From: Anaerolineaceae bacterium oral taxon 439
GTDB lineage: Bacteria > Chloroflexota > Anaerolineae > Anaerolineales > Anaerolineaceae
Direction: 5' to 3'
DNA length: 64,000 bases
NCBI GenBank assembly: GCA_001717545.1
Contig: CP017039.1
Span: forward strand, 496,001 to 560,000
Position numbers and translations under genes: made by a program. Shown in pieces: positions 1 through 64,000 of the stretch. A model generated the notes under the pieces. The model was not told where the DNA came from, did not search any database, and saw only the letters and a program-made list of their open reading frames with translations. Positions within the stretch are counted from its first letter, which is position 1, and each line of letters opens with the position of its first letter.

Positions 1-1
1 C

Positions 2-454
2 TTTTCCTGTTCGTTCCTGAGCCATACCGCGCCGGGGATCGGCGTCCGAGAGACGCGGCGGATGAGCGGACGGTATGTCCTGAGCTCAGCGGATATCGTC
101 CGCTCGCGCCCATTCGCGGATCGCATCGCGCATTCCGGCTATCCGCTGGATCTTCATGATCCGACCGGGAACACGCTGGCTTATCAGGAAATTCAGAACG
201 GCCTGGCGTACGATATCCCATATCGGTGCCTGCTGCCGCTGAAAATAAAAAACCTGCTGCTGAACGGGCGCTGTATTTCGGTGACGCATACCGCCTTTTC
301 CTCAACGCGAGTGACCCCCAGCTGCATGGCGATCGGTCAGGCGGCGGGGACCGCGGCGGCGCTTTCCGTCCGGGAGAAAAAGAGCCCGGCGGATCTTGAC
401 GTTCGTAAACTTCAGGACCGGCTCGTCCGTCAGGATGCCGTCCTGAGGCCTTAG
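2..454 (+). CDS. FAD-dependent oxidoreductase, C-terminal part
   Basis: The reading frame is open from the window edge (base 2), so the first ATG at 62 is internal and the N-terminal FAD-binding part lies outside. The visible 150 residues include PGIGVRETRR followed by GRYVLSSADI, a signature I know from the PF12831-type FAD oxidoreductases, and a C-terminal stretch with NLLLNGRCIS and AIGQAAGTAAALS, which in this family closes the FAD site. Members are flavoproteins of poorly defined substrate, often encoded with sugar ABC transporters. Its stop lies 27 bp before the solute-binding protein gene, so it is probably in the same operon and acts on the imported compound; that last point is inference. 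Confidence 0.8.
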   Translation, partial: FSCSFLSHTAPGIGVRETRRMSGRYVLSSADIVRSRPFADRIAHSGYPLDLHDPTGNTLAYQEIQNGLAYDIPYRCLLPLKIKNLLLNGRCISVTHTAFSSTRVTPSCMAIGQAAGTAAALSVREKKSPADLDVRKLQDRLVRQDAVLRP

Positions 455-480
455 TTTTTCTTTTTGGGAAGGAGAAAAAA

Positions 481-1785
481 ATGAAGAAAAAAAAGTTGTT
501 GTTGGTTTTATGTTCGGTTGTTCTCGTTCTCCTGATCGGGGCGATCGTGGTTTCGGCGGAGGACGCCGGCGAAATCATGGACGCGGAGCCGGTCGGCGAT
601 GGGAAGCTGACGGTCTGGGTCGCGGGAAACACCCCTGATATTCAGGAAGCCTTCAATCAGGTCATTGAAAATTTCAATCAGAACAACCCGAAATTTTCCG
701 TGACCGTCGAATTCATTCCCTGGGGCGATCTTTCGACGAAGCTGACGACCGCGTTGTCGGCGAAGGTTGGCCCTGATTTGTTTATGCATGGCGTCGCGGC
801 CAGCGCCGGCTTCATGGGTAAGGACCAGATCGAAGACCTGACGCCGTATTTTGAGGCGCTTCCGGATCAGGACGATTTTCTCGCCAACCTGATTTCCGCC
901 GGGAGCGTCGATGGGAAGCTGGCGATGATGCCGGTTCAGGTTACCAATTACATGCTGATTTACCGGAAAGATCTTTACGAGGAAGCCGGACTCGATCCCG
1001 AAAATCCGCCGGCGACCTGGGAAGACCTCGCCGCGGCCGCTGAAAAGCTGACGAAGCGCGACGACCTCGGAATTACCGTCGCAGGGCTGCAGCTTCCCGT
1101 TGAGGGCGCGGACGTTGAAATGGCCTACCTGCCGATCCTGCGGTCGATGGGGGGAGATTTATTATCCGACGATTTTAAAACGGCGGCGTTTAATTCCCCC
1201 GAGGGGTTGAAAGCGCTCCGTTATTATCTCGATTTATTTGAGGTTCATCAGGCTTCGTCGTTGACGCCGCTCCCAGGCGATCCGACCGTTCCTCCGATTG
1301 CCCGCGGTTCCGCGGCGCAGGTTATCTCCGGACAGTTCAGTCTGGCGCAGATTAAAACCGCTTCGCCGGAACTGTATTCGCAGGTCGCCGTCGTCGCTCC
1401 GCCCGCCGGGGAATCCGGAAAGCCGTCTACGATGTCGTCGTTTTCGGGTTTCATGATGAACGCCGCAAGCGAGCGTAAAGAAGACGCATGGACGCTGATG
1501 CGGCATATTGTCAGCCCGACGAGCCTGACGATTATCGACGGGAGTTCGCTTTTCCTTCCGCCGCGGAAATCGCTTCAGTCCGCGCCGTTTATTACCGACG
1601 ACCCGCTTTTCGAAGCGTTCGCGCTCGGTCTCGAATACGGCGCAGGGAATCCGAATATTCCGGCCTGGGTCGAAGTTCGCAATACCATGGTGGAACATCT
1701 TGTTTCCGCGCTGAACGGTCAGTCAACCGCCGAAGAAGCGCTTCAGGCCGCGGAAGAAGCGGTCAATAAGGTCCTTTCGCAGTAA
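481..1785 (+). CDS. Extracellular solute-binding protein, family 1 (sugar ABC transporter)
   Basis: A 434-residue exported protein. Residues 1-26 form a signal peptide (four lysines, a long Leu/Val core, VSA before the mature EDAGE); no lipobox cysteine is visible, so it may be free or held by its uncleaved signal. The mature part has the family-1 pattern: LTVWV near the start, FNQVIENFNQ, KVGPDLFMHG, and a C-terminal AEEALQAAEEAVNKV helix. It should bind a sugar or sugar derivative and deliver it to the two permeases downstream. The start is supported by an AAGGAG ribosome site about 6 bases upstream. No ATPase gene is in this locus; such importers commonly share an MsmK/UgpC-type ATPase encoded elsewhere. 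Confidence 0.9.
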   Translation: MKKKKLLLVLCSVVLVLLIGAIVVSAEDAGEIMDAEPVGDGKLTVWVAGNTPDIQEAFNQVIENFNQNNPKFSVTVEFIPWGDLSTKLTTALSAKVGPDLFMHGVAASAGFMGKDQIEDLTPYFEALPDQDDFLANLISAGSVDGKLAMMPVQVTNYMLIYRKDLYEEAGLDPENPPATWEDLAAAAEKLTKRDDLGITVAGLQLPVEGADVEMAYLPILRSMGGDLLSDDFKTAAFNSPEGLKALRYYLDLFEVHQASSLTPLPGDPTVPPIARGSAAQVISGQFSLAQIKTASPELYSQVAVVAPPAGESGKPSTMSSFSGFMMNAASERKEDAWTLMRHIVSPTSLTIIDGSSLFLPPRKSLQSAPFITDDPLFEAFALGLEYGAGNPNIPAWVEVRNTMVEHLVSALNGQSTAEEALQAAEEAVNKVLSQ

Positions 1786-1852
1786 AACGAACGGTTCAGA
1801 TTTTACGGCTTCGGGCGTGGGTCGCCGCGCTCGAAGCCGGCCTGGATGGATC

Positions 1853-2767
1853 ATGATCAAAACGCTATCACGCGGCGCGGCGAAAAAACCGCTCAGCCAG
1901 AAGACAAAACGGACTCTTTGGGGCTATCTCTTCGTATCGCCCGCCCTGATCTACTTCCTGATCTGGGTGTTTTTACCGGTTGCCGCGTCGTTCGCGCTGA
2001 GCTTTACGAATTACAATACCGCGACCGCCGACTGGGTCGGGCTGAAGAACTATATCGATATCTTTACGCAGTCCAAAGTCCATACGGCGCTCGTCAAAAC
2101 GATTCAGTTCGGACTTGAGCTGATTCCCGCGAACCTGATCCTTTCGCTGTATCTCGCGGTTCTCGTCGACCAGAAAATCCGCGGCGTTTCGTTTTTTCGG
2201 ACGATTTACTATTTACCGGTCCTGACCTCGCTCGTCATCGCCGGAATCGTTTGGGCGTCTCTCTTCGATCCGCGGACCGGGGCGATGAATTGGCTTCTCC
2301 GGCTCCTGAAGCTCCCCCCGCAGCAATGGCTCTACAATCCCGATTTAGCGCTGCATTCGGTCGTCGTCGTCCGGATCTGGAAGGGCGTCGGGTATAACAT
2401 GATGGTCTTTCTGGCAGGGCTGCAATCGATTTCGCAGGAATTATACGAGGTCGCCGCGCTGGACGGCGCTTCCGCCTGGGCTCGTTTCCGCTATATTACC
2501 CTCCCGCTCCTGAAACCGACCGCGTTTTATATTTTCGTCATGGCCTGTATCAGCTCGTTTCAGGTTTTCGGCGAAATTTACGTCATGACGCGCGGCGGCC
2601 CGGCGGGAGCGACGCGGACGCTGATTTACCTGATCTATGAGGAGGCTTTCCAATACACAAAAATGGGGTACGCGAGCGCGCTGGCGTTTGTCCTTTTCCT
2701 GTTTGTCGCGGGAATCGCGCTGTTCAACCTGCTGTTTGTCAATCGTTTCGTTGAAGAGAATACCTGA
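1853..2767 (+). CDS. Sugar ABC transporter permease (MalF/UgpA type)
   Basis: A 304-residue integral membrane protein with about six hydrophobic segments and the binding-protein-dependent permease motif YEVAALDGASAWARFRYI (EAA loop) that docks the ATPase. The frame is open from a GTG at 1817, but that extension is Arg-rich and unlike the family; the ATG at 1853 (MIKTLSRG) with GGATGGA just upstream gives the normal N-terminus. It pairs with the second permease at 3085. A HicB-like gene separates the two, which is unusual for this transporter class. Confidence 0.88.
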   Translation: MIKTLSRGAAKKPLSQKTKRTLWGYLFVSPALIYFLIWVFLPVAASFALSFTNYNTATADWVGLKNYIDIFTQSKVHTALVKTIQFGLELIPANLILSLYLAVLVDQKIRGVSFFRTIYYLPVLTSLVIAGIVWASLFDPRTGAMNWLLRLLKLPPQQWLYNPDLALHSVVVVRIWKGVGYNMMVFLAGLQSISQELYEVAALDGASAWARFRYITLPLLKPTAFYIFVMACISSFQVFGEIYVMTRGGPAGATRTLIYLIYEEAFQYTKMGYASALAFVLFLFVAGIALFNLLFVNRFVEENT

Positions 2768-2822
2768 GGAACAGATGATAAACAGGATGTGACAGGGCAG
2801 GGAGCAAAGGAGGAATCATCAC

Positions 2823-3065
2823 ATGAAAACGATTGAATATTATATGAGCCTTCCATATCGGCTGGAAATTATTCCTGACCCGGATGAAGGCGGTTATGCA
2901 GCGCGCTATCCGGAACTTCCGGGGTGTATTACGGTCGGGAGCCCTATGGAAGCTGTTGTGGAAAATGCAGAAGACGCAAAAAAGGAATGGCTCCTGGCGG
3001 CTTTGGAAAGCGGAACCAATCCAGGTTATGAAGCGAAGCATGAACGGGGCGGAAAGCGCGTTTAA
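2823..3065 (+). CDS. HicB-like orphan antitoxin domain protein
   Basis: An 80-residue protein with the HicB N-terminal pattern: short beta strand YYMSLPYRLEIIPDPDEGGY, then AARYPELPGCITVG and a helix of the EAVVENAEDAKKEW type. The family normally neutralises HicA mRNA interferases, and longer members carry a C-terminal DNA-binding domain. This one stops after the partial RNase-H-like domain and lacks that DNA-binding part. No hicA (about 60 codons with a dsRBD-like fold) is seen on either side. A strong AAAGGAGG site at 2806-2813 supports the start. It sits between the two permease genes of one ABC transporter, on the same strand, so it must be co-transcribed with them. Whether it still acts as an antitoxin is unknown. 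Confidence 0.78.
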   Translation: MKTIEYYMSLPYRLEIIPDPDEGGYAARYPELPGCITVGSPMEAVVENAEDAKKEWLLAALESGTNPGYEAKHERGGKRV

Positions 3066-3084
3066 TGATCGAGGATGAGGGAGA

Positions 3085-3960
3085 ATGAAGAACCGGCTTA
3101 TGAAGCTCGTCAAAAGAGGCGCGGTTTATTTGCTGATGATCGTCGCCATGGTTCAGCTGGGCTTTCCGTTTTTCTGGATGGCGACGTCGGCGTTTAAAAC
3201 GCCGCAGGAAATTCATTCGCCGACGCCGGTCATTTTTCCGTCCGCGCCGACGTTCGAAAACTTTCGGAAAGCGTTCAGCGCCGCGCCGTTCGGAAAATAT
3301 GTGATGAATACGCTGCTGGTCGCGGCGGTCGTGACCGGTACGACCGTGATCCTCTGCGCGATGGCCGGGTACGGATTTGGACGGCTTCCGTTCCCCGGAC
3401 GGGAAGCGATTTTCGTCCTGTTTATTTTAGCGATGGCGCTTCCCGGCGAGGTTACGCTGATTCCCCGGTTTTTGATCGCGAAGAATTTCCCGTTTTTCGG
3501 CGGAAATAACTGGCTCGGGAAGGGCGGAATCGGGCTGATCGACAGCTTCGCCGGGCTGATTATTCCCAACCTGATGAGCGTGTTCGGCGTATTTTTCCTC
3601 AGGCAGTTTTTCCGGACGCTCCCGAAGGATTTGGAAGACGCGGCGCGGATCGACGGCGCGTCGGAATTCGGGATCTTCTGGCGCGTGATGCTGCCGCTGA
3701 CGAAGCCGGCTTTAACGACGCTGGCGCTGTTTACGTTTACCGGGGCCTGGGACGAGTTTATCTGGCCGCTGGTCATCCTGAATCATTCGGATAAATACGT
3801 TGTCCAGCTGGGCCTTTCCGTTTTCTTTGGGGAACATTTTGTCGAATGGGGGCCGATGATGGCGGCTTCATCGCTGGTAAGCCTTCCGGTTATCGCGCTC
3901 TTTCTCTTTACACAGGCGTCGATGGTCAAGTCGATCGCGACGACGGGCATGAAAGGATAA
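3085..3960 (+). CDS. Sugar ABC transporter permease (MalG/UgpE type)
   Basis: A 291-residue membrane protein with about six transmembrane segments. It carries the EAA motif EDAARIDGASEFGIFWRVM and ends in VKSIATTGMKG, the short cytoplasmic C-terminus typical of MalG-like permeases. Near residue 20 the FFWMATSAFKTPQEI segment, followed by a loop with PTPVIFP, is also family-typical. It is the partner of the permease at 1853 and forms the membrane channel with it. The start follows GAGGGAGA. The next gene begins 4 bp after the stop. Confidence 0.9.
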   Translation: MKNRLMKLVKRGAVYLLMIVAMVQLGFPFFWMATSAFKTPQEIHSPTPVIFPSAPTFENFRKAFSAAPFGKYVMNTLLVAAVVTGTTVILCAMAGYGFGRLPFPGREAIFVLFILAMALPGEVTLIPRFLIAKNFPFFGGNNWLGKGGIGLIDSFAGLIIPNLMSVFGVFFLRQFFRTLPKDLEDAARIDGASEFGIFWRVMLPLTKPALTTLALFTFTGAWDEFIWPLVILNHSDKYVVQLGLSVFFGEHFVEWGPMMAASSLVSLPVIALFLFTQASMVKSIATTGMKG

Positions 3961-3964
3961 AAAT

Positions 3965-4687
3965 ATGAAAACACGGTTTCTTGATCTGCTGCGCGCCGCG
4001 CAGGAGGGTTCGCGTTCCGGCGTACTGATCGCGAGCCTGCCGCGGAACGACCCGGAGCTCGCGCGCGCGGCGCTGGCGGGCGGGGCGGACGTCCTCAAGG
4101 TTCATCTCAACGTGACGCATAACGCCAGCGGGGTCCGCTTCGGTTCGCTCTCCGAGGAAGCGGCGAACCTTGAAGCAATCCTGCGCGCGGCGGGGGAGGT
4201 TCCGGTCGGGATCGTTCCGTCTGGAAACGCCGATCTGAAAAAAGATGAACTGGAAAAACTCGATGGGATGGGGTTTGATTTTCTTTCCCTGTATGATGGT
4301 CATGCGCCTGTCGGAAGCCTTCCCGGAAGGGACCGGCTGTCAAGAATGATCGCGCTGTCGTCCGAGGACGACCGTTTTCTCGCCGCCCGCTTTCCGCGTC
4401 TTGCGATCGATATCGTCGAGCTTTCCGTCATGGACCATCAGACCTACGGCGAACCGTTTACGTATCGCGACCTTGCGAAAATTTCGGACCTGATCGCGGC
4501 GGTCGCGCCGCTCCCGTCCGTTCTCCCGACGCAGCGGCGGATTACCCCCGAGATGGTCCCGGAGTTGATCGGCGCGGGCGTCTGCGGCCTGATGATCGGG
4601 GTGATCGTCGCCGGGCGCACGCCGGAAAGCTGGAAGGCGGCCTGCGGCGCGTATCGGCGCGCGCTGGCGGGTTCCGCGTCATCATAA
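3965..4687 (+). CDS. Putative TIM-barrel protein of unknown activity
   Basis: A 240-residue soluble protein with no name I can give. Alternating beta-strand and helix blocks suggest a (beta/alpha)8 barrel: GVLIASLPR, ADVLKVHLNV, PVGIVPSGN, FDFLSLYDGH, LAIDIVELSV, PSVLPTQRRI, GVCGLMIGV. Glycine-rich strand ends and the late GAGVCGLMIGVIV segment recall phosphate-binding barrels of the NanE or geranylgeranylglyceryl phosphate synthase type, but I cannot show an active site. It begins 4 bp after the permease stop and is the last gene of the transport operon before a 126-bp gap, so a role in catabolism of the imported compound is plausible but inferred. Confidence 0.6.
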   Translation: MKTRFLDLLRAAQEGSRSGVLIASLPRNDPELARAALAGGADVLKVHLNVTHNASGVRFGSLSEEAANLEAILRAAGEVPVGIVPSGNADLKKDELEKLDGMGFDFLSLYDGHAPVGSLPGRDRLSRMIALSSEDDRFLAARFPRLAIDIVELSVMDHQTYGEPFTYRDLAKISDLIAAVAPLPSVLPTQRRITPEMVPELIGAGVCGLMIGVIVAGRTPESWKAACGAYRRALAGSASS

Positions 4688-4713
4688 TAACAGTGGCATG
4701 GGGAATATAAGGG

Positions 4714-4741
4714 TTTCAAACGCTGTGCCATATGTTTGAAA
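4714..4741. repeat. 8-bp inverted repeat (possible operator or hairpin)
   Basis: TTTCAAAC at 4714-4721 is matched by GTTTGAAA at 4734-4741, a perfect inverted repeat with a 12-base gap and 20 bp between half-site starts. It lies in the 126-bp gap between the TIM-barrel gene and the DUF4127 gene. The spacing suits either a dimeric repressor site or a weak hairpin. No T-run follows, so it is not an intrinsic terminator. Confidence 0.4.
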
Positions 4742-4813
4742 GAGGGAATAAAATTAAAAAGACGTGGATAGCTATGTTTTGGATCTTGCGCCGGGCGGGG
4801 CGGGCTTCTTAGC

Positions 4814-6331
4814 ATGGGGAAGACGATGCGCATTATTGGGATTCTTCCGCTGGACGACCGTCCCGCTACCCGGATTTTTCCGGAGCGGATCGCGGCGATC
4901 GCCGGAATCCGCGCGCTGACGCCGCCGCGCGAGGCGCTCGGTAATTTTCGGACGGCCGGCGATTTCGAAGCGCTTCGATCGTGGCTGCTGGCGGCTGCGC
5001 CGGCGGTCGACGGTTTGATCGTTGCGGCGGACATGCTCGCGTACGGCGGGCTCGTCGCATCGCGCCGGGCCGATCTTCCGCTTGAGACGGCGGAAAAGCG
5101 GCTGGCGGTTTTGAAGGAGCTTCGCCGCCGCTTTCCGGAGCTTCCGATCGCGGCCGCCGGAGTCCTGATGCGAATCTCGCTGACGGTTTCGGACAGGGCG
5201 AGCGAGAAAATTTATCGCGACCTGATTCGGTACTGCGAAGTCCGGTACCGCGCCGACGAGCTCCATGAGGAGGAGTTCCGCGCTGAGAAGGAGCGGCTGG
5301 CGGACGCGATCCCGGAAAGCGCGCTCCGGACGTTCGAGCGGGCGCGGGCGCGGAATTTTCAGATTAACCAGCGTCTGATTGAAATGAAAGCCGACGGGAC
5401 GCTTTCCGACCTGATCCTTCTCCAGGAGGATTCGTCTGCCTGCGGGCTGCATCTTTCCGAACAGCGGCTTCTTCGTCAGCGGATCGACGCGTTCGGACTG
5501 CGCGGCGAGGTTCTTCTCTATCCCGGAGCCGACGAAGGGACGCAGACGTTATCAGCGCGCTGGATCAACGGCGGCGCCGCGCCGGCGGTCGAAACGATCT
5601 ATACCTCGGAACGGATGGCGTCGGCGGTCATGCCATATGAACATTGTCCCCTCAGCGAGTCGCTCTCGAATCATCTTCGTTCCGCCGGGTTCCGGACCGG
5701 CGCGGGAGGGACGCTCCCCTGCTTTTGGGTTCATACGCCCTGCGGCGACGCCGAGCGGGCGGCCGCGGCCGCGCGAATTGAGGAGCTTCTCCGCTCCGGG
5801 AGAATGGTCGCCGTCGCCGATGTCTGGAAAGCGAACGGCGCGGATTCGGCCTTCCTGGAAGAGCTCGACGCCCGCGGGCTGCTGCCAAAGCTGTCGGCGT
5901 ACGCTGGGTGGAACACGGCTGGAAATACGATTGGGACGGCGCTTTCGTTTTATTCGGCGGTCCTGAAGCTTGAAAGCGATGCGGATGGAGCGCTGGCTGC
6001 GGCGGAAGAGCGGCGGCGGGCGCGGAAGGTTTTCCTTTGGGAGCGGCTGGCGGACGATTGGGGCTATCAGAGCGTCGTTCGTCCGATGATCGAGGCGCGC
6101 TGCGACAGGGATGGGATCGATTACCGTTCGCTGGGCGCTGCGCATGCGTCGATCGAAGCCGAGGTCCGGCGCGCGCTGAGCGGCTGGATCACGGTTCATC
6201 TCCCGCCGGAGAAATTCGGACTTTGCGGTCTTGCTCCGGAAATCCGCCTGCCATGGGGGCGGACGTTTGAAGTGGAAGCGCGCCTGGTTCCCGGAAGCGG
6301 CGGCAGAGGCGGGAAAGCCTCTGAAGCTTAA
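4814..6331 (+). CDS. DUF4127 family protein
   Basis: A 505-residue soluble protein that I recognise as DUF4127 from the N-terminus IIGILPLDDRPATR, the LIVAADMLAYGGLVASR block, the LQEDSSACGLH block and YPGADEGTQTL. The biochemical function of this family is not established; it is often encoded near sugar ABC transporters. A second possible start, ATG 4826, follows GGGGAAG and would remove only four residues. It lies on the same strand after the transport operon, with a 126-bp gap holding an inverted repeat, so it may have its own promoter. Function in carbohydrate use is inference from context only. Confidence 0.82.
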   Translation: MGKTMRIIGILPLDDRPATRIFPERIAAIAGIRALTPPREALGNFRTAGDFEALRSWLLAAAPAVDGLIVAADMLAYGGLVASRRADLPLETAEKRLAVLKELRRRFPELPIAAAGVLMRISLTVSDRASEKIYRDLIRYCEVRYRADELHEEEFRAEKERLADAIPESALRTFERARARNFQINQRLIEMKADGTLSDLILLQEDSSACGLHLSEQRLLRQRIDAFGLRGEVLLYPGADEGTQTLSARWINGGAAPAVETIYTSERMASAVMPYEHCPLSESLSNHLRSAGFRTGAGGTLPCFWVHTPCGDAERAAAAARIEELLRSGRMVAVADVWKANGADSAFLEELDARGLLPKLSAYAGWNTAGNTIGTALSFYSAVLKLESDADGALAAAEERRRARKVFLWERLADDWGYQSVVRPMIEARCDRDGIDYRSLGAAHASIEAEVRRALSGWITVHLPPEKFGLCGLAPEIRLPWGRTFEVEARLVPGSGGRGGKASEA

Positions 6332-6375
6332 AACAGACTGTAAAAATTTAAACGGAGCGCGCGGAAAGCTTAATT

Positions 6376-6768
6376 ATGGCCGGATCCGGATATCGTTCAG
6401 CCAATCAGCGCGTCGGGAAACATGGCGAGGACCTCGCCGCCGCGGAAGCGGTTCGCCGCGGGTACCGCGTCCTGACGCGGAATTTAAGGACCCCGTTCGG
6501 CGAAATCGATCTTGTTCTCGAATCGGACGCAGCCTTCGTTTTTGCGGAGGTCAAGACGCGGCGTTCTATCCGTTTCGGTCTTCCCGAAGACGCGGTTACT
6601 CCGGCGAAGCTGGCGCGGATGCGCTGCTGCGCTGCGTACGTGTTTAACGATCTGGATAATCCGGCTCGGAAACCGTTCCGCCTGGACGTGATCGCGCTGC
6701 TCCGCTCGCCGGACGATCCGGCGGGATATACGCTGCGCTGGATTGAAAACGTGACGGAGGATGATTAA
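6376..6768 (+). CDS. yraN: YraN family (UPF0102) nuclease-fold protein
   Basis: A 130-residue protein, the usual size for UPF0102. Diagnostic residues are GKHGEDLAAAE, the RNLRTPFGEIDLVLE strand pair (conserved GEIDL) and FAEVKTRRS, which together make the endonuclease-like core (E, D, ExK). Members have a Holliday-junction-resolvase-like fold and are linked to DNA processing, but no clear activity is established. The ATG at 6376 is chosen because the conserved GxxGE segment begins about 12 residues later. It stands alone between DUF4127 and the thiolase gene, 44 bp from each. Confidence 0.85.
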   Translation: MAGSGYRSANQRVGKHGEDLAAAEAVRRGYRVLTRNLRTPFGEIDLVLESDAAFVFAEVKTRRSIRFGLPEDAVTPAKLARMRCCAAYVFNDLDNPARKPFRLDVIALLRSPDDPAGYTLRWIENVTEDD

Positions 6769-6812
6769 ACCGGTAAAATAGCTTCAGGATTCAGAAAAAC
6801 TGAGGAGAACGG

Positions 6813-7961
6813 ATGCGAGAAGTCGCGATTTTTGAAATCGGCCAAACCCCCGTCGCGGAGCACTGGGACAAAAGCCTTCTGGAGTTGGCCGGCGAACCCA
6901 TTTTACAGGTCTTTGAAAAAACCGGGCTGACGACTGTCGACGCTATCTTTGTTGGCAATATGCTCTGTGGATCGGCGAACCGGCAGCTGCATCTGGGCGC
7001 GTATGTCGCCGATTGGGTGGGCGCGCGAGCCGCCGGCGCGGTGCATGTCGAAGCAGCCTGCGGGTCGGGCGGTGCGGCGTTCCGCGCCGCGCTGATGGCG
7101 GTTGCTTCCGGCGACGTCGAGACCGCGATTGCGGTCGGGGTTGAGAAGATGACCGACTCCCCTTCGGCCGAGATTTCGTCGGAACTGGCGGGAGCGTCCG
7201 ACGCCGATTTTGAGCGGGAAATGGGCGTTTCGTTCGTCGCGCTGAACGCGATGGTCATGCGCCGGTACATGCAGGCGTACGGATACGCTAAAGAAGATTT
7301 CGCCGGTTTTTCGATCAACGCGCACGCTAACGGCGTGAATAACCCGAACGCGCGTTTCCGCTATCCGATTACGAAGGAGAGTTACGCGAAGTCGCCGATG
7401 GCGGCGGATCCGATCAACGTCCTGGACGCGTCGGCGATGGGCGACGGAGCGGCGGCGGTTCTCCTCGTCCCGTTCGAACGGATCGCCGGTCCCGGGAACG
7501 CGATTAAAGTCGTCGGTTCTGGCTCGGCGACCGATACGATCGCGATTCATGATCGGCGCGATCCGCTCTGGCTGAAAGCGGCGGAACTCTCCGCGGCTCA
7601 GGCGTACCGTCAATCCGGCCTGTCGCCGCGGGAAATCGACCTGTTCGAGATGCATGACGCGTTTACGATTATCGCGGCGCTGTCGCTGGAGGCCTGCGGC
7701 TTCGCCGAACGCGGAAAAGGCGTTCGCCTGGCGGACCCGGAGTTGATTTCGCCGCGGGGAAAGCTGCCGCTGGCGACGATGGGCGGGTTAAAGGCCCGGG
7801 GTCATCCGGTCGGCGCGACCGGCCTGTACCAGCTCGTCGAAGCGATCCAGCAGCTGCGCGGCGAGTGCGGCGCGAATCAGGTCGACGGCGCGCGGATCGC
7901 AATGGCGCAGAATATCGGCGGATCCGGTTCGAACGTGTATACGCATATCCTGCGTCGCTGA
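6813..7961 (+). CDS. Thiolase family protein (SCPx/archaeal type)
   Basis: A 382-residue thiolase-superfamily enzyme. The nucleophilic cysteine is Cys83 in VEAACGSGGAAFRAA; the second-half motifs are FEMHDAFT near residue 280 and GGLKARGHPVGATG with His at about 331. The C-terminus has MAQNIGGSGSN instead of the CxGGG loop of ordinary degradative thiolases; this matches SCPx-like and archaeal thiolases, which act in acetoacetyl-CoA formation or side-chain cleavage. The archaeal relatives are usually encoded beside a DUF35 protein and HMG-CoA synthase; neither is here. The substrate is therefore open. A GAGGAG site precedes the ATG. Confidence 0.85.
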   Translation: MREVAIFEIGQTPVAEHWDKSLLELAGEPILQVFEKTGLTTVDAIFVGNMLCGSANRQLHLGAYVADWVGARAAGAVHVEAACGSGGAAFRAALMAVASGDVETAIAVGVEKMTDSPSAEISSELAGASDADFEREMGVSFVALNAMVMRRYMQAYGYAKEDFAGFSINAHANGVNNPNARFRYPITKESYAKSPMAADPINVLDASAMGDGAAAVLLVPFERIAGPGNAIKVVGSGSATDTIAIHDRRDPLWLKAAELSAAQAYRQSGLSPREIDLFEMHDAFTIIAALSLEACGFAERGKGVRLADPELISPRGKLPLATMGGLKARGHPVGATGLYQLVEAIQQLRGECGANQVDGARIAMAQNIGGSGSNVYTHILRR

Positions 7962-8108
7962 TTTTCGCGGGGCAGTAACCTGTTCGCGTTTGCCTTCTTG
8001 AACTATAATTATTTCGACATTTCGATTTTCAATATATGACTGTCATTAAGCACCCTTGCCCGGTTGGTCAAAGGCGAAACGATTCAAAGGTTAGAAAGGG
8101 TTAAAACA

Positions 8109-11100
8109 ATGGAATTTCATATTTCCTCTCAGGCGCGAAAGAAATACAAGTTCAAGGCAAGTCTGTTCCGGTATGATGGGAACGTTATTTTTGCTGATTT
8201 TCATGCGGTTCGCCGCTTCGCGGATCAGCTCAACGCGGTTCGCCGTGAATCGGGCGATCGGGAGCAGGTATATCCCGGCCTGATCAACGCGATGGGGCTG
8301 ATCGACGAAATCATGCATCATGTGATTCATGAATTCAAAAAAGCGCATCAGCCGGACCTGAACCAACGCGCATACGAAAAATTAAAGGCGGCGCCGGCTT
8401 TATCGGCGCTCGACGATTCGCTGATGGCGTTCTGCGACGCGTTTCCGCCCGGCCCGGTTTATCAGGAAATCCAGACCGTCCCGGCTTATTTCGCCGAAAA
8501 TAACCCGTTAGGAGAACCCAACCGTTATGAGGTCGTCGAGGAGCTTCTCGTTCTCTGGATCACGAATCGGAACCCGGCGGCGATGAAGGCGTTTGACGAT
8601 TTATTCGACGAAAAGACGCTCCGTGAAAAGACGGCGTATTCGGAGATCGTCCGCGTTCTGACCGCGTATATCGAGACGCTTCCGAAAATCGAGGGCATGT
8701 CGCTCGTCGAATTCCTTCTTCTTCCGGCGAAACTCCATCCCGATTCGCTCTTCGATCAGCTGGATTTCATTCGTCGGAACTGGAGCGCGTATCTGGGCGA
8801 TTTCCTGCGCCGCCTGCTGATGTCGATGGATTGGATGCGCGAGGAAGCGCGGGATCATGGTTTCGGCCCCGGCGAGGTTCGGATCCCGGTTTATAGCGAC
8901 GGCGTCGGCGGATTCGGCGAAGATGAATACGAAGCGTTCAGTCAGGACAGGGAATGGATGCCGCGGCTGGTCCTGATAGCGAAGAACGTTTACGTCTGGC
9001 TGGACCAGCTGAGCCGGGAATACGGTTACCCGATTCGAACGCTGGACCAGATTCCGGACGAAACGCTCCGGACGCTTGCGGATCAGGGCTTTACCGGCTT
9101 ATGGCTGATCGGGCTTTGGGAACGATCGGCGGCGTCCGCGCGGATTAAGCAGCTCTGCGGCAATCCGGAAGCGCTGGCCTCGGCGTACTCGCTGCGCAGC
9201 TACCAGATCGCGTCCGATCTTGGCGGCGAGGAGGCGCTGCGCGGACTGGAAGCGAAGACCCGGCGGTTCGGGATCCGTCTGGCCTCCGATATGGTTCCGA
9301 ACCACATGGGGATCGATTCAGAATGGGTCCTTTACCGGCCGGATCTTTTCCTCTCTCTTCCGTATAGCCCCTTCCCGTCTTACACGTTCAACGGGCCGAA
9401 CCTCTCCCCCGATCCGAATATCGGGATCTTTATCGAGGACCATTATTACACGCGCGAGGACGCCGCCGTCGTTTTCAAGCGCGTCGATTTCAATACTGGC
9501 GATACGCGCTATATCTACCATGGAAACGACGGGACGACGATGCCCTGGAACGACACGGCGCAGTTGAACTACCTGAATCCGGAGGTTCGCGAGCTGGTGA
9601 CGCAGACGATTATCGGCGTGGCGCGGCGTTTCCCGATTATCCGTTTTGACGCGGCGATGACGCTGACCAAGCGGCATTATCAGCGTCTCTGGTTCCCGGA
9701 ACCGGGAACGGGCGGCGATATCGCGACCCGGTCCGAATATGGCCTGACCAAGGCTGAATTTGATCGGGCGTTCCCGGAAGAATTCTGGCGCAATGTCGTC
9801 GATCGGATTGCGGCGGAAGTTCCGGATACGCTGCTGCTGGCCGAGGCGTTCTGGCTGATGGAAGGGTATTTTGTTCGGACGCTCGGGATGCACCGCGTAT
9901 ACAATTCTGCGTTCATGAATATTCTCCGCGACGAGGACAACGCTAAATACCGCGTATTGATCAAGACGACGCTCGACTTCGAGCCGGAAATTCTGAAACG
10001 ATACGTTAACTTCATGAATAATCCGGACGAGAAGACCGCCGCGGAGCAATTCGGCAAAGGCGATAAGTATTTCGGGATTTTAGCGATGATGGTGACGATT
10101 CCCGGGCTGCCCATGTTTGGGCACGGGCAGCTTCAGGGCTTTACCGAGAAATACGGGATGGAGTACCGGCGGGCGTACTGGGACGAGCAGGTCGATTGGG
10201 ACCTGATGCGCCGGCATGAACGGGAGATTTTCCCGCTTCTTCATCAGCGCCGCCGCTTCGCCGAAGTCGACAACTTCCGTCTTTATAATTTCGCGACCGG
10301 TTATGGAAATACCGACGAGAACGTTTTCGCATATTCGAATTTTGGCGAGGGCAAGAAATCGCTTTTCGTTTACAACAATCGCTATGGCGATACCCAGGGC
10401 TTCGTCCGGCAGTCGGTTCCGTACATTCCCGCCGGATCGACGGATAAGGCGACGGTTGAAACGACGCTTGGGGACGCGCTTGGGCTGCGTTATGAACCCG
10501 ACCGCTACGTCATCCTTCACGACGAAATCCGCAAGCAGTATTTTATCCGTCCCTCGATCCGGCTGATGAACGAGGGCTTGTTCCTGTCGCTCGGGGCGTA
10601 CGAATATTACGTCTTTAACGATATTTATGAAATTCATGACGATCTTCAGGGAAGCTGGGGGAAGCTCTGCGCGGAGCTCGGCGATCGGGGAACGGAGGAT
10701 ATTTATACCGCGCTTCAGGAGCTGGCGCTCAAGTACATCCTGGATCCGTTCCGCTGGTCTTACGACGGCGCGAAGCTGCGCTGGCTGGAGGAACTGGTCG
10801 GGACCGGCGTCGGGGATCCGGACGTCTGGCAGCAGGTTGTCAACGGTACCTGGCCCGATTTCGAGCGCCTGGCGAACCTGTTCAATACCTGGTACGGGGT
10901 TCAGGGAAAAGATACTGCGCTGATGTACGATGGGTTTATTCATGGCGTCCGGGAGATGTTGACGCTCCCGGGTTCGAAAGCCGTTCCCGGAATGGCCGCG
11001 ACGAATCAGGCGCTCGAAAAGTTCGACGTCGCCGTTCGCGAGAATCCCGGCCTTTGGGTCGATACCTATCTGGCCGCGACGCTTCGGTTCATGGCGGAAA

Positions 11101-11792
11101 GCAAGGTCCCGTCGCGGTCGGCGTTCCCGCCGGTCGATCTTTTCCGCGACTGGTTCCTCGAACGCACGCTTTCTGCCGTGCTTTCAGCGGCGGGTTTTTA
11201 TCTTCCAACGATCCCGGAACAGGTCGAGACGATCCGCTGGCTTTACCTGATCGGGCTGGACCGGCTGCGCGCCGTGCGCTTCGATACGATCGATCTCGTT
11301 TTGGACGACATTCTTGAGGCGGAGGAAACGCGCGTACTGCTTCGTGTGAATACGTTTGAGGGCGTCCGCTGGTTCAATCGCGAGATGGCGGAGCTGTTGG
11401 GACGGGTTATCCGGATCGGCGGGTATTACGCCCTCGCGTTCGATCCGACGCTGGGGGCGGCGGAACGGAACGCGGCGATCCGCGCGGTCGGGGGACTTTT
11501 CGAAACGTTCCAGGCGCGCGTCGAAGCGTCGGAGTACCGCTATGACCGGATGATCGCCATGAAGGCGGCTGTCGCGGACGAGGGCGCGGAAAAGGTCTCG
11601 GAGGCGGCCGCGGAGAAGATCGGGGAAGCGCCGGAAAAGCGGAAAAAGAAAATCGGCGCCGAAACGTCCGCTGCGAAAAAAGCTGAGGGAAAGCCCAAAG
11701 CGAGAAAGAAGGCGAAGGACTCGGACGAGCCGAAGGAACCGAAGCGGCGGGCGAGGAAGAGCGAAAAGAAGGAAGGCGAAGAAAAGAAGTAG
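8109..11792 (+). CDS. Large GH13 alpha-amylase family protein with Lys-rich tail
   Basis: A 1227-residue protein without signal peptide or membrane segment, hence probably cytoplasmic. Residues 1-300 are an N-terminal domain I do not recognise. The GH13 barrel follows: VYVWLDQLSREYGYPIRTL, GFTGLWLIGLW, ASDMVPNHMG, nucleophile Asp about 514 in IIRFDAAMT, acid/base Glu about 579 in LLLAEAFW, and a conserved NNPDE near 640. The last 75 residues are Ala/Lys/Glu-rich and probably disordered. It should act on alpha-glucans or maltodextrins. The frame opens at a GTG (8064), but ATG 8109 has AGAAAGGG 8 bases upstream. A TATAAT at 8004-8009 may be its -10 box, with no good -35. The epimerase-like gene starts on the next base after the stop. 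Confidence 0.85.
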   Translation: MEFHISSQARKKYKFKASLFRYDGNVIFADFHAVRRFADQLNAVRRESGDREQVYPGLINAMGLIDEIMHHVIHEFKKAHQPDLNQRAYEKLKAAPALSALDDSLMAFCDAFPPGPVYQEIQTVPAYFAENNPLGEPNRYEVVEELLVLWITNRNPAAMKAFDDLFDEKTLREKTAYSEIVRVLTAYIETLPKIEGMSLVEFLLLPAKLHPDSLFDQLDFIRRNWSAYLGDFLRRLLMSMDWMREEARDHGFGPGEVRIPVYSDGVGGFGEDEYEAFSQDREWMPRLVLIAKNVYVWLDQLSREYGYPIRTLDQIPDETLRTLADQGFTGLWLIGLWERSAASARIKQLCGNPEALASAYSLRSYQIASDLGGEEALRGLEAKTRRFGIRLASDMVPNHMGIDSEWVLYRPDLFLSLPYSPFPSYTFNGPNLSPDPNIGIFIEDHYYTREDAAVVFKRVDFNTGDTRYIYHGNDGTTMPWNDTAQLNYLNPEVRELVTQTIIGVARRFPIIRFDAAMTLTKRHYQRLWFPEPGTGGDIATRSEYGLTKAEFDRAFPEEFWRNVVDRIAAEVPDTLLLAEAFWLMEGYFVRTLGMHRVYNSAFMNILRDEDNAKYRVLIKTTLDFEPEILKRYVNFMNNPDEKTAAEQFGKGDKYFGILAMMVTIPGLPMFGHGQLQGFTEKYGMEYRRAYWDEQVDWDLMRRHEREIFPLLHQRRRFAEVDNFRLYNFATGYGNTDENVFAYSNFGEGKKSLFVYNNRYGDTQGFVRQSVPYIPAGSTDKATVETTLGDALGLRYEPDRYVILHDEIRKQYFIRPSIRLMNEGLFLSLGAYEYYVFNDIYEIHDDLQGSWGKLCAELGDRGTEDIYTALQELALKYILDPFRWSYDGAKLRWLEELVGTGVGDPDVWQQVVNGTWPDFERLANLFNTWYGVQGKDTALMYDGFIHGVREMLTLPGSKAVPGMAATNQALEKFDVAVRENPGLWVDTYLAATLRFMAESKVPSRSAFPPVDLFRDWFLERTLSAVLSAAGFYLPTIPEQVETIRWLYLIGLDRLRAVRFDTIDLVLDDILEAEETRVLLRVNTFEGVRWFNREMAELLGRVIRIGGYYALAFDPTLGAAERNAAIRAVGGLFETFQARVEASEYRYDRMIAMKAAVADEGAEKVSEAAAEKIGEAPEKRKKKIGAETSAAKKAEGKPKARKKAKDSDEPKEPKRRARKSEKKEGEEKK

Positions 11793-12689
11793 ATGATATT
11801 AGTGACAGGGGGAACGGGGTTTATCGGAAACGTCCTGGTCCGTAACCTCGTTTCCCTGGGATACCCGATTCGGCTGCTGATCAATCCGTCGACCGAAACG
11901 CCGCGGCTCCCGCCCGGGCTGGCGGTCGACGTGGCAATTTCCGGGCTTGACGACGAACGAAGCGTTCGTGCGTCGCTTAAGGGCGTCAGGACGATTTTTC
12001 ATCTCGTCGGTACCGAATCGCGCGGGATTCATTACGATTTCGAGCGCGTCGATATCCGATCGACCCGGATCCTCGCCGAGCTGGGACGGGAGATGGAAAT
12101 CGAACGTTTCTTTTACCTGAGTCATTTAGGCGCGGACCGGCATTCAGCTTATCCGTATCTGAAAGCGAAGGCGCTGTCGGAAGCGGCGATCGTCGCTTCC
12201 GGCGTTCCTTATACGATTTTACGAACGGCGGCGGTCTATGGGAAGCATGATCATTTTACCGAGGTCTTCGCGCGCTATCTTCGCGCGTTCCCGCGTTTCG
12301 TCCCGATCCCGGGGGACGGCTCGGCAAAAGTTCAGCCGCTCTGGGTTGACGACCTGGCGACGTGCCTGCTGCTCTGTTTCGAGGACGCGAAGAAAGCGTT
12401 TACGACGATTACGGTCGGGGGGATGGAGTCGCTGACGGTTGAGGAAATATTTCTGATGATTATGGAGGAGTTGAAGATTCAGAAGCGGCTGCTGCGGATG
12501 TCGCCCGTCTGGCACCGGCAGCTGGTCATTGCGATGGAACAGTGGTTCCCGAAATTCCCGCGGACGTATTTCTGGACAGATTATCTCGCCGAGGATCGGA
12601 TTACCGGGATCGACGTTTTACCGAGGGAGTTCTCGCTTGTCCCGACGCGGCTGAGCCGGAATTTATCCTATCTCAGCGAACGCGGATAA
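11793..12689 (+). CDS. NAD(P)-binding epimerase/NDUFA9-like protein
   Basis: A 298-residue Rossmann-fold protein of the atypical short-chain dehydrogenase class. Residues 1-14 hold the dinucleotide motif TGGTGFIG; FFYLSHLGAD and YPYLKAKALSE take the positions of the catalytic Ser and Tyr-x-x-x-Lys region (here YLKAK), followed by YTILRTAAVYG. The family includes complex I assembly protein NDUFA9 and NmrA-like redox sensors; members without a proven reaction are common. The ATG directly follows the TAG of the GH13 gene, so translation is coupled. Confidence 0.8.
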   Translation: MILVTGGTGFIGNVLVRNLVSLGYPIRLLINPSTETPRLPPGLAVDVAISGLDDERSVRASLKGVRTIFHLVGTESRGIHYDFERVDIRSTRILAELGREMEIERFFYLSHLGADRHSAYPYLKAKALSEAAIVASGVPYTILRTAAVYGKHDHFTEVFARYLRAFPRFVPIPGDGSAKVQPLWVDDLATCLLLCFEDAKKAFTTITVGGMESLTVEEIFLMIMEELKIQKRLLRMSPVWHRQLVIAMEQWFPKFPRTYFWTDYLAEDRITGIDVLPREFSLVPTRLSRNLSYLSERG

Positions 12690-12729
12690 GCGGACGCGCC
12701 GCCGTTTTCAAGGTCCGGGGAGGCAGGAG

Positions 12730-13161
12730 ATGTTTGATGTTGTATCGTTTTGGCGTTCCGTCGTTAATCAGGAACGGACCCGATTAGAGGATTTTTTTCT
12801 TCCCGACGCGGTGATCCGTTGGCATAACACAAACGAACAATTCAGTGTCGGCGAATTTATCCGCGCGAACTGCGATTATCCGGGACAATGGCGCGGTCAG
12901 GTAGAACGGGTTGAGCGGACGGACGGGACGATCGTCACGGTCATCCGGGTTTTTGCCGCTGATGATTCGGTCTCATTTCATGTTGTTTCGTTTATCCGTT
13001 TACTCGGCGAACGGATCGCGGAATTGGATGAATATTGGAGCGAAGACGGCGAGCCGCCCGACTGGCGAAAAGAATTGCGTCTCGGCAGCCTGATTCGGAG
13101 TTTGCCATCGGCCCGTTCGGAAAAGGACGCCGGTCGTCCGTCAGGCGGATTGGCGGGATGA
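12730..13161 (+). CDS. NTF2-like/SnoaL-type small protein
   Basis: A 143-residue soluble protein whose pattern fits the cone-shaped NTF2-like fold: an N-terminal helix (VVSFWRSVVNQE), FLPDAVIRWHNTNEQFSVGEFIRAN, then beta strands VERVERTDGTIVTVIRVFAAD and SFHVVSFIRLLGERIAELDEYW. Members are ketosteroid-isomerase-like enzymes or ligand-binding proteins; no catalytic pair can be assigned. The last 25 residues are probably disordered. GGAGGCAGG lies just upstream of the ATG. It is on the same strand 40 bp after the epimerase-like gene. Confidence 0.7.
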   Translation: MFDVVSFWRSVVNQERTRLEDFFLPDAVIRWHNTNEQFSVGEFIRANCDYPGQWRGQVERVERTDGTIVTVIRVFAADDSVSFHVVSFIRLLGERIAELDEYWSEDGEPPDWRKELRLGSLIRSLPSARSEKDAGRPSGGLAG

Positions 13162-13222
13162 TTCAGGAAGCTTGAAGCGGACGCGCCGTTGAGATGGATT
13201 TTTGAACCTTAATGGGAGCCAT

Positions 13223-14599
13223 ATGGGACTGAAAAATTTTTGTGTGCATGGTCATTTTTATCAGCCGCCGCGGGAGGATCCCGAAACCGGGCGGATTCCC
13301 GACGAGCCGGGCGCGGAGGGCTTCGGGAACTGGAACGAGAAAATCACGTCGCAGTGTTACCTGCCGAACGCGGAGCTCGGGAATTTCTCGCGGATCAGTT
13401 TCGATCTTGGCCCGACGCTGGGGAACTGGCTTGCGCAGGCTCATCCGCAGCTGCATCGGGCTATCCTCGATCAGGAAGCGGAGTTCTTCGAAAAAAACGG
13501 CGTGTCGAACGCCATGGCGCAATCGTATCATCATACGATCCTGCCGCTCTCGCCCCGTGCGGATATGGAAACGCAGGTCAGATGGGGGATTGCGGATTAC
13601 GAAGCGCGCTTCGGGCGGCGTCCGCTCGGACTTTGGGCGCCGGAGACGGCCGTCAATCTGGAAACGCTCGACGTTTTGGCTGAGAACGGGATCCGGTTTA
13701 CGATTCTCGCCCCCTGGCAGGCGGAGCCCTCCGACGCGCTCGACCCGTCGCGTCCCTATCGGGTCGCGCTCCCGGGCGGTCGGGAGATCGTCGTCTTTTT
13801 CTTTGAACGCGAGCTTTCGCTGAACGCCAGCTTCGATCCCGACGCGACGCTCGACGCCGATCGTTACCTGCGCGAGCTGCTGGCGCCGATGTTCCCTGCG
13901 CGCGGTCGTATTCCGCGAACGTTCGTTATCGCGTCGGATGGCGAACTCTATGGGCATCATCAGCCCAACCGCGCTGAATTTCTCTGTTGGCTGACGACCG
14001 GAGCTGCGGAAGCGGTGGGCGTGACGCCGCTCGTACCGGCGCAGGTTTTACGGGATGCGAAGAAACTTAACACGGTAAAAATTCGTGAAAATACGTCGTG
14101 GAGCTGTCATCACGGCGTGGAACGCTGGCGCGGCGTGTGCGGCTGCGCGGAGCGCGGCGGCTGGAAAGCGCCGCTTCGAGAGGCGCTTAATTTCCTCGCG
14201 GACGTTATCGATTTCGAATCGGAACGCGCGCTGGGAAGTTTCGGGCTCGGGCTTCAGGAAACCCGGAACGATTATGGCCGGGTTCTGGTTGGCGCGGAGA
14301 GCGCGGACGCGTTCGCGGCGCGCCGGCTTGGAAGCGCGGACGGGGCGGCCGCCGAACGCGTCAAGGCGCTGATGGCTGTGCAGCTCGATCGTCATCGCAT
14401 GTTTACCTCCTGCGGCTGGTATTTCGAAACGTTCGATCGGATCGAGCCGAAAAATAATATCCGTGCGGCGGCGCGGGCGGTCCGGCGTTTCGACGCGCTC
14501 GCCGGGACGAACCTGAAAGATGAGATGGCGGGTCGGCTTTCCGCCGTCCAGGACGCCGCGAGCGGGCTCCGTGGAGACGAGGTTTTCCTGAATGGGTAA
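13223..14599 (+). CDS. Glycoside hydrolase family 57-type / DUF3536 protein
   Basis: A 458-residue protein. CVHGHFYQPPREDP at the N-terminus (HxHxYQPPRE), NEKITSQCYLPNA, AQSYHHTILPL and LGLWAPETAVNLETLDVLAENGI match GH57-like polysaccharide-processing enzymes; the C-terminal part with SWSCHHGVERWRGVCGC is typical of the DUF3536-containing branch. GH57 enzymes use a retaining mechanism with a Glu and an Asp; the acidic residue in WAPET and the Asp in FVIASDGELYGHH are the candidates. The ATG at 13223 has GGGAG just upstream; the in-frame TTG at 13202 is less likely. It lies downstream of the GH13 gene, and the two may share alpha-glucan as substrate. Confidence 0.82.
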   Translation: MGLKNFCVHGHFYQPPREDPETGRIPDEPGAEGFGNWNEKITSQCYLPNAELGNFSRISFDLGPTLGNWLAQAHPQLHRAILDQEAEFFEKNGVSNAMAQSYHHTILPLSPRADMETQVRWGIADYEARFGRRPLGLWAPETAVNLETLDVLAENGIRFTILAPWQAEPSDALDPSRPYRVALPGGREIVVFFFERELSLNASFDPDATLDADRYLRELLAPMFPARGRIPRTFVIASDGELYGHHQPNRAEFLCWLTTGAAEAVGVTPLVPAQVLRDAKKLNTVKIRENTSWSCHHGVERWRGVCGCAERGGWKAPLREALNFLADVIDFESERALGSFGLGLQETRNDYGRVLVGAESADAFAARRLGSADGAAAERVKALMAVQLDRHRMFTSCGWYFETFDRIEPKNNIRAAARAVRRFDALAGTNLKDEMAGRLSAVQDAASGLRGDEVFLNG

Positions 14600-14814
14600 A
14601 GGGATATTTCTTATGAGCGAGGGAATGATGAAAAATCTGGCGACAGTCCGCAGGTCGGAACGATTCTGAAACTTTTGGCGCCCTTAGGGAAGACGCTTGC
14701 GATTGTCCCGCCGCGTCCGGGTTCAGCTCGATAACGGGCTTCAGGAGCGATATCCGAATCGCGATCCTGGCGGGGCGAGGCACTTCTGAGCGGGTAAACG
14801 TGATTAATGTAACA

Positions 14815-14842
14815 TTGACAGCGCTTTGGCCCGCTATATAAT
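14815..14842 (+). promoter_or_regulatory. Consensus sigma-70 promoter of the BMP transporter operon
   Basis: TTGACA at 14815-14820 and TATAAT at 14837-14842 are both perfect, with a 16-base spacer. Transcription should start near 14849, giving a leader of about 45 bases that ends in AAAGGAG before the ATG at 14895. The 215 bases before it (14600-14814) hold no gene; one frame there (14633-14729) reads like a short protein fragment. Confidence 0.85.
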
Positions 14843-14894
14843 TGAGAAGGTCTGCTTTGTCAGACAATTATTCAGACTGGAAAAGGAGTCTCTT

Positions 14895-15884
14895 ATGAAG
14901 AAAAATATATTAGTTGTTCTGTTTGTTTTGTTTTGCTGCGTTGCCGTTTTCTCGGCGGCCTCGGCGCAGAAAGCGGTCGGCGATTATAAAATTGCGCTGA
15001 TCCTTCCCGGTTCGATCAACGATCAAAGTTGGAACGCGACCAACTACGCCGGGCTCGTCGCCAGCAACGAGCAGCTTGGAACGAATATCGAGTATGTTGA
15101 AAATATCCAGGCGGCTGATTATGAATCGACGTTCCGTCAGTATGCAGAGCGCGGATATGATCTCGTTTTAGCGGCGGGAACGCAGTTCGACGAAGCGGCG
15201 AACGCGGTCGCGGCGGAATACCCGGATACGACCTTCTGCGTCGTGAACGGAACGGTCAGCACGGGCGATAACGTCGCGCCGATTTTCCCGCGCGAATATG
15301 AGGGCAGCTATATCGCGGCGCTCATCGCCGGGCAGGTCAGCGAAAAAGGTCAGTTCGCTACGATCGGCGGCTTCCCGAATCAGGCGATGGAAAACCTGCT
15401 TTCCGTTTACGAAAAGGTTTCGGTTGATATCGCGAAGGAGCGTGGAATTGAGGATGCCGCGGCCGTCCGCGCGTACGCGAATAGCTGGGACGATATCGCG
15501 CTGGGGAAGCAGATGACTGAGCAGATGATCGATAACGGTGCGGATGTGATGTTCATCTATGCGAATCAGGTCGGACTGGGCGGAATTCAGGCCGCCGCGG
15601 AAAAAGGCGCTAAATTTATCGGCTTCTCCTCTGATCAGACGCTGATCGATCCGGAAACTGTCGTCGCTTCCGTCGATTTTGATTTCAAAGCTTTCTATAC
15701 CTGGGCGGTCGATAAATTCTTAAAGGGCGAGCTGGCGGGAAACATGGTTCATGAAGCCGGGATTGCCGAAGGCCTTTTCGTCCCGATTTATACCGAGAAC
15801 GTCAGCGAAGAAATTCAGACGTTCGTTGCGGAGAAGCTCGCCGAATATGAAGACGGAAAGGTCGATCTGACCGAGCTTTTCTAA
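14895..15884 (+). CDS. BMP family ABC transporter substrate-binding protein
   Basis: A 329-residue exported protein. A signal peptide (two lysines, a Leu/Val/Phe core, AASA before QKAVGDYK) is followed by YKIALILPGSINDQSWN, the family's ligand-binding start, then YADTxFCVVNG-like (YPDTTFCVVNG), FPREYEGSYIAALIAG and FIGFSSDQTLIDPETVVASV. Relatives (PnrA/TmpC, BmpA) bind purine nucleosides, so nucleoside uptake is the best guess; some bind other ligands. No lipobox cysteine is seen, unlike many Gram-positive relatives. The ATG at 14895 has AAAGGAG at 14882-14888. The ATPase and two permeases follow on the same strand. Confidence 0.9.
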   Translation: MKKNILVVLFVLFCCVAVFSAASAQKAVGDYKIALILPGSINDQSWNATNYAGLVASNEQLGTNIEYVENIQAADYESTFRQYAERGYDLVLAAGTQFDEAANAVAAEYPDTTFCVVNGTVSTGDNVAPIFPREYEGSYIAALIAGQVSEKGQFATIGGFPNQAMENLLSVYEKVSVDIAKERGIEDAAAVRAYANSWDDIALGKQMTEQMIDNGADVMFIYANQVGLGGIQAAAEKGAKFIGFSSDQTLIDPETVVASVDFDFKAFYTWAVDKFLKGELAGNMVHEAGIAEGLFVPIYTENVSEEIQTFVAEKLAEYEDGKVDLTELF

Positions 15885-15955
15885 GCTGTTCCGGCCGAAA
15901 GAATCTCGCCCGGAGGCCTGCCGGCGGACGCTGAGACCCGCCTGGGAATGGGGAA

Positions 15956-15982
15956 GGAAGAAGCGGACGTTCGTCTTCTTCC
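15956..15982 (+). terminator. Hairpin between binding protein and ATPase genes
   Basis: GGAAGAAG (15956-15963) pairs with CTTCTTCC (15975-15982), and inside it ACG pairs with CGT around a TT loop, leaving a 3-base bulge. The tail is CTCCCTTCA, not a real T-run. It is therefore more likely a partial terminator or an mRNA-stabilising hairpin that lets the binding protein be made in excess over the rest of the operon. Confidence 0.5.
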
Positions 15983-16104
15983 TCCCTTCATAATATCAAA
16001 AAAGTCCGGCGCGCTCCGCTCTGTCGGCGCGTCTGAGCCTGTGGGACGGGGCGCGGTTCTCTGACCCCATGAGCGGGCTCTTCCTGATTTCGTAAGGTTA
16101 TAGT

Positions 16105-17634
16105 ATGGCCCATTTCATTGAACTCAGACATATTACCAAGTATTTCTCTCATGTCGTCGCGAATCAGGACGTTTCCTTCGCGATTCACCCGGGCGAGGTT
16201 TTAGCGCTGCTGGGGGAAAACGGCGCTGGGAAAAGTACCGTCATGAAGATTCTCTACGGCTTGTATCATGCCGACAGCGGCGAGATTCTTCAAGACGGAA
16301 AGCCGGTCGTGATCCGCTCGCCGCGCGACGCGATGAATCTCGGGATTACGATGATCCAGCAGCATTTTTCGTTAGTCCCGGCGCATACGGTTACGGAAAA
16401 CCTGATTCTCGGGACCGTCCATGGGACGATCGATTGGGACGCGGTTCATCGGAAAGTCGCCGGATTAGCGGCGGCGCATGGATTCGAAATCGACCCGAAA
16501 GCCAAAGTCAGCAGTCTCGCGGTCGGCGTTCAGCAGAAGGTCGAGATCCTGAAAGCGATTTATCAGAATACCCGCCTGCTGATCATGGACGAACCGACGG
16601 CGGTTCTCACGCCGCAGGAATCGGAACAGCTGATGACCTTCGTTAAGAACTTTACGGCAGAGGGAAACTCGGTCGTTTTCATTACGCATAAGCTTCAGGA
16701 GGTCATGGAGGTTGCCGATCGGATTATTGTCATGCGCAGCGGGAGGATTTCCGGCGACTTGCGCAAGGACGAGACGAACGCGCGCGAGCTGTCGCGGTTA
16801 ATGATCGGGCGCGATCTGGACGGCGAGCCGGGCGCGGAAAGTCGCGAAGACGCCGGCCTGGCGCCGGTTCGCCTTTCGCTTGAAAACGTCACGGTTGGCG
16901 GAGAAGGCGCGGTTCCAAGTCTGTCGGATATTACGCTGGGGATCCACGCCGGAGAAGTTTTCGGAATCGCGGGGGTCAGCGGCAACGGGCAGCAGGAGTT
17001 ATGCGAGGTGCTCTGCGGCGCGCTCCCGCCGGCGGCCGGAACGATCCGTCTGGACGGCGAGGCGATTGAAAAGCTCGATATTCAGGCGCGGATCAGGCGG
17101 GGAATCGGCTACGTTCCTTCCAACCGGCATCGCGACGGGCTGGTCATGAACATGACGATCGCTGAGAACATGATCCTCAAGACCAGCTTTGATCCGCGCT
17201 GGCTGAAGAACGGGCTGATCGATCGGCGAAGGGTCGACGAGGTGTCCGATCGCGCGATTTCGACGTATCGGATTAAGGCGTCGGGGCCGAACGCGATTCT
17301 CAGGACGCTTTCCGGCGGCAATCAGCAGAAGGTCATTGTCGCTCGCGAGGTCGAGATCGGCGAAAAGGTCATTATTTTTGACCAGCCGACGCGCGGTCTC
17401 GATCTCGGCGCGATCGACAACGTTCATCGGATTATTCGCGGGGAAAAGGAAAAGGGCAAAGCAATCCTCCTCGTTTCGACCGAGCTGAGCGAAATCATGG
17501 CGCTTTCGGATCGCTTTACCGTTTTGTATAAAGGAAAAATGCAGGGCGTTTATCGCCGCGGCGAATTGTCGACGGAGGAGATCGGCCTGCTGATGGCGGG
17601 GTACAGGGTTGGCGAAGGAGGCGCGCATGGATGA
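16105..17634 (+). CDS. ABC transporter ATP-binding protein, double NBD (nucleoside type)
   Basis: A 509-residue protein with two tandem ATPase domains, the standard length for the RbsA/NupO type. Domain 1 has Walker A GENGAGKST at residues 37-45 and Walker B LLIMDEPTAVLTP; its signature reads LAVGVQQK. Domain 2 (from about residue 250) has the degenerate P-loop GVSGNGQQE, LSGGNQQKV and IIFDQPTRGLDLG. Such proteins energise BMP-type nucleoside importers with one regular and one degenerate ATP site. It overlaps the next permease gene by 8 bp. Confidence 0.92.
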   Translation: MAHFIELRHITKYFSHVVANQDVSFAIHPGEVLALLGENGAGKSTVMKILYGLYHADSGEILQDGKPVVIRSPRDAMNLGITMIQQHFSLVPAHTVTENLILGTVHGTIDWDAVHRKVAGLAAAHGFEIDPKAKVSSLAVGVQQKVEILKAIYQNTRLLIMDEPTAVLTPQESEQLMTFVKNFTAEGNSVVFITHKLQEVMEVADRIIVMRSGRISGDLRKDETNARELSRLMIGRDLDGEPGAESREDAGLAPVRLSLENVTVGGEGAVPSLSDITLGIHAGEVFGIAGVSGNGQQELCEVLCGALPPAAGTIRLDGEAIEKLDIQARIRRGIGYVPSNRHRDGLVMNMTIAENMILKTSFDPRWLKNGLIDRRRVDEVSDRAISTYRIKASGPNAILRTLSGGNQQKVIVAREVEIGEKVIIFDQPTRGLDLGAIDNVHRIIRGEKEKGKAILLVSTELSEIMALSDRFTVLYKGKMQGVYRRGELSTEEIGLLMAGYRVGEGGAHG

Positions 17635-18688
17635 AAAGCTGCGCGATGGGATTCTCTTCCGGCTTCTGGCGGTTGGCGCCGGTTTAGCGTTGAGCGGATT
17701 GCTGTTGGTTTTTATCGATCGGAACCCGATCGAAGTCTATCGGATTCTTTTCGCGTCCCTTTTCCGCGATAAATATACGTTTTTCGATATCTTCGTAAAA
17801 GCGACCCCGCTGATTTTTACGGGTCTGGCGTTTACGTTTACGTATAAGGCGAGTTTATTTAATATCGGCGCGCAGGGGCAGTTTTATATCGGCGCCGTCG
17901 TCGCGGTATCGGTTTCGTTATCGCTCGCGGAGCGGCTTCCGGGCGCGGCCGTCCTGATGATCGCGTTTTCAGCGATTTTAGCGGCGGGCGGCGCCTGGGG
18001 CGCGCTGATCGGGTTTTTCAAGGCGCGGTACCAGGCGAACGAGTTCTTAACGAGTATGATGTCGACGTATGTCGCGCTGAACTTCATGAATTACCTGCTG
18101 CGGACGGTCCTGAAAGAGACGAAAGGCGAATATCCGCAGACGAACCCGCTCGCGAAAAGCGTCTGGCTTCCGAAGCTGGTTCAGGGAACGCGGCTGCACT
18201 GGGGTTTCGTTATCGCGGTCCTGACGGCGGTCCTGGTCTGGGTCGTTCTTTACCGGACGCCGTTTGGTTTCCGGATCCGCGCCGTCGGCTTGAATCAGCG
18301 CGCGGCGGAGATGTCCGGGATCGACGCGAAAAAGCTGTGCGTCCTGACCTTTTTTATCAGCGGCGCGCTGGCGGCGGCGGCCGGACTGACCGAAGTCAAC
18401 GGTATGCAGCACATGCTCGTTCAGGGGTTTAATCCGACGATCGGATCGGAAGGGCTGGGAATCGCGATCCTGGCGAACGCGAATCCGATCGCGATTATAT
18501 TTACCGCGCTTCTCTTCGGTGCGCTGCGCGTTGGCGGGCTGGTCGCCGCGCAGGTCGCCGGGATTCCGCCGAGCTTTATCGAACTGATGCAGGGGTTTGT
18601 CATGATCTTCGTGATCTTATCGAATTATCAATGTGCGGCGATGGATCGCGCCCGCGAGATCCGGAAGCTGCGAAAGGCGGCGGCATGA
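17627..18688 (+). CDS. ABC transporter permease, BMP/nucleoside type (first)
   Basis: A 353-residue integral membrane protein of the BPD_transp_2 family (branched-chain amino acid, ribose and nucleoside importers), with about nine hydrophobic segments. Diagnostic parts: YKASLFNIGAQGQFYIGA, ANEFLTSMMSTYVALNF and GFRIRAVGLNQRAAEMSGID. The frame is open from 17609, but ATG 17627 has AAGGAGG at 17615-17621 and overlaps the ATPase stop by 8 bp. It forms a heterodimeric channel with the next gene product. Its stop overlaps the next ATG (ATGA). Confidence 0.92.
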   Translation: MDEKLRDGILFRLLAVGAGLALSGLLLVFIDRNPIEVYRILFASLFRDKYTFFDIFVKATPLIFTGLAFTFTYKASLFNIGAQGQFYIGAVVAVSVSLSLAERLPGAAVLMIAFSAILAAGGAWGALIGFFKARYQANEFLTSMMSTYVALNFMNYLLRTVLKETKGEYPQTNPLAKSVWLPKLVQGTRLHWGFVIAVLTAVLVWVVLYRTPFGFRIRAVGLNQRAAEMSGIDAKKLCVLTFFISGALAAAAGLTEVNGMQHMLVQGFNPTIGSEGLGIAILANANPIAIIFTALLFGALRVGGLVAAQVAGIPPSFIELMQGFVMIFVILSNYQCAAMDRAREIRKLRKAAA

Positions 18689-19602
18689 TTCTCGGATTGC
18701 TTTCACGCGCGGTGCTGATGAGTACGCCGCTCCTCTACGGTGCGATTTCCGAAGTTTACGCGGAACGGTCGGGGATGATGGTCACCGCGATCGAGGGGAT
18801 TTTCCTGATCGGGGCCTGGGCGGGCTTTACCGGCGCGTACCTGACCGGGAGCCTGGCGATCGGGTTGATCTGGGCGGTTCTCGGCGGACTGCTGCTGGCG
18901 GCTGTGTACGGCTGGATTACCGTCTTCCTGAAGCAGCATCAGGTCGTGACCGGAACGGCGCTGAATATTCTCGCCGTTGGGATCTGCGCCTTTTTCCAGC
19001 GGGTCATCTTCGGCGTCCCGACGACGCCGCTGACGGTTCGACCGCTGCCGAGCCTGCCGGTCCCGCTGCTGTCGAAGATCCCCTGGATTGGTCCGATCCT
19101 GTTTGATCAGAATATCCTGACCTACGGGATTTATATCCTGCTCCCGATCAGTGCGTTTATCCTTTATCGGACCTCCTGGGGGCTGACGATCCGGTCGACG
19201 GGCGAAAATCCGGAAGCGGTCGACGTCGCGGGGATCAGCGTCAACCGCGTCCGTTTCCTGATGGTGCTGCTGTCGGGCGTCATGGGCGGGATCGCCGGAT
19301 CGTTTTATTCGATCGGATATCTGGGCATGTTCGCGGATAATATTATCGGCGGCCGCGGCTGGATCGCGTTTGCGATCTGCTTCCTCGGGAACTGGAACCC
19401 GAAGGGGGCGCTGGTCGGGACGGTCGTTTTCGGTCTGGCGGAGGCGCTCGCGATTTACATGCAGTCGCTGGGCGGGCAGAGCTTCTTCCCGAACGAGCTG
19501 TTTATCGCGCTGCCGTACCTGCTGACGATCGCGCTGACGATTACGCGGCGTTCGTTTAACGTCCCGGCGAAGCTGGGCGAACCGTATATCAAGGAGAACT
19601 GA
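18685..19602 (+). CDS. ABC transporter permease, BMP/nucleoside type (second)
   Basis: A 305-residue membrane protein of the same BPD_transp_2 family. AISEVYAERSGMMVTAIEGIFLIGAW at the start and LTIRSTGENPEAVDVAGISVNRVR in the centre are the equivalents of the motifs in its partner. The ATG overlaps the previous stop by 4 bp (ATGA at 18685-18688), so the two are translated together. It is the last gene of a complete importer set ending in an intrinsic terminator. Confidence 0.92.
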   Translation: MILGLLSRAVLMSTPLLYGAISEVYAERSGMMVTAIEGIFLIGAWAGFTGAYLTGSLAIGLIWAVLGGLLLAAVYGWITVFLKQHQVVTGTALNILAVGICAFFQRVIFGVPTTPLTVRPLPSLPVPLLSKIPWIGPILFDQNILTYGIYILLPISAFILYRTSWGLTIRSTGENPEAVDVAGISVNRVRFLMVLLSGVMGGIAGSFYSIGYLGMFADNIIGGRGWIAFAICFLGNWNPKGALVGTVVFGLAEALAIYMQSLGGQSFFPNELFIALPYLLTIALTITRRSFNVPAKLGEPYIKEN

Positions 19603-19633
19603 GCGGACGGGTCTGCGACGCGTTCGGATATGG

Positions 19634-19665
19634 ACAGGGGATCTTCGGGTTCCCTGTTTTATTTT
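19634..19665 (+). terminator. Intrinsic terminator with UUCG loop
   Basis: ACAGGGGATC (19634-19643) pairs with GGTTCCCTGT (19648-19657), including two G-T pairs, around a TTCG tetraloop closed by C-G. TTTATTTT follows. It ends the nucleoside transporter operon. Confidence 0.9.
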
Positions 19666-19697
19666 CCGGGGCCGCGTTTTTATCTGTTGTTAACGTT

Positions 19698-19724
19698 AGA
19701 GTTGGCTAATCAATGATAAACTCT
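19698..19724. repeat. 6-bp inverted repeat upstream of the DUF438 gene
   Basis: AGAGTT at 19698-19703 and AACTCT at 19719-19724 form an inverted repeat with a 15-base gap, two helical turns apart, 29 bp before the DUF438 start. No convincing promoter boxes can be placed. A regulator site is possible but unproven. Confidence 0.3.
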
Positions 19725-19752
19725 ACTCACCAATCCATCTGGAGGAACCAAC

Positions 19753-21315
19753 ATGGACGACATGCAAAAATATATTCAGGACGCGGACATGAATAAGATC
19801 GCGTTAATTGTTGAGATTCATAAAGCGTACGAGGCCGGCGCAATTACGCAGGAAGCTGCGCGGCGGCGCATGCGCGAAGAGGTGAAGCGTGTAACGCCTT
19901 CGGATATCGCGCTCGCGGAACAGCAGATGAAAGAATGCCATGAGAATTTTCAGGAAAAGGAAAAGATTCAGGAAATGCTCGTGTTATTCGAGGAAGTTCT
20001 CGTCGAGGAGAAACCAGCCCTCGACCGGGATCATCCGATCGCCTGTTATCTGCGCGAGAACGACGCGATGCGGAAGATATTGCTGGAAATTGAAGATCTC
20101 GTTCAGTATCCGGTGATCCGGAATCAGTGGCATGAGCTGTACGACCGTCTGACTCAGTTTCGGATTCATCTCTCCCGAAAGCAGAACCAACTGTATTCGC
20201 TGCTGGAGAAGAAAGGTTTCGACCGGCCGACGACGATCATGTGGACGCTTGACGATTATATTCGCGACGAAATCCGGGACCTGTGGAAGCTTCTCGAAGA
20301 TGGAGACGAGGAAGCTTTTATCCGGATGCAGCCGACGCTGGTCGAAGACATCCGCGACCTGATTTCGAAGGAAGAATCGGTCCTGTATCCGACGTCGTTA
20401 AAAATGATCAGCAATGCAGAATTTGAGGAAATGAAATCCGGCGACCGCGAGATCGGGTTCGCCTGGATTGAGACGTCAGCCCTGCCGGAGCAGAACGTCC
20501 CGGAGACCGCCTCTGCGAACGAAAGTGAATTCGTCCGGGATTTATCGAAGCTGCTTGGGAAATACGGGCTGGGAAAAGATCAGGATGAGGTCCTCGACGT
20601 TCGGACCGGGAAGCTGACGCTTGATCAAATTAACCTGATTTTCCGCCACCTGCCGGTCGATATTTCTTACGTCGACGAGAACGAAATCGTCAAATTCTAC
20701 TCCGATACGGAGCACCGGGTCTTTCCGCGCAGCAAGAATGTCATCGGCCGCGACGTCAAAAACTGTCATCCGAAGGCCAGCGTTCATGTCGTCAAGGAGA
20801 TTATTGACCGCTTCCGGAGCGGCGAGAAGGACACGGCGGAGTTCTGGATCAATAAGGAAAACTTTTTTGTCTATATTAAATATGTCGCCGTCCGGGATGA
20901 CGCGGGGAATTTCCGAGGCGTACTGGAGATGATGCAGGATGCGCTTCATATCCGCAGTCTCGAAGGCTCGCGGACGCTGCTGACCTGGAACGAGGACGCG
21001 GGAGGAGCGGAAAAGAAGGAGAAAGCGGAGGATGCCACCGCGGCGGCTCCTTCCGTGGAACCGCCGCAGACGACCGTGGGAAGCGGCGCGATTGAAATCA
21101 GCGCGGAAACGAAGCTGTCGGATCTGCTGGCTCGTTATCCATGGATGAAGGAAGAGCTAGTCAGGCTGCGCCCGAATTTTAAGATGCTGAATACGCCGTT
21201 GGCGCGGATCATGATCCCGAAAGCGACGGTCGCGATGATGAGCGAGCGGGGCGAAATTGCGCTGGATGAGCTGATTCAGGCGATGAAAAAAATGATTGCC
21301 GCGCGCGCGGGATAG
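19753..21315 (+). CDS. DUF438 / hemerythrin-like / PAS / DUF1858 protein
   Basis: A 520-residue soluble protein. Domains in order: DUF438 (residues about 10-80), a hemerythrin-like helical bundle (about 90-220, with His in DRDHPIACYL and HLSRKQNQLYSLLEKK and a late EESVLYPTSL), a PAS domain (about 285-400, HLPVDISYVDENEIVKFYSDTEHRVFPRS, then VIGRDVKNCHP), and a C-terminal DUF1858-type segment (about 455-515, LLARYPWMKEEL). The arrangement is known in anaerobes and is thought to sense redox, oxygen or NO, but no output domain is present. GGAGGAACC lies 5 bases before the ATG. It stands alone between two transport genes. Confidence 0.85.
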   Translation: MDDMQKYIQDADMNKIALIVEIHKAYEAGAITQEAARRRMREEVKRVTPSDIALAEQQMKECHENFQEKEKIQEMLVLFEEVLVEEKPALDRDHPIACYLRENDAMRKILLEIEDLVQYPVIRNQWHELYDRLTQFRIHLSRKQNQLYSLLEKKGFDRPTTIMWTLDDYIRDEIRDLWKLLEDGDEEAFIRMQPTLVEDIRDLISKEESVLYPTSLKMISNAEFEEMKSGDREIGFAWIETSALPEQNVPETASANESEFVRDLSKLLGKYGLGKDQDEVLDVRTGKLTLDQINLIFRHLPVDISYVDENEIVKFYSDTEHRVFPRSKNVIGRDVKNCHPKASVHVVKEIIDRFRSGEKDTAEFWINKENFFVYIKYVAVRDDAGNFRGVLEMMQDALHIRSLEGSRTLLTWNEDAGGAEKKEKAEDATAAAPSVEPPQTTVGSGAIEISAETKLSDLLARYPWMKEELVRLRPNFKMLNTPLARIMIPKATVAMMSERGEIALDELIQAMKKMIAARAG

Positions 21316-21406
21316 GGAATCGCCGCGGCGGAGGCGAACCGCGCTCGTCAGGATTCAACGGATTGCGCTGATAGATTTCGGGAGGAAGCCGGCGCGATCC
21401 GTTTTG

Positions 21407-21425
21407 ATATTTAAACAATATTTAA
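21407..21425 (+). repeat. Tandem ATATTTAA direct repeat, 11-bp period
   Basis: ATATTTAA occurs at 21407-21414 and again at 21418-21425, one helical turn apart, in the 302-bp gap before the MFS gene. The period suits a response regulator of OmpR/PhoB type binding head to tail. Apart from this and the interrupted ORF that follows, I see nothing else in 21316-21617. Confidence 0.3.
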
Positions 21426-21463
21426 TCTTGACGGGGGAAAAGAGATGGATAAAAATAGAACTA

Positions 21464-21607
21464 ATGTTTTCTGAACAGGATTGACAGCGTAAATCCTGGC
21501 GTTCCGCAATCGACAAGCTGTTCTGGGCGCTCGCAGAGTTCCCTGCGCTTCAGACGATGAAAATTGACGAGTATCTCCCCTTTATAGCGGCGATGAATCG
21601 TAGATAA
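21464..21607 (+). pseudogene. Possible small ORF interrupted by a TGA
   Basis: ATG at 21464 reads MFSEQD, meets TGA at 21482-21484, then stays open in the same frame to TAA 21605-21607. The second part reads QRKSWRSAIDKLFWAL and goes on to IDEYLPFIAAMNRR, with a composition like a real protein. If the TGA is a mutation, this was a 47-residue gene just upstream of the MFS gene. I do not recognise it, and it may be chance. Confidence 0.25.
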
Positions 21608-21617
21608 GGAGTTTTGT

Positions 21618-22823
21618 GTGAGAAGAAAAGCCGTTCTGACGCCTGAGCTTCTTCCGCTGGTTATCGGGCAGTTTATTTCCTCCTGGGGAGAATGGATATT
21701 TGATTTTTTTATTTTAATTTATATCTATGATAAGACGACCTCGCCCATGATGGTCGCCCTGCTGACGATTGTTCAGGTTGCGCCGAACGTCGCGCTGAGC
21801 CCTGCGGCGGGTATTTATGTTGACTGGCATGAGCGTACGCGGATTCTGTTCCTGACGGACCTGATCCGGGGCGCGGCGATTCTCGGGATCCTGTTTTTTG
21901 ACAACATTGCCGTCATCTTCTGGTTAATTCTGCTGAAAAGTACGGTTTCCGTTTTTTTCGACCCCGCGCGGATTTCCTATATCACGGAGGCTTCCGACGA
22001 GGCGTCGCTGCTGACGACGAATTCAGCGTTTTCGTTTATTTATACGTCGACGATGGCGCTGGGGCCGCTGACCGCCGGGTTCCTGTATGGCCGCTTCAGG
22101 ATGGAATGGCTGGTGCTGTTCGTGGCGTTAACCTATTTTATTTCGGCGGCGACGTCGCTGAAGCTTCCGAAAGCGGTGAAAGAGAATCAAAACGAATTCC
22201 CGGACGCGCGGCCGTCTTTTATTTCCGAGCTGAAAAATGGACTGAGTTATCTGGGTCGGGATCGACGGATTCAGCGCGTCTTCCTGGTCTCGGCAGGGCT
22301 GATTTTTGCGATTGGCGTTTTTAATATTGTTGAGATGACTTATTGTCAGTCGGTCCTGAATTTAACCGACGAGCAGATTGGTTTTCTGTATAGCTGCGAT
22401 GGGGTCGGGCTGGCGCTCGGCGCCTGGCTGATCGGGATGAATCGGATCCGGCTGAAAAATACGCTGCTGTTCGGCGGAATTCTTCTGGCGATTAATTTTT
22501 TTGCTTTAGCCGTATTCCGGAATTATATCGTTGTCATTATCGGGAATCTTACAGGCGGAATCGGGAACACGTTCATTCTGACCGGTTCGCAAACGCTCGT
22601 CCAGTTATTCTCGCCGAAGGAGGATATCGGGAAGATCATCAGTCTCCGATATACGGTTCATGGGCTGTTTTCTTTGATCGCTTCTTTCCTTGGCGGGATC
22701 GCTCTTTCCAGGGTTGGAAGCGTTCCGTTATTGATTTTTCTGGGGATTCTGGCGGCGGGGATCAGCCTGTTGTCGGTCGGAATGGATGGAACCGGTCATG
22801 ATGCCGTCGCAGCGGATTTCTGA
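21618..22823 (+). CDS. MFS transporter, macrolide-efflux-like
   Basis: A 401-residue protein with about 12 transmembrane segments, the major facilitator size. The N-terminus (FISSWGEWIFDFFILIYIYD) and the loop AAGIYVDWHERTRILFLTDLIRGAAI, which includes the motif-A equivalent GxxxDxxxRxR, place it in the MFS_3 group of drug and metabolite exporters. The substrate is unknown. The start is GTG at 21618 with AAGGAG upstream. Its 3' end overlaps the next gene by 38 bp, which suggests coupling. Confidence 0.85.
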   Translation: MRRKAVLTPELLPLVIGQFISSWGEWIFDFFILIYIYDKTTSPMMVALLTIVQVAPNVALSPAAGIYVDWHERTRILFLTDLIRGAAILGILFFDNIAVIFWLILLKSTVSVFFDPARISYITEASDEASLLTTNSAFSFIYTSTMALGPLTAGFLYGRFRMEWLVLFVALTYFISAATSLKLPKAVKENQNEFPDARPSFISELKNGLSYLGRDRRIQRVFLVSAGLIFAIGVFNIVEMTYCQSVLNLTDEQIGFLYSCDGVGLALGAWLIGMNRIRLKNTLLFGGILLAINFFALAVFRNYIVVIIGNLTGGIGNTFILTGSQTLVQLFSPKEDIGKIISLRYTVHGLFSLIASFLGGIALSRVGSVPLLIFLGILAAGISLLSVGMDGTGHDAVAADF

Positions 22824-24015
22824 AAGCGGGTTTTTTTTCTCGCGGCATGGGACAACGTTTCTTTATCCTTTGCAGGTTCGCCTGATTGAAACGCTTCATC
22901 AGGCGAACCTGTCCGGTACGGTTTCGGTTCCATCTGATTTTCTTGTCGAAAAGCTTCTGGAAAGAGGATATTCGAAAAAGGCGATCGATTCAGAAATCGG
23001 CCGGTGTTTTTATTTCGGTACGTTAACTCGAATGGGCGTTGAGCGTGATGACGAAGTGCGGATAACCCCGTTTTTTAATCTGCTGTATCCGTCGTACATG
23101 AAGGAAATCAGCCGGCAGGAAAACGAGGTCTTGATCCGAGTCTATCGCAGGGGCGCCGACCGGTTTTCTTTGGTCGTCCGGGATACGTCATTCCTGAACG
23201 CTGCGTTAAGACGATGGCTGGACGAGCAAGGCTTTAAGAAGGTCCCGATCTATGAGCTTAGAAAAAGCGGCGTAACGGTCCGTGAAACGGGCCGGATTTT
23301 CCATGAATTATTTGATTTAATTTCTGAATACGGACACGGAAGCAGCGATTATCGGCATATAAGCGAATCGGAAGCGCTTATTTTACTGATTGAAAAGTAT
23401 GGGAAATATTACGGCAGTATTAAAGATAAATATGTCCATTACGCTCTTCCGCACGAGTACTCATGGCGGGATTCTTGGATTCTTCGAAGCGTCCTGGCGC
23501 AGATCCGGAAAGTCGCTCGCGGTCCTTTGGAATGGCGCGGAAGTCCTTTTTCGCAGGCAGAAATTTATCGGTCCCTGACGCGGGACGGCGACGAGGCGCC
23601 TCGTCGGGTTCGCCGCGAAGATTTTGAACAGTGCTATTTATACCTGCAGCGGAAGCTGTTCATCCGCTCCCTTGGCGTGATGAACGGGATTGAGAAATTC
23701 ACGATGGTCGGACAGGCCGAAATCTGGATCGAAGAATTTTTCCGTACGATAAACGAGAACTATTCGATGCTGGACGCGTCGATTCTATATAGCGGTCAGA
23801 ATGAATATTCGATCCGGGTCGCCAATAATTCGTTTCTCCCGAACCGGATTCGTTCCAGATTTGAAGATCTGCGCGCTGAAATGACGGAATATTGGATTCG
23901 TGCGGAAAATATCCGCGGCGATGATCTCGTCGATCTGCTGACGGACTGTTCTTTGGATTTGACGGTTTGGAGAAAAAGAAATGCGCCGATCCGGATTTTT
24001 TCCGGGCGGGGTTGA
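22786..24015 (+). CDS. Unrecognised 409-residue protein
   Basis: I do not recognise this protein. It has no signal peptide or transmembrane segment and is rich in charged helices. The first 90 residues (LQVRLIETLHQANLSG, FLVEKLLERGYSKKAIDSEIGRCFYFGTL) look like a winged-helix unit, and a second such unit may lie near residues 260-315 (SQAEIYRSLTRDG to FEQCYLYLQRKLF). ATGs at 22786, 22798 and 22801 are all possible; all overlap the MFS stop. Base composition is clearly more AT-rich than the neighbours, as is the toxin-antitoxin pair downstream, which suggests acquired DNA. A DNA-binding or regulatory role is only a guess. Confidence 0.6.
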   Translation: MEPVMMPSQRISESGFFFSRHGTTFLYPLQVRLIETLHQANLSGTVSVPSDFLVEKLLERGYSKKAIDSEIGRCFYFGTLTRMGVERDDEVRITPFFNLLYPSYMKEISRQENEVLIRVYRRGADRFSLVVRDTSFLNAALRRWLDEQGFKKVPIYELRKSGVTVRETGRIFHELFDLISEYGHGSSDYRHISESEALILLIEKYGKYYGSIKDKYVHYALPHEYSWRDSWILRSVLAQIRKVARGPLEWRGSPFSQAEIYRSLTRDGDEAPRRVRREDFEQCYLYLQRKLFIRSLGVMNGIEKFTMVGQAEIWIEEFFRTINENYSMLDASILYSGQNEYSIRVANNSFLPNRIRSRFEDLRAEMTEYWIRAENIRGDDLVDLLTDCSLDLTVWRKRNAPIRIFSGRG

Positions 24016-24040
24016 TTCTGGAAAGTGACATGAATCAACC

Positions 24041-24073
24041 TTGCCAATGCACATAATTATGCTATAATGGTGC
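24041..24073 (+). promoter_or_regulatory. Promoter and palindromic operator of the toxin-antitoxin pair
   Basis: TTGCCA (24041-24046) and TATAAT (24063-24068) are separated by 16 bases. The spacer contains a perfect palindrome CATAATTATG at 24052-24061, and GCAC (24049-24052) with GTGC (24070-24073) adds an outer inverted repeat. A repressor bound here would block RNA polymerase, as expected for antitoxin autoregulation. An AAGGGAG site precedes the ATG at 24095. Confidence 0.7.
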
Positions 24074-24094
24074 GCAAGAAAGGGAGCGTGAAAT

Positions 24095-24358
24095 ATGCCG
24101 ATGATCAAACCCATTACACATCTTAGAAATACTACGGAAATATCGAACCTTTGTCACGAAAAGAAAGAGCCGCTCTTTATCACGAAGAATGGCTATGGTG
24201 ATCTGGTGGTCATGAGTATAGAAGTTTACGAGGAAATGTTTGAAACGTCGCAGATCGATACCGTGATCCGCGAAGCTGAAGAGGAGTTCGCCGAGAACGG
24301 CGTTCTATTAGATGCGCGGGACGCGCTTTCTTCTCTACGTAGGAAATATTTTGGATAA
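24095..24358 (+). CDS. Phd/YefM family antitoxin
   Basis: An 87-residue protein with the Phd/YefM N-terminal DNA-binding domain: KPITHLRNTTEISNLCHEKKEPLFITKNGYGDLVVMSIEVYEEM. The C-terminal third (acidic, FAENGVLLDARDALSSL) is the toxin-wrapping tail. It should neutralise the toxin encoded next and repress the shared promoter through the palindrome at 24052. The stop overlaps the toxin start by 8 bp. Confidence 0.9.
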   Translation: MPMIKPITHLRNTTEISNLCHEKKEPLFITKNGYGDLVVMSIEVYEEMFETSQIDTVIREAEEEFAENGVLLDARDALSSLRRKYFG

Positions 24359-24653
24359 GTATCTTGTAAAGATCTACGCTCGGGCTTATCGTGATTTGGA
24401 TTCGATTTATGCTTACATTGCGGAAAGCCTTTCAGAGCCTGATATCGTATTGCGCACAATTAATGAATTGGAATCCGCTTTTTATAGGTTGGAAGATTTT
24501 CCGGATCGAGGTTCAATTTGTCGTAAAGCTGCCTATGCAGACCGAGGCTTTCGACAGTTGTTTGTAAAAAATTATTGCATTCTTTATCAAGTGTTGGATG
24601 AGAAGAGAGAAATACATATTTTAGGTGTGTGGAATATGCGGCGCAATTTCTAA
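24351..24653 (+). CDS. RelE/ParE family toxin
   Basis: A 100-residue basic protein with the RelE/ParE fold: YLVKIYARAYRDLDSIYAYIAE, helix TINELESAFYRLEDFPDRG, FRQLFVKNYCILYQVLDEKREIHILGVWNMRR. The family either cleaves ribosome-bound mRNA (RelE) or poisons gyrase (ParE); the C-terminal VWNMRRNF keeps a conserved Arg but does not decide between them. The start is most likely TTG at 24351, overlapping the antitoxin stop, with AGGA just upstream; the ATG at 24312 would add 13 residues not seen in the family. It converges with larE, 6 bp away. Confidence 0.88.
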   Translation: MDKYLVKIYARAYRDLDSIYAYIAESLSEPDIVLRTINELESAFYRLEDFPDRGSICRKAAYADRGFRQLFVKNYCILYQVLDEKREIHILGVWNMRRNF

Positions 24654-24659
24654 AAAAAT

Positions 24660-25496
24660 TCACCGCTTTCCACGCTGCGCTCCAGGCCGCGTCATTAATC
24701 CGCCGTCAAAGCTCCCGCTTCGGTACCCCCTTAAATCGAGGACGCAGCGCTCAAAGTCGAGCGCGCGCAGCCGCGTATTCAGCGCCTCCCTGGCGCTGAG
24801 AACCGTCTCCATGTCCTCCGGCGCGACTTCGATCACGGCGATCCCGGCGATCAGCCGGACGCGGCAGTCCGCAATCCCGAGCTCCCTGACGCTGCGCTCC
24901 GCTTCGGCGATCCGATCGAGATCGGCCCGCCGGATCGGTACGTTATACGGGATCCGCGTCGCGAGGCAGGGCGAGGCGGGCGCGTTCCAGGTCGGCAGTC
25001 CGAGCTCTTTCGAAAGCGCGCGGATTTCCGCCTTGGTCAGTCCGGCTTCCGCGAGCGGCGACCGCGTTCCGGTTTCCTCGACCGCCCGTCTTCCCGGGCG
25101 ATAAACCTTTCCGTCGTCGGCGTTCTGTCCTTCGATAACGACCGCGGCGCCGCGTTCCCGGGCGATCGCCCAGATCCGCTCCATCATGAGCTTTTTACAC
25201 CGGTAACAGCGATCGGGCGGATTCCGCAGGATTTCCGGATCTTCTTCGATTTCAACGCGGATCCATTCATGCCGGAAGCCAAAGCGCGCCGCGAACGCTT
25301 CCGCGGCGGCGCGGAGCTCAGGCGGGTTGAAATCCGAAAGGATCGTCAGCGCGCTGAACCGGTCGCCCAGGACGTCTGCGGCGACGACGGCGAGGAGGGC
25401 GCTGTCAACGCCGGCGGAGAACGCGGCGATCGCGGACGGGAACGAGCTCAGGATTTTCCGGAGGCGCTCGTATTTTTCGCGTAATTCGGGTTTCAT
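24660..25496 (-). CDS. larE: ATP-dependent sacrificial sulfur transferase LarE
   Basis: A 278-residue PP-loop enzyme of nickel-pincer nucleotide synthesis. The P-loop is FSAGVDSALL (residues 26-35); EGQNADDGKVYRPGRRA and SPCLATRIPYN follow. Cys177 in SPCLATRI is the expected sulfur donor, converted to dehydroalanine in the known enzyme. LarE adds sulfur to the pyridinium dicarboxylate made by LarB; LarC then inserts nickel. Cys97 and Cys100 (RCYRCKK) recall cluster-type LarE proteins that carry three cysteines and could instead supply sulfur from an iron-sulfur cluster. It overlaps larB by 4 bp. Confidence 0.9.
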   Translation of the reverse strand: MKPELREKYERLRKILSSFPSAIAAFSAGVDSALLAVVAADVLGDRFSALTILSDFNPPELRAAAEAFAARFGFRHEWIRVEIEEDPEILRNPPDRCYRCKKLMMERIWAIARERGAAVVIEGQNADDGKVYRPGRRAVEETGTRSPLAEAGLTKAEIRALSKELGLPTWNAPASPCLATRIPYNVPIRRADLDRIAEAERSVRELGIADCRVRLIAGIAVIEVAPEDMETVLSAREALNTRLRALDFERCVLDLRGYRSGSFDGGLMTRPGAQRGKR

Positions 25497-26293
25497 CCGC
25501 CGTCGCAGCCCATTGCGTTAATTTTTGCGGCAAGATAGCCGGCCCCGAACCCATTGTCGATATTGACGACGGCGATCCCATTCGCGCAGGCGTTCAGCAT
25601 CGTCAGCAGCGCGGCCAGCCCGTTAAACGAAGCGCCGTACCCGACGCTCGTCGGCAGCGCGATCACCGGGCAGCTGACAAGGCCGCCGACGACGCTCGCG
25701 AGCGCCCCTTCCATCCCTGCGGCGACGACGATGACACGCGAGGCGCGAATCTCGTCGAGCCGGTTGAAGAGGCGATGGATCCCGGAGACGCCGACGTCCT
25801 GGATCCGCAGCACGTCGTTCCCGATCAGCTCGGCGGTCAGCGCCGCTTCGGCGGCGACCGGCAGGTCGGCGGTTCCGGCGGTGATGACAGTGATCCCGGG
25901 ACGAAGCGGTTTTTCCGGGTCGCGGATATACAGGATCTTAGCCAGCGGGTCATATTCGGTTTCGGGAAGCTCGCACTGGATTCGGCCGTAAACGTCGGCG
26001 GCGATCCGCGTCGCCATGACGCAGCGATTCTTCGCGCGCAGCCGCCGGAAAAGCGTCACGATCTGGTCGTCGCTTTTCCCCTGTCCGAAGATGACCTCGG
26101 GGAACCCGGTCCGGTTCGCGCGGTCGGTATCGAGGACGGCGAATTCGCCGACGGCTTCGGCCTTCTTTTCGCGGTAGCGCGCGAGCGCGTCGTCGGGGCT
26201 CAGCCTTCCGGCGGCGACGGATTCGAAGATTTTTTTGAGCGCGCCGTCGCTTAAATCGAGCGTTTCGGCGGCGCTCGTTTGTTGATTGCGCAT
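25493..26293 (-). CDS. larB: Pyridinium-3,5-biscarboxylic acid mononucleotide synthase LarB
   Basis: A 266-residue protein. The N-terminal helical part (LKKIFESVAAGRLSPDDALARYR, FPEVIFGQGKS) is followed by a PurE-like carboxylase domain (GITVITAGTADLPVAAEAALTAELIGNDV, VIVVAAGMEGALASVVGGLV, PVIALPTSVGYGASFNGLAALLTMLNACANGIAVVNIDNGFGAGYLA). LarB carboxylates and hydrolyses nicotinic acid adenine dinucleotide as the first step of the nickel-pincer cofactor. The start chosen is ATG 26293, preceded on the minus strand by GAGGGA; the frame extends to 26422 but that part is not family-like. No larC or larA is in the window. Confidence 0.9.
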   Translation of the reverse strand: MRNQQTSAAETLDLSDGALKKIFESVAAGRLSPDDALARYREKKAEAVGEFAVLDTDRANRTGFPEVIFGQGKSDDQIVTLFRRLRAKNRCVMATRIAADVYGRIQCELPETEYDPLAKILYIRDPEKPLRPGITVITAGTADLPVAAEAALTAELIGNDVLRIQDVGVSGIHRLFNRLDEIRASRVIVVAAGMEGALASVVGGLVSCPVIALPTSVGYGASFNGLAALLTMLNACANGIAVVNIDNGFGAGYLAAKINAMGCDGG

Positions 26294-26420
26294 GATAATC
26301 CCTCGCGTTGGCGGATCGGTTCCGCGCTTCGGGCGCGGCCGTCCGTCTTCTTTTATAATAATAAACGGATTTATCGCGCTCGCGTCTTCTAACATGAAGC
26401 GGCGAGCGGAAAGGGGCTTC

Positions 26421-28907
26421 ATGACGATCGATCGGGATTCGGTCCGGATTCGGCGCTTCGCCGTTCTCGGCGGCGTTCTGGCGGCGGGCGCGCTGGCGTT
26501 GGCGCTGCTGGGACCGTTGCGGCTGGGCGCGCCGCCGCTGCGGAGGTCGCTTCTGAGTTGGGCGGCGGCGCTTCCGCCGGCCGCGGCGTTGATTTTCGCG
26601 GGAGCGGTCGTCAGCCGTCCGGGATTCCGGTCCGGATTGCGCGCTGCGTTTTCTGGCGGCGGGCGCCGGTTCGCGGTACTGACGACCTTGATCAGCGGCG
26701 GGGGGATCGCGGTCTGGGCGGCGCTGATCGTTCGGCTCCGCTTGGGAACGGCCGGTATTTTTGCGGACAGGGTCCTGTTGACGCGGCTGGAACCGGCGGC
26801 GCTGGCGGTTTGGGCGCTGAGCGCGGTTCTCTATCCCTTCCTCGCGGATTCGGCGGCGGCACGGGCGGGTCGGACGAAAGCGCGGATTTTTATTGCGCTG
26901 CTCGGGATCATGTCGCTGGTCGCGCTGACGGTTTGGCGGACGGGGCTCGGGCTGACGAAGGAAAACGCGTTCTGGGGCGAGCCGACGGTCCCGCTTCTCG
27001 AATGGCATCTTCTGGTCGTCTGGGCGCTGCTCCTGGCGGCGCTGCGGCTGGCGGTCTGGGGCGGCCTTCGGACTCCATTCGCCGCTCGATATTCGGCATG
27101 GCTCATCCCTGTCGCGATCTATTTGACGGCCGCGCTCGTCTGGCTTTCGATCCCGAATCAGCATGGGTTTTTCTCGCCGCCGGGACGCGAACCGAATTTC
27201 GAAACGTACCCGTTTTCGGACGGCGCTTTTTACGGTCATTACGCGCGCGCGCTGATGAACGGGATGGGGTTCAAGGGCGCGGATATTCCGCCGCGGCCGC
27301 TGTATATCCTGATCCTGGCGCTGTGTCACCTGCCATTCGGCGTCCGCTACGAATCGGTGATCGTTTGCCAGACGCTGATTTTAGCGCTGCTTCCGGTCGT
27401 GATCTATCAGGTCGGCGCTGCGCTGCATAGCCGCGGGGCGGGCGCCGCGGCGGCCGCGCTTTGTATTCTTCGCGAGACGCATGGTATTTTCGCGGCGACA
27501 TACGCGCATAACGTTTCGATCACGAAGTATTTTTTCGCCGACTTGCCGGCGGCGCTGGCGGCGGCGTTTTTTTTCTGGGCGTTGATTCAATATGCGGCCG
27601 CGGCGCGTTCCGGTTCGCCGCGCGCGCGGTTTTTCGCGCTGCTCAGCGGCGGGGCGCTGGGGATCCTGACGCTGATCCGAACGCAGAGCCTGATCCTGCT
27701 CCTCGTCGCGCTTCCGACCGCGATTTTCGCGAACCGGAACGCTGCGCTGAAGCGGCGCGCGGCCGTCGCCGGATGGCTCGTTCTGGGGCTGGCGCTCTGC
27801 GTATCTCCATGGCTGATCCGCAGCCGCGTAATCACCGGCTCGTTCGTCTTTGATCATCCGCGGACCCAGACAGGAGAGCTGGCCGCCAGCTACAATATCG
27901 GCGGGTTCGACCTGTCGCGCGAGGACGGGATGAGCGACGGGGCTTATCAGGAGAAGCTTTCCGCCGCGATCCGGCGGAATATAGCGGGCTATCCGGAAGA
28001 AATCGCTTCGTTCGTCATCGCGCATTTTTTCAACGCGCTGATCGCGTCGGTTCGCCTTTTCCCGGTTCGGACGGCGCTTTCGCGATATGACGAGCTGGGC
28101 GGCGGAACGGCGTTCTGGGAAACGGGGCTGGCGTCGGAAACGCCCGCCGTCGTTTCGATCGGGATGGTTGCCGGCTGCCTGTTGGCGGCGTATGGGATCG
28201 CCGCCGCCGTCCGGAAACGGGGGCGGCGCGGCTGCCTTCCGGCGATCGGGCTGATCGTTTTTCATTTCAGCACGGCGCTGGGCCGTTATTCCGCGGGACG
28301 TTACCTGATCCCGATGGATTGGGCGATGCTGCTTTACTTCGGGACGGCGCTGGCGGAGCTTCGCGACGACCTGACGCGCGCGGCCGGATGGCGTCCGGTC
28401 CGGCGGCGCGTGGACGTTTTCCCGCCCTGTTCGCTCCGTTCTTTTGGAAGTCGCGGCGTCTTCGCTTTAGCGGCGGTGTTGGCGCTCCTCGGAGCGGCGC
28501 TTCCGCTGGCGGGGCGACTGTTCCCAGCGACGCTCGTACCGGCGGGGCGCGCGGAAGTCGCGGCGAAATTAGGGCTGAGCGAAACGGATGCCGCGGCGTA
28601 TGATTACCTGCGGAGCGCGATCGCGATTTATCCGCGCTATTACGAGCCGGGGAGCGGCGAACCGGAGAGCGCGAAGGTTGGCTATGACGCCGCGCCGGAG
28701 GGACGGCTGATGTTTCTGACGCTGTCGCCGGGAGGGTTTGGAACGATGCGCCTCAGGACGGACGCCGCGCCGGCTTTTTTCCCGGATAACGCGACGGTTT
28801 GGATTGCCGGGAAGACGGACGGCGCGGTGACGGATGTGTCGCTGGTCCTGGTCGAGGCGGGGGATAAATCCGCGCTGATTCAAAGCGGGCCGCGGCGGAA
28901 GGAATAA
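26421..28907 (+). CDS. Large multi-pass membrane protein, GT39/GT83-like
   Basis: An 828-residue protein with a dozen or more hydrophobic segments and a soluble C-terminal part of about 150 residues. The first outer loop (FFSPPGREPNFETYPFSDGAFYGHYARALMNGMGF) has the acidic motif typical of polyprenyl-phosphate-dependent GT-C glycosyltransferases (SDGAFYGHYA), and RETHGIFAATYAHN lies after the next segment pair. It probably transfers a sugar outside the membrane; donor and acceptor cannot be read. The ATG at 26421 has AAGGGG just upstream; an in-frame extension to 26286 overlaps the larB promoter region and is rejected. It heads a same-strand cluster of similar membrane proteins. Confidence 0.65.
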   Translation: MTIDRDSVRIRRFAVLGGVLAAGALALALLGPLRLGAPPLRRSLLSWAAALPPAAALIFAGAVVSRPGFRSGLRAAFSGGGRRFAVLTTLISGGGIAVWAALIVRLRLGTAGIFADRVLLTRLEPAALAVWALSAVLYPFLADSAAARAGRTKARIFIALLGIMSLVALTVWRTGLGLTKENAFWGEPTVPLLEWHLLVVWALLLAALRLAVWGGLRTPFAARYSAWLIPVAIYLTAALVWLSIPNQHGFFSPPGREPNFETYPFSDGAFYGHYARALMNGMGFKGADIPPRPLYILILALCHLPFGVRYESVIVCQTLILALLPVVIYQVGAALHSRGAGAAAAALCILRETHGIFAATYAHNVSITKYFFADLPAALAAAFFFWALIQYAAAARSGSPRARFFALLSGGALGILTLIRTQSLILLLVALPTAIFANRNAALKRRAAVAGWLVLGLALCVSPWLIRSRVITGSFVFDHPRTQTGELAASYNIGGFDLSREDGMSDGAYQEKLSAAIRRNIAGYPEEIASFVIAHFFNALIASVRLFPVRTALSRYDELGGGTAFWETGLASETPAVVSIGMVAGCLLAAYGIAAAVRKRGRRGCLPAIGLIVFHFSTALGRYSAGRYLIPMDWAMLLYFGTALAELRDDLTRAAGWRPVRRRVDVFPPCSLRSFGSRGVFALAAVLALLGAALPLAGRLFPATLVPAGRAEVAAKLGLSETDAAAYDYLRSAIAIYPRYYEPGSGEPESAKVGYDAAPEGRLMFLTLSPGGFGTMRLRTDAAPAFFPDNATVWIAGKTDGAVTDVSLVLVEAGDKSALIQSGPRRKE

Positions 28908-28923
28908 GGGAAAGGATGTCAAG

Positions 28924-29907
28924 ATGAGATTTTTAGTCGCTGGATACGGATCGATCGGCCGCCGGCATTTACGCAACCTGCGCGCCCTGGGGCAGGAGGA
29001 TCTGGTGTTATTGCGTTCGGGACGCAGTACGCTCCCCGAGGATGAGATCAAAGATGTTCCCGTTGTCAGGACGATCGAAGCAGGGCTTTCCTATTGCCCC
29101 GACGGCGTCGTCGTCGCGAACCCCACCGCGCTGCATCTGGCGGTTGCGCTGCCGGCGTTGGCGGCCGGCTGCGCTGTTTTGATGGAAAAGCCGATCGACG
29201 GCGGGCTTCAACCGGTTCTCGCGGAGCGGGCGGCGCTTGAAGCGGGGGCGGATCGCTTCCTGATGGGGTTTCAGTACCGGTATCATCCTGGCCTGATCCA
29301 GGTACGCAGCCTGATTGCGGAAAATACGATCGGACGCGTCCTTTCCTACCGGATCCACTGGGGCGAATACCTCCCGGAATGGCACCCGTGGGAGGATTAC
29401 CGCCGCTCGTACGCGGCGCGCGCGGATTTAGGCGGCGGCGTGCTGCGGACCCTCTGCCATCCGCTCGACTATAGCGCCTGGCTCTTCGGCGAACCGGCTC
29501 AGCTCTGGGGCTACAGCGGTAAGGTTTCCAATCTGGAGCTTGAGGTCGACGATCTGGCCGAGATCGGGATCCGGCATGAGACAGGGATTGTCGGCTCGAT
29601 TCATCTGGACTATTTTCGCCGTGCGGCGCGGAACGACATGGAGATCGTCGGCAGCGAGGGCGTTATCCGCTGGCGGAACGACGACGGGCAGGTCTGCGTC
29701 CTGAAGCCGGGGCGGACGCCGGATCTCTGGACGCCGCCGGCGGGGTTCGAGCGGAACTGGCTCTTCCTGGAAGAGGCGCGTGAATTTATTGCCGTGGCGC
29801 GTCGTACTGCGGAACCGTCCTGCACGGTCGGCGACGGGATTCGCGTGATGCGGATGATTGAGGCTGTGCGGACGTCGATGACGGAGGAGCGCTTTGTCCG
29901 GCTGTAA
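28924..29907 (+). CDS. Gfo/Idh/MocA family oxidoreductase
   Basis: A 327-residue NAD(P)-dependent dehydrogenase. The nucleotide motif GYGSIGRRHLRNL is at residues 7-19; VLMEKPIDGG contains the conserved EKP lysine; FQYRYHPGLIQVR and the later GGGVLRTLCHPLDYSAWLFG carry the sugar-binding and catalytic His region. Members oxidise or rearrange sugars and nucleotide sugars. Lying between membrane glycosyltransferase-like genes, it probably makes or modifies a sugar for a surface glycan. AAAGGATG precedes the ATG. The next gene starts 14 bp before its stop. Confidence 0.88.
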   Translation: MRFLVAGYGSIGRRHLRNLRALGQEDLVLLRSGRSTLPEDEIKDVPVVRTIEAGLSYCPDGVVVANPTALHLAVALPALAAGCAVLMEKPIDGGLQPVLAERAALEAGADRFLMGFQYRYHPGLIQVRSLIAENTIGRVLSYRIHWGEYLPEWHPWEDYRRSYAARADLGGGVLRTLCHPLDYSAWLFGEPAQLWGYSGKVSNLELEVDDLAEIGIRHETGIVGSIHLDYFRRAARNDMEIVGSEGVIRWRNDDGQVCVLKPGRTPDLWTPPAGFERNWLFLEEAREFIAVARRTAEPSCTVGDGIRVMRMIEAVRTSMTEERFVRL

Positions 29908-31717
29908 ACGGGGCGCAGGAGCGGAGAGCGCGCTTTGTCGCCGGAAGCCGCCCCGGTTGATCCTGCTGGACGCGGGCGCGCTCCTGGCGTATCTGATCCT
30001 CGCGATTGCGTTTACCCGCCCGCTTTGGGCGACGTTGACGGACGGGATTATCGGCCGGATTGGCGACAATATCTATTTTATCTGGCTGGTCGGCTGGTTT
30101 AAGAAGGCGTATTTTTCGCTCGGCGTCGATCCGATGAATGTCTGGTTCCTGAATTATCCGGCGGGCTGGTCGTTGGCGTCTACCGAAATTGCTCCGGCGC
30201 AGCTGGCGATCGCGGTCCCGTTCGCGCTCTTGGGCGGCGAGACGTTCGGGTATAACGCAGCGCTGCTGATCAGCTTCGCGCTGTCGGGCTGGTTCTGCTA
30301 TCATTGGGTCGCGTCGCTGACCGGATCGCGCCGCGCCGGTTTCCTTTCCGGCGTGATTTTCGCCTGTCTCCCGTATCGTCAGGCGCATTTTCTGGCGGGT
30401 CACCTGAACCTGTCCGGGACGCAGTGGCTTCCGCTTTTTTTCTGGGGCTGGTTCGAGATTCTGCGGGCGGATCGCGCGGACGGGCGCGCTGCGCTGTGGC
30501 CGGCGCTGCTCGCTGCGTTGGGGCTGGGGCTGACCGCTCTCTGCTCTCAGTATTACGCGTTCATGCTGATATTTCTTTCCGGGTCGCTGATGATCCTGAC
30601 GCTGGTCCTTCGGGACCGAAAGCGGTTCCGATCGGCGGCGTTCTGGAAGACGCTCGCGGCTTTCGTCGTTTTTTCGCTTCCGCTCCTGATCGTCGCGGAG
30701 GCGCCGTTCCTGACGCTGAACGCTTCGGGCGCGCTCCCCGACCGCGATCTTTCCGCCGTTCGGCAGTATTCCGCGTCGGTCAGCGATTTCTTCCTGCCGG
30801 CGACGACGCATTTCGCCTGGGGCGGGCGCGTCGGCTCGATATTTCGTCGGGACCTCTGGATCGAATCGACGTTATACCTCGGGGTCGCGGCGCTGGCGCT
30901 CTTTTTCGTCGGTCTGACGCTGCGGCGGCGCCCGGGAGGGGAACGGACGCGCTGGCTCTGGTTCCTGCTCTCTGCCGGCGTTCTTCTCAGCGCGCTTCTG
31001 GCGATGGGGACCGATCTGCATTGGAACGAGCGTCCGGTCGAACTGCCGCTGCCGTCGGCGCTGGCGGAGCGGCTGGGGCGCGGATCGCTCCCGCTCCTTC
31101 TCCCCGGATATTTCCTGTTCCGGTTCGTTCCGTTTTACGCGAAGATCCGGGCGACGATGCGTTTCGGCCTGTTTACCGGACTGTTCGTCGCCGTTGGCGC
31201 AGGGTTGGGCGCGGCCCGGCTCCTCGGTCGGACCCGGCGGCGATATGGCACGGCACTTTTTCTGGGCCTGATTTTAATCTGCGTCCTCGATTTTTATCCG
31301 AAATCGTTTCCGGAGCGCGCCGAAATCGCGCCGCGTCCGGTCGATCTCTGGCTGGCGGGAGAAGCGGGCGAAGGCGCGGTCATGCGGCTGCCGTTCGCGC
31401 TGAACGACGATCAGGCGGCGACGTACGCTACGCTGATTCATGGGAAGCCGTTCGTCGGCGGCTTTTTCAACGCTTTCCCGACGGCGCAGTATCGAAAAAT
31501 TCGCCCGGTCATGGAGACGTTTCCTTCCATGGAGGCGCTTCAGCTCGCGAAGGAACTGGGCGTCGGTTATTTCATTCTCGAACGCGACGACGCGCTCCCG
31601 GAAGCGGAACGCGCCGCCGTCCAGGTCGCGACGGGCGAACGGGCGGAAGCGCTCGGACTGATCCGCCTGTATCAGGACGCGGACGTGATCGTCATGGGTT
31701 TTCAGGAGGACGAATGA
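29894..31717 (+). CDS. Multi-pass membrane protein, probable glycosyltransferase
   Basis: A 607-residue protein with about 11-13 hydrophobic segments and a soluble C-terminal domain. The first loop has DGIIGRIGDNIYFIWLVGWFKKAYF and LNYPAGWSLASTEIAPAQ, resembling the outer loop of GT-C enzymes, and GVIFACLPYRQAHFLAGHLNLSG follows. I cannot name the family with certainty. The start is TTG at 29894, inside the end of the oxidoreductase gene, with GGAGGAG 5 bases upstream. Its stop overlaps the next ATG (ATGA at 31714-31717), so three genes are translationally linked. Confidence 0.65.
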   Translation: MSGCKRGAGAESALCRRKPPRLILLDAGALLAYLILAIAFTRPLWATLTDGIIGRIGDNIYFIWLVGWFKKAYFSLGVDPMNVWFLNYPAGWSLASTEIAPAQLAIAVPFALLGGETFGYNAALLISFALSGWFCYHWVASLTGSRRAGFLSGVIFACLPYRQAHFLAGHLNLSGTQWLPLFFWGWFEILRADRADGRAALWPALLAALGLGLTALCSQYYAFMLIFLSGSLMILTLVLRDRKRFRSAAFWKTLAAFVVFSLPLLIVAEAPFLTLNASGALPDRDLSAVRQYSASVSDFFLPATTHFAWGGRVGSIFRRDLWIESTLYLGVAALALFFVGLTLRRRPGGERTRWLWFLLSAGVLLSALLAMGTDLHWNERPVELPLPSALAERLGRGSLPLLLPGYFLFRFVPFYAKIRATMRFGLFTGLFVAVGAGLGAARLLGRTRRRYGTALFLGLILICVLDFYPKSFPERAEIAPRPVDLWLAGEAGEGAVMRLPFALNDDQAATYATLIHGKPFVGGFFNAFPTAQYRKIRPVMETFPSMEALQLAKELGVGYFILERDDALPEAERAAVQVATGERAEALGLIRLYQDADVIVMGFQEDE

Positions 31718-33357
31718 GGCTCCGGATAAAAAATTCAAATTCATCGCTGCTTTGGGCTGGCGCGCTTGGAAGCGCGTTCGCCGGCGCGCTCCTGCTGTGG
31801 GTGAGCATGTCGCAGTCAGTCGGGATCGGCGGCGACGCGGTTATTTATCTCGAATCGGCGCGGAATTTTGCCGCCGGGCGCGGGATCGGACTGATCCAGC
31901 CGGACGGTACGTTCCGCCTGATCCCCTATTTCCCGCCGTTTTATCCGATCGTCCTCGCCGGTTTCGCGAAGCTCGGAATGGAAATCCTTTCGGCGGCGAA
32001 GCTGATCAATCTGGCCTGCTTTATGCTGATGATCGCGTTGGTCAGCTGGGGCGTCGGGCGGGCGGCGAAGCGCTGGTACGTCGGCTGGCTCTGCGGCGGG
32101 CTGCTGGCGGGGTCGCCGATTCTGGTTCCCGGGTATTCATGGGCGATGTCCGAGCCGCTGGCGAATTTATTCGCGGTGGGAGCGCTGGCGTTCCTGCTGC
32201 GTTCTTTTGAGGCGGAGGGCTGCGGGGCGTCGTTTGCGTTGTCGATCGGCTGCGCGGCGGCGGCGGCGGCGACGCGCTACTCGATGATCCTTGTCCCGAT
32301 CGCCGGAGCGGGACTGACGCTGATCCTCGGCCGGAGCCGGACGGCGGCGCGCCGCGTTTTCGCGGCGTTCCTTTATGGGGCGGCGTCGCTGCTCCCGTTG
32401 GGGGGATGGATGGCGTATGATCATGCGGTGACGGCGACGACCGCGTCCCGTTCGCTTCTTGACCGTTCGGAGCTGACGCATGAAATTTTTCGCTACCTGC
32501 GGGAGATGGGGATCGTAATTCAGGGTTGGTTCGTTCCAGAATCATGGTTGGCGAGGCTCGATTGGCGGGAATTTCCGGCCCTGGCGGCTGCGCTGCTGCT
32601 GATCGGGCTGCTGCTGATTGTCCTGATCGCTGCGGCGACGGTTCGCATCGGGGGCGGCAGGGACCGGGACGAGCCGTCGAATACGCTGCTGCTGGCGGCG
32701 GCCGCGTTTATACTGGGATATATCGCGCTGATCGGCGCGGTTTCGGTAAGGACGTATCCGCCGATTACGATCGGCCAGCGCATGTTCCTTCCGGCGCACA
32801 TTGCGGCGATCGTGGTTTTTTCGCTGTTGGTCGGGTCGGATTGGACGGCGCGGGAGGCGCGGACGAAAGCCGGCTTCGCGGTGACGGCGCTTTGCGCGCT
32901 GCTGGCCGTCGGGTTTTTTACGCTGAGAACCGTCCGGATCGCGCGCCAGAACGCTGTTTCCGGTTTCGCCTTCGACGCGCCGGGCTGGCGGGAATCGGAG
33001 ACGATCGCGGCGCTGAAAACGCGGATGGGCGGCGACAGCGTGATTGTTTCGAACGAGGAAACGGCGCTGCGGCTGTACCTTGAGCGTCCGATCTGGCAGC
33101 TGCGCGAGATTTACGCCGGCGCGGGCGATCCGTTCCCGCCGTCGTTCAGCGACAGAACCGCCGCCACGGGAGATCCGGCGCGGGCGGCGATTCTCGCGCC
33201 GGACGGGATCCTCGTCCTTTTCGACAGTTTTGAAGATCAGCTGGCCGAGCTTTACGGCGGAAACGGCGCGGAGCTTGCGAAGCGGCTGACCGAGGGGCTG
33301 ACGCTCGTTTACGACGGCGGCGACGGGAAGATTTACCGCTTCGACCCGGTTCCATAA
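31714..33357 (+). CDS. GT39-like membrane glycosyltransferase
   Basis: A 547-residue protein with about 11-12 hydrophobic segments. After the first segment, SVGIGGDAVIYLESARNFAAGRGI holds the acidic motif of dolichyl/polyprenyl-phosphate-mannose transferases (GGDAVIYL), and LIPYFPPFYPIVLAGFAKLG is typical of the GT39 family. The periplasmic C-terminal part (from about residue 410) has SVIVSNEETALRLYLERPI. It likely glycosylates a protein or lipid outside the membrane. AGGAGGA lies 4 bases before the ATG. The same frame stays open far upstream inside the previous gene, but that is a shadow. Confidence 0.75.
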   Translation: MRLRIKNSNSSLLWAGALGSAFAGALLLWVSMSQSVGIGGDAVIYLESARNFAAGRGIGLIQPDGTFRLIPYFPPFYPIVLAGFAKLGMEILSAAKLINLACFMLMIALVSWGVGRAAKRWYVGWLCGGLLAGSPILVPGYSWAMSEPLANLFAVGALAFLLRSFEAEGCGASFALSIGCAAAAAATRYSMILVPIAGAGLTLILGRSRTAARRVFAAFLYGAASLLPLGGWMAYDHAVTATTASRSLLDRSELTHEIFRYLREMGIVIQGWFVPESWLARLDWREFPALAAALLLIGLLLIVLIAAATVRIGGGRDRDEPSNTLLLAAAAFILGYIALIGAVSVRTYPPITIGQRMFLPAHIAAIVVFSLLVGSDWTAREARTKAGFAVTALCALLAVGFFTLRTVRIARQNAVSGFAFDAPGWRESETIAALKTRMGGDSVIVSNEETALRLYLERPIWQLREIYAGAGDPFPPSFSDRTAATGDPARAAILAPDGILVLFDSFEDQLAELYGGNGAELAKRLTEGLTLVYDGGDGKIYRFDPVP

Positions 33358-33558
33358 AGGCGAAGGCGTTTCTCCTGTCCTGTCGTGAGAACGGGAAGAA
33401 AGTCATGAAAAAATAAGGATGTCATCAATTCGGGCGGGCGGACGCTGCTATAGCGCTGGGGTTCCGCTCCGTTTCTTCGAAATTTTCGCGGCTGAAAGAC
33501 CAAAATACAGGCGTGCGGCGATACGGTTTTGCCTGTGTACCGAAAATATACGGCCGGT

Positions 33559-33587
33559 TTGAGCCTGCGCGGGTTCTATGCTAAAAT
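33559..33587 (+). promoter_or_regulatory. Predicted promoter of nrdR-nrdJ
   Basis: TTGAGC at 33559-33564 and TAAAAT at 33582-33587 with a 17-base spacer form a reasonable sigma-70 promoter; transcription would start near 33594. The two NrdR-box-like sites lie directly on and after this start. A second TATAAT at 33793-33798, without a good -35, is nearer to nrdR. The rest of the gap 33358-33859 shows no gene. Confidence 0.5.
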
Positions 33588-33593
33588 TTATTT

Positions 33594-33640
33594 TGCGCTA
33601 TATGCAGGGAAATCGGTTATGCGAAACCCTATATATAGCA
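33594..33640. promoter_or_regulatory. Tandem NrdR-box-like sites, 31 bp apart
   Basis: Site 1 has CTATAT at 33598-33603 within TGCGCTATATGCAGGG; site 2 is AACCCTATATATAGCA at 33625-33640, with the palindrome CTATATATAG at 33629-33638. The two sites are exactly 31 bp apart, three helical turns. NrdR boxes (roughly ACAC-A/T-ATATAT-A/T-GTGT) are known to occur in pairs at such spacing in front of ribonucleotide reductase operons. Site 1 is degenerate in its right half. The match supports repression of nrdR-nrdJ by its own first product. Confidence 0.6.
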
Positions 33641-33859
33641 AAAATGGAAACGCGAAATTGGCCCGGCGCGCTGCGGCTGGCAAGGCGGCGGCGATCGGGA
33701 TCCTGAGGCTTCGAAACGGGACCGGCGAAAGGGGTTGATCCGATTGGAGGTTCCGGGCGTCATGTTGGATGGGCCGATTTCATAAAGGCGAGTATAATAG
33801 AACAAATGTTTGCGCAGATGGTGATTTTGTCTGCGGATTTGATTTCAGGAGAGCGTCAG

Positions 33860-34318
33860 ATGATTTGTCCGTTTTGCGGTGCAGAAAAGACCCGTGTAAT
33901 CGATACGGGCGAGAAGTGCGACGGCACGGTTGTTCAGCGTCGCCGGCAGTGCGTCAGCTGTAAAAAGCGATTTAATACGTATGAACGTTCCAGCCTTGGA
34001 ATGCCGATGGTGATCAAGGAGGACGGCTCGCGGCAGACGTTCAGCCGGGATAAGCTGGCGCGCGGGATTCGGATTGCCTGCGCGAAGCGGCCGGTTCCGG
34101 CCGGACGGATCGACGCGCTCGTCGACGAGATTGAACGCGATTTACAGAATTCTACCAGACGGGAAATCAACTCCCGGACGATCGGCGACAAGGTCATCGC
34201 CGGACTGAAGACGATCGATCCGATCGCCTATATTCGCTACGCGATCGTCTATTTCAAGCTGGACGATTTATCCGCGATTCGGGCTGAAATCGATCGGCTG
34301 ACTTCCGAAGGTTTATAA
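33860..34318 (+). CDS. nrdR: Transcriptional repressor NrdR
   Basis: A 152-residue protein of normal NrdR length. The N-terminal zinc ribbon has CPFC at residues 3-6 and CVSC at 31-34, with RRRQCVSCKKRFNTYER between ribbon and ATP-cone. The ATP-cone (about residues 47-137) has VIKEDGSRQTFSRDKLARGI and GLKTIDPIAYIRYAIVYFKL. NrdR senses the ATP/dATP ratio and represses ribonucleotide reductase genes. The ATG at 33860 has AGGAGAG 6 bases upstream; the open frame from 33806 adds an unrelated extension. nrdJ follows after 35 bp. Confidence 0.95.
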   Translation: MICPFCGAEKTRVIDTGEKCDGTVVQRRRQCVSCKKRFNTYERSSLGMPMVIKEDGSRQTFSRDKLARGIRIACAKRPVPAGRIDALVDEIERDLQNSTRREINSRTIGDKVIAGLKTIDPIAYIRYAIVYFKLDDLSAIRAEIDRLTSEGL

Positions 34319-34353
34319 ACGACAGCGCTTATGGAAAGGTTTGGTGAAGGCAG

Positions 34354-36972
34354 ATGGGAAAATCGGAACTGACCGCTATTCCTCCGCTTCCGGAGGGTTT
34401 ACCCAGGATCGAGCTGAGCGACAATTCAATTCAAGTTCTGCGGAAGCGTTACCTGCGCCGTGGGGCGAACGACGAACCGGTCGAAACGGTTGACGAGATG
34501 TTCTGGCGGGTTGCGTATAATATCGCGGCGGTTGAGGCGAATTACGGCGGCGGCGTCATAGACCGGGCGAAGCAGTTTTATTCGCTGATGACGACGCGGA
34601 AATTTTTCCCGAATTCGCCGACGTTTACCGGCGCAGGAACGCCGCTGGGTCAGCTGGCCGCCTGTTTCGTGCTCCCGATCAGCGACGACATGGGTAAAAA
34701 ATCGACCGGAATTTTTCAGACGCTCCGCGACGCCGCGCTCATTCAGCAGACCGGCGGCGGAAACGGATTTTCATTTTCGCGCCTCCGTCCGAAGGGCATG
34801 ATCGTTCGGTCGTCCGCCGGAAAAGCGACCGGTCCGGTCGGCTTTTTACGCGTGTATGACCATGCGTTCAACGAGGTCGCGCAGGGGGGATCCCGCCGCG
34901 GCGCCAACATGGCGGTTTTACGCGTGGATCATCCGGATATCGAAGAGTTCGTTACCTGCAAAACGAGCGAGAACGCGATTACCAATTTCAATTTATCTGT
35001 CGCGATGACCGACGATTTCATGCGCGCGGTTGAAGCTGACGCCGATTGGAACCTCGTTTATCCTGATCTGACCGCGCCGGATTTCCCTGCTGATTTTGAC
35101 GGCGATGTGTCCGACGCGTTGAAGGCGGGGCTGCCGGTCCGCGTTTTCAAGACGCTGCGCGCCCGCGAGCTGTTCGACCTGATCGTGACGCAGGCGCATC
35201 ACAACGGCGAGCCGGGGGTCCTTTTCGTCGACGCGGCGAATCGGGAAAATCCGATTCCGAACCTGTACCGGCTGGAATCGACGAATCCCTGCGGCGAGCA
35301 ATGGCTCGGACCGTATGAGAACTGCTGTCTGGGGTCGATTAACCTTGCGCGGCATGGCAAAGAGGACGGCTCGATCGACTGGGCTGCGCTTCGCGAATCG
35401 GTCCAAACGGCGACGCGTTTTCTGGATGACGTTATTGACGCGAACGCTTACGTTCCCGCCGTTCCGCAGCTGCGGACCGCGGCGTTGACCGCGCGCCGGA
35501 TCGGGCTGGGGATTATGGGGCTGGCGGATATGATGTACATGAACCGGATCCGCTACGGCTCGGACGAAGGTCAGGAGTTCGCCGCTCAGGTCATCGAGTT
35601 TATCCGCTTTCATACGATGAAGGAAAGCATGAGGCTGGCGAAGGAGCGCGGCGCGTTTAAAGCAATTCAGGGGTCCGTCTACGATCCGAAGGCTTTGAAA
35701 TGGACCGCGCCGAAGCCGATCGCGCCGTACCGCTGCGATTTTGGCCGGCCGGCGGTCGATTGGGACGAGATTGCGGCTGAGCTTCGGGAAAACGGGATCC
35801 GAAACGCGGCGCAGCTGACGATCGCGCCGACGGGAACGATCGCGACGGTGATCGGCTGCGAAGGGTACGGCTGCGAACCGGTTTTCGCGCTGGCGTATAT
35901 TCGTCACATGAACGATAACGGGAAGGACGTCCTGCTGACCTACGCCTCGCCGCAGTTCGAAGCGGCGCTGGTCCAGTCCGGGCTATCGGAGGAACAGCGG
36001 CAGTCGATCGTCAATCAGGTCATGTCGGAGGGCAGCTGCCAGTCGATCCTGGAGCTTCCCGACGAGATCCGGAATACCTTCGTCGTTTCCGCGGATATTA
36101 CCGCGGTCGAGCATATCCGTACGCAGGCGGCGCTCCAGGCGTTCGTTGATAACAGTCTGTCCAAAACGGTTAATTTCCCGGCTGGTACGACGGTTGAGGA
36201 GGTTGCCGACGCGTATAAGATGGCGTGGAAGCTTGGTTGCAAGGGGACGACGGTGTATATTACCGGATCGCGCGACAAGGTTGTTTTAGAGACGCGGTCG
36301 ACGATGGAAAAGAAGACGGACGGCGCGGAGGCACCGGACGAGCCGGCGATGCTTGCCGTTCCGGCTGGTGAAGAGGGACAGCAGATGCGCTTGTGGCATG
36401 ATATTAAGAAGCCGCGTCCGCGCTCCCTTCGTGGCTTTACGTATAAAAGCGATACGCCGATCGGAAAATCGTTTATTACGATTAACGAAAACGGCGGCGA
36501 CCAGCCGTTCGAGGTTTTTATCAATACGGCCAAAGCAGGATCGGAGACTTCGGCGATTTCGGAGGCGATCGGGCGGCTGATCTCGTATAACCTGCGGATG
36601 GCTTCGCCGGTTGAACCGGTTCGGCGGCTGAAGGATATCGCGGATCAGCTTCATGATATCGGCGGCGGTCGTTCGCTCGGTTTTGGCCCCAACCGCGTTC
36701 GCTCGCTTCCGGACGGGTTGGCGACGACGCTCCTGGACTATGTCCGCGAGCGGCGCGAGCGGATCGCGGCCGAGGAAGGCTTCCGGACCGCGGCGTCGGG
36801 TCCGATTTCACGAGCGGGGGAGACCCGCGAATCCGGGCCTGCCGGCGCGCTGAACGAGGATTCCGCGGGCTTCATGCGGATCGGCGATTTATGCCCTGAA
36901 TGCGGCGAGGCGTCGGTGATCAACGAGGAAGGTTGCCGGAAGTGTTATAGCTGTGGATATTCTGAGTGCTAA
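34354..36972 (+). CDS. nrdJ: Adenosylcobalamin-dependent ribonucleotide reductase (class II)
   Basis: An 872-residue enzyme that makes deoxyribonucleotides with coenzyme B12, independent of oxygen. Visible landmarks: [25 protein letters not shown] (first active-site Cys), [39 protein letters not shown] (thiyl-radical Cys and Asn/Glu partners), [23 protein letters not shown], and a C-terminal [26 protein letters not shown] four-cysteine zinc/redox tail. The extended region around residues 640-760 is the usual TSCPD domain. Co-transcription with nrdR gives feedback control. Confidence 0.94.
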
Positions 36973-37022
36973 GGAACGGCGCGATTCGTGATAAGTTGGA
37001 TTGGCCGGGGCGGACGTTCCGA

Positions 37023-37041
37023 TTAATGTTTTCTTAATGTT
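37023..37041 (+). repeat. TTAATGTT direct repeats, 11-bp period, upstream of dps
   Basis: TTAATGTT occurs at 37023-37030 and 37034-37041, one helical turn apart, about 40 bp before a TATACT (37083-37088) that could be the -10 box of the Dps-like gene. The geometry resembles PhoB-type direct-repeat sites. The regulator is not known. Confidence 0.4.
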
Positions 37042-37142
37042 GAAATAGTTACAAGTCGGGAATCTGTAAGGGATGATGATGTTATACTCAATGCGACAAC
37101 AACGGCGCGGATGACTGCGCTTTAGGACAAGAAAGGGATCTT

Positions 37143-37583
37143 ATGAAGCTTGTAAAAGAATTTAATCAGTATCTGGCCAATTTAGCCGTCGTTACCTTCA
37201 AGCTGCACAACGTTCACTGGAATACGGTGGGGACGCAGTTTGTCCGGGTTCATGAGTACACCGAAGAGCTGTATGACGAAACGTTCGAGTTTTTTGACGC
37301 GGTCGCGGAAATTTTGAAAATGAATGACGTCACGCCGGATTCCCGGCTGGCGGATTATCTGAAGAACGCGACGATTTCCGAAGGCGAAAAAACGGTTTTT
37401 GACTGCCGCGAAGCTTTTGAGGTGGTGCTGGCCGATCTGAAGGCGCTGCGTGAGGAAGCGAACGCGCTGCGGAACGCCTGCGACGCCGAAGGGTGGTTTA
37501 CCTCCGCGGCTTTATTCGAGGATCAGATCGAAAGCTACAACAAGCGGATCTGGTTCGTGAAGTCGATTCTGGCGGCTGCGTAA
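37143..37583 (+). CDS. dps: Dps-family ferritin-like DNA/iron-storage protein
   Basis: A 146-residue four-helix protein with the Dps ferroxidase-site pattern KLHNVHWNTVGTQFVRVHEYTEELYDETFEFFDAVAE (His, Asp/Glu between subunits). It lacks the long Lys-rich N-terminal tail that some Dps proteins use for DNA binding. Dps dodecamers store iron and detoxify peroxide, useful for an anaerobe meeting oxygen. AAGAAAGGG precedes the ATG. A monocistronic unit is likely: a TATACT at 37083-37088 upstream and a strong terminator at 37606. Confidence 0.88.
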   Translation: MKLVKEFNQYLANLAVVTFKLHNVHWNTVGTQFVRVHEYTEELYDETFEFFDAVAEILKMNDVTPDSRLADYLKNATISEGEKTVFDCREAFEVVLADLKALREEANALRNACDAEGWFTSAALFEDQIESYNKRIWFVKSILAAA

Positions 37584-37605
37584 GCGAAAGCGTTTGTGGA
37601 ATGGC

Positions 37606-37642
37606 TCGGCCCGCTCTGATGAGGTGCGGGCCGAATCTTTTT
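37606..37642 (+). terminator. Intrinsic terminator of the dps gene
   Basis: TCGGCCCGC (37606-37614) pairs perfectly with GCGGGCCGA (37626-37634) around an 11-base loop, followed by ATCTTTTTA. It lies 23 bp after the dps stop. Confidence 0.88.
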
Positions 37643-37760
37643 ATGGGGTCCTTCCGGATCCAGCGGGACGCCGCGGATCCGTTTTATCGGAGTTTCAGCG
37701 CAGTGTCCGGGGCAATGGCTCGTTTTTCACAAAACGTCATAACTTAAAACGGATTCACAC

Positions 37761-37801
37761 TTGACAGGATCCGATTAGTTAGGTATAACTAATAGTGTCA
37801 A
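37761..37801 (+). promoter_or_regulatory. Strong promoter overlapped by a nested palindrome
   Basis: TTGACA (37761-37766) and TATAAC (37784-37789) with a 17-base spacer make a strong promoter. ATTAGTTA (37774-37781) and TAACTAAT (37786-37793) form a perfect 8-bp inverted repeat with a 4-base centre over the -10 box. An outer pair, TTGACA and TGTCAA (37796-37801), frames it. A dimeric repressor (MarR or TetR type geometry) bound here would close the promoter. No protein gene follows on this strand for over 900 bp. Confidence 0.72.
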
Positions 37802-38040
37802 TGGCAAACGGATCGTTCGATCGAAAGGCATATCCTGACGATCGGCCGGAATTCATCAGGTAGCTCCTCCCAAGCGAACTGGGTTCCGGATACGGTTCTC
37901 CTGAACGCGTGTTTCCCTGACGCGATCAATGACCGCAAATTTTGGGTGCCTCCGATAGTGCGGTTGATATCTTGACATTTTTACTCCCTTTTCTTTAGAC
38001 CGCTCAGCCTGACGATTCCTGCGTCAGGCTGAGAATTTTA
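37796..38040 (+). ncRNA. Candidate small regulatory RNA, about 245 nt
   Basis: The region from the predicted start near 37796 to the terminator at 38003-38040 has its own strong promoter and terminator but no credible protein gene: the only ORF from the 5' end is 20 codons (ATG 37801 to TAG 37861). The RNA contains several C-rich patches complementary to ribosome binding sites: CTCCTCCC at 37864-37871, TTCTCCTG near 37896 and ACTCCCTTTT near 37983. This is the signature of sRNAs that block translation by pairing with Shine-Dalgarno sequences. It matches no RNA family I recognise; evidence is structural only. Confidence 0.5.
38003..38040 (+). terminator. Intrinsic terminator, 12-bp perfect stem
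   Basis: CTCAGCCTGACG (38003-38014) pairs with CGTCAGGCTGAG (38022-38033) around a 7-base loop, followed by AATTTTA. The T-tract is on the plus strand, so it serves the transcript from 37796. It may also help end the convergent minus-strand gene that stops at 38049. Confidence 0.85.
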
Positions 38041-38048
38041 AGCGCCAG

Positions 38049-38552
38049 TCATGGTTTTCGACGGGCTTTGGCGCTGAGCGTATCGACCCGGAGACGGATG
38101 ACCGCAACGCCGGAAATCGCGGCCTCGGGAATCGCAGCGGCTTTCCCGTTCACCTGGATCAGGATCGATTCAAGGCCGGCGCGTTTTTCCGCCGGATCGT
38201 CGATCAGCTCGATGGATCCGGTCCCGATGATCGAGCGATAGGAAAAACTGTTCCGGCAGGCGATTTCGTGCGGCAGGGCTTCATGATCGCTGTCGATTTC
38301 GAAAGCCGCTTTCCCGCCCGGCTTCATGGACCGGATCGCGCGGATTTTTCGCCCATCCGGCGCGCTATGGAAATAGAGTGTCGGCGCGGCTTCGGTTTCC
38401 TTCCAGCGATAGCCGTAATTCAGGGGAACGATATACATGCCTTCCTCGTCCTGAAGCCCAAGGCGGCAGACGAGGCTTCGATTCAGGATATCCGCGATTT
38501 CGGCGCGGTCTTCGACTTGACGGTCTTTACGGCGCATGGGCGTGGTCATCAT
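38049..38552 (-). CDS. Pyridoxamine 5'-phosphate oxidase-like (NimA-related) flavin protein
   Basis: A 167-residue split-barrel protein: MRRKDRQVEDRAEIADILNRSLVCRLGLQDEEGMYIVPLNYGY is the usual opening of NimA-type proteins, then TLYFHSAPDGRKIRAI and FSYRSIIGTGSIELIDD. Relatives bind FMN or haem and include 5-nitroimidazole-resistance reductases, but many have unknown substrates. On the minus strand AGGAGG lies 3 bases before ATG 38552 and 6 before ATG 38549; the second fits better. A minus-strand TATAAT at 38615-38610 may be its -10 box. Confidence 0.85.
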   Translation of the reverse strand: MMTTPMRRKDRQVEDRAEIADILNRSLVCRLGLQDEEGMYIVPLNYGYRWKETEAAPTLYFHSAPDGRKIRAIRSMKPGGKAAFEIDSDHEALPHEIACRNSFSYRSIIGTGSIELIDDPAEKRAGLESILIQVNGKAAAIPEAAISGVAVIRLRVDTLSAKARRKP

Positions 38553-38640
38553 GAGCCTCCTGAGCGGGATAAATTTTGGGTTTGCTTCGATGTCTTCTTC
38601 ATAAAAAAGATTATATCCTTCCGTTTACCGATTGGTCCGG

Positions 38641-38668
38641 TTGAAAATTAACTCGGATCGGGTATCAT
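38641..38668 (+). promoter_or_regulatory. Predicted promoter for the 38741 membrane protein gene
   Basis: TTGAAA (38641-38646) and TATCAT (38663-38668) with a 16-base spacer; transcription would start near 38675, 66 bases before the ATG. It is divergent from the PNPOx-like gene. Confidence 0.5.
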
Positions 38669-38740
38669 TTCAGAGATGAAGCAGACGGACTGTTTGAATA
38701 TGAATGAATCTCGGTTATTCAGGAACGGAATAAATTAACT

Positions 38741-40696
38741 ATGACGAATCCAGACGCGTTAAATTGCAGCTCAAAATCGTTTTTACTCCGGTTCATCCTT
38801 TTTCTTACCGGCTGTGCGGCGGTTTCATGGCTGCTGCTGACGATTCCGCTGGATCGGAACCCCGGTCTGATCGCGCGCCAGAAGCTGATCGTCCTCCCGG
38901 CGCTCTTCTTCCTTGCGTTCGCGGCGGCGAAGGCACGCCGCGCGGGGCTGCGGCTGGGTTTGAGCTGGCTGATGTACGCGGCGTTTTTGCTGCCTTTGAT
39001 CGGGCTCTGGAACTCCGGCAGTTCGGATCAGTATATTTTCGCCGGGTCGATTCCGTTTTCCGACGCGTTTATTCATCGAAACAGCGTGCTGCGCTACCTT
39101 TACGGCGGAACGATGGGTCAGAGCTCCGCTGTGCGCCCGTTATCGCTGCTGTTCTACGCGGGAATTCTCTACCTGAGCGGGAATCATTTTTACCTGCTGT
39201 ACGCGCTGACGGCGGCGGCGATCGCTCTTCTGGCGCTGAACGCGTTTCGGTTGATCGCGCGGCGCTTCGGCCCGGTCGCTGCGGCCGTTTTCTGGGTCCA
39301 TACTTTTTTCTACGTCCGGCGTTTTATCGGGACGTTCATGACCGAGCCGGTTGCGGTTGCGGTTGGACTGGCGGCGCTGTGCCTGCTGATCGTCGGACTG
39401 AGCGAAAAACGGACGGGCGTCCTGATTTTCGGGCTGTCGGCGCTGTCGCTGGCGCTGAACCTGCGTCCCGCCGCAGTTTTGATGCTGGCGACGGCCGGGC
39501 TCTGGTTTTACGGCGTTTGGCTCCGGCGCGTCGAGCCCGGACGGTCGTGGCCGGAATGGAAACGGATTTTGATCGCAGGGTTTGCGCTGACGGCGATGCT
39601 GCTCCCGGTCTGGCTGAACGGTTTCGCGGGGAAGTGCGTTTACGAGCCCGGGGCGCTGCTGACGAATAATCAGGCGTACGAGATTCTGTACGGCTTATGT
39701 TTGGGCGGGAAGGACGCTTATCATGCGATGTTCCGAACGGAGCTGACGACCGCGTTCGGGACCGACGAGGCTTTGCCGCGTCTGCTTGGACTTTGCGCGG
39801 CGGAGTTTCGCGCGCGTCCGGAGAATATCCGGATGGCGCTGGAGGCGGTCTGGCTGCCGTACCTGTTTGATCCCGAGCGCGGGTTCTTTTCGTATTTTGA
39901 CGGCGCGCGTCCGGCGTTCGTCGAAGGTTTTCGTTATGGCCTGATGGCGCTCTGGACGGCGGGGCTTGCGCTTCTCGTCCGGCGCAGGAAAGACGTGGAC
40001 GCTTCCTTCTGGCTGGCGGCGGTTTTTGGGATTTTTATCTCCCGGTTTATCCTACCGCCGAATTATTTCAGGCTGCGGTACGATGCCGCGACGAACTGGG
40101 TGGCCGGATTTATTTTAGCGGTCGGGGCTCAGACCTGTTTCAACGGCTGCGTCCAGCGATGGGTTTTTTCCCGGAGAGAGCGTCCGGCTTTCGAGGCGGA
40201 AGCGCAGCGCGCGGAGCGGTGCGCAGCACTGCCATCGGCGCTGTTCCTGGGGGTTTTCGCGTTGATGATCGCCGCGGCGTTGGGACCGTTCCGCGCGTCT
40301 CCGGAGCCCGTTCCGGCGAAAAGCGGGCGGCGCTGCGCGGATGGGAGCGAGCCATGGCTGACGCGGATCGAACCGGGAAATTTTGTCGTGCTGCGGAATT
40401 ATGACCTGCCCCTGCCGCACGCGCCGGCGTATCACCTGAATTACGTCCGGCCGGGGCTGCACGATACATCGGCGAGCGAGACGTTCGAATATACCGACGC
40501 GTTTTCCGGCGAGATGACGATTTTCAGCGGGCTGAATCTCGAAACGTTCGATGACCTGACCGTTTTCGCCGATTGGCCGCTTCCGGCGGATTCGGCTGGA
40601 TTCGTCGAAGTCTGCGGAACGGAGATCGATCCGCCGCTTTACCGCCGGTACCACTATGTCGAAGCGAGCGAAGTCCGGGGCGTAGAGGCTCCCTGA
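38741..40696 (+). CDS. Large multi-pass membrane protein, GT-C-like
   Basis: A 651-residue protein with about 12 hydrophobic segments and a soluble C-terminal domain of about 130 residues. SDQYIFAGSIPFSDAFIHRNSVLRYLYGG sits in the first large outer loop, where GT-C transferases keep catalytic acidic residues, and RFIGTFMTEPVAVAVGLAALCL resembles the region seen in GT39/GT83 proteins. I cannot assign a named family. It is similar in build to the three membrane proteins at 26-33 kb, so a role in surface glycan assembly is a fair inference. It appears monocistronic. Confidence 0.6.
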   Translation: MTNPDALNCSSKSFLLRFILFLTGCAAVSWLLLTIPLDRNPGLIARQKLIVLPALFFLAFAAAKARRAGLRLGLSWLMYAAFLLPLIGLWNSGSSDQYIFAGSIPFSDAFIHRNSVLRYLYGGTMGQSSAVRPLSLLFYAGILYLSGNHFYLLYALTAAAIALLALNAFRLIARRFGPVAAAVFWVHTFFYVRRFIGTFMTEPVAVAVGLAALCLLIVGLSEKRTGVLIFGLSALSLALNLRPAAVLMLATAGLWFYGVWLRRVEPGRSWPEWKRILIAGFALTAMLLPVWLNGFAGKCVYEPGALLTNNQAYEILYGLCLGGKDAYHAMFRTELTTAFGTDEALPRLLGLCAAEFRARPENIRMALEAVWLPYLFDPERGFFSYFDGARPAFVEGFRYGLMALWTAGLALLVRRRKDVDASFWLAAVFGIFISRFILPPNYFRLRYDAATNWVAGFILAVGAQTCFNGCVQRWVFSRRERPAFEAEAQRAERCAALPSALFLGVFALMIAAALGPFRASPEPVPAKSGRRCADGSEPWLTRIEPGNFVVLRNYDLPLPHAPAYHLNYVRPGLHDTSASETFEYTDAFSGEMTIFSGLNLETFDDLTVFADWPLPADSAGFVEVCGTEIDPPLYRRYHYVEASEVRGVEAP

Positions 40697-40832
40697 TCCC
40701 GCGCGGGCCCGGAGCCGTTCCGTTTTCACGCTTTGGAAAATCCGGGCGCAAATTCGGGTACAATAGAAAGCGGGGTAAAAGGGTTTCGGATTCGGGTTCC
40801 GCGCTAAAAATTAATCAGTTTTACGATTGACC

Positions 40833-40861
40833 TTGACCGCCGGGTCGAAATCCTTTATACT
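40833..40861 (+). promoter_or_regulatory. Promoter of the tRNA-tuf operon
   Basis: TTGACC (40833-40838) and TATACT (40856-40861) with a 17-base spacer; transcription would begin near 40868, 53 bases before the first tRNA. A second TTGACC lies 6 bases upstream (40827-40832). No other good promoter is seen before tuf, so the tRNAs and tuf are probably co-transcribed. Confidence 0.72.
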
Positions 40862-40920
40862 ATGCTCTTGCACGCTGCGGAAAGGTCTGGGATGCTGGAG
40901 CGCGCAGAACGTTATCACGC

Positions 40921-40993
40921 GCCGACATAGCTCAATTGGCAGAGCAACCGCCTTGTAAGCGGTAGGTCATGGGTTCAAGTCCCATTGTCGGCT
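40921..40993 (+). tRNA. tRNA-Thr (TGT)
   Basis: Acceptor GCCGACA pairs with TGTCGGC. The anticodon stem ACCGC/GCGGT closes the loop CTTGTAA with anticodon TGT. The T arm has GGTTCAAGTCC. CCA is not encoded. Confidence 0.95.
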
Positions 40994-41066
40994 CACCCGG
41001 TTGTATATTGGTACGTGCGTTTGAAATGATTCGAACGCGCATACGAATCGACAACGGTTCGCAAAC

Positions 41067-41149
41067 GGACGGTTACCCAAGTGGCCAACGGGGTCTGACT
41101 GTAAATCAGATAGCAGAAGCTTTCGGAGGTTCGAATCCTTCACCGTCCA
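41067..41149 (+). tRNA. tRNA-Tyr (GTA)
   Basis: Acceptor GGACGGT pairs with ACCGTCC. The anticodon stem TCTGA/TCAGA closes CTGTAAA with anticodon GTA. A long variable arm (TAGCAGAAGCTTTCGG) marks a class II tRNA, as expected for bacterial Tyr. CCA is not encoded. Confidence 0.95.
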
Positions 41150-41150
41150 C

Positions 41151-41197
41151 TTCAGACGCGGCGTCAGTTCGGCTCTGAGCCGGACGAAACGTCTGAA
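41151..41197 (+). other. Long stem-loop between tRNA-Tyr and tRNA-Thr
   Basis: TTCAGACG (41151-41158) pairs with CGTCTGAA (41190-41197); inside, TTCGGC pairs with GCCGGA. No T-run follows. It occupies the place where tRNA-Gly is found in the enterobacterial thrU-tyrU-glyT-thrT-tufB operon, and may guide tRNA processing. Confidence 0.55.
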
Positions 41198-41230
41198 ACC
41201 GGGAGGCGGGACGCTTTCCGGATCGGGAAC

Positions 41231-41303
41231 GCCCTCATAGCTCAGTCGGCAGAGCGCAGTCTTGGTAAGACTGAGGTCATGGGTTCAAGTCTCATTGAGG
41301 GCT
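41231..41303 (+). tRNA. tRNA-Thr (GGT)
   Basis: Acceptor GCCCTCA pairs with TGAGGGC. The anticodon stem CAGTC/GACTG closes TTGGTAA with anticodon GGT. CCA is not encoded. It lies 50 bp before tuf. Confidence 0.95.
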
Positions 41304-41353
41304 CTTTTAACGAACGGACGTCGAGTCCTTTTTTATTGAGGAGAGAATAAAAC

Positions 41354-42556
<1,203 letters not shown>

Positions 42557-42588
42557 ATGATATTGAGACGCGCTGAAAGAGAACGGAA

Positions 42589-42759
42589 ATGGCTTCAAAA
42601 CGTAAAGATGTTCGCCCGGTGATTACCTTCGCGTGCACCGAATGCAAAGAGCGGAATTATGTTTCCGAGAAGAATCGCCGGAACGATCCCGGTCGGATGG
42701 AAATCAGCAAGTTCTGCCCGCGCTGCCGGAAGCACACGCTGCACCGCGAATCGAAGTAA
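42589..42759 (+). CDS. rpmG: Ribosomal protein bL33
   Basis: A 56-residue protein, [20 protein letters not shown] at the start and [15 protein letters not shown] at the end. The two CxxC pairs (residues 16/19 and 43/46) mark the zinc-binding form of L33. It lies 33 bp after tuf and before tRNA-Trp, the standard place. Confidence 0.95.
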
Positions 42760-42805
42760 AGATGGGTTTTTCCATACCCGGGGCGTTCTTCGTTCCGGGT
42801 ATCTC

Positions 42806-42879
42806 AGGTGAATAGCTCAATTAGGCAGAGCGCCTGTCTCCAAAACAGGAGGTTGTGGGTTCGATTCCTGCTTCACCTG
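42806..42879 (+). tRNA. tRNA-Trp (CCA)
   Basis: Acceptor AGGTGAA pairs with TTCACCT. The anticodon stem CCTGT/ACAGG closes CTCCAAA with anticodon CCA. Just upstream, ATACCCGG (42774-42781) and CCGGGTAT (42795-42802) form a hairpin that abuts the tRNA 5' end and may aid RNase P processing. Confidence 0.95.
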
Positions 42880-42888
42880 CTCGAAAAA

Positions 42889-42921
42889 GCAGCGCCGCTT
42901 GAAACAGAGCGGCGCTTATTT
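42889..42921 (+). terminator. Hairpin/weak terminator after tRNA-Trp
   Basis: AGCGCCGC (42891-42898) pairs with GCGGCGCT (42909-42916) around a 10-base loop, then TATTTCC. The short T-tract suggests partial termination between tRNA-Trp and secE. Confidence 0.6.
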
Positions 42922-42965
42922 CCTTGAAATACCGGCGACCGATAGACGAAGGAGATCTGAAGAAA

Positions 42966-43217
42966 ATGGCTACGGATAAGAAAACTGAATCAGCGGCGAA
43001 ATCGCCCGTAAAAAAAGACGCCCAGAAGAAGAAGCCGTCCCGCGTGGAGAAATGGTGGAATGAAACGCTCGGCGAGCTCCGCCGCGTTACCTGGCCGACG
43101 AAGGATGACGCGATTCAGATGACGAAAATCGTGCTCGTCGTCGTTTTCGCCATGGCGGCGTTTCTTGGGGTTGTTGACTTCGTATTTTCGGAGCTTTTCA
43201 GGTTGATTATCAGCTGA
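42966..43217 (+). CDS. secE: Preprotein translocase subunit SecE
   Basis: An 83-residue protein. A charged N-terminal part (KKTESAAKSPVKKDAQKKK) precedes the conserved amphipathic helix WWNETLGELRRVTWPTKDDA and one transmembrane segment (IVLVVVFAMAAFLGVVDFVFS). It clamps SecY in the translocon. ATG 42966 is chosen over the earlier TTG in frame because GAAGGAG lies 11 bases upstream and the protein then begins MATDKK. nusG follows, as in most bacteria. Confidence 0.95.
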   Translation: MATDKKTESAAKSPVKKDAQKKKPSRVEKWWNETLGELRRVTWPTKDDAIQMTKIVLVVVFAMAAFLGVVDFVFSELFRLIIS

Positions 43218-43245
43218 TCCATCCTGTCAGGAAGTTGGAGAAAAT

Positions 43246-43953
43246 ATGGAATCTTACGATATCGAGCTTTCGAACTCGGGAACTGGATCGGACCCTTTAA
43301 GCGAGGCGTTCAGCGCTAAGGAAGGAAGAGCGCGCGAGGCGAGCGCGAAAAAAGCCAGAGCGTCGGCTCAGGCTTCGGCTAAAGCCTCGAAGAAGGGCGC
43401 CGAAGAACCGGAACAGGTCGAAGCGACCCACGAGCGCGGCTGGTTCGTGATCAATTGCTACTCCGGATACGAGAAAAAAGTCCGGAAAAACCTGTCGCAG
43501 CGGATCGAGTCGATGGGCATGAAAGAGTACATCTTTGATATCGTCGTTCCGACGCAGGAGGAAATCGAAGTCAAAGACGGAAAACGCGTCACGATCGACC
43601 GCCTGATTTTCCCCGGCTATCTGCTCGTGAATATGATCCTGACGGAGGAGTCCTGGTTTATCGTTCGGAATACCCCGGGCGTGACCGGCTTCGTTGGGAT
43701 GGGGAACCAGCCGACTCCGCTCCGGCAGGAAGAGGTCAACGGAATTATCAAGCGCATGGAAGCGCAGGCGCCGGTCGTCAACGCGAATTTCAAGCTTGGC
43801 GAGAAAGTCCGGATCATTGACGGGCCGTTCAACGATTTCCGCGGCAATATTGCCGAAATCGACATGGAAAAGACGAAGGTCCGCGTCATGGTCAATTTTT
43901 TCGGACGCGAAACGCCGGTCGAGCTCGACTTTTTGCAGGTTGAGAAGTGCTGA
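43246..43953 (+). CDS. nusG: Transcription elongation/antitermination factor NusG
   Basis: A 235-residue protein. The NGN domain begins at GWFVINCYSGYEKKVRKNL (about residue 65) and the KOW domain at GEKVRIIDGPFNDFRGNIAEID (about residue 185). The first 63 residues are an Ala/Lys/Ser-rich extension not found in the roughly 180-residue E. coli protein, probably disordered. NusG binds RNA polymerase and links it to Rho or the ribosome. It is followed by rplK, as expected. Confidence 0.95.
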   Translation: MESYDIELSNSGTGSDPLSEAFSAKEGRAREASAKKARASAQASAKASKKGAEEPEQVEATHERGWFVINCYSGYEKKVRKNLSQRIESMGMKEYIFDIVVPTQEEIEVKDGKRVTIDRLIFPGYLLVNMILTEESWFIVRNTPGVTGFVGMGNQPTPLRQEEVNGIIKRMEAQAPVVNANFKLGEKVRIIDGPFNDFRGNIAEIDMEKTKVRVMVNFFGRETPVELDFLQVEKC

Positions 43954-44000
43954 TCGGAAGGTGTGGATAGGAGGTTCGGCGACGAACTTCTGATGATCAT

Positions 44001-44029
44001 GTGGAAGGGCTTCGGTCCGCTACTACCAC
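44001..44029 (+). promoter_or_regulatory. L1 translational operator in the rplK leader
   Basis: GTGGAAGGG, a TTCGG loop region and CCGCTACTACCAC form a stem (GTGG with CCAC; GG with CC) with an asymmetric internal loop. This copies the L1-binding form of 23S rRNA and matches the leader seen before rplK in many bacteria. The AGGAG ribosome site of rplK follows at 44031-44035, so L1 binding would stop rplK-rplA translation. Confidence 0.68.
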
Positions 44030-44041
44030 GAGGAGAAAAGA

Positions 44042-44467
44042 ATGGTAAAAAAGATTAAAGCAGTCGTCAAGTTGAATTTGAACGCCGGCAAGGCGAATCC
44101 GGCGCCGCCGGTCGGGCCGGCGCTGGCGGGCCATGGGATCAATATCATGGCTTTCTGTAAGGAATATAACGCCCGGACGCAGAATCGCGTCGGCGAAGTT
44201 ATCCCTGCGGAAATTACCGTTTTTTCGGACGGTTCGTTTACGTTCGTATTGAAAACGCCGCCGACAACATTCCTGATCAAGAAAGCCTCTGGCCTTGAAA
44301 AAGGGTCGGGTCTGGCGAGCAAGGGCAAGGAAGGCAAGATCACGCGCGCGCAGATCCGCGAAATCGCTGAAACGAAATTCAACGACACGAACGCCGTCGA
44401 TATCGAAGGGGCGATCCGCCAGATTGAAGGCAGCGTCCGCAACATGGGAATTCAGATCGTTGACTGA
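44042..44467 (+). CDS. rplK: Ribosomal protein uL11
   Basis: A 141-residue protein of standard length. [37 protein letters not shown] is the family N-terminus, with the PPVGPALG-type thiostrepton-site loop, and the C-terminal rRNA-binding domain has [18 protein letters not shown]. It forms the GTPase-associated centre with 23S rRNA. AGGAG lies 6 bases before the ATG. Confidence 0.97.
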
Positions 44468-44517
44468 TCAGGAACGGTGGGAGAGGCGCAGCCTCGACAG
44501 GACCACAAGGAGAAAAA

Positions 44518-45240
44518 ATGGCAAAACATGGTAAGAAATTTACAGACGCGGCGAAAAAAGTTGATCGCAGCGTTTATTACAGTCCGCGTGAAGCGGTCGC
44601 GTTAGCGAAGGATACGTCGACGACGAAGTTCGACTCCACGATCGAGATCCATATCAATACGTCGCTGGATCCGCGTCAGGCGGATCAGCTCGTCCGCGAC
44701 GTCGTCGTTCTCCCGAACGGCCTCGGCAAGTCGGTCCGCGTCCTCGTTTTCGCCCAGGGCGAAGGGGTCGCGTTAGCGAATGAAGCCGGCGCGGATTACG
44801 TCGCTGATTCTGAGGACTGGATCAAGAAGATCCAGGATGGCTTTACCGATTTCGACGTCGCGATCGCGACGCCGGACATGATGGCGAAGGCCGGGCGGTT
44901 GGGACGCGTTCTCGGTCCGCGCGGCCTGATGCCGAACCCGAAGGCCGGGACGGTCGTTCCCGCCGCCGAGCTCCCGCGCGTGATCAGGGAAGCGAAAGCC
45001 GGCCGCGTTGAGTTCCGTCTCGATAAATCCGCGAATCTCCATGCGCCGATCGGGAAATCTTCCTTCCCGGTCCAGGCGCTCTACGAGAACCTGCAGGCGT
45101 TCATGGAAGCCGTCCGCAAGGCGAAGCCCGCCGGCGCGAAGGGCGCGTACATCCGCCGGGTGACGCTGACCTCGACGATGGGCCCCGGCGTCCGCGTCGA
45201 CGCGTCGCAGGCGCAGTCGATGCAGAATTATTCGGAATAA
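44518..45240 (+). CDS. rplA: Ribosomal protein uL1
   Basis: A 240-residue protein of normal length. GKKFTDAAKKVDRSVYYSPREAVALAK opens it; LGRVLGPRGLMPNPKAGTVV is the diagnostic motif, and GAKGAYIRRVTLTSTMGPGVRVD closes it. It forms the L1 stalk and represses its own mRNA. A strong terminator follows directly, which separates it from rplJ. Confidence 0.97.
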   Translation: MAKHGKKFTDAAKKVDRSVYYSPREAVALAKDTSTTKFDSTIEIHINTSLDPRQADQLVRDVVVLPNGLGKSVRVLVFAQGEGVALANEAGADYVADSEDWIKKIQDGFTDFDVAIATPDMMAKAGRLGRVLGPRGLMPNPKAGTVVPAAELPRVIREAKAGRVEFRLDKSANLHAPIGKSSFPVQALYENLQAFMEAVRKAKPAGAKGAYIRRVTLTSTMGPGVRVDASQAQSMQNYSE

Positions 45241-45267
45241 AAAAGATCCGATTTTAGGAAATCATTG

Positions 45268-45317
45268 CCGTTGGCAGACCCCGGAACCGCAGGCGAGGGG
45301 GTCTGCCAACGGTTTTT
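45268..45317 (+). terminator. Very strong intrinsic terminator after rplA
   Basis: A 15-bp perfect stem, CCGTTGGCAGACCCC (45268-45282) with GGGGTCTGCCAACGG (45298-45312), followed by TTTTT. It ends the tuf-to-rplA transcript, so rplJL must have its own promoter. Confidence 0.95.
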
Positions 45318-45475
45318 CATTTTCAGAGTCCTGAAAGTCGGAAGTTTCGGGCGAATATGATTAAAGCTTTTTCCTGACTAAACAATATCCGATCCCTTGA
45401 GGATGGTACGAAAAATAGCGTCTGATGACGTGAAAGCCGGGGTTTTCCCCGGTTTCCACAAAAAAAAAACACCTG

Positions 45476-45518
45476 CGTAAAAAGTCAGCGTCTGAAGCGG
45501 ATCATTCCAGAAGACGCT
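45476..45518 (-). terminator. Probable minus-strand terminator after the surface-protein remnant
   Basis: Read on the minus strand, AGCGTCT (45518-45512) pairs with AGACGCT (45493-45487), and GACTTTTTAC follows. Further on (45434-45472) lie a CCGGGG-TTTT-CCCCGG hairpin and a run of ten A/T. Between 45318 and 45475 I see no gene. Confidence 0.55.
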
Positions 45519-45547
45519 TATTCGCACGGATGACGATATGACCCGTT

Positions 45548-46050
45548 TCACCGCCGAAGTACGTCGTCGCCGCTGATGGTGATGTCGCTGGCCGTGCCGC
45601 CGATGCCCGCGGCTGTCAGGCTGCCGTTATTGTTGGCATCGCTGGCGGTCAACTCGCCGTCATTGTTTGTCTCCAACCCGGCATGGCCGTCGCCGCCTTG
45701 CAGCGTGTTATCGCCGTTCAGCTCGATGTTCACGTTCCCCTCGCCGTTGGTGGAAACCGCTGCCTCGTCCCCGCCGCTGGCGTCGATGTTCAGGTTCTCG
45801 AACGCCACGTTTGCGGTCTGGCCGACTTCTGCGTTGATGGCGACGGTGTTGGTGTCAGACGATCCGGTGATCGCCGGGGCATCGTCTGGAACATCAACCT
45901 GCGTTCCCTGTGTAACGGTTTGCCCGCCGCCCTCGGCGTTGACCGCAATATCTCCGTTCGCGATGTTCCAGTCCCCGGCGAAGACCGGCGTAAGCTGACC
46001 TGCCGGCAACAAAAAAGCGCTGAGCGCTGAAAAACCCCTTCGCTTCTCAT
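45548..46050 (-). pseudogene. Decayed beta-helix surface protein gene (Cthe_2159-like)
   Basis: The long frame (from 46012) is Asn/Gly/Asp/Thr-rich with regular strand repeats such as TNTVAINAEVGQTANVAFENLNID and GNVNIELNGDNTLQGGDGHAGLETN, and ends in GIGGTASDITISGDDVLRR; this is the build of right-handed beta-helix carbohydrate-binding surface proteins. Its signal peptide is broken: ATG 46050 with a GAGAGG site reads MRSEGVF, then a run of G4T5 puts it out of frame with SALSAFLLPAGQLTPVFA. One added base would restore a good signal peptide. The 3' part of the family is missing too. It lies inside the ribosomal protein cluster on the opposite strand. Confidence 0.6.
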
Positions 46051-46287
46051 GTATAAAACCTCTCTTTCGTATTTCATCGGTCCGTCCTGGACGGCGTGAA
46101 TACAGGTGTACGGCGAAGGGTGCGCCGGCCTAATGATCCGCTGTTGATTTTATGACGCCGAATACATCTGATACCTGCTCTTTTTATCAGAGAACAGTCG
46201 ACTTTGGCAGGGAGATCCGGGGAAATCCTGCGCTCTCCGGCGCAAATCCGTTCGTCACGTCCCCTCGCGTTTTTGGGAAGTTTCGTG

Positions 46288-46293
46288 TATAAT
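46288..46293 (+). promoter_or_regulatory. -10 box for rplJ-rplL
   Basis: TATAAT at 46288-46293 lies just before the L10 leader. The -35 region is poor. Since a strong terminator closes the upstream transcript, a promoter is needed here. The stretch 46051-46287 holds no other gene I can see. Confidence 0.5.
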
Positions 46294-46304
46294 ATTTCCG
46301 TTCT

Positions 46305-46440
46305 CTGAAGACAGCCGGTGCCCGGGAAAGGGCTTAATATCCTGCCGAGGTGAATGACATAAGCGTTTACGCATCCCGCGTTGTCTGGAACTGCGCGGAG
46401 GTTGCGGCCACGACATGAACGTCTTTACCTTGCTGACCGG
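46305..46440 (+). ncRNA. Ribosomal protein L10 leader
   Basis: GAAGACAGCCGGTGCCCGGG followed by GGCTTAATATCCTGCCGAGGTGAATG is the conserved core of the L10 leader RNA, which binds the L10(L12)4 complex and controls its own operon. A hairpin with a T-run follows inside the leader (46418-46456), so control may act by transcription attenuation as well as translation. Confidence 0.85.
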
Positions 46441-46456
46441 TTGAGACGTTTTTTAT
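46418..46456 (+). terminator. Attenuator in the L10 leader
   Basis: AACGTCT (46418-46424) pairs with AGACGTT (46444-46450), followed by TTTATTG. It stands 31 bases before rplJ and would stop transcription when L10 is in excess. Confidence 0.7.
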
Positions 46457-46486
46457 TGAAATTTTACGGGAAGGAGGAATTGAACC

Positions 46487-47050
46487 TTGGCCTTTACTAA
46501 ATCTGAGAAAAGCGCGATGATGGACGGGTATCGGGAAATGCTCGATCGATGCCAGGCGATCTTCGTGCTCGAATACTCGAAGATGGACATGCCCGTGATC
46601 GACCGGATCCATAAGCAGGCCCGGGAAGCGGGCGGCGAACTGCATGTCGTCAAAAATACGCTTTTCACGAAAGTCGCGGAAGAAATTGGTTATACGATGA
46701 CCAGCGATATCAACGTCGGTACGTCGTTCGTCGGGTTCGCGTTCAGGGACGCGGCCTCGTTAGCGAAAGTGATCACCGATATCGCGAAGGACGAGGCGTT
46801 TAAGATCAAAGGCGGCTATCTCGATAAAGCGTTCCTGAACGTGAAAGAGATCAAAGCGTTGTCCGACCTGCCGCCGCTTCCGGTCATGCGTGCGAAGCTG
46901 CTCGGGACGATCCTGGCGCCTGCGTCGAAACTCGTTCGGACGATCAACGAGCCGGCGCGTTCGCTCGCCGCTGTCGTTCAGGCACATGTCCAGGCAGAGT
47001 CTCCCGCTAAGCCGCCGGACGTTGGGATAAATTGCCTCCCGGTCCTTTAA
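46487..47050 (+). CDS. rplJ: Ribosomal protein uL10
   Basis: A 187-residue protein. Family motifs: MLDRCQAIFVLEYSKMDMPVIDRIHKQAREAGGELHVVKNTLF and the C-terminal helix LLGTILAPASKLVRTINEPARSLAAVVQA, on which L7/L12 dimers sit. The start is TTG at 46487 (MAFTKSEK), with AAGGAGG 9 bases upstream. The last 15 residues (PPDVGINCLPVL) are unusual. rplL follows after 84 bp, which include a GGCGGACG/CGTCCGCC hairpin (47073-47091). Confidence 0.94.
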   Translation: MAFTKSEKSAMMDGYREMLDRCQAIFVLEYSKMDMPVIDRIHKQAREAGGELHVVKNTLFTKVAEEIGYTMTSDINVGTSFVGFAFRDAASLAKVITDIAKDEAFKIKGGYLDKAFLNVKEIKALSDLPPLPVMRAKLLGTILAPASKLVRTINEPARSLAAVVQAHVQAESPAKPPDVGINCLPVL

Positions 47051-47134
47051 AAAACGGCGAGGGAGAAGGATCGGCGGACGATCCGTCCGCCAACGATCGA
47101 ATAAAAAAATTGAAAAACGCAGGAGTTTTTTATC

Positions 47135-47521
47135 ATGGCTGATATCGCTAAATTAGTTGAAGACCTGAGCGCGCTGAGCGTTCTCGAAGCTGCCGATCTG
47201 GTTAAGGCGTTGGAAGAAAAATGGGGCGTTTCCGCCGCCGCGCCTGTCGCCGCCGTTGCCGTCGCCGGTCCGGCCGAAGCCGCTGCCCCGGTCGAAGAAG
47301 CGACCGAATTCGATGTTGTTATCAAGGACGCTGGCCCGAAGAAGATCGACACGATCAAAGTCGTCCGCGCGCTGACCAGCCTCGGCCTCGTTGAAGCCAA
47401 GCAGATGGCCGAAACCGCCGGATCGAAGGTCCTGACCGCCGTCAGCAAAGACGCGGCCGCCGACGCTAAGAAGAAGCTCGAAGACGCCGGCGCCTCTGTC
47501 GAGGTCGTCCCCGCCGCGTAA
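47135..47521 (+). CDS. rplL: Ribosomal protein bL7/L12
   Basis: A 128-residue protein of standard length. The N-terminal dimer domain ([26 protein letters not shown]) is followed by an Ala/Pro-rich hinge and the factor-binding domain ([35 protein letters not shown]). It recruits elongation factors to the ribosome stalk. AGGAG precedes the ATG. Confidence 0.97.
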
Positions 47522-47549
47522 GTTCCGCGTCAGGGTCCTGAAAAGAAGG

Positions 47550-47585
47550 CCGTTCGCCTGTTTCGCAGTGCGGGCGGTTTTTTTT
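47550..47585 (+). terminator. Intrinsic terminator of rplJ-rplL
   Basis: CCGTTCGC (47550-47557) pairs with GCGGGCGG (47570-47577), including two G-T pairs, followed by eight Ts. Confidence 0.9.
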
Positions 47586-47642
47586 ATGGGCGCGCCGGAC
47601 ATCGCGAAAACCGTTTACAATTGTCTCAGGAGCGATGAGAAG

Positions 47643-48110
47643 ATGAGACCGATGATGACAGTCCGGCGGAGTTCGGTCTTTCCGGCTTCCGCGGATGAAA
47701 TTTTCCGGCGGCTTCAGCGGCTTGATACGCTGCAATATATCGCGGCTCCACTGGCGACCTTCTCTCCGACCGGCGAGACGCCGCCGGACGGTGAGCTGCG
47801 CTGGGAGGCGGGAAAGACGTTCGCTTTCAGGCTGCGCCTTTTCGGGGTCATCCCGTTGGGGGACCATGTGATCCGCGTTCTTGAATTTGGCGATCGTCCT
47901 TACGCGATCTTCACGCGCGAATCGAACCCGTCCGTCCCCACCTGGAACCACAGGATCGAGCTTTCCGCGCTGGACGCGGATCGGACGCGGTATACGGACG
48001 ACGTCGAAATCGGCGCCGGCTGGAAAACGCCGTTGATCTGGCTCTGGGCCTGGTTCTTCTATGGCCACCGTCAGCGGAAATGGATCCGTATCCTGACACG
48101 GGAGCGTTAA
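47643..48110 (+). CDS. SRPBCC-like protein of unknown function
   Basis: A 155-residue soluble protein. RRSSVFPASADEIFRRLQRLDTLQYIAAPLATF is the typical start of START/SRPBCC ligand-binding folds, and RIELSALDADRTRYTDDVEI with a final long helix (TPLIWLWAWFFYGHRQRKWIRIL) completes it. Such proteins bind lipids or aromatic ligands; none can be named here. ATG 47643 is preferred, since the open frame further upstream runs through the rplL terminator. Confidence 0.75.
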   Translation: MRPMMTVRRSSVFPASADEIFRRLQRLDTLQYIAAPLATFSPTGETPPDGELRWEAGKTFAFRLRLFGVIPLGDHVIRVLEFGDRPYAIFTRESNPSVPTWNHRIELSALDADRTRYTDDVEIGAGWKTPLIWLWAWFFYGHRQRKWIRILTRER

Positions 48111-48217
48111 GCGGCGGGCTCCCGGAACGAACGCCTGCTTTTTTCTCTTTTCGCGCTGCGGGTCCCGGCTTTCGAATACCGGGCTGAATTTCATGAGGAT
48201 ATCGAGGTGAAAACGCT

Positions 48218-50065
48218 ATGCAGTATTTTCCGTTTGGCATGTGGAAAAGTCCGATCGACGACCAGCGCTATATCCGCGCGGGCGGCCGTCTTCAGCAGCT
48301 TCAATTCGGTCGGAACGGTTCGCTTCTGATTACGGAGGCGAAGGACGACCGAAGCTTATATCTGTATGACGGGGCCGAGGGAAAGCGCCGGTTGAACGGG
48401 GACGCCGCGGTCGGCGGAACGGTCGGATACGGCGGAGGCGATTTTGACGCGGACGGCGCCCGGATCGTATTCTGTTCCCCCGGGAAAGGGCTGTTTGTCC
48501 GCGGGTACGATAAAAACCCGCCGCGCCAGCTCGTCGAGACGGCGCGTTCGCTTTCGTCGCCGGCGATTTCCCCGGACGGGCGTTTCCTGATCTATATTGA
48601 AAGCGACGGCGTTCAGGACTGGCTTTCGCTGGCGTCGCTGGGCGACGGATTTCTTTCAAAAGTAGTTTCCGGCGCTGATTTTTACATGCAGCCGGTCTGG
48701 GCTCCGGACGGGACGCGCCTCGCCTGGGTCGAATGGGACCATCCATTCATGCCCTGGGCTGGTTCGCGCGTCATGACCGGTGCGTTTGACCGCGAAATGC
48801 TAAAAATCAGCGACGTTCGGACGGTCGCTGGCGGGACCGATTTCCCCGCGGATCAGCCGCGCTTCTCCCCCGACGGGCGTTACCTGAGCTATATCGTTTC
48901 GAATGGCGAATGGCAGGATATCGCGCTGTTTGAGCTGGAGACAGGCGAGCGCCATGTCCTCGTTCATGGCGCCGGCGCTGAATTTTCGCAGCCGGCTTTC
49001 GTCATGGGGATCCGGACGACCGCCTGGTTCGGCGACAGCCGGCGGCTCCTCTTCCGGCGTCAGCGCGGCGTCCGCTCGACCCTCGAAATCGTCAGCGTTC
49101 CGGACGGAGCGACGGCGCGCGCGCCGGTTCCCGAACGTTATACCGGCTTCGATCAGGTCGCCGTCGACGCGGAAAGCGGCGCGATCGCCGCGATCGCCGT
49201 TTCGCCGGTCGAAGGCCCGGTCGCGCTGCGCGTCGCGGACGGGAAAACGTCGATCGTTCATCGGCTCAGTCTCGACGAGCTTCCTGAGGACTGGATTTCC
49301 GATCCGCGCGAAATCTCCTGGGAAGCGAGCGACGGGAGCCCGGTTCATGCCGTTTTCTACGCGCCGAAGAATCCGGAGTTCAGCTGGACCGGGAAACCCC
49401 CGGCTTTCGTCATGATCCACGGTGGCCCGACTTCGATCCGTGACCTTCGTTTCAGCGCGGAGCGGAGCTACTTTACCTCGCGCGGTTACGGCTGGCTCGA
49501 CGTCAATTACCGCGGATCGACCGGCTACGGCCGGACGTACCTGAACGCGTTGAACGGGTTCTGGGGGATGAAGGACGTTGAGGACGCGATCGGCGGCGCG
49601 AACTGCGCCGGGAAGCTGGGGCTGGCGGATCGGAGCCGGATGCTGATTATCGGCGGGAGCGCGGGTGGCTATACGGTTTTGAACGCCCTTTCGCGGTACC
49701 CCGAGTCGTTTAAAGCGGGCGCGTCGTTATTCGGCGTTACGAACCTGTACGCGATTTCGCTGGACACGCACAAAGTTGAACTGCATTACAACGATTCGCT
49801 CGTTGGGACCCTTCCCAAAGACGATATCCGGTACCGCGATTGGTCCCCGGCTTTCCATGCCGGGCGGATCAAAGCGCCGCTGGCGGTTTTTCAGGGCGAA
49901 GACGATCCGGTCGTCCCGCCGGATCAGGCGCGGCGGCTCGTTCGCGCTCTGCGCTGCGCGAACGTCGTCCGCTTTTATCCGGGCGAGGGCCATGGCTTCC
50001 GCAAGCCGGAAACGAATCTGGATTATATCCGGACGCTGACCGCCTTTGTTCAGGATTACCTGTAG
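48218..50065 (+). CDS. S9 family (prolyl oligopeptidase/acylaminoacyl) peptidase
   Basis: A 615-residue enzyme without signal peptide. Residues 1-360 form a beta-propeller of WD40/TolB-like repeats (AISPDGRFLIYI, RFSPDGRYLSYIVS). The alpha/beta hydrolase domain has the oxyanion stretch FVMIHGGPTS, YRGSTGYGR, nucleophile Ser in IIGGSAGGYT (about residue 484), Asp in FQGEDDPVVPP and His in GEGHGFRKPE near the C-terminus. It cleaves short peptides in the cytoplasm. It starts 107 bp after the SRPBCC gene; no special partner is seen. Confidence 0.92.
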   Translation: MQYFPFGMWKSPIDDQRYIRAGGRLQQLQFGRNGSLLITEAKDDRSLYLYDGAEGKRRLNGDAAVGGTVGYGGGDFDADGARIVFCSPGKGLFVRGYDKNPPRQLVETARSLSSPAISPDGRFLIYIESDGVQDWLSLASLGDGFLSKVVSGADFYMQPVWAPDGTRLAWVEWDHPFMPWAGSRVMTGAFDREMLKISDVRTVAGGTDFPADQPRFSPDGRYLSYIVSNGEWQDIALFELETGERHVLVHGAGAEFSQPAFVMGIRTTAWFGDSRRLLFRRQRGVRSTLEIVSVPDGATARAPVPERYTGFDQVAVDAESGAIAAIAVSPVEGPVALRVADGKTSIVHRLSLDELPEDWISDPREISWEASDGSPVHAVFYAPKNPEFSWTGKPPAFVMIHGGPTSIRDLRFSAERSYFTSRGYGWLDVNYRGSTGYGRTYLNALNGFWGMKDVEDAIGGANCAGKLGLADRSRMLIIGGSAGGYTVLNALSRYPESFKAGASLFGVTNLYAISLDTHKVELHYNDSLVGTLPKDDIRYRDWSPAFHAGRIKAPLAVFQGEDDPVVPPDQARRLVRALRCANVVRFYPGEGHGFRKPETNLDYIRTLTAFVQDYL

Positions 50066-50177
50066 CCGGCGTCGGGCGTTTCGCGGATTGCCGGCCCCGT
50101 TCCGGCGAAGGCCGTATGTCTGGAACAAGTTAAAAGATGAAGTAGCTGCAAAGTGTAAAAATATAAAGGAGAAAAAA

Positions 50178-50669
50178 ATGTTATCGGAAAAAGTTGCCGC
50201 GGCTCTGAATAGCCAGGTGAATAAAGAATTATTCTCGGCGTACATGTACCTGGGGATGGCCAATTATCTGAACGGGCAGGATTTTAAGGGAATGGCGGCC
50301 TGGATGAAGAAGCAGTCGGCTGAAGAAGTCGGGCACGCGGAAAAGATTATCGAATATCTTCAGGACTGCGGCGCGGCTGTCGAACTGGAAGCGATCGATA
50401 AGCCGAAGAACGAATACGAATCGGTTCCGGGCGTTTTTGGCGCCGCGCTGGAACATGAAAAGTTCGTCAGCGCGTCGATCCATGACCTCGTCTATCTGGT
50501 CCGGGAAGAAAAGGATTTGCCGACCGAGAATTTCCTCGGCTGGTTCGTCAGCGAACAGGTTGAAGAAGAAGCCACGTTCAGCCATGTCGTCGAGCTGCTG
50601 AAAAAAATCAATAACGCCCCCGCCGGACTGATCATCCTCGATGGGCAGCTGGGCGGTCGGGAAGACTGA
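50178..50669 (+). CDS. Ferritin (non-haem, bacterial FtnA type)
   Basis: A 163-residue four-helix protein. The di-iron residues are in NKELFSAYMYLGMANYL (Glu17 region), KQSAEEVGHAEKIIEYL (Glu/His) and FVSEQVEEEATFSHVVELL. The length and motifs match bacterial ferritin, which stores iron in a 24-subunit shell. ATG 50178 has AAAGGAGA upstream. A terminator follows at 50701. With the Dps-like gene at 37 kb it is the second iron-storage protein in the window. Confidence 0.93.
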   Translation: MLSEKVAAALNSQVNKELFSAYMYLGMANYLNGQDFKGMAAWMKKQSAEEVGHAEKIIEYLQDCGAAVELEAIDKPKNEYESVPGVFGAALEHEKFVSASIHDLVYLVREEKDLPTENFLGWFVSEQVEEEATFSHVVELLKKINNAPAGLIILDGQLGGRED

Positions 50670-50700
50670 TTGCAGCGTTGATGATTTGCAAATAAGAAGG

Positions 50701-50737
50701 ACGGGCTTTCCTCCTGCGCCGGGAGAGCCCGTTTTTT
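50701..50737 (+). terminator. Intrinsic terminator of the ferritin gene
   Basis: ACGGGCT (50701-50707) pairs with AGCCCGT (50726-50732), extended by CTCC/GGGAG inside, followed by TTTTTT. Confidence 0.88.
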
Positions 50738-50774
50738 GATGGAAGCGGATCGCGGGGCCAAGCGCAGCTGGCGT

Positions 50775-50795
50775 CTGCGAACTAAAAGTGCTCCA
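50775..50795 (+). repeat. Left inverted repeat flanking the ATPase gene
   Basis: CTGCGAACTAAAAGTGCTCCA here matches the minus strand of 52258-52278 at 19 of 21 positions. It also forms the left arm of a local hairpin with 50802-50811. The two copies bracket the DUF4143-type ATPase gene in opposite orientation. Confidence 0.7.
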
Positions 50796-50811
50796 AGGGC
50801 CCTTTTTAGTT
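50780..50811. terminator. Bidirectional hairpin between ferritin and ATPase genes
   Basis: AACTAAAAG (50780-50788) pairs with CTTTTTAGTT (50802-50811). Read on the minus strand it follows the ATPase gene stop (50858) and ends in T-rich sequence, so it could stop that transcript. Confidence 0.5.
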
Positions 50812-50857
50812 CTTAGCCCGCGGACGCGGGATATTTGCGCGCGGGGGAGCTTCCCCG

Positions 50858-52216
50858 TTAAAATCCGATCATCCGTTCGTCCAGTAAAAAATCCTGAATC
50901 CCGATGTAGAAAATTCCTTTTTCGTCCTGCCAGGGATGGATCCGGTCCTGGACGACGACGATTTTCCTGAATGAATCGTCGATCCGGAGGAGGGAGTTGG
51001 TCTCCTGCTCCCGTTTTTCAGCTTCGTCGATCCGCAGCGCGGATTGGATATAGGTTCGCTGGCTCCCATGGTTGACGACGAAATCGACTTCAAGCTGGCC
51101 GCGGGTTTTCCGTTCCCCGCCCGGATCGCCTGCCGCCCGGGTGCTGTATGGAACGACGCCGACGTCGACGTTATATCCGCGTCGGATCAGGTCGTTATAC
51201 AGGATATTTTCCATGAGATGCGTTTCTTCCGTTTGCCGGAAGTTGAGACGCGCGTTCCGAAGCCCGATATCGGTAAAATAATATTTCAGCGGCGTGTCAA
51301 AATATTTCGCCCCTTTGATATCGTACCGTTTCGCGGCGCTGAGAAGATACGCTTCGACGAAATAGTCGAGATATCTGGCGATGGTACTGTGAGAAATGCG
51401 CAGCTTCCTTTCTGAGAGGAAGCGGTTCTCCAGCTTCGTCGGGTTCGTCAGTGAGCCGATCGCCGAGGAGACGAAATCCAGCAGGATTTCGAGCGTTTCT
51501 TTTTCGTTTCGGATATCGTTCCGTTCGATAATGTCCCTGACGTACGTTTCGTCCATCAGGTCTTTCAGATAGCGGCTTTTTTCCTCTGCGCTTTCGAGCG
51601 ATAAAAGATAAGGCATCCCTCCGTACGTACAGTATTCTATCCAGGCGTCGCCGCCCGGACTTAACGCTGATAACGGGTCTGCGCGGTAAGATGCGGAATG
51701 CGTTTCGTAGTAAGCTGGATAAAATTCACCGAACGATAGCGGAAAGACGCGGATTTCATCGCCCCGGTCCCGGAACTGGGTCAGGACTTCCCGGGAGAGC
51801 ATTTTCGAATTGCTCCCGGATACGTAGAGGTCGAGATTCCTGATTTTCATCAAGCCGAGAACCGTGTCGATAAAAGTAACTTTTTCGTTCGGGTCGTCGA
51901 GGTATGGATTCGAAACGCTCGCGCAAAGCTGGATTTCGTCGATAAAAACGTACGCCCGGTCGGTCTTTCCCGCGATTTTCTCTTTGACGAACTCGTTCAG
52001 CGCGAATGGGTTGCGATAGCGAACGCTGTCGATTTCGTCGAGCGCGATTTCGACGATCTGGTCCTCCCGTACCCCGTTTCGCAGCAGGTAATTTTTATAT
52101 AAATTGAAGAGCAGGTAAGATTTTCCGCAGCGCCGGATCCCGGTGATAATCTTGACGCGGCCATTGTCCTTTTTCCGGATCAGTGCGTTCAGGTATGCGT
52201 CTCTTTTGATTTCCAT
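50858..52216 (-). CDS. AAA ATPase with DUF4143 domain
   Basis: A 452-residue protein. The P-loop is TGIRRCGKS (residues 25-33), Walker B is AYVFIDEIQL (about 85-95), sensor-type LYVSGSNSKMLSREVLTQFRDRG follows, and the C-terminal half holds the DUF4143 nuclease-like domain (KYYFTDIGLRNARLN, NILYNDLIRRGYNVDVG, LEVDFVVNHG). The family is widespread and patchy in anaerobes, and its function is unknown; links to toxin-antitoxin or mobile DNA have been suggested. ATG 52216 has AAGGAG upstream on the minus strand. Inverted repeats at 50775 and 52258 bracket the gene, which suggests it arrived as a unit. Confidence 0.9.
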   Translation of the reverse strand: MEIKRDAYLNALIRKKDNGRVKIITGIRRCGKSYLLFNLYKNYLLRNGVREDQIVEIALDEIDSVRYRNPFALNEFVKEKIAGKTDRAYVFIDEIQLCASVSNPYLDDPNEKVTFIDTVLGLMKIRNLDLYVSGSNSKMLSREVLTQFRDRGDEIRVFPLSFGEFYPAYYETHSASYRADPLSALSPGGDAWIEYCTYGGMPYLLSLESAEEKSRYLKDLMDETYVRDIIERNDIRNEKETLEILLDFVSSAIGSLTNPTKLENRFLSERKLRISHSTIARYLDYFVEAYLLSAAKRYDIKGAKYFDTPLKYYFTDIGLRNARLNFRQTEETHLMENILYNDLIRRGYNVDVGVVPYSTRAAGDPGGERKTRGQLEVDFVVNHGSQRTYIQSALRIDEAEKREQETNSLLRIDDSFRKIVVVQDRIHPWQDEKGIFYIGIQDFLLDERMIGF

Positions 52217-52257
52217 GCGATCGACTCCTTTTCTCAGTTCGTGCAATTTACGTTCCA

Positions 52258-52278
52258 TGGCGCACTTTCAGTTCGCAG
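52258..52278 (-). repeat. Right inverted repeat flanking the ATPase gene
   Basis: On the minus strand this reads CTGCGAACTGAAAGTGCGCCA, differing from the left copy (50775-50795) at two positions. It lies 42 bp upstream of the ATPase start, and may be part of its promoter region or an element end. The rest of the gap 52279-52533 holds only the promoter noted next. Confidence 0.7.
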
Positions 52279-52472
52279 CGCGCCGCGGGCAGAGGCGCTC
52301 GGTGCAGGGCGCGGCGGTAAAGAAAGTTTAAGCTTTTCCGGCGCGCGTCCGCGTCCGTGGTCATGCCTGCCGGGGCGCCCTCGCCTTTTCCGGCGTTTCC
52401 GTTTAAAATTTAACCTGCTGTCAATTTTTTTTGACGGGGCGGTCGGTTTTTCGTCTGTGATGAGAACTGGGC

Positions 52473-52478
52473 TATAAT
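52473..52478 (+). promoter_or_regulatory. -10 box upstream of the phosphoesterase/kinase-like operon
   Basis: TATAAT at 52473-52478 would start transcription near 52485, 49 bases before the ATG at 52534. The -35 region (TTCGTC) is weak, which suggests activator control. GTCAA-T6-TTGAC at 52420-52435 lies upstream. Confidence 0.45.
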
Positions 52479-52533
52479 GAAACTGAGGAAACGGACGCTT
52501 TTCCTTTGTCGGATCGCGTCAGGCAAAGAATGA

Positions 52534-53361
52534 ATGGGCAAACGACATTTGGTCTTATCGGATATCCACGAAAACAGCGGCAGCCTGCAAAGGATTTTAG
52601 CCGAAGCGCGGAAAACGAACGGCGGATATGACGATATCTGGCTTTTGGGGGATATCCTGGGGCATGCGGACCGGATCAGCGGGAAAGACGCGTTCGATTC
52701 CGACGTCCCGGCCGTGATCGCGCTGATCGAGAACGAGACGAGCGAAGCGGTCTTCGGGAATTGGGAATACTGGCTGACGCATCCGGAGGACGACCGCGTC
52801 AACCCGGCGCAGGAAAAATACCTGGATCAGCTTCAAGGCCTTCGTGCGGGACTGAACGGAACGCTGACTCAGGTCCTGGAGAAGCTGTCGATGAAGTCGA
52901 TGGTGACCGTTACGAAGGAAACGCCGGAATTCACTTTATTCCATGGCTGTACCTTCCGGCTTTACAACGGCGACGGCCATACCGCGGCTCCCTGGGAAAG
53001 CTACCTGTACCCGAAGGAGCTGAACCGCGTTACCCGCGGCCTTTTTGAAAATACGGCGAATTTAACGACGGATCATTTTCTTTTTGGACATACGCACATG
53101 CCGGGATATTTTGTTTATTCGATGCGGACGCTGACGAACGCCTGGATGCAGTTCACCGAGAACTGGCTGGGTGTCGTTTTCCCGTACCGGAACGGCGTTC
53201 AGCGTTTCGGGATCAACCCGGGAAGCGTCGGCGAACGGCGAGCCGGCTTGCCGCGCACGGCGTTAATTGTCGATCAGGAGCGCGCGACGTTCGAGTATGT
53301 CGCCGATCCGAAGTCGCTCTGCGGCGGGAGGAATGGCGCGCGGGCTTTTGGAGGGATATGA
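52534..53361 (+). CDS. Calcineurin-like metallophosphoesterase
   Basis: A 275-residue soluble enzyme. Metal ligands are in LVLSDIHEN (Asp10, His12), LLGDILGH (Asp40), FGNWE (Asn76, in place of GNHD), a His in LFHGCTF, and FGHTHMP (about residue 184); NPGSVGERR follows. The pattern is that of the YfcE/MJ0936-type phosphodiesterases, some of which act on phosphoproteins or cyclic nucleotides. The start overlaps nothing but follows a -10 box by 55 bp. Its TGA overlaps the ATG of the kinase-like gene by 4 bp (53358-53361), so a shared role in phosphate turnover is a strong inference. Confidence 0.9.
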   Translation: MGKRHLVLSDIHENSGSLQRILAEARKTNGGYDDIWLLGDILGHADRISGKDAFDSDVPAVIALIENETSEAVFGNWEYWLTHPEDDRVNPAQEKYLDQLQGLRAGLNGTLTQVLEKLSMKSMVTVTKETPEFTLFHGCTFRLYNGDGHTAAPWESYLYPKELNRVTRGLFENTANLTTDHFLFGHTHMPGYFVYSMRTLTNAWMQFTENWLGVVFPYRNGVQRFGINPGSVGERRAGLPRTALIVDQERATFEYVADPKSLCGGRNGARAFGGI

Positions 53362-56300
53362 AATCCGATAAAATCGATCCGATCGTCGCTGAGATCAGCG
53401 GCGCCCGAATCGGCGATCAATTCGTCGAGCTGACGTATACCGGCGGGAAAAGTCAGGTCAGCGCCGCGTTCGCGTACGAATTCATCGCGCAGTCAGGCGG
53501 CGCGCGATATATCCTGAAATTTTTCGACGCGAAGGACGGACTGAATAACGAAACCAGCGTATTGAAACAGGTTAATCGCCTCTTTCAGACGGAATCGATC
53601 CTTGAATCAAGCGCGGTCAAGCAGATGGGGTACATGCCGGTCCCGACGGTCGTCGGCGATTCGATTGAGCTGTTCAACGACGAATTCATGCGCTCGGTTG
53701 ACCCGAGCGAATATAAGATTTTGCTGGAGACGGCCGCCCGCGGGCAGAGCTGCGAGCGGGAGCTTCCGCCGACGTATTCGGAACGGCTGAAGATCGTCGT
53801 CGAGCTGGCGAAGCTGCTGCGTCTCTGCGCACGGGCGAAGATCGCTTACGTTGATATCAAGCCGCTGGAACACGTTTTCTGGACAACGGGGACGTCCGGA
53901 CGAACGGAGATCACGCTGATCGACTGGGGGAACGCGCGGACCGACGCGACGACGACGCAGCTCGTCGACGATATCCGCAAGTTCTGTACTTTCCTGCCGG
54001 AGCTGATTTACGGGAAAAAGATGCTCGACCTGACGAATAACGGGAAGTACGAATACCCGATTCAGAAAGAGAACGACCGGCGCCTGATTTCGCTGCTGGG
54101 GCAGCTGTCCTTCAATACCAATAATCCGCCGCTGACACAGAAATACGCGCAGCTGGTCGGCGACCTGGTCGCGGGTTCGCTGAACGAAATCCGGCTTCAG
54201 ACGAAGATCGTCGACGTATGGGACGATATCTTACGGATCCTTTTCGAAGCGCAGTCCGCCTTCGAGCGGGATACCGGCGCGATCGTATCCTGGGAATCGC
54301 TCCGTCGGGACGCGGAAGCGGCTTTCAGCGTCGACGCGGACGTTTTCCGGTCCCGCGATTTCGCCCGGCTTTGCGCGCCGCGGCTGACGTCGCTCGCTTC
54401 GTACCGGGCGTGGCTGCTGCCGGCGATGCGTTTTATTCAGACCTGGTATGGGAAGATCGACCTGATCCCGCAGCGCGGTTTTGATGATTGTTCCGAGCGG
54501 ATCTTGGTGAACGATCCGACGGGACTGCAAGACGCGTTTACGAAGGTCGGCGGCGTCATCCGGGCGAAATTCAACCGCATGACGCTGCGCAGCGATTTTT
54601 CGGAAACGCTGCTGGAAAGCCTGACGCACTGCGCCGACGTGATTCAGGCGTGGGAATTCATGAAGGAAATCGAGGACGACAAGATGTCGTCCGGCGTTTT
54701 CCAGGTCACGTTCAGTACGTCGAATTTACGCGTGATCGATCCGCTTTTGGCCGACGCCTATCGGAAACAATGTAAACACAGCGTCGAGATTACCGCTGAG
54801 CGCGCGATCGAATCGGCCCCGTCCGAACCGGAACCCGTTCCTGCGACCGAGGCGGTTATCGAAGGCGAAATTATTCCGGTCGAACCGAAGGCGGCGGAGC
54901 CGCCGCCGGCGTTTAATCGGCGCTCGGCGCAGCTGCTTGACGTGTACCGGAACCTGAAACGCTTTTCACACCTGGCGAATGTCGATTTTTTCCGGGATCT
55001 GAACGATTTTATTACTGAGAATAAGGATTATGAAACCGAAATTGCGGCGCGGCTGTCGCCGGTTTTCGACGGCATGCTCAGCGAGGTGGAGGCCTGGATC
55101 GACGGGATCAGCCCCGACCGCTTTATTGTTCCTGACGCGTTTCTGAACAGCGTCGACTGGCTGCAGAACCTGCCTCCGGCGGTCGAAGGCCTTCGGGTTT
55201 CGGTCCAGGGGTCGGAGCTCTCGATTTTTGAGGCGTTCCAGGACAAGCTGTATACCTGTCAGATTGACCTGGCGCGGGCGGGGAACGCATCGCTCGAGCT
55301 GCGTCAGAATCCGGCGCTCCGCGATTCGGTCGGGCGGATTAAAATGCTGCGGAAAAAGCTGGACAGCGAGAACATGATCCGCTTCCGCCGCCTGCTTCAG
55401 GAGCACGATTACGTCAGCGTTCAGCAGATTATCGACGATCACTATATCGAATTTCCAGAGATGTACGAACGGCTCCGGAACGAAATGGCGTTTCAGGAGC
55501 GGAACGACGAGGATCAGCGGACGCTGGCGATTATTAACACAGTCGTCAATGACCTCTATCACAACAGCGGCAATCTTGAAACCGGGAAGCTCCTGAAAAA
55601 TCAGGGAAATATCCCGTATATTTCGCAGCGTCTTTCCGATTACCGGCAGCGCAACGCGCAGATGATCGAGATGCAGTCCGAATTGATGAATACGAAGGAA
55701 TTCGCGATGCGCGCGGCGCGTTCGATTCAGGAAGGGAAACGGCTGTCGGCGCTGACGATCCTGATCGCGGTCGTTATGCTGATTGTTGGCATCGTGCTGT
55801 TGGCGACGTCGATGTCGCGAAACGTATCCCAGACGCAGATGATCTCCCAGCTCCAGCGTCAGATCAGCGAATATCAGGCGACGAATCAGGCGTTAGCGCA
55901 GCGGCAGGCCGAAGCGACGCCGATCGTGATCGTCGCGACGATGGCTCCGACCGCGGCGGCGGCGACGCCTCCCGCGGACGTACCGGTTGTTATCGTGGGT
56001 CCCGACGCGGGAACGGAAACGGGCGAAAGCGCGGCCGCGGAACCGACGGCCGATCTTTCGAGCGAAAGCGTTCCTCCGATTCAAACGCCGGTCGACGCCG
56101 AAGCGGAAGCGCTCCTCTCCCCCTCGGACAGGCACCTCAACGCGCTTCTCAATCAGCAGGTCCGTTTTACGCTTCCCGGAAATTTAGCGCTTTTCGGCGA
56201 CGCGGAGCTCACCCCGAAGCTTCAGGTCGGAACGGTTACCGACTTCGCGCAGGACGTCGGCGGCAAGCTCGTCGCTTATAACGAAAAAGCGGTTCAGCTC

Positions 56301-56543
56301 GAAATCCCGTTTAATATCTTTAAAGACCGCGTTTCGGCCAGCACGCAGCAGAACGTCCTGAACGCGACGAATATCCGCCGCTACTCGGATACGCCGGGGA
56401 ATACCCCGCTCGTCTTTATCACGATGGTCGACGTTGTGCTGACCGAGCCGATTAAGGACTGTACGGAGGAAGCGACGTCGTTCTGCCACGGTACTTTCTC
56501 CCTTTGGATCGAACGGTCCGGGATCGAAAATTCGATAAAATAG
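53358..56543 (+). CDS. Membrane protein with kinase-like domain and outer domain
   Basis: A 1061-residue protein. Residues 1-300 look like a protein-kinase fold: Lys54 in YILKFFD, a possible helix-C Glu65, catalytic-loop equivalent YVDIKPLEHVFW (Asp166, Lys168, but Glu instead of the usual Asn), and IDWGNA (Asp189) for DFG. The essential Asp and Lys residues are kept, so activity is possible. Residues 300-790 are helical with an acidic Pro-rich linker near 480-520. One transmembrane segment is at about 797-819, then a coiled coil (QTQMISQLQRQISEYQ), an Ala/Pro/Thr-rich stalk and a folded outer domain of about 150 residues. I know no named family with this layout. The next gene starts 23 bp after the stop. 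Confidence 0.65.
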   Translation: MKSDKIDPIVAEISGARIGDQFVELTYTGGKSQVSAAFAYEFIAQSGGARYILKFFDAKDGLNNETSVLKQVNRLFQTESILESSAVKQMGYMPVPTVVGDSIELFNDEFMRSVDPSEYKILLETAARGQSCERELPPTYSERLKIVVELAKLLRLCARAKIAYVDIKPLEHVFWTTGTSGRTEITLIDWGNARTDATTTQLVDDIRKFCTFLPELIYGKKMLDLTNNGKYEYPIQKENDRRLISLLGQLSFNTNNPPLTQKYAQLVGDLVAGSLNEIRLQTKIVDVWDDILRILFEAQSAFERDTGAIVSWESLRRDAEAAFSVDADVFRSRDFARLCAPRLTSLASYRAWLLPAMRFIQTWYGKIDLIPQRGFDDCSERILVNDPTGLQDAFTKVGGVIRAKFNRMTLRSDFSETLLESLTHCADVIQAWEFMKEIEDDKMSSGVFQVTFSTSNLRVIDPLLADAYRKQCKHSVEITAERAIESAPSEPEPVPATEAVIEGEIIPVEPKAAEPPPAFNRRSAQLLDVYRNLKRFSHLANVDFFRDLNDFITENKDYETEIAARLSPVFDGMLSEVEAWIDGISPDRFIVPDAFLNSVDWLQNLPPAVEGLRVSVQGSELSIFEAFQDKLYTCQIDLARAGNASLELRQNPALRDSVGRIKMLRKKLDSENMIRFRRLLQEHDYVSVQQIIDDHYIEFPEMYERLRNEMAFQERNDEDQRTLAIINTVVNDLYHNSGNLETGKLLKNQGNIPYISQRLSDYRQRNAQMIEMQSELMNTKEFAMRAARSIQEGKRLSALTILIAVVMLIVGIVLLATSMSRNVSQTQMISQLQRQISEYQATNQALAQRQAEATPIVIVATMAPTAAAATPPADVPVVIVGPDAGTETGESAAAEPTADLSSESVPPIQTPVDAEAEALLSPSDRHLNALLNQQVRFTLPGNLALFGDAELTPKLQVGTVTDFAQDVGGKLVAYNEKAVQLEIPFNIFKDRVSASTQQNVLNATNIRRYSDTPGNTPLVFITMVDVVLTEPIKDCTEEATSFCHGTFSLWIERSGIENSIK

Positions 56544-56566
56544 GATCGGATTGGAAGCGTCCAGCT

Positions 56567-59500
56567 ATGAGCAAGAAAACAACTTTCGCTGAAATTATCG
56601 AACTGATTCTGGATTGGCAGTTAAAAGAAGCCGGAGACCAGATCGATCAGAACCTGACGTCGCTTTCGACCTCTGACCTGAATAAGCTTCGGCTTCTCCT
56701 GGATCAGTATCGCGGTTATCAGATCGATTTCTCCGAAGCGGTCGCCCGTCTCGACGGCGATCCCGAGCAGTCCGAATTCATCTTGAACCAGATTCCGGAT
56801 AACGTCCGCGTTACCCATCCCGAATATCAGGTTCTCATGCGCAATATTCAGGCGTTCCGCGATCAGTCGGCGCTTAAAAAAGCGGAAGCGCTGGTCGGGA
56901 AAGCGGCGGAATATATCCAGATCGAGTTCAACCCGACGCGGGCGGAGGAGGCGATCGAAAACGCGCAGCGGACGTATCCCAACTGGGATCAGGTTTCGTC
57001 GCTGCGGATGAAGATTCATTCCACGCTGGACCTTGTCGGGAAGTTTTCGAAAGGCCTCTCGATTCAGAAGGAAGTCAGCGCGCTGCGCGAGAAGGGCGGG
57101 CTCGCCTCGTATCAGAAAGCCATGCGCCTGATTAATGAGTATGCGACGCTGGGGCTGGAAAAGCTGGGGATTAAGCTTTTCGACGCGGAGATGGAGCGCG
57201 AGGAGCTTTTGAAGATGATTACCCGCGCTGAGGGGGAAAGCTGGACCCATCGTCTCAGCGGCGACGATCAGGATCTCGAAGAAATCCTGAAACTCGAGCA
57301 GTCGATTCGTTCGCTGGAAGACGCCGAAACGAAAAACGTCCGCGTCCTGTATAACAACAACGCCCGGTTGATGAATTTATTACTGGCGGAAATCGGGACG
57401 CTCGATTTATCGTCGGAGCGCGCGATTCAGGCGGATAAACGGATCGGCGAGCTTCGCGAAAAGAACAGTAAACTTAAAGAGGAAGCGATTCTGGACGTCG
57501 CGAACCGCGGAAACGGATATTACGAACTGGCGCTCAAAGCGTTCGAAATAGGCGAGTTCGCGACCGCGGAGGACAACCTTCGCTTAGCGCTCGAAGCCGG
57601 AACGAGCGATTCGACGTACGCAGAGGGGGAATATCTCGGGAATATCGAGCTCCCGAAGGAAACGGTCGCCCGGATTCAGGAGCTTTCCGATCGGCTTCGG
57701 GAAGCCAGGGCGCAGCGGGAAAAGTTCGGGTTCCGGCTGAACGAGATTCGGAAGGCATACAGCGACGAGAAATTCGAATCTGTTTCCGAGCTGGAAAACT
57801 GGCTCGCGGAGATCAGCGTTTTTTACCGGCTTGACGCCGCGACGCCGGGGCTGGCCGATTTCAGGCGCGAATTAACCGAAAAGCTGGAGCGGATGCGGTC
57901 GTTTTCGCTTGATCTGGAAACCGAGAAGGTCGCGCGGGCGCTTGATGAAGGCAACTTTGACGGCGCTTCGGAGACGATCGAAGCGCTTCAGGAACTCAAG
58001 GGCGCCCTGACCGCTTCGGACCGCGAGAGCCTGAAGCGGCTCGAAGAGCGGGTCAGGAAGCTCCGCGATACCAGGGCCGCGGCCGATCCCAGCGTGGCAG
58101 AGATGGATCGCCTGTATGAAAAGGCGGTCGCCTCGCTCCAGCTCGCTGAGCCGGAACACGAGGCCTATCGCGCGGCTTTCGCGGCGGTTGAGGCGCGGTA
58201 CCGGGAAGCCTGGATCGACGTCCCGCTGAAGCTCAGCCGGCAATTTTCGCACCAGGACGCGATCCTTTCCGTGATTGCGGAGAAAAGCGAGGCGGTCGCC
58301 GCGGCCCAGCGCGCCGTTGAGGCCGGACGGGTCACGGAAGCGGACGCTGCTGCGCTGAACGAGCTGAGCGATTCAGCGCTGGCGGAATTCCCTGCGTATA
58401 AAACACTGCGGAAAAAGGCGAACCGGTTATCCGTGCGTAAGGAAGATCATATCATGCAGGACAAGAAGGAAGAAACGACGGTGGCGGACGCCGGGCGGGA
58501 AGCGGCGGCCCCATTCGAAATCAAGACGCGCCGGCAGCGTATTTTCGAAACGCTTTACGCGTTCGACAGTGGGGATTCCTACGCGGAAGCCGCCGATTTT
58601 ATCGAGCGGACGCTGACCGAGGAGGAGAAAGAGGATCCGGCGATTAAATTCGAAATCGATCGGATTTATCAGGCAAACCGGACGAAACAGGCGAAATTCT
58701 ACTATTCGCAGGCGGGAGAAGCGTTGGAACGCCGCGATTACGAGGACGCGGAGGATTTCGCGACGCTTTCGCTGAACGAATTGAATACGGTAAACGCCGC
58801 GCAGCTTTTAGCGGAGGTGAAGAACCGCAGAGAGGCGCAGGAGCGTTCGCTTTCGGAAATCGACGAGTTTATCGAGCTGGAGCTTGACGGATCGAAGCCG
58901 CTTTCGGAAGAGGACATCGAGACGATCCGGCGGATTTCCGACAGAATCGAATCTTTCGGTTCGTTTGAGTCGTTCGACGGGAACGGACGGAGTCGGCTGG
59001 AAACCGCGGACAACCGGATCAAGCGGCTCAAGAATCAGGAAGCGCTCGATTTTTCGAACCTGATGCGCCGGTTTGAGACCTGGGTCATGACCGGGGAGGA
59101 AGGACTCCAGAACGCCGAAGAGGTTTTAGACGCGGTCGAGAAACGGGCCTGGATCGAGAATCACCGGCAGGAGATTTTCGAAGCGCGCCTCAGGATCGAC
59201 GAGGTCCGCAATACGAATCAGGCGCTGGAAATCCTGATCCGGCAGGCGGACCAGTTTATTAAAATCGGCGATTTCAGGTCGGCTGGACGAATAATAAACT
59301 CTTTCAATACCGAAAATATCGCCGCCTGGCCCGACTGGCTTTCGATCCGGCATGATAACGCGTCGCTCCGGATCGAGGAGCTGAAAACGCGCTATGACGA
59401 CGTCGTGGCGCAGTTCGCCCGTGACGAGTCCGGATCCTCGCCGATTCTCGACGCGGTTCGGAACGTGCTCGATCCGGAGACGGGCGGAGCGGACGCGATT

Positions 59501-60562
59501 TCCGGCCTGTTGAACCGGCTGACGCTGATGAAAGGGACGCTGGAAAAAGAGATCGAGGTCGATCCGGAAGTTAACCCGTATCCAAAGCAGTGCGGCTTCC
59601 TGATCGATACGCTGCGTTGGGCGTCGTCGATCGACGACGCGATCAGCCCCTCGTTCACGAAAACGTCTGAGCTGACGCCGGAAGCGATTTTTTCGCTTCG
59701 GCGCGTTGGACGCGATTTAACGGAGCGCATTCCATCGGGATTGGGCTCGCTTCAGGGCGCGTTCGACGAACGGTTGAAATGGCTCGAAACCCGGTCGCAG
59801 GCCGCGCAGATCCTCACGTCGGTCCGGGAAAGTCAGAAGCGCGGCGCGAAACGGGACGGCAGGTCGCAGACGGTCGATCAGGACCTGGCGGCGCTTGGGA
59901 CGATGGCGCTGACCGAGCGGGAAGCGAAAACGCTCGGCGAGCTTCAGGGCGAACGAAAAAAGCGGCGACGGGCCGGCGGGATCCTGATCGCGATTCTATT
60001 GGCGATCCTGACGTTGATTGTGGGACTGTACTATTATTCGCCGAAGCTGATTATGATGTTGACGCCGACGCCGACGGTGACCTCGACGGTTACGCTGACG
60101 CCGACCGCGACGCTGACGCCGACGGATACGCTCGAACCAACGGCGACGGGAACCGCGACGGCGACGCCTGAGCCGACGGCGACGATAACGCTGACGCCCG
60201 AACCGACGATCGCGCCGATCTCCGGGCAGGTCAGGCGGAAGCGCATTGGCGTATACGCGCTTCCGACGGGGCTGAGCGTGAATCTTTCCAACGGGCATCT
60301 TGCCGTGGATTCGCCGATCGAGATCCTGCGCTATTGTCAGCCGACCGGGACGCGCGATTATTGGGTCCTCGTCCGCTATCCGAGCGCGGAGCGGAATAAC
60401 GGATGGGTCTGGGCGTATATTGGCGACGTGGGACAGAGTAATATCTCGATTCAGCCGACGGACGTTCCGGTGAACGAGGCGTTGGAGATGTATCCCGCGG
60501 GGTTCAGGATCCCCTGTCCGCTTGACCCGAACGAGGTCATGCCGGACCAGCCGCCGGGTTAA
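56567..60562 (+). CDS. Giant helical membrane-anchored protein with SH3b-like end
   Basis: A 1331-residue protein I cannot name. Residues 1-1137 are almost all charged helix, with TPR- or spectrin-like spacing (many units such as YYELALKAFEIGEFATAEDNLRLALEAG and YYSQAGEALERRDYEDAEDFATLSLNEL). One transmembrane segment follows at about 1138-1160 (GGILIAILLAILTLIVGLYYY), then a Thr/Pro stalk of about 45 residues and an SH3b-like outer domain (RKRIGVYALPTGLSVNLSNG to NGWVWAYIGDVG). The cytoplasmic part probably serves as scaffold or TPR-type docking surface for the kinase-like partner. ATG 56567 is chosen over 56504, which overlaps the previous gene. Confidence 0.6.
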   Translation: MSKKTTFAEIIELILDWQLKEAGDQIDQNLTSLSTSDLNKLRLLLDQYRGYQIDFSEAVARLDGDPEQSEFILNQIPDNVRVTHPEYQVLMRNIQAFRDQSALKKAEALVGKAAEYIQIEFNPTRAEEAIENAQRTYPNWDQVSSLRMKIHSTLDLVGKFSKGLSIQKEVSALREKGGLASYQKAMRLINEYATLGLEKLGIKLFDAEMEREELLKMITRAEGESWTHRLSGDDQDLEEILKLEQSIRSLEDAETKNVRVLYNNNARLMNLLLAEIGTLDLSSERAIQADKRIGELREKNSKLKEEAILDVANRGNGYYELALKAFEIGEFATAEDNLRLALEAGTSDSTYAEGEYLGNIELPKETVARIQELSDRLREARAQREKFGFRLNEIRKAYSDEKFESVSELENWLAEISVFYRLDAATPGLADFRRELTEKLERMRSFSLDLETEKVARALDEGNFDGASETIEALQELKGALTASDRESLKRLEERVRKLRDTRAAADPSVAEMDRLYEKAVASLQLAEPEHEAYRAAFAAVEARYREAWIDVPLKLSRQFSHQDAILSVIAEKSEAVAAAQRAVEAGRVTEADAAALNELSDSALAEFPAYKTLRKKANRLSVRKEDHIMQDKKEETTVADAGREAAAPFEIKTRRQRIFETLYAFDSGDSYAEAADFIERTLTEEEKEDPAIKFEIDRIYQANRTKQAKFYYSQAGEALERRDYEDAEDFATLSLNELNTVNAAQLLAEVKNRREAQERSLSEIDEFIELELDGSKPLSEEDIETIRRISDRIESFGSFESFDGNGRSRLETADNRIKRLKNQEALDFSNLMRRFETWVMTGEEGLQNAEEVLDAVEKRAWIENHRQEIFEARLRIDEVRNTNQALEILIRQADQFIKIGDFRSAGRIINSFNTENIAAWPDWLSIRHDNASLRIEELKTRYDDVVAQFARDESGSSPILDAVRNVLDPETGGADAISGLLNRLTLMKGTLEKEIEVDPEVNPYPKQCGFLIDTLRWASSIDDAISPSFTKTSELTPEAIFSLRRVGRDLTERIPSGLGSLQGAFDERLKWLETRSQAAQILTSVRESQKRGAKRDGRSQTVDQDLAALGTMALTEREAKTLGELQGERKKRRRAGGILIAILLAILTLIVGLYYYSPKLIMMLTPTPTVTSTVTLTPTATLTPTDTLEPTATGTATATPEPTATITLTPEPTIAPISGQVRRKRIGVYALPTGLSVNLSNGHLAVDSPIEILRYCQPTGTRDYWVLVRYPSAERNNGWVWAYIGDVGQSNISIQPTDVPVNEALEMYPAGFRIPCPLDPNEVMPDQPPG
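60058..60212 (+). repeat. Coding microrepeat for a Thr/Pro stalk
   Basis: Imperfect ACGCCGACG-type units encode the TPTPTVTSTVTLTPT-like stalk of the giant protein. Such stalks span the cell wall or outer layer and are common in Anaerolineae exported proteins. Replication slippage could change stalk length. Confidence 0.75.
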
Positions 60563-60712
60563 GCCGCGGCGCGATCGGTTCTTTTTCTCTGCGATCGATG
60601 AACTGGGGCGTGCGGAAGCTGGAACGACGCTTTCGCGCGCTCTTTTTGAAGGAATGAGAAGCTTTGCGGAGCGGATCGGTTCCCGAGGTGTCGGACGGAT
60701 GGGACCAGAGGG

Positions 60713-60721
60713 TGATATAAT
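60713..60721 (+). promoter_or_regulatory. Extended -10 promoter of gyrA
   Basis: TGATATAAT (TGn followed by TATAAT, 60716-60721) is a perfect extended -10 element, which needs little -35 contact; none is seen. Transcription would start near 60728, 33 bases before the gyrA ATG. The gap 60563-60712 shows nothing else. Confidence 0.62.
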
Positions 60722-60760
60722 TAATCCGTTAAATTTTAAAGATTGAGCGCACGGACTTAT

Positions 60761-63373
60761 ATGGAAAAAGATGAAATTCAGTTAGTCGATATCGATCGGC
60801 AAATGCGGGAGGCGTATCTCGATTATGCGATGAGCGTTATCGTTTCGCGCGCGCTTCCCGACGCCCGGGACGGGTTGAAGCCGGTTCATCGCCGGATTCT
60901 GTTCGCGATGCAGGACATGGGGATTCGCGCCAGCGGAGCGCACAAGAAGTCGGCGCGTATCGTCGGCGAAGTTTTAGGCAAGTACCATCCGCATGGCGAC
61001 AGCTCGATTTACGACGCGATGGCGCGCATGGCGCAGGATTTCTCGATGCGTTACACGCTGGTCGACGGGCAGGGCAACTTTGGTTCGATCGACGGCGATT
61101 CCCCTGCGGCGATGCGGTACACGGAGGCGCGGCTCGAAAAAATTACCGAGGAGATCCTCGCTGATATCGATAAAGACACGATCGATTTCACCGATAACTT
61201 TGACGGGACGCTGAAGGAACCGACGGTCATGCCGACCAGGGTCCCGCTTTTGCTGATGAACGGGTCGTCGGGAATCGCGGTCGGGATGGCGACGAACGTT
61301 CCGCCGCATAATCTCGGCGAGCTCTGCGACGCGATTAACTACATGATCGAGAATTTCGACAACCTTGACGATATTTCGGTCGACGACCTGATGAATTTCG
61401 TTAAGGGACCGGATTTCCCGACCGGCGGCGTGATCATGGGCCGCGAAGCGATCGCGCAGGCGTATTCGACCGGCCGCGGCAAGATCGTCGTCCGCGGGCG
61501 AACGCATTTTGAAGAAACGCGCGGAAGCGAACGCTACGATATTGTCATCACCGAAATTCCGTATCAGGTCAATAAAACGACGCTGATCGAACGCATTGCG
61601 CAAATGGCGCGCGAGGGACGGATCGATCAGATTTTTAATTTGCGCGACGAATCCGACCGCGATGGCATGCGCATCGTGATCGAGCTGAAAAAAGGGAGCC
61701 AGCCGAATCAGGTTCTCAACCTGCTTTATAAGCATACGCCGCTCCAATCGACGTTCGGCGTGATCAACCTGGCGCTGGTCGAGGACCAGCCGCGGACGCT
61801 TTCGCTGAAACGGGCGCTTCGGATTTTTATCAACCACCGCCTCGTCGTCGTGCGCCGCCGCAGCGAATACGAACTCCGCAAGGCGCGGGAACGCGCCCAT
61901 ATTTTAGAAGGCCTGATGATCGCGCTGGCAAATCTGGACGACGTTATCGCGCTGATCCGCGCCGCGAAGGATACTCCGACCGCCAAAGAACAGCTCATGA
62001 CGCGGTACGGGCTGACCGATATTCAGGCGCAGGCAATCCTGGACCTGCAGCTGCGCCGGCTTTCCGCGCTGGAACAGCAGAAAATCGAAGACGAGCTCGC
62101 CGAAATCCGGAACAGGATCGCGTATCTTGAATCGGTCTTAGCCGATCCAAAGCTGCAGCTGGGGATCGTCGAGACGGAAACCCGCGAAATTCGCGAGAAA
62201 TACGCCGACGAGCGGCGGACGACGATCGATCTGGACGCGACCGACGCGCTGGACGATCTGGACATGGTTGAAGATCGCTCGGTTTTCGTTTCTCTGACGA
62301 AGCGCGGCTATATCAAGCGTGTCAACTCCGATACTTATCGGACGTATAACCGCGGCGCGATGGGGATCGCGGGTCATGCGCTCAAGGATGAAGACCATGC
62401 GCTCAAGCTCGTTCACGCCAATACGCTGGATAAGATGCTCTTCTTTACGGATCGCGGGAAGGTTTACGCCGAATACGTCTTCCGGATCGCCGAGGGCGGG
62501 CGGACGGATAAAGGGACGCCGGCGATCAATATTATCAATCTTGAGGCGGACGAGAAAATTACCGAGATGGTCTGCGTTCATGAGTTCTCGCCGGCGAAAT
62601 ACCTGCTGATGGGGACCGCGAACGGGAAGGTCAAGCGGACGCCGCTCTCCGATTTCGCGAATATCCGCTCCTCCGGGATTATCGCGATGGGGATGGAGGA
62701 AGGCGACGAGCTGCTTTGGGCGAAGATTACCGGCGGGAACGACGACGTCGTCATCGTCAGTCGCAACGGCAAGGGGCTCCGCTTCGGCGAAAAGAAAATT
62801 CGCGCGATCGGCAGGACGGGTTCCGGCGTTCGCGCGATGAAATTAGCGGAGGGCGACCGCGTCGCCTCGATGGCGGTCTGCCGCCCGGAAGAAAAGCTGT
62901 TGATTATCAGCGAGCGCGGGATCGGGAAACGGATCCTCGTTTCTTCGCTGACGCCGCATGGCCGCGGAACGGGCGGCGTGATGGTGACCAGCGCACGGTG
63001 TCTGGATATCTGCGGCCGGATCGTTTCGGCAATCGTTATCGCCGACGACGAGGACGCGACCTTCCTGACGAGCGTTGGGAATATTATCCGACTCCGCGGC
63101 GATAAGATCCCGGTTCAGGGGCGCGCTGCGCGCGGGGTCCGCGTCATCCGGCTCGGCGAGGACGCGGCGATCGTGTCCGTCGTCGCCAGCGAGCATGACG
63201 AAACGGCGGGAGAAGCGGACGTCGTTCTTGACGGCGAGACCGGCGAAGCGATCAGCCCGGCGGACGAACTCGACGAGCTCGATCGCGAACTCGCGGAGGA
63301 CGATCTCGACGAACCGGAAGAAGAGGAACTCGACGAGGACGCCGGGGATGAGGATGAAGACGGAGAAGTATGA
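60761..63373 (+). CDS. gyrA: DNA gyrase subunit A
   Basis: An 870-residue type II topoisomerase A subunit. The DNA-cleaving Tyr is Tyr120 in [10 protein letters not shown]; the quinolone region reads [19 protein letters not shown] with Ser and Asp kept (sensitive form). The C-terminal beta-pinwheel begins near residue 510. The GyrA box, normally QRRGGxG, reads YNRGAMG near residue 530, so the DNA-wrapping signature is weak; ParC is the alternative name. The last 45 residues are strongly acidic ([18 protein letters not shown] and more). ATG 60761 is preferred over TTG 60743. No gyrB is adjacent. The stop overlaps the next ATG (ATGA). Confidence 0.88.
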
Positions 63374-64000
63374 ATTCAGATTTAATTAATTCGAGTTTTA
63401 CAATTAAGGATATCGCCGACGTCACGCCGACGCAGCGGATCGCCATGCTGATCGACGGCGACAACGCGCAGCCGTCGCTGATCGATAAAATTCTGGCAGA
63501 GACGACGAAATACGGCCTGATCACGATCCGGCGGATTTACGGGGATTGGACCTCGGCGAATATGGGAGGCTGGAAAGACACGCTTCAGAGCCACGCGATC
63601 CAGCCGATCCAGCAGTTCCGCTACACGGTCGGCAAGAACGCGACCGATTCGGCGATGATTATCGACGCGATGGATATCTTTTATTCGGGAACGGTAGACG
63701 CGTTCTGCCTCGTTTCGAGCGACAGCGATTATACGCGCCTGGCGACCCGGATCCGCGAACAGGGTATCTTCGTCATGGGGATCGGCAAGAAAATTACGCC
63801 GCGCGCGTTCGTAAACGCCTGCGATGTGTTCGTGTATACTGAAAACCTCGTCCCCGCGGATCAGCTTCGTTCCGCCCCCGCGTCGGGGAGCGGTTCTGGA
63901 AATGGGAACGGGGGTTCGCATAAGCGCAAAACGGCTAAAGCGTCCGCGGCGCAAAATACGGCTCCGTCGGCGCCGGCCGTCACGGACCCGACGCTCGAAC
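63370..64000 (+). CDS. NYN-domain (LabA/PIN-like) protein, 3' end beyond window
   Basis: The frame starts at ATG 63370, overlapping the gyrA stop by 4 bp, and runs off the window after 210 residues. Residues 20-160 form a NYN/PIN-like RNase domain: [14 protein letters not shown] (metal-binding Asp), [36 protein letters not shown] and [22 protein letters not shown]. After that comes a Gly/Ser/Lys-rich linker. Bacterial relatives often end in an OST-HTH (LOTUS) RNA-binding domain, which would lie beyond the edge. It probably acts on RNA; coupling to gyrA is curious but does not show a joint function. Confidence 0.88.

Follow-up and report, generated by a model that had tools for sequence, protein, structure and literature searches.

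A conserved trio of phosphoesterase, kinase-like membrane protein and giant helical protein in an Anaerolineaceae genus: a candidate envelope-linked unit

Results

Organization and conservation of the locus

The window, i.e., the whole 64,000-nucleotide stretch that was analysed, contains three tightly packed genes on the + strand: gene 1 (52534–53361), encoding a metallophosphoesterase of 275 aa; gene 2 (53358–56543), encoding a kinase-like membrane protein of 1061 aa; and gene 3 (56567–60562), encoding a giant helical protein of 1331 aa. Genes 1 and 2 overlap by 4 bases and a 23-base gap precedes gene 3, in agreement with the packing described in a previous sequence-only reading of this DNA.

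Genes 1 and 2 adjoin each other in all 14 genomes of the genus to which the window belongs, and gene 3 directly follows gene 2 on all 13 contigs long enough to reach it; genome G003, whose contig ends inside gene 2, was left out of the gene 3 counts. Two copies of gene 1 were dropped before counting, that of G001, which is broken by a run of N, and that of G011, which is located on a separate contig; on that contig, C55, it still adjoins the beginning of gene 2. Protein identity of the trio across the genus is roughly 30–50%, and because the arrangement is kept at this level of identity genus-wide it is not a product of chance. Genes 1 and 2 stay adjacent at 41–53% identity while the other neighbors change; every flanking gene family was limited to at most 7 of the 14 genomes, two of which (G003 and G011) are represented by short contigs without flanks. 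The expectation that the three genes would also be neighbors in other genomes held within the genus, and in the form tested here neither of the two outcomes that the earlier reading had named as refuting was seen. In 133 other genomes of the family, a search that scored a few candidates per genome recovered neither gene 2 nor gene 3 as a relative of full length. A related operon of kinase and scaffold genes that lacks gene 1 is widespread outside the genus.

Gene 1: a metallophosphoesterase with a non-canonical motif

Gene 1 is predicted to be a calcineurin-like metallophosphoesterase of the YfcE/SapH-like kind, as evidenced by Pfam matches over the gathering score (Metallophos_2, E 1.3e-10; Metallophos, 8.8e-5), its metal ligands and its nearest solved chains. 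The seven ligands D10, H12, D40, N76, H137, H186 and H188 do not vary among the 11 orthologues that were aligned, which upholds the complete metal site recognized earlier. Judged from the sequence, the active site is non-canonical: GNWE is read where GNH(D/E), with its catalytic His, is usual, in all 13 orthologues seen (that of G011 was unaligned). The closest models were those of YfcE-type phosphodiesterases, at scores below the cut-offs of these models, and the nearest solved chains by profile were PDB 3rqz and 3qfm (E 1.9e-7 and 1.6e-5, respectively). Both are YfcE/SapH-like enzymes that share the metal-site pattern of gene 1, to which they are distantly related and from which they differ by inserted segments; 3qfm, a dinucleotide hydrolase, likewise carries GNWE at the GNHE position. 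Relatives of the YfcE/SapH type cleave phosphodiester and dinucleotide bonds. By these profile comparisons, the closest affinity of gene 1 is to enzymes of the YfcE/SapH-like kind rather than to any recognized protein phosphatase. Since it also passes the broad Pfam Metallophos model, the phosphatase-like enzyme proposed earlier may still be a protein phosphatase, though less probably so, and reversible phosphorylation by the trio is a weaker hypothesis than it had seemed.

Gene 2: a kinase-like domain tethered to the membrane

The gene 2 product displayed the following order of parts: (i) a kinase-like domain (residues 1–301; 53358–54260), (ii) a stretch of about 500 residues that, judging from the sequence, is mostly helical, (iii) a transmembrane segment (residues 798–816; 55749–55805), which by hydropathy is the single such segment in all 14 orthologues, as had been proposed, (iv) a short stalk, and (v) an outer domain (about residues 920–1061; 56115–56540), kept in all 13 orthologues that reach that far. 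No family matched the outer domain over cut-off in Pfam or the other family libraries.

An AlphaFold2 model of residues 1–301 (pLDDT 69.6, pTM 0.68; below 50 in the loop 165–178) shows a bilobal kinase fold. When this model of moderate quality was compared with the PDB, all 50 best matches listed by Foldseek were protein kinases or kinase complexes (best E 3.9e-5; TM-scores 0.31–0.51 among the matches listed), and the same was true of the 50 best listed by VIA, the first of which was YabT (6g4j_A; Z 12.8, rmsd 5.0, 232 aligned). The N-terminal kinase fold that had been suspected from the letters alone is hence borne out by prediction and fold comparison. The window gene 2 had no Pfam Pkinase match over the gathering score; Pkinase matches were obtained in 13 of 14 members, at a best E of 7.9e-4, and the PADLOC matches were to general kinase domains.

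Residues K54, E65, D166, K168 and D189 are invariant in all 14 genus orthologues, so that the Lys, Asp/Lys and Asp assigned previously are at their places. The last of these belongs to an invariant DWG (DFG-like) motif (residues 189–191; 53922–53930). Within the catalytic-loop motif YVDIKPLEHVFW (residues 164–175; 53847–53882), D166, K168, P169, L170, E171, H172 and W175 are invariant, and the loop reads DIKPLEH or DVKPLEH in each of the 14. None of them contains the Asn of HRDxKxxN, a His being found one residue further on.

Gene 3: a giant helical protein with a variable outer part

Gene 3 encodes a cytoplasmic helical-repeat region (residues 1–1130; 56567–59956), a transmembrane segment present by hydropathy in 13 of 13 orthologues (residues 1136–1154; 59972–60028), a Thr/Pro stalk with pLDDT below 50 (about residues 1166–1215; 60062–60211) and an SH3b-like outer domain (about residues 1216–1305; 60212–60481). 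In the structure model, helices extend from residue 132 to the membrane, mostly at pLDDT 70–90, followed by a disordered stalk and a beta domain outside the membrane; hydropathy, sequence and model thus agree on the order of parts given in the sequence-only reading. The helical region gave weak fold matches, many of them to TPR and other helical-repeat scaffolds, and those to eukaryotic helical-repeat proteins were taken only as a common arrangement. Neither gene 2 nor gene 3 is named over cut-off by any library searched.

The SH3b-like nature of the outer beta domain is suggested by two VIA-align matches, 9a7d_A (YrvJ; Z 7.5, rmsd 3.8, 75 aligned) and 6biq_B (NlpC2; Z 7.1, rmsd 2.1, 64 aligned), both of which are under the safe level of the tool, as a Z below 8 may reflect a common arrangement. 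The matched regions of both are SH3b. Pfam gave no match in the window gene 3, SH3_3 at its gathering score included, which leaves this earlier assignment with two weak fold matches on one side and a missing family match on the other. Five of the 13 gene 3 orthologues end just behind the membrane segment, lacking stalk and outer domain, and paired outer domains on genes 2 and 3 are therefore not essential; of the outer domains that were earlier called sensor-like, that of gene 2 is general and that of gene 3 is not.

A set of kinases and a stalk protein in other Anaerolineae

According to their sequences, other Anaerolineae carry a set that we named K1-K2-S in this analysis: a pair of kinases, K1 and K2, whose His signature is similar to that of gene 2, and a TPR/membrane/stalk protein, S. 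Our literature searches found no earlier description of the trio or of this set. In some families the parts are neighbors, and in another they are scattered. In at least 28 genomes of the family, K2 and an S-sized frame (587–675 aa, matched by the gene 3 profile) are located within about 3 kb of each other. Counted only at E < 1e-60, K2 was present in 45 of 147 genomes and 7 of 40 genera, in a search that is lossy at its first step (G008 and G011 were matched by the K2 profile in one run and missed in another). Of 18 genomes from other families in which an S relative is present, 17 carry K2 as well and all 18 a long K1-type frame; the parts are clustered in five and unclustered in 12, all of family f34, while in G325 S is far away. 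Among ten regions that were read, five held K1, K2 and S as separate neighbors and two a K1-K2 fusion with S; L166 and L170 end within the operon, and L167 held none. Where the set is clustered, the kinase genes precede the scaffold gene.

In K2, the Lys and the two Asp are retained by 11 of 11 proteins; in the six long K1 proteins of other families that were aligned, the catalytic Lys is missing at its place. Unlike gene 2, the eight K1 proteins from Anaerolineaceae lack a membrane segment at the C-terminus. The Pfam kinase cut-off was missed by four of the five K1 proteins scanned, and two Anaerolineaceae K2 proteins scanned gave no Pfam kinase match. SH3_3 was over gathering in the S proteins of L221, L222 and L228 and just short of it in L227 (26.9 vs. 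27), with no match in the Anaerolineaceae S of L161. As read by eye, two K2 genes of another family adjoin genes resembling PP2C phosphatases, no metallophosphoesterase gene is present within the K1-K2-S operons read, and a metallophosphoesterase-like gene is located two genes away from the K1 of L110, on the other strand.

Relatedness of the trio to K1-K2-S

The kinase domain of gene 2 is related to K1 and K2 by sequence profile, with probabilities of 97.1% (E 5.5e-11) and 96.9% (E 1.9e-10), respectively, as compared with 19.3% (E 1.2e-3) against eight canonical kinases and 0.1% against reversed K1; K1 and K2 themselves matched the canonical kinases, a small set, better than they matched gene 2 (99.3% and 98.9%). 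In a tree with nine canonical kinases as outgroup, gene 2 grouped with K1 at a split support of 93/87, below the starred level; the gene 2 branch measures 3.33 changes per column, and because such long branches may produce a false placement we regard this grouping as unsafe.

When the helical parts of these proteins (gene 2, gene 3, K1 and S) were compared with one another, hhalign gave 0.3–17.4% against 0.2–0.7% for reversed controls, and the helical regions of genes 2 and 3 reached at most 8.8% with those of K1 or S. This value belongs to the gene 3 scaffold against the TPR region of S, a weak match (E 0.0037; reversed, 0.2%) in which the order of parts is the same. Homology of the helical regions to K1 or S is not demonstrable at these probabilities and was given no weight as evidence. 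By profile, no match was obtained between the outer domain in gene 3 and its counterpart in S (1.2%). A 99% match between gene 3 and S was set aside because the low-complexity stalk and the membrane segment account for it; beyond the genus, what the gene 3 profile matches are likewise stalk and membrane stretches, and the same applies to many weak S matches.

The trio and K1-K2-S have in common (i) a kinase in which a His follows the catalytic Lys and which has DW(G/N), (ii) large helical regions, a membrane segment and a Thr/Pro stalk with a small outer domain, and (iii) kinase genes ahead of the scaffold gene where clustered. They differ in that the His of gene 2 is displaced by one residue, the helical regions have no demonstrable relation, the Anaerolineaceae K1 is without a membrane segment, and the genus has gene 1 but, as far as searched, no separate K2. 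A K2 profile search of the 14 genus genomes found no separate K2: the best match was gene 2 itself in seven genomes, none was obtained in six, and the window genome gave two matches (E 3.1e-4 and 8.9e-4), both elsewhere in the genome. The trio thus looks like the local form of a kinase and scaffold set that is found more widely in Anaerolineae.

Five weak-match loci were read for the spread of K1, L249–L251 from outside the class and L252 and L253 from inside. A pattern search found the canonical loop in L250 and L253 and nothing in L249 and L252. L251 has a His at the Asn place (DLKPDH), but with DFG and without the Trp; hence the His alone is no marker of the group. His for Asn thus also occurs outside the class, and spread of the set beyond Anaerolineae is not claimed.

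Discussion

Gene 2 resembles the PASTA-type Ser/Thr kinases (PknB, PrkC, IreK and StkP) in its cytoplasmic kinase fold, single membrane segment and outer domain, and PknB (1o6y) was among the structural matches of its kinase domain. It differs from them in the absent catalytic-loop Asn, in the roughly 500 largely helical residues between kinase and membrane, and in that a Pfam scan up to E 1 found no PASTA domain. Moreover, the operon partner is a metallophosphoesterase and not a PP2C enzyme, and a giant helical protein is co-encoded. A combination of kinase, membrane segment and SH3b has been described for a Synechocystis protein, gi 1006577; from the part of that source available to us it is a single chain, with neither an operon nor a giant helical protein (PMC1262709).

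We propose that the trio works as a unit, in which kinase and scaffold form a complex that is tethered to the membrane and couples the state of the envelope to a transfer reaction in the cytoplasm, a reading to which we give a probability of roughly one half. Gene 3 would serve as an extended platform of helical repeats with a single transmembrane anchor, its flexible Thr/Pro stalk, in most species seen, holding the SH3b-like domain out towards the wall, to which it may bind. Gene 2 would be anchored beside it, with the atypical kinase domain inside and the small domain outside. A change in the wall would then alter the assembly of genes 2 and 3 and switch the kinase-like domain on or off; the signal would run inwards, with the wall as the putative ligand and the platform presenting the substrate. 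Gene 1, as a soluble metal-dependent phosphoesterase, would remove or limit the product and so reverse the reaction, presumably in contact with the other two proteins. In K1-K2-S, two His-signature kinases and the TPR/stalk membrane protein would do the same job.

Not all of the evidence favors an active kinase: with the Asn replaced in gene 2 and the Lys missing in six long K1 proteins, some or all members may be pseudokinases. A different reading, doubtful yet the best placed of the alternatives, builds on this. The kinase-like domain would bind nucleotide without transferring anything, genes 2 and 3 would form a transmembrane strut between the wall and a lattice of helices in the cytoplasm, serving cell shape or the integrity of filaments, and gene 1 would be an incidentally co-transcribed nucleotide hydrolase. 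The very large helical regions and the lack of a Pfam kinase match in gene 2 would also suit such a strut. However, a dead kinase would not usually retain K54, E65, D166, K168 and D189 throughout the genus, the three catalytic residues of K2 are kept, PP2C-like genes stand beside two K2 genes, and gene 1 has stayed with gene 2 in every genus genome.

Classical reversible phosphorylation, as the sequence-only reading had it, with gene 2 as Ser/Thr kinase, gene 1 as protein phosphatase and gene 3 as scaffold and substrate, is improbable. The kinase fold and residues of gene 2, the complete ligands and broad Pfam match of gene 1, and the constant pairing of the two are what it would predict, but among named proteins gene 1 comes closest to YfcE-type and SapH-like ones, and no gene of its type was seen in the K1-K2-S operons read. 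Slighter still is the chance that the trio is a conserved yet functionally loose cluster whose gene 1 serves a separate stress response by acting on free nucleotides, for although 3qfm, as a dinucleotide hydrolase, and the absence of gene 1 from those operons would fit, the two genes adjoin in 14 of 14 genomes at 41–53% identity among changing neighbors.

A bolder form of the functional-unit proposal, which we consider a long shot, would make the kinase-fold group with His for Asn an unrecognized envelope-sensing module of Anaerolineae that may transfer no phosphate to Ser/Thr and could instead attach a nucleotide, a mark that the YfcE/SapH-type gene 1 would erase while taking the place of the second kinase. 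SelO is a kinase-fold protein that attaches a nucleotide.

Should the functional-unit reading hold, envelope control in a large bacterial class, whose members are often filamentous, would depend on a kinase and scaffold module that is unnamed in annotation. The conserved gene sets and their natural variants make the sensed signal and the bond formed directly testable. Such variants include fused kinases, a lost outer domain, and a phosphoesterase where K2 is missing.

Organization and conservation of the trio

The window covers positions 496001-560000 of a 2.95 Mb single-contig genome and carries, on the + strand, gene 1 (metallophosphoesterase, 52534-53361), gene 2 (kinase-like membrane protein, 53358-56543), which overlaps gene 1 by 4 bases, and, after a 23-base gap, gene 3 (giant helical membrane scaffold, 56567-60562). 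This layout agrees with that described in the sequence-only reading. The trio is a real, genus-wide three-gene unit: genes 1 and 2 were present in 14/14 genomes of the window genus, and gene 3 adjoined gene 2 in 13/13 contigs long enough to reach it. Of four relatives with database labels, three are recorded as Leptolinea sp. and one as Flexilinea sp. In one genome, G011, a second contig carries gene 1 beside the start of gene 2. Gene 2 proteins shared ~31-44% identity with the window version and gene 3 proteins ~30-38%. No flanking gene family exceeded 7 of the 14 genus loci, a count that includes two short contigs without flanks (G003 and G011). Profile searches of 147 Anaerolineaceae genomes, with few candidates scored per genome, recovered full-length relatives of gene 2 in the 14 genus genomes only; those of gene 3 were likewise confined to the genus genomes, G003 excepted, where the contig ends.

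A GT2 glycosyltransferase-like family lies near the trio in seven of the 14 genomes (G008, G001, G009, G007, G013, G006 and G012), four times upstream of it and three times downstream. An ATPase-like gene (50858-52258, opposite strand) lies upstream of gene 1 in the window; no relative of it was found among the other genus loci compared.

Properties of the three proteins

The calcineurin-like metal site of gene 1 proved to be complete, its seven metal ligands being invariant in all 11 aligned orthologues, and the protein matched two Pfam families above the gathering score, Metallophos_2 (E 1.3e-10) and Metallophos (8.8e-5). These matches uphold a phosphatase-like protein in the broad sense, but its sequence relatives make a phosphodiesterase or nucleotide hydrolase no less likely than a protein phosphatase. 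The closest NCBIfam models were YfcE-type phosphodiesterases, with scores well under the cut-offs, and the matching solved chains were 3rqz (E 1.9e-7) and 3qfm (1.6e-5). In all 13 orthologues seen, Trp takes the place of the His in the customary GNH motif; 3qfm, which we take to be the pneumococcal dinucleotide hydrolase SapH, has GNWE at the same motif position.

To gene 2 the sequence-only reading had assigned a kinase-like domain. A model of its N-terminal 301 residues, built from five aligned sequences, had a pLDDT of 69.6 (below 50 in the catalytic loop) and a pTM of 0.68. All 50 PDB matches listed by Foldseek were protein kinases or kinase complexes (best E 3.9e-5), with TM-scores of only 0.31-0.51, and VIA-align ranked YabT, a kinase of B. 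subtilis, first, with Z 12.8 and rmsd 5.0 (232 aligned). The Pfam scan of the window protein gave no kinase match; 13/14 family members matched Pkinase weakly, the best at E 7.9e-4. Residues K54, E65, D166, K168 and D189 are invariant in 14/14 orthologues; the block D-(I/V)-K-P-L-E-H and a W three positions after it are equally constant. The usual catalytic-loop Asn, which in kinases holds the second metal, is absent, and the next position is occupied by a His. The single membrane segment (798-816 in the window protein) occurs in 14/14 orthologues.

The model of gene 3 (residues 132-1331; pLDDT 73.1, pTM 0.34) showed helices up to the membrane segment, a disordered Thr/Pro stalk and a small beta domain, in agreement with the helical part, one membrane segment and stalk recognized earlier. 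The helical part weakly matched many TPR and other helical-repeat scaffolds. Outer domains had been ascribed to both membrane proteins; that of gene 2 is retained in 13/13 orthologues reaching the region, but five of 13 gene 3 orthologues (G004, G005, G006, G012 and G013) stop just behind the membrane segment and lack both stalk and outer domain. An SH3b-like fold is suggested for the beta domain by matches, below the tool's safe Z level, to YrvJ (9a7d_A, Z 7.5) and NlpC2 (6biq_B, Z 7.1, rmsd 2.1), both presumably SH3b carriers; Pfam SH3_3 did not match gene 3 of the window. The first reading was good; three points are corrected, and it is extended here to a class-wide relative.

The K1-K2-S set in other Anaerolineae

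Weak matches of the gene 2 and gene 3 profiles led to a second operon, K1-K2-S, encoding a kinase domain with a long helical region (K1), a kinase of ~336-415 residues (K2) and a helical/TPR protein (S) that also has a membrane segment, a Thr/Pro stalk and a small outer domain. Among ten Anaerolineaceae regions read, five had K1, K2 and S adjacent in that order, two had K1-K2 fusions ahead of S, two ended inside the operon and one had none. At L168 (4913-7897), L169 (10992-14069) and L166 (16-3033), a single chain of 994-1025 residues combines K1 and K2 and carries two kinase-like domains; in five other Anaerolineaceae loci read, K1 and K2 are separate genes. K2 (E under 1e-60) occurred in 45/147 family genomes and 7/40 genera, with an S-sized frame within ~3 kb in at least 28 of the 45.

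Outside the family, 18 genomes had an S relative (E at or below 6.1e-15 across the TPR region; 298 class genomes searched). K2 was present in 17 of them. All 18 had a long frame (1245-1568 residues) containing a K2-like loop; in eight it was read as K1, and in the rest it is probably K1. The three genes were clustered in 5/18; in one cluster, L225, the place of K2 comes from the K2 search, and the frame list shows an antisense frame at that spot. K1 adjoins K2 with S far away in G325, and the parts are unclustered in the 12 genomes of one family, f34. A C-terminal membrane segment is present in the six long K1 proteins from other families but absent from the eight Anaerolineaceae K1 proteins examined. 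Pfam scans of four S proteins from other families gave TPR above the cut-off in all four and SH3_3 in three, the fourth falling just below; the only Anaerolineaceae S scanned passed neither.

The kinases share the motif D-x-(K/D/A)-x-x-H-x-(F/Y)-W, then (I/L)D and W, with F, C or L instead of W in 5/17 K2 proteins. The long K1 loop reads DVDAKHLFW in L110, L221, L222, L225 and L226 and DIAARHLYW in L111; in these chains the catalytic Lys is replaced, and the catalytic Asp and DW(G) Asp are kept.

Relation of the trio to K1-K2-S and proposed function

K1 and K2 were matched by the gene 2 kinase profile at 97.1% (E 5.5e-11) and 96.9% (E 1.9e-10), respectively. Against a set of eight canonical kinases drawn from the same loci the value was 19.3% (E 1.2e-3), and against reversed K1 it was 0.1%; the K1 and K2 profiles, for their part, reached 99.3% and 98.9% against the canonical set. 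With the K2 profile, gene 2 was the best match in seven of the 14 genus genomes, six had no match, and the window genome had two weak matches, both away from gene 2. No separate K2 was found by profile in the 14 genomes, and since K2 is absent, membership of the trio in the set is not established. By profile comparison, no relationship was demonstrable between the helical regions or outer domains of the two systems. A kinase tree with canonical kinases as outgroup grouped gene 2 with K1 (support 93/87); the gene 2 branch measures 3.33 changes per column, and the tree cannot place it safely. We hold with moderate confidence that the trio works like K1-K2-S.

The best-supported model is a membrane-tethered complex of kinase and scaffold, in which catalytic activity, the bond formed, substrate and ligand are all inferred. 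Gene 3 would provide a helical platform that, in most of the species seen, extends an arm toward the wall; gene 2 would be its kinase-like partner with an outer domain of its own, and gene 1 a phosphoesterase limiting the product. The main rival is that the kinase-like protein is a pseudokinase strut instead of an active kinase, because no catalytic Lys stands at the expected position in the long K1 proteins from other families.

No description of the set appeared among the listings and abstract openings from literature searches on Flexilinea/Anaerolineae kinases, kinomes and Hanks-type kinases of Chloroflexi/Chloroflexota, and SH3- or TPR-bearing kinases. A Synechocystis kinase with a membrane segment and SH3b domain is mentioned in PMC1262709, and taxon-specific kinase subfamilies are described in PMC2877116, in whose main text the word Chloroflexi does not appear. 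On present evidence, the trio is a new variant within membrane kinase signalling, not a new category.

Other observations

By eye, no metallophosphoesterase-like gene was noticed inside K1-K2-S operons; one lies on the other strand two genes from K1 in L110 (7285-8016). In two f34 genomes, K2 adjoins an opposite-strand gene that looks PP2C phosphatase-like by eye (L112, 6206-7141 and 7355-8482; L114, 7844-8974). A folC-like gene (by eye) directly follows S in two loci of one genus (L161, 9563-10948; L163, 2853-4226). A 652-residue kinase outside the class (L251, 3123-5081) has DLKPDH, with His at the catalytic-loop Asn place, and an ordinary DFG.
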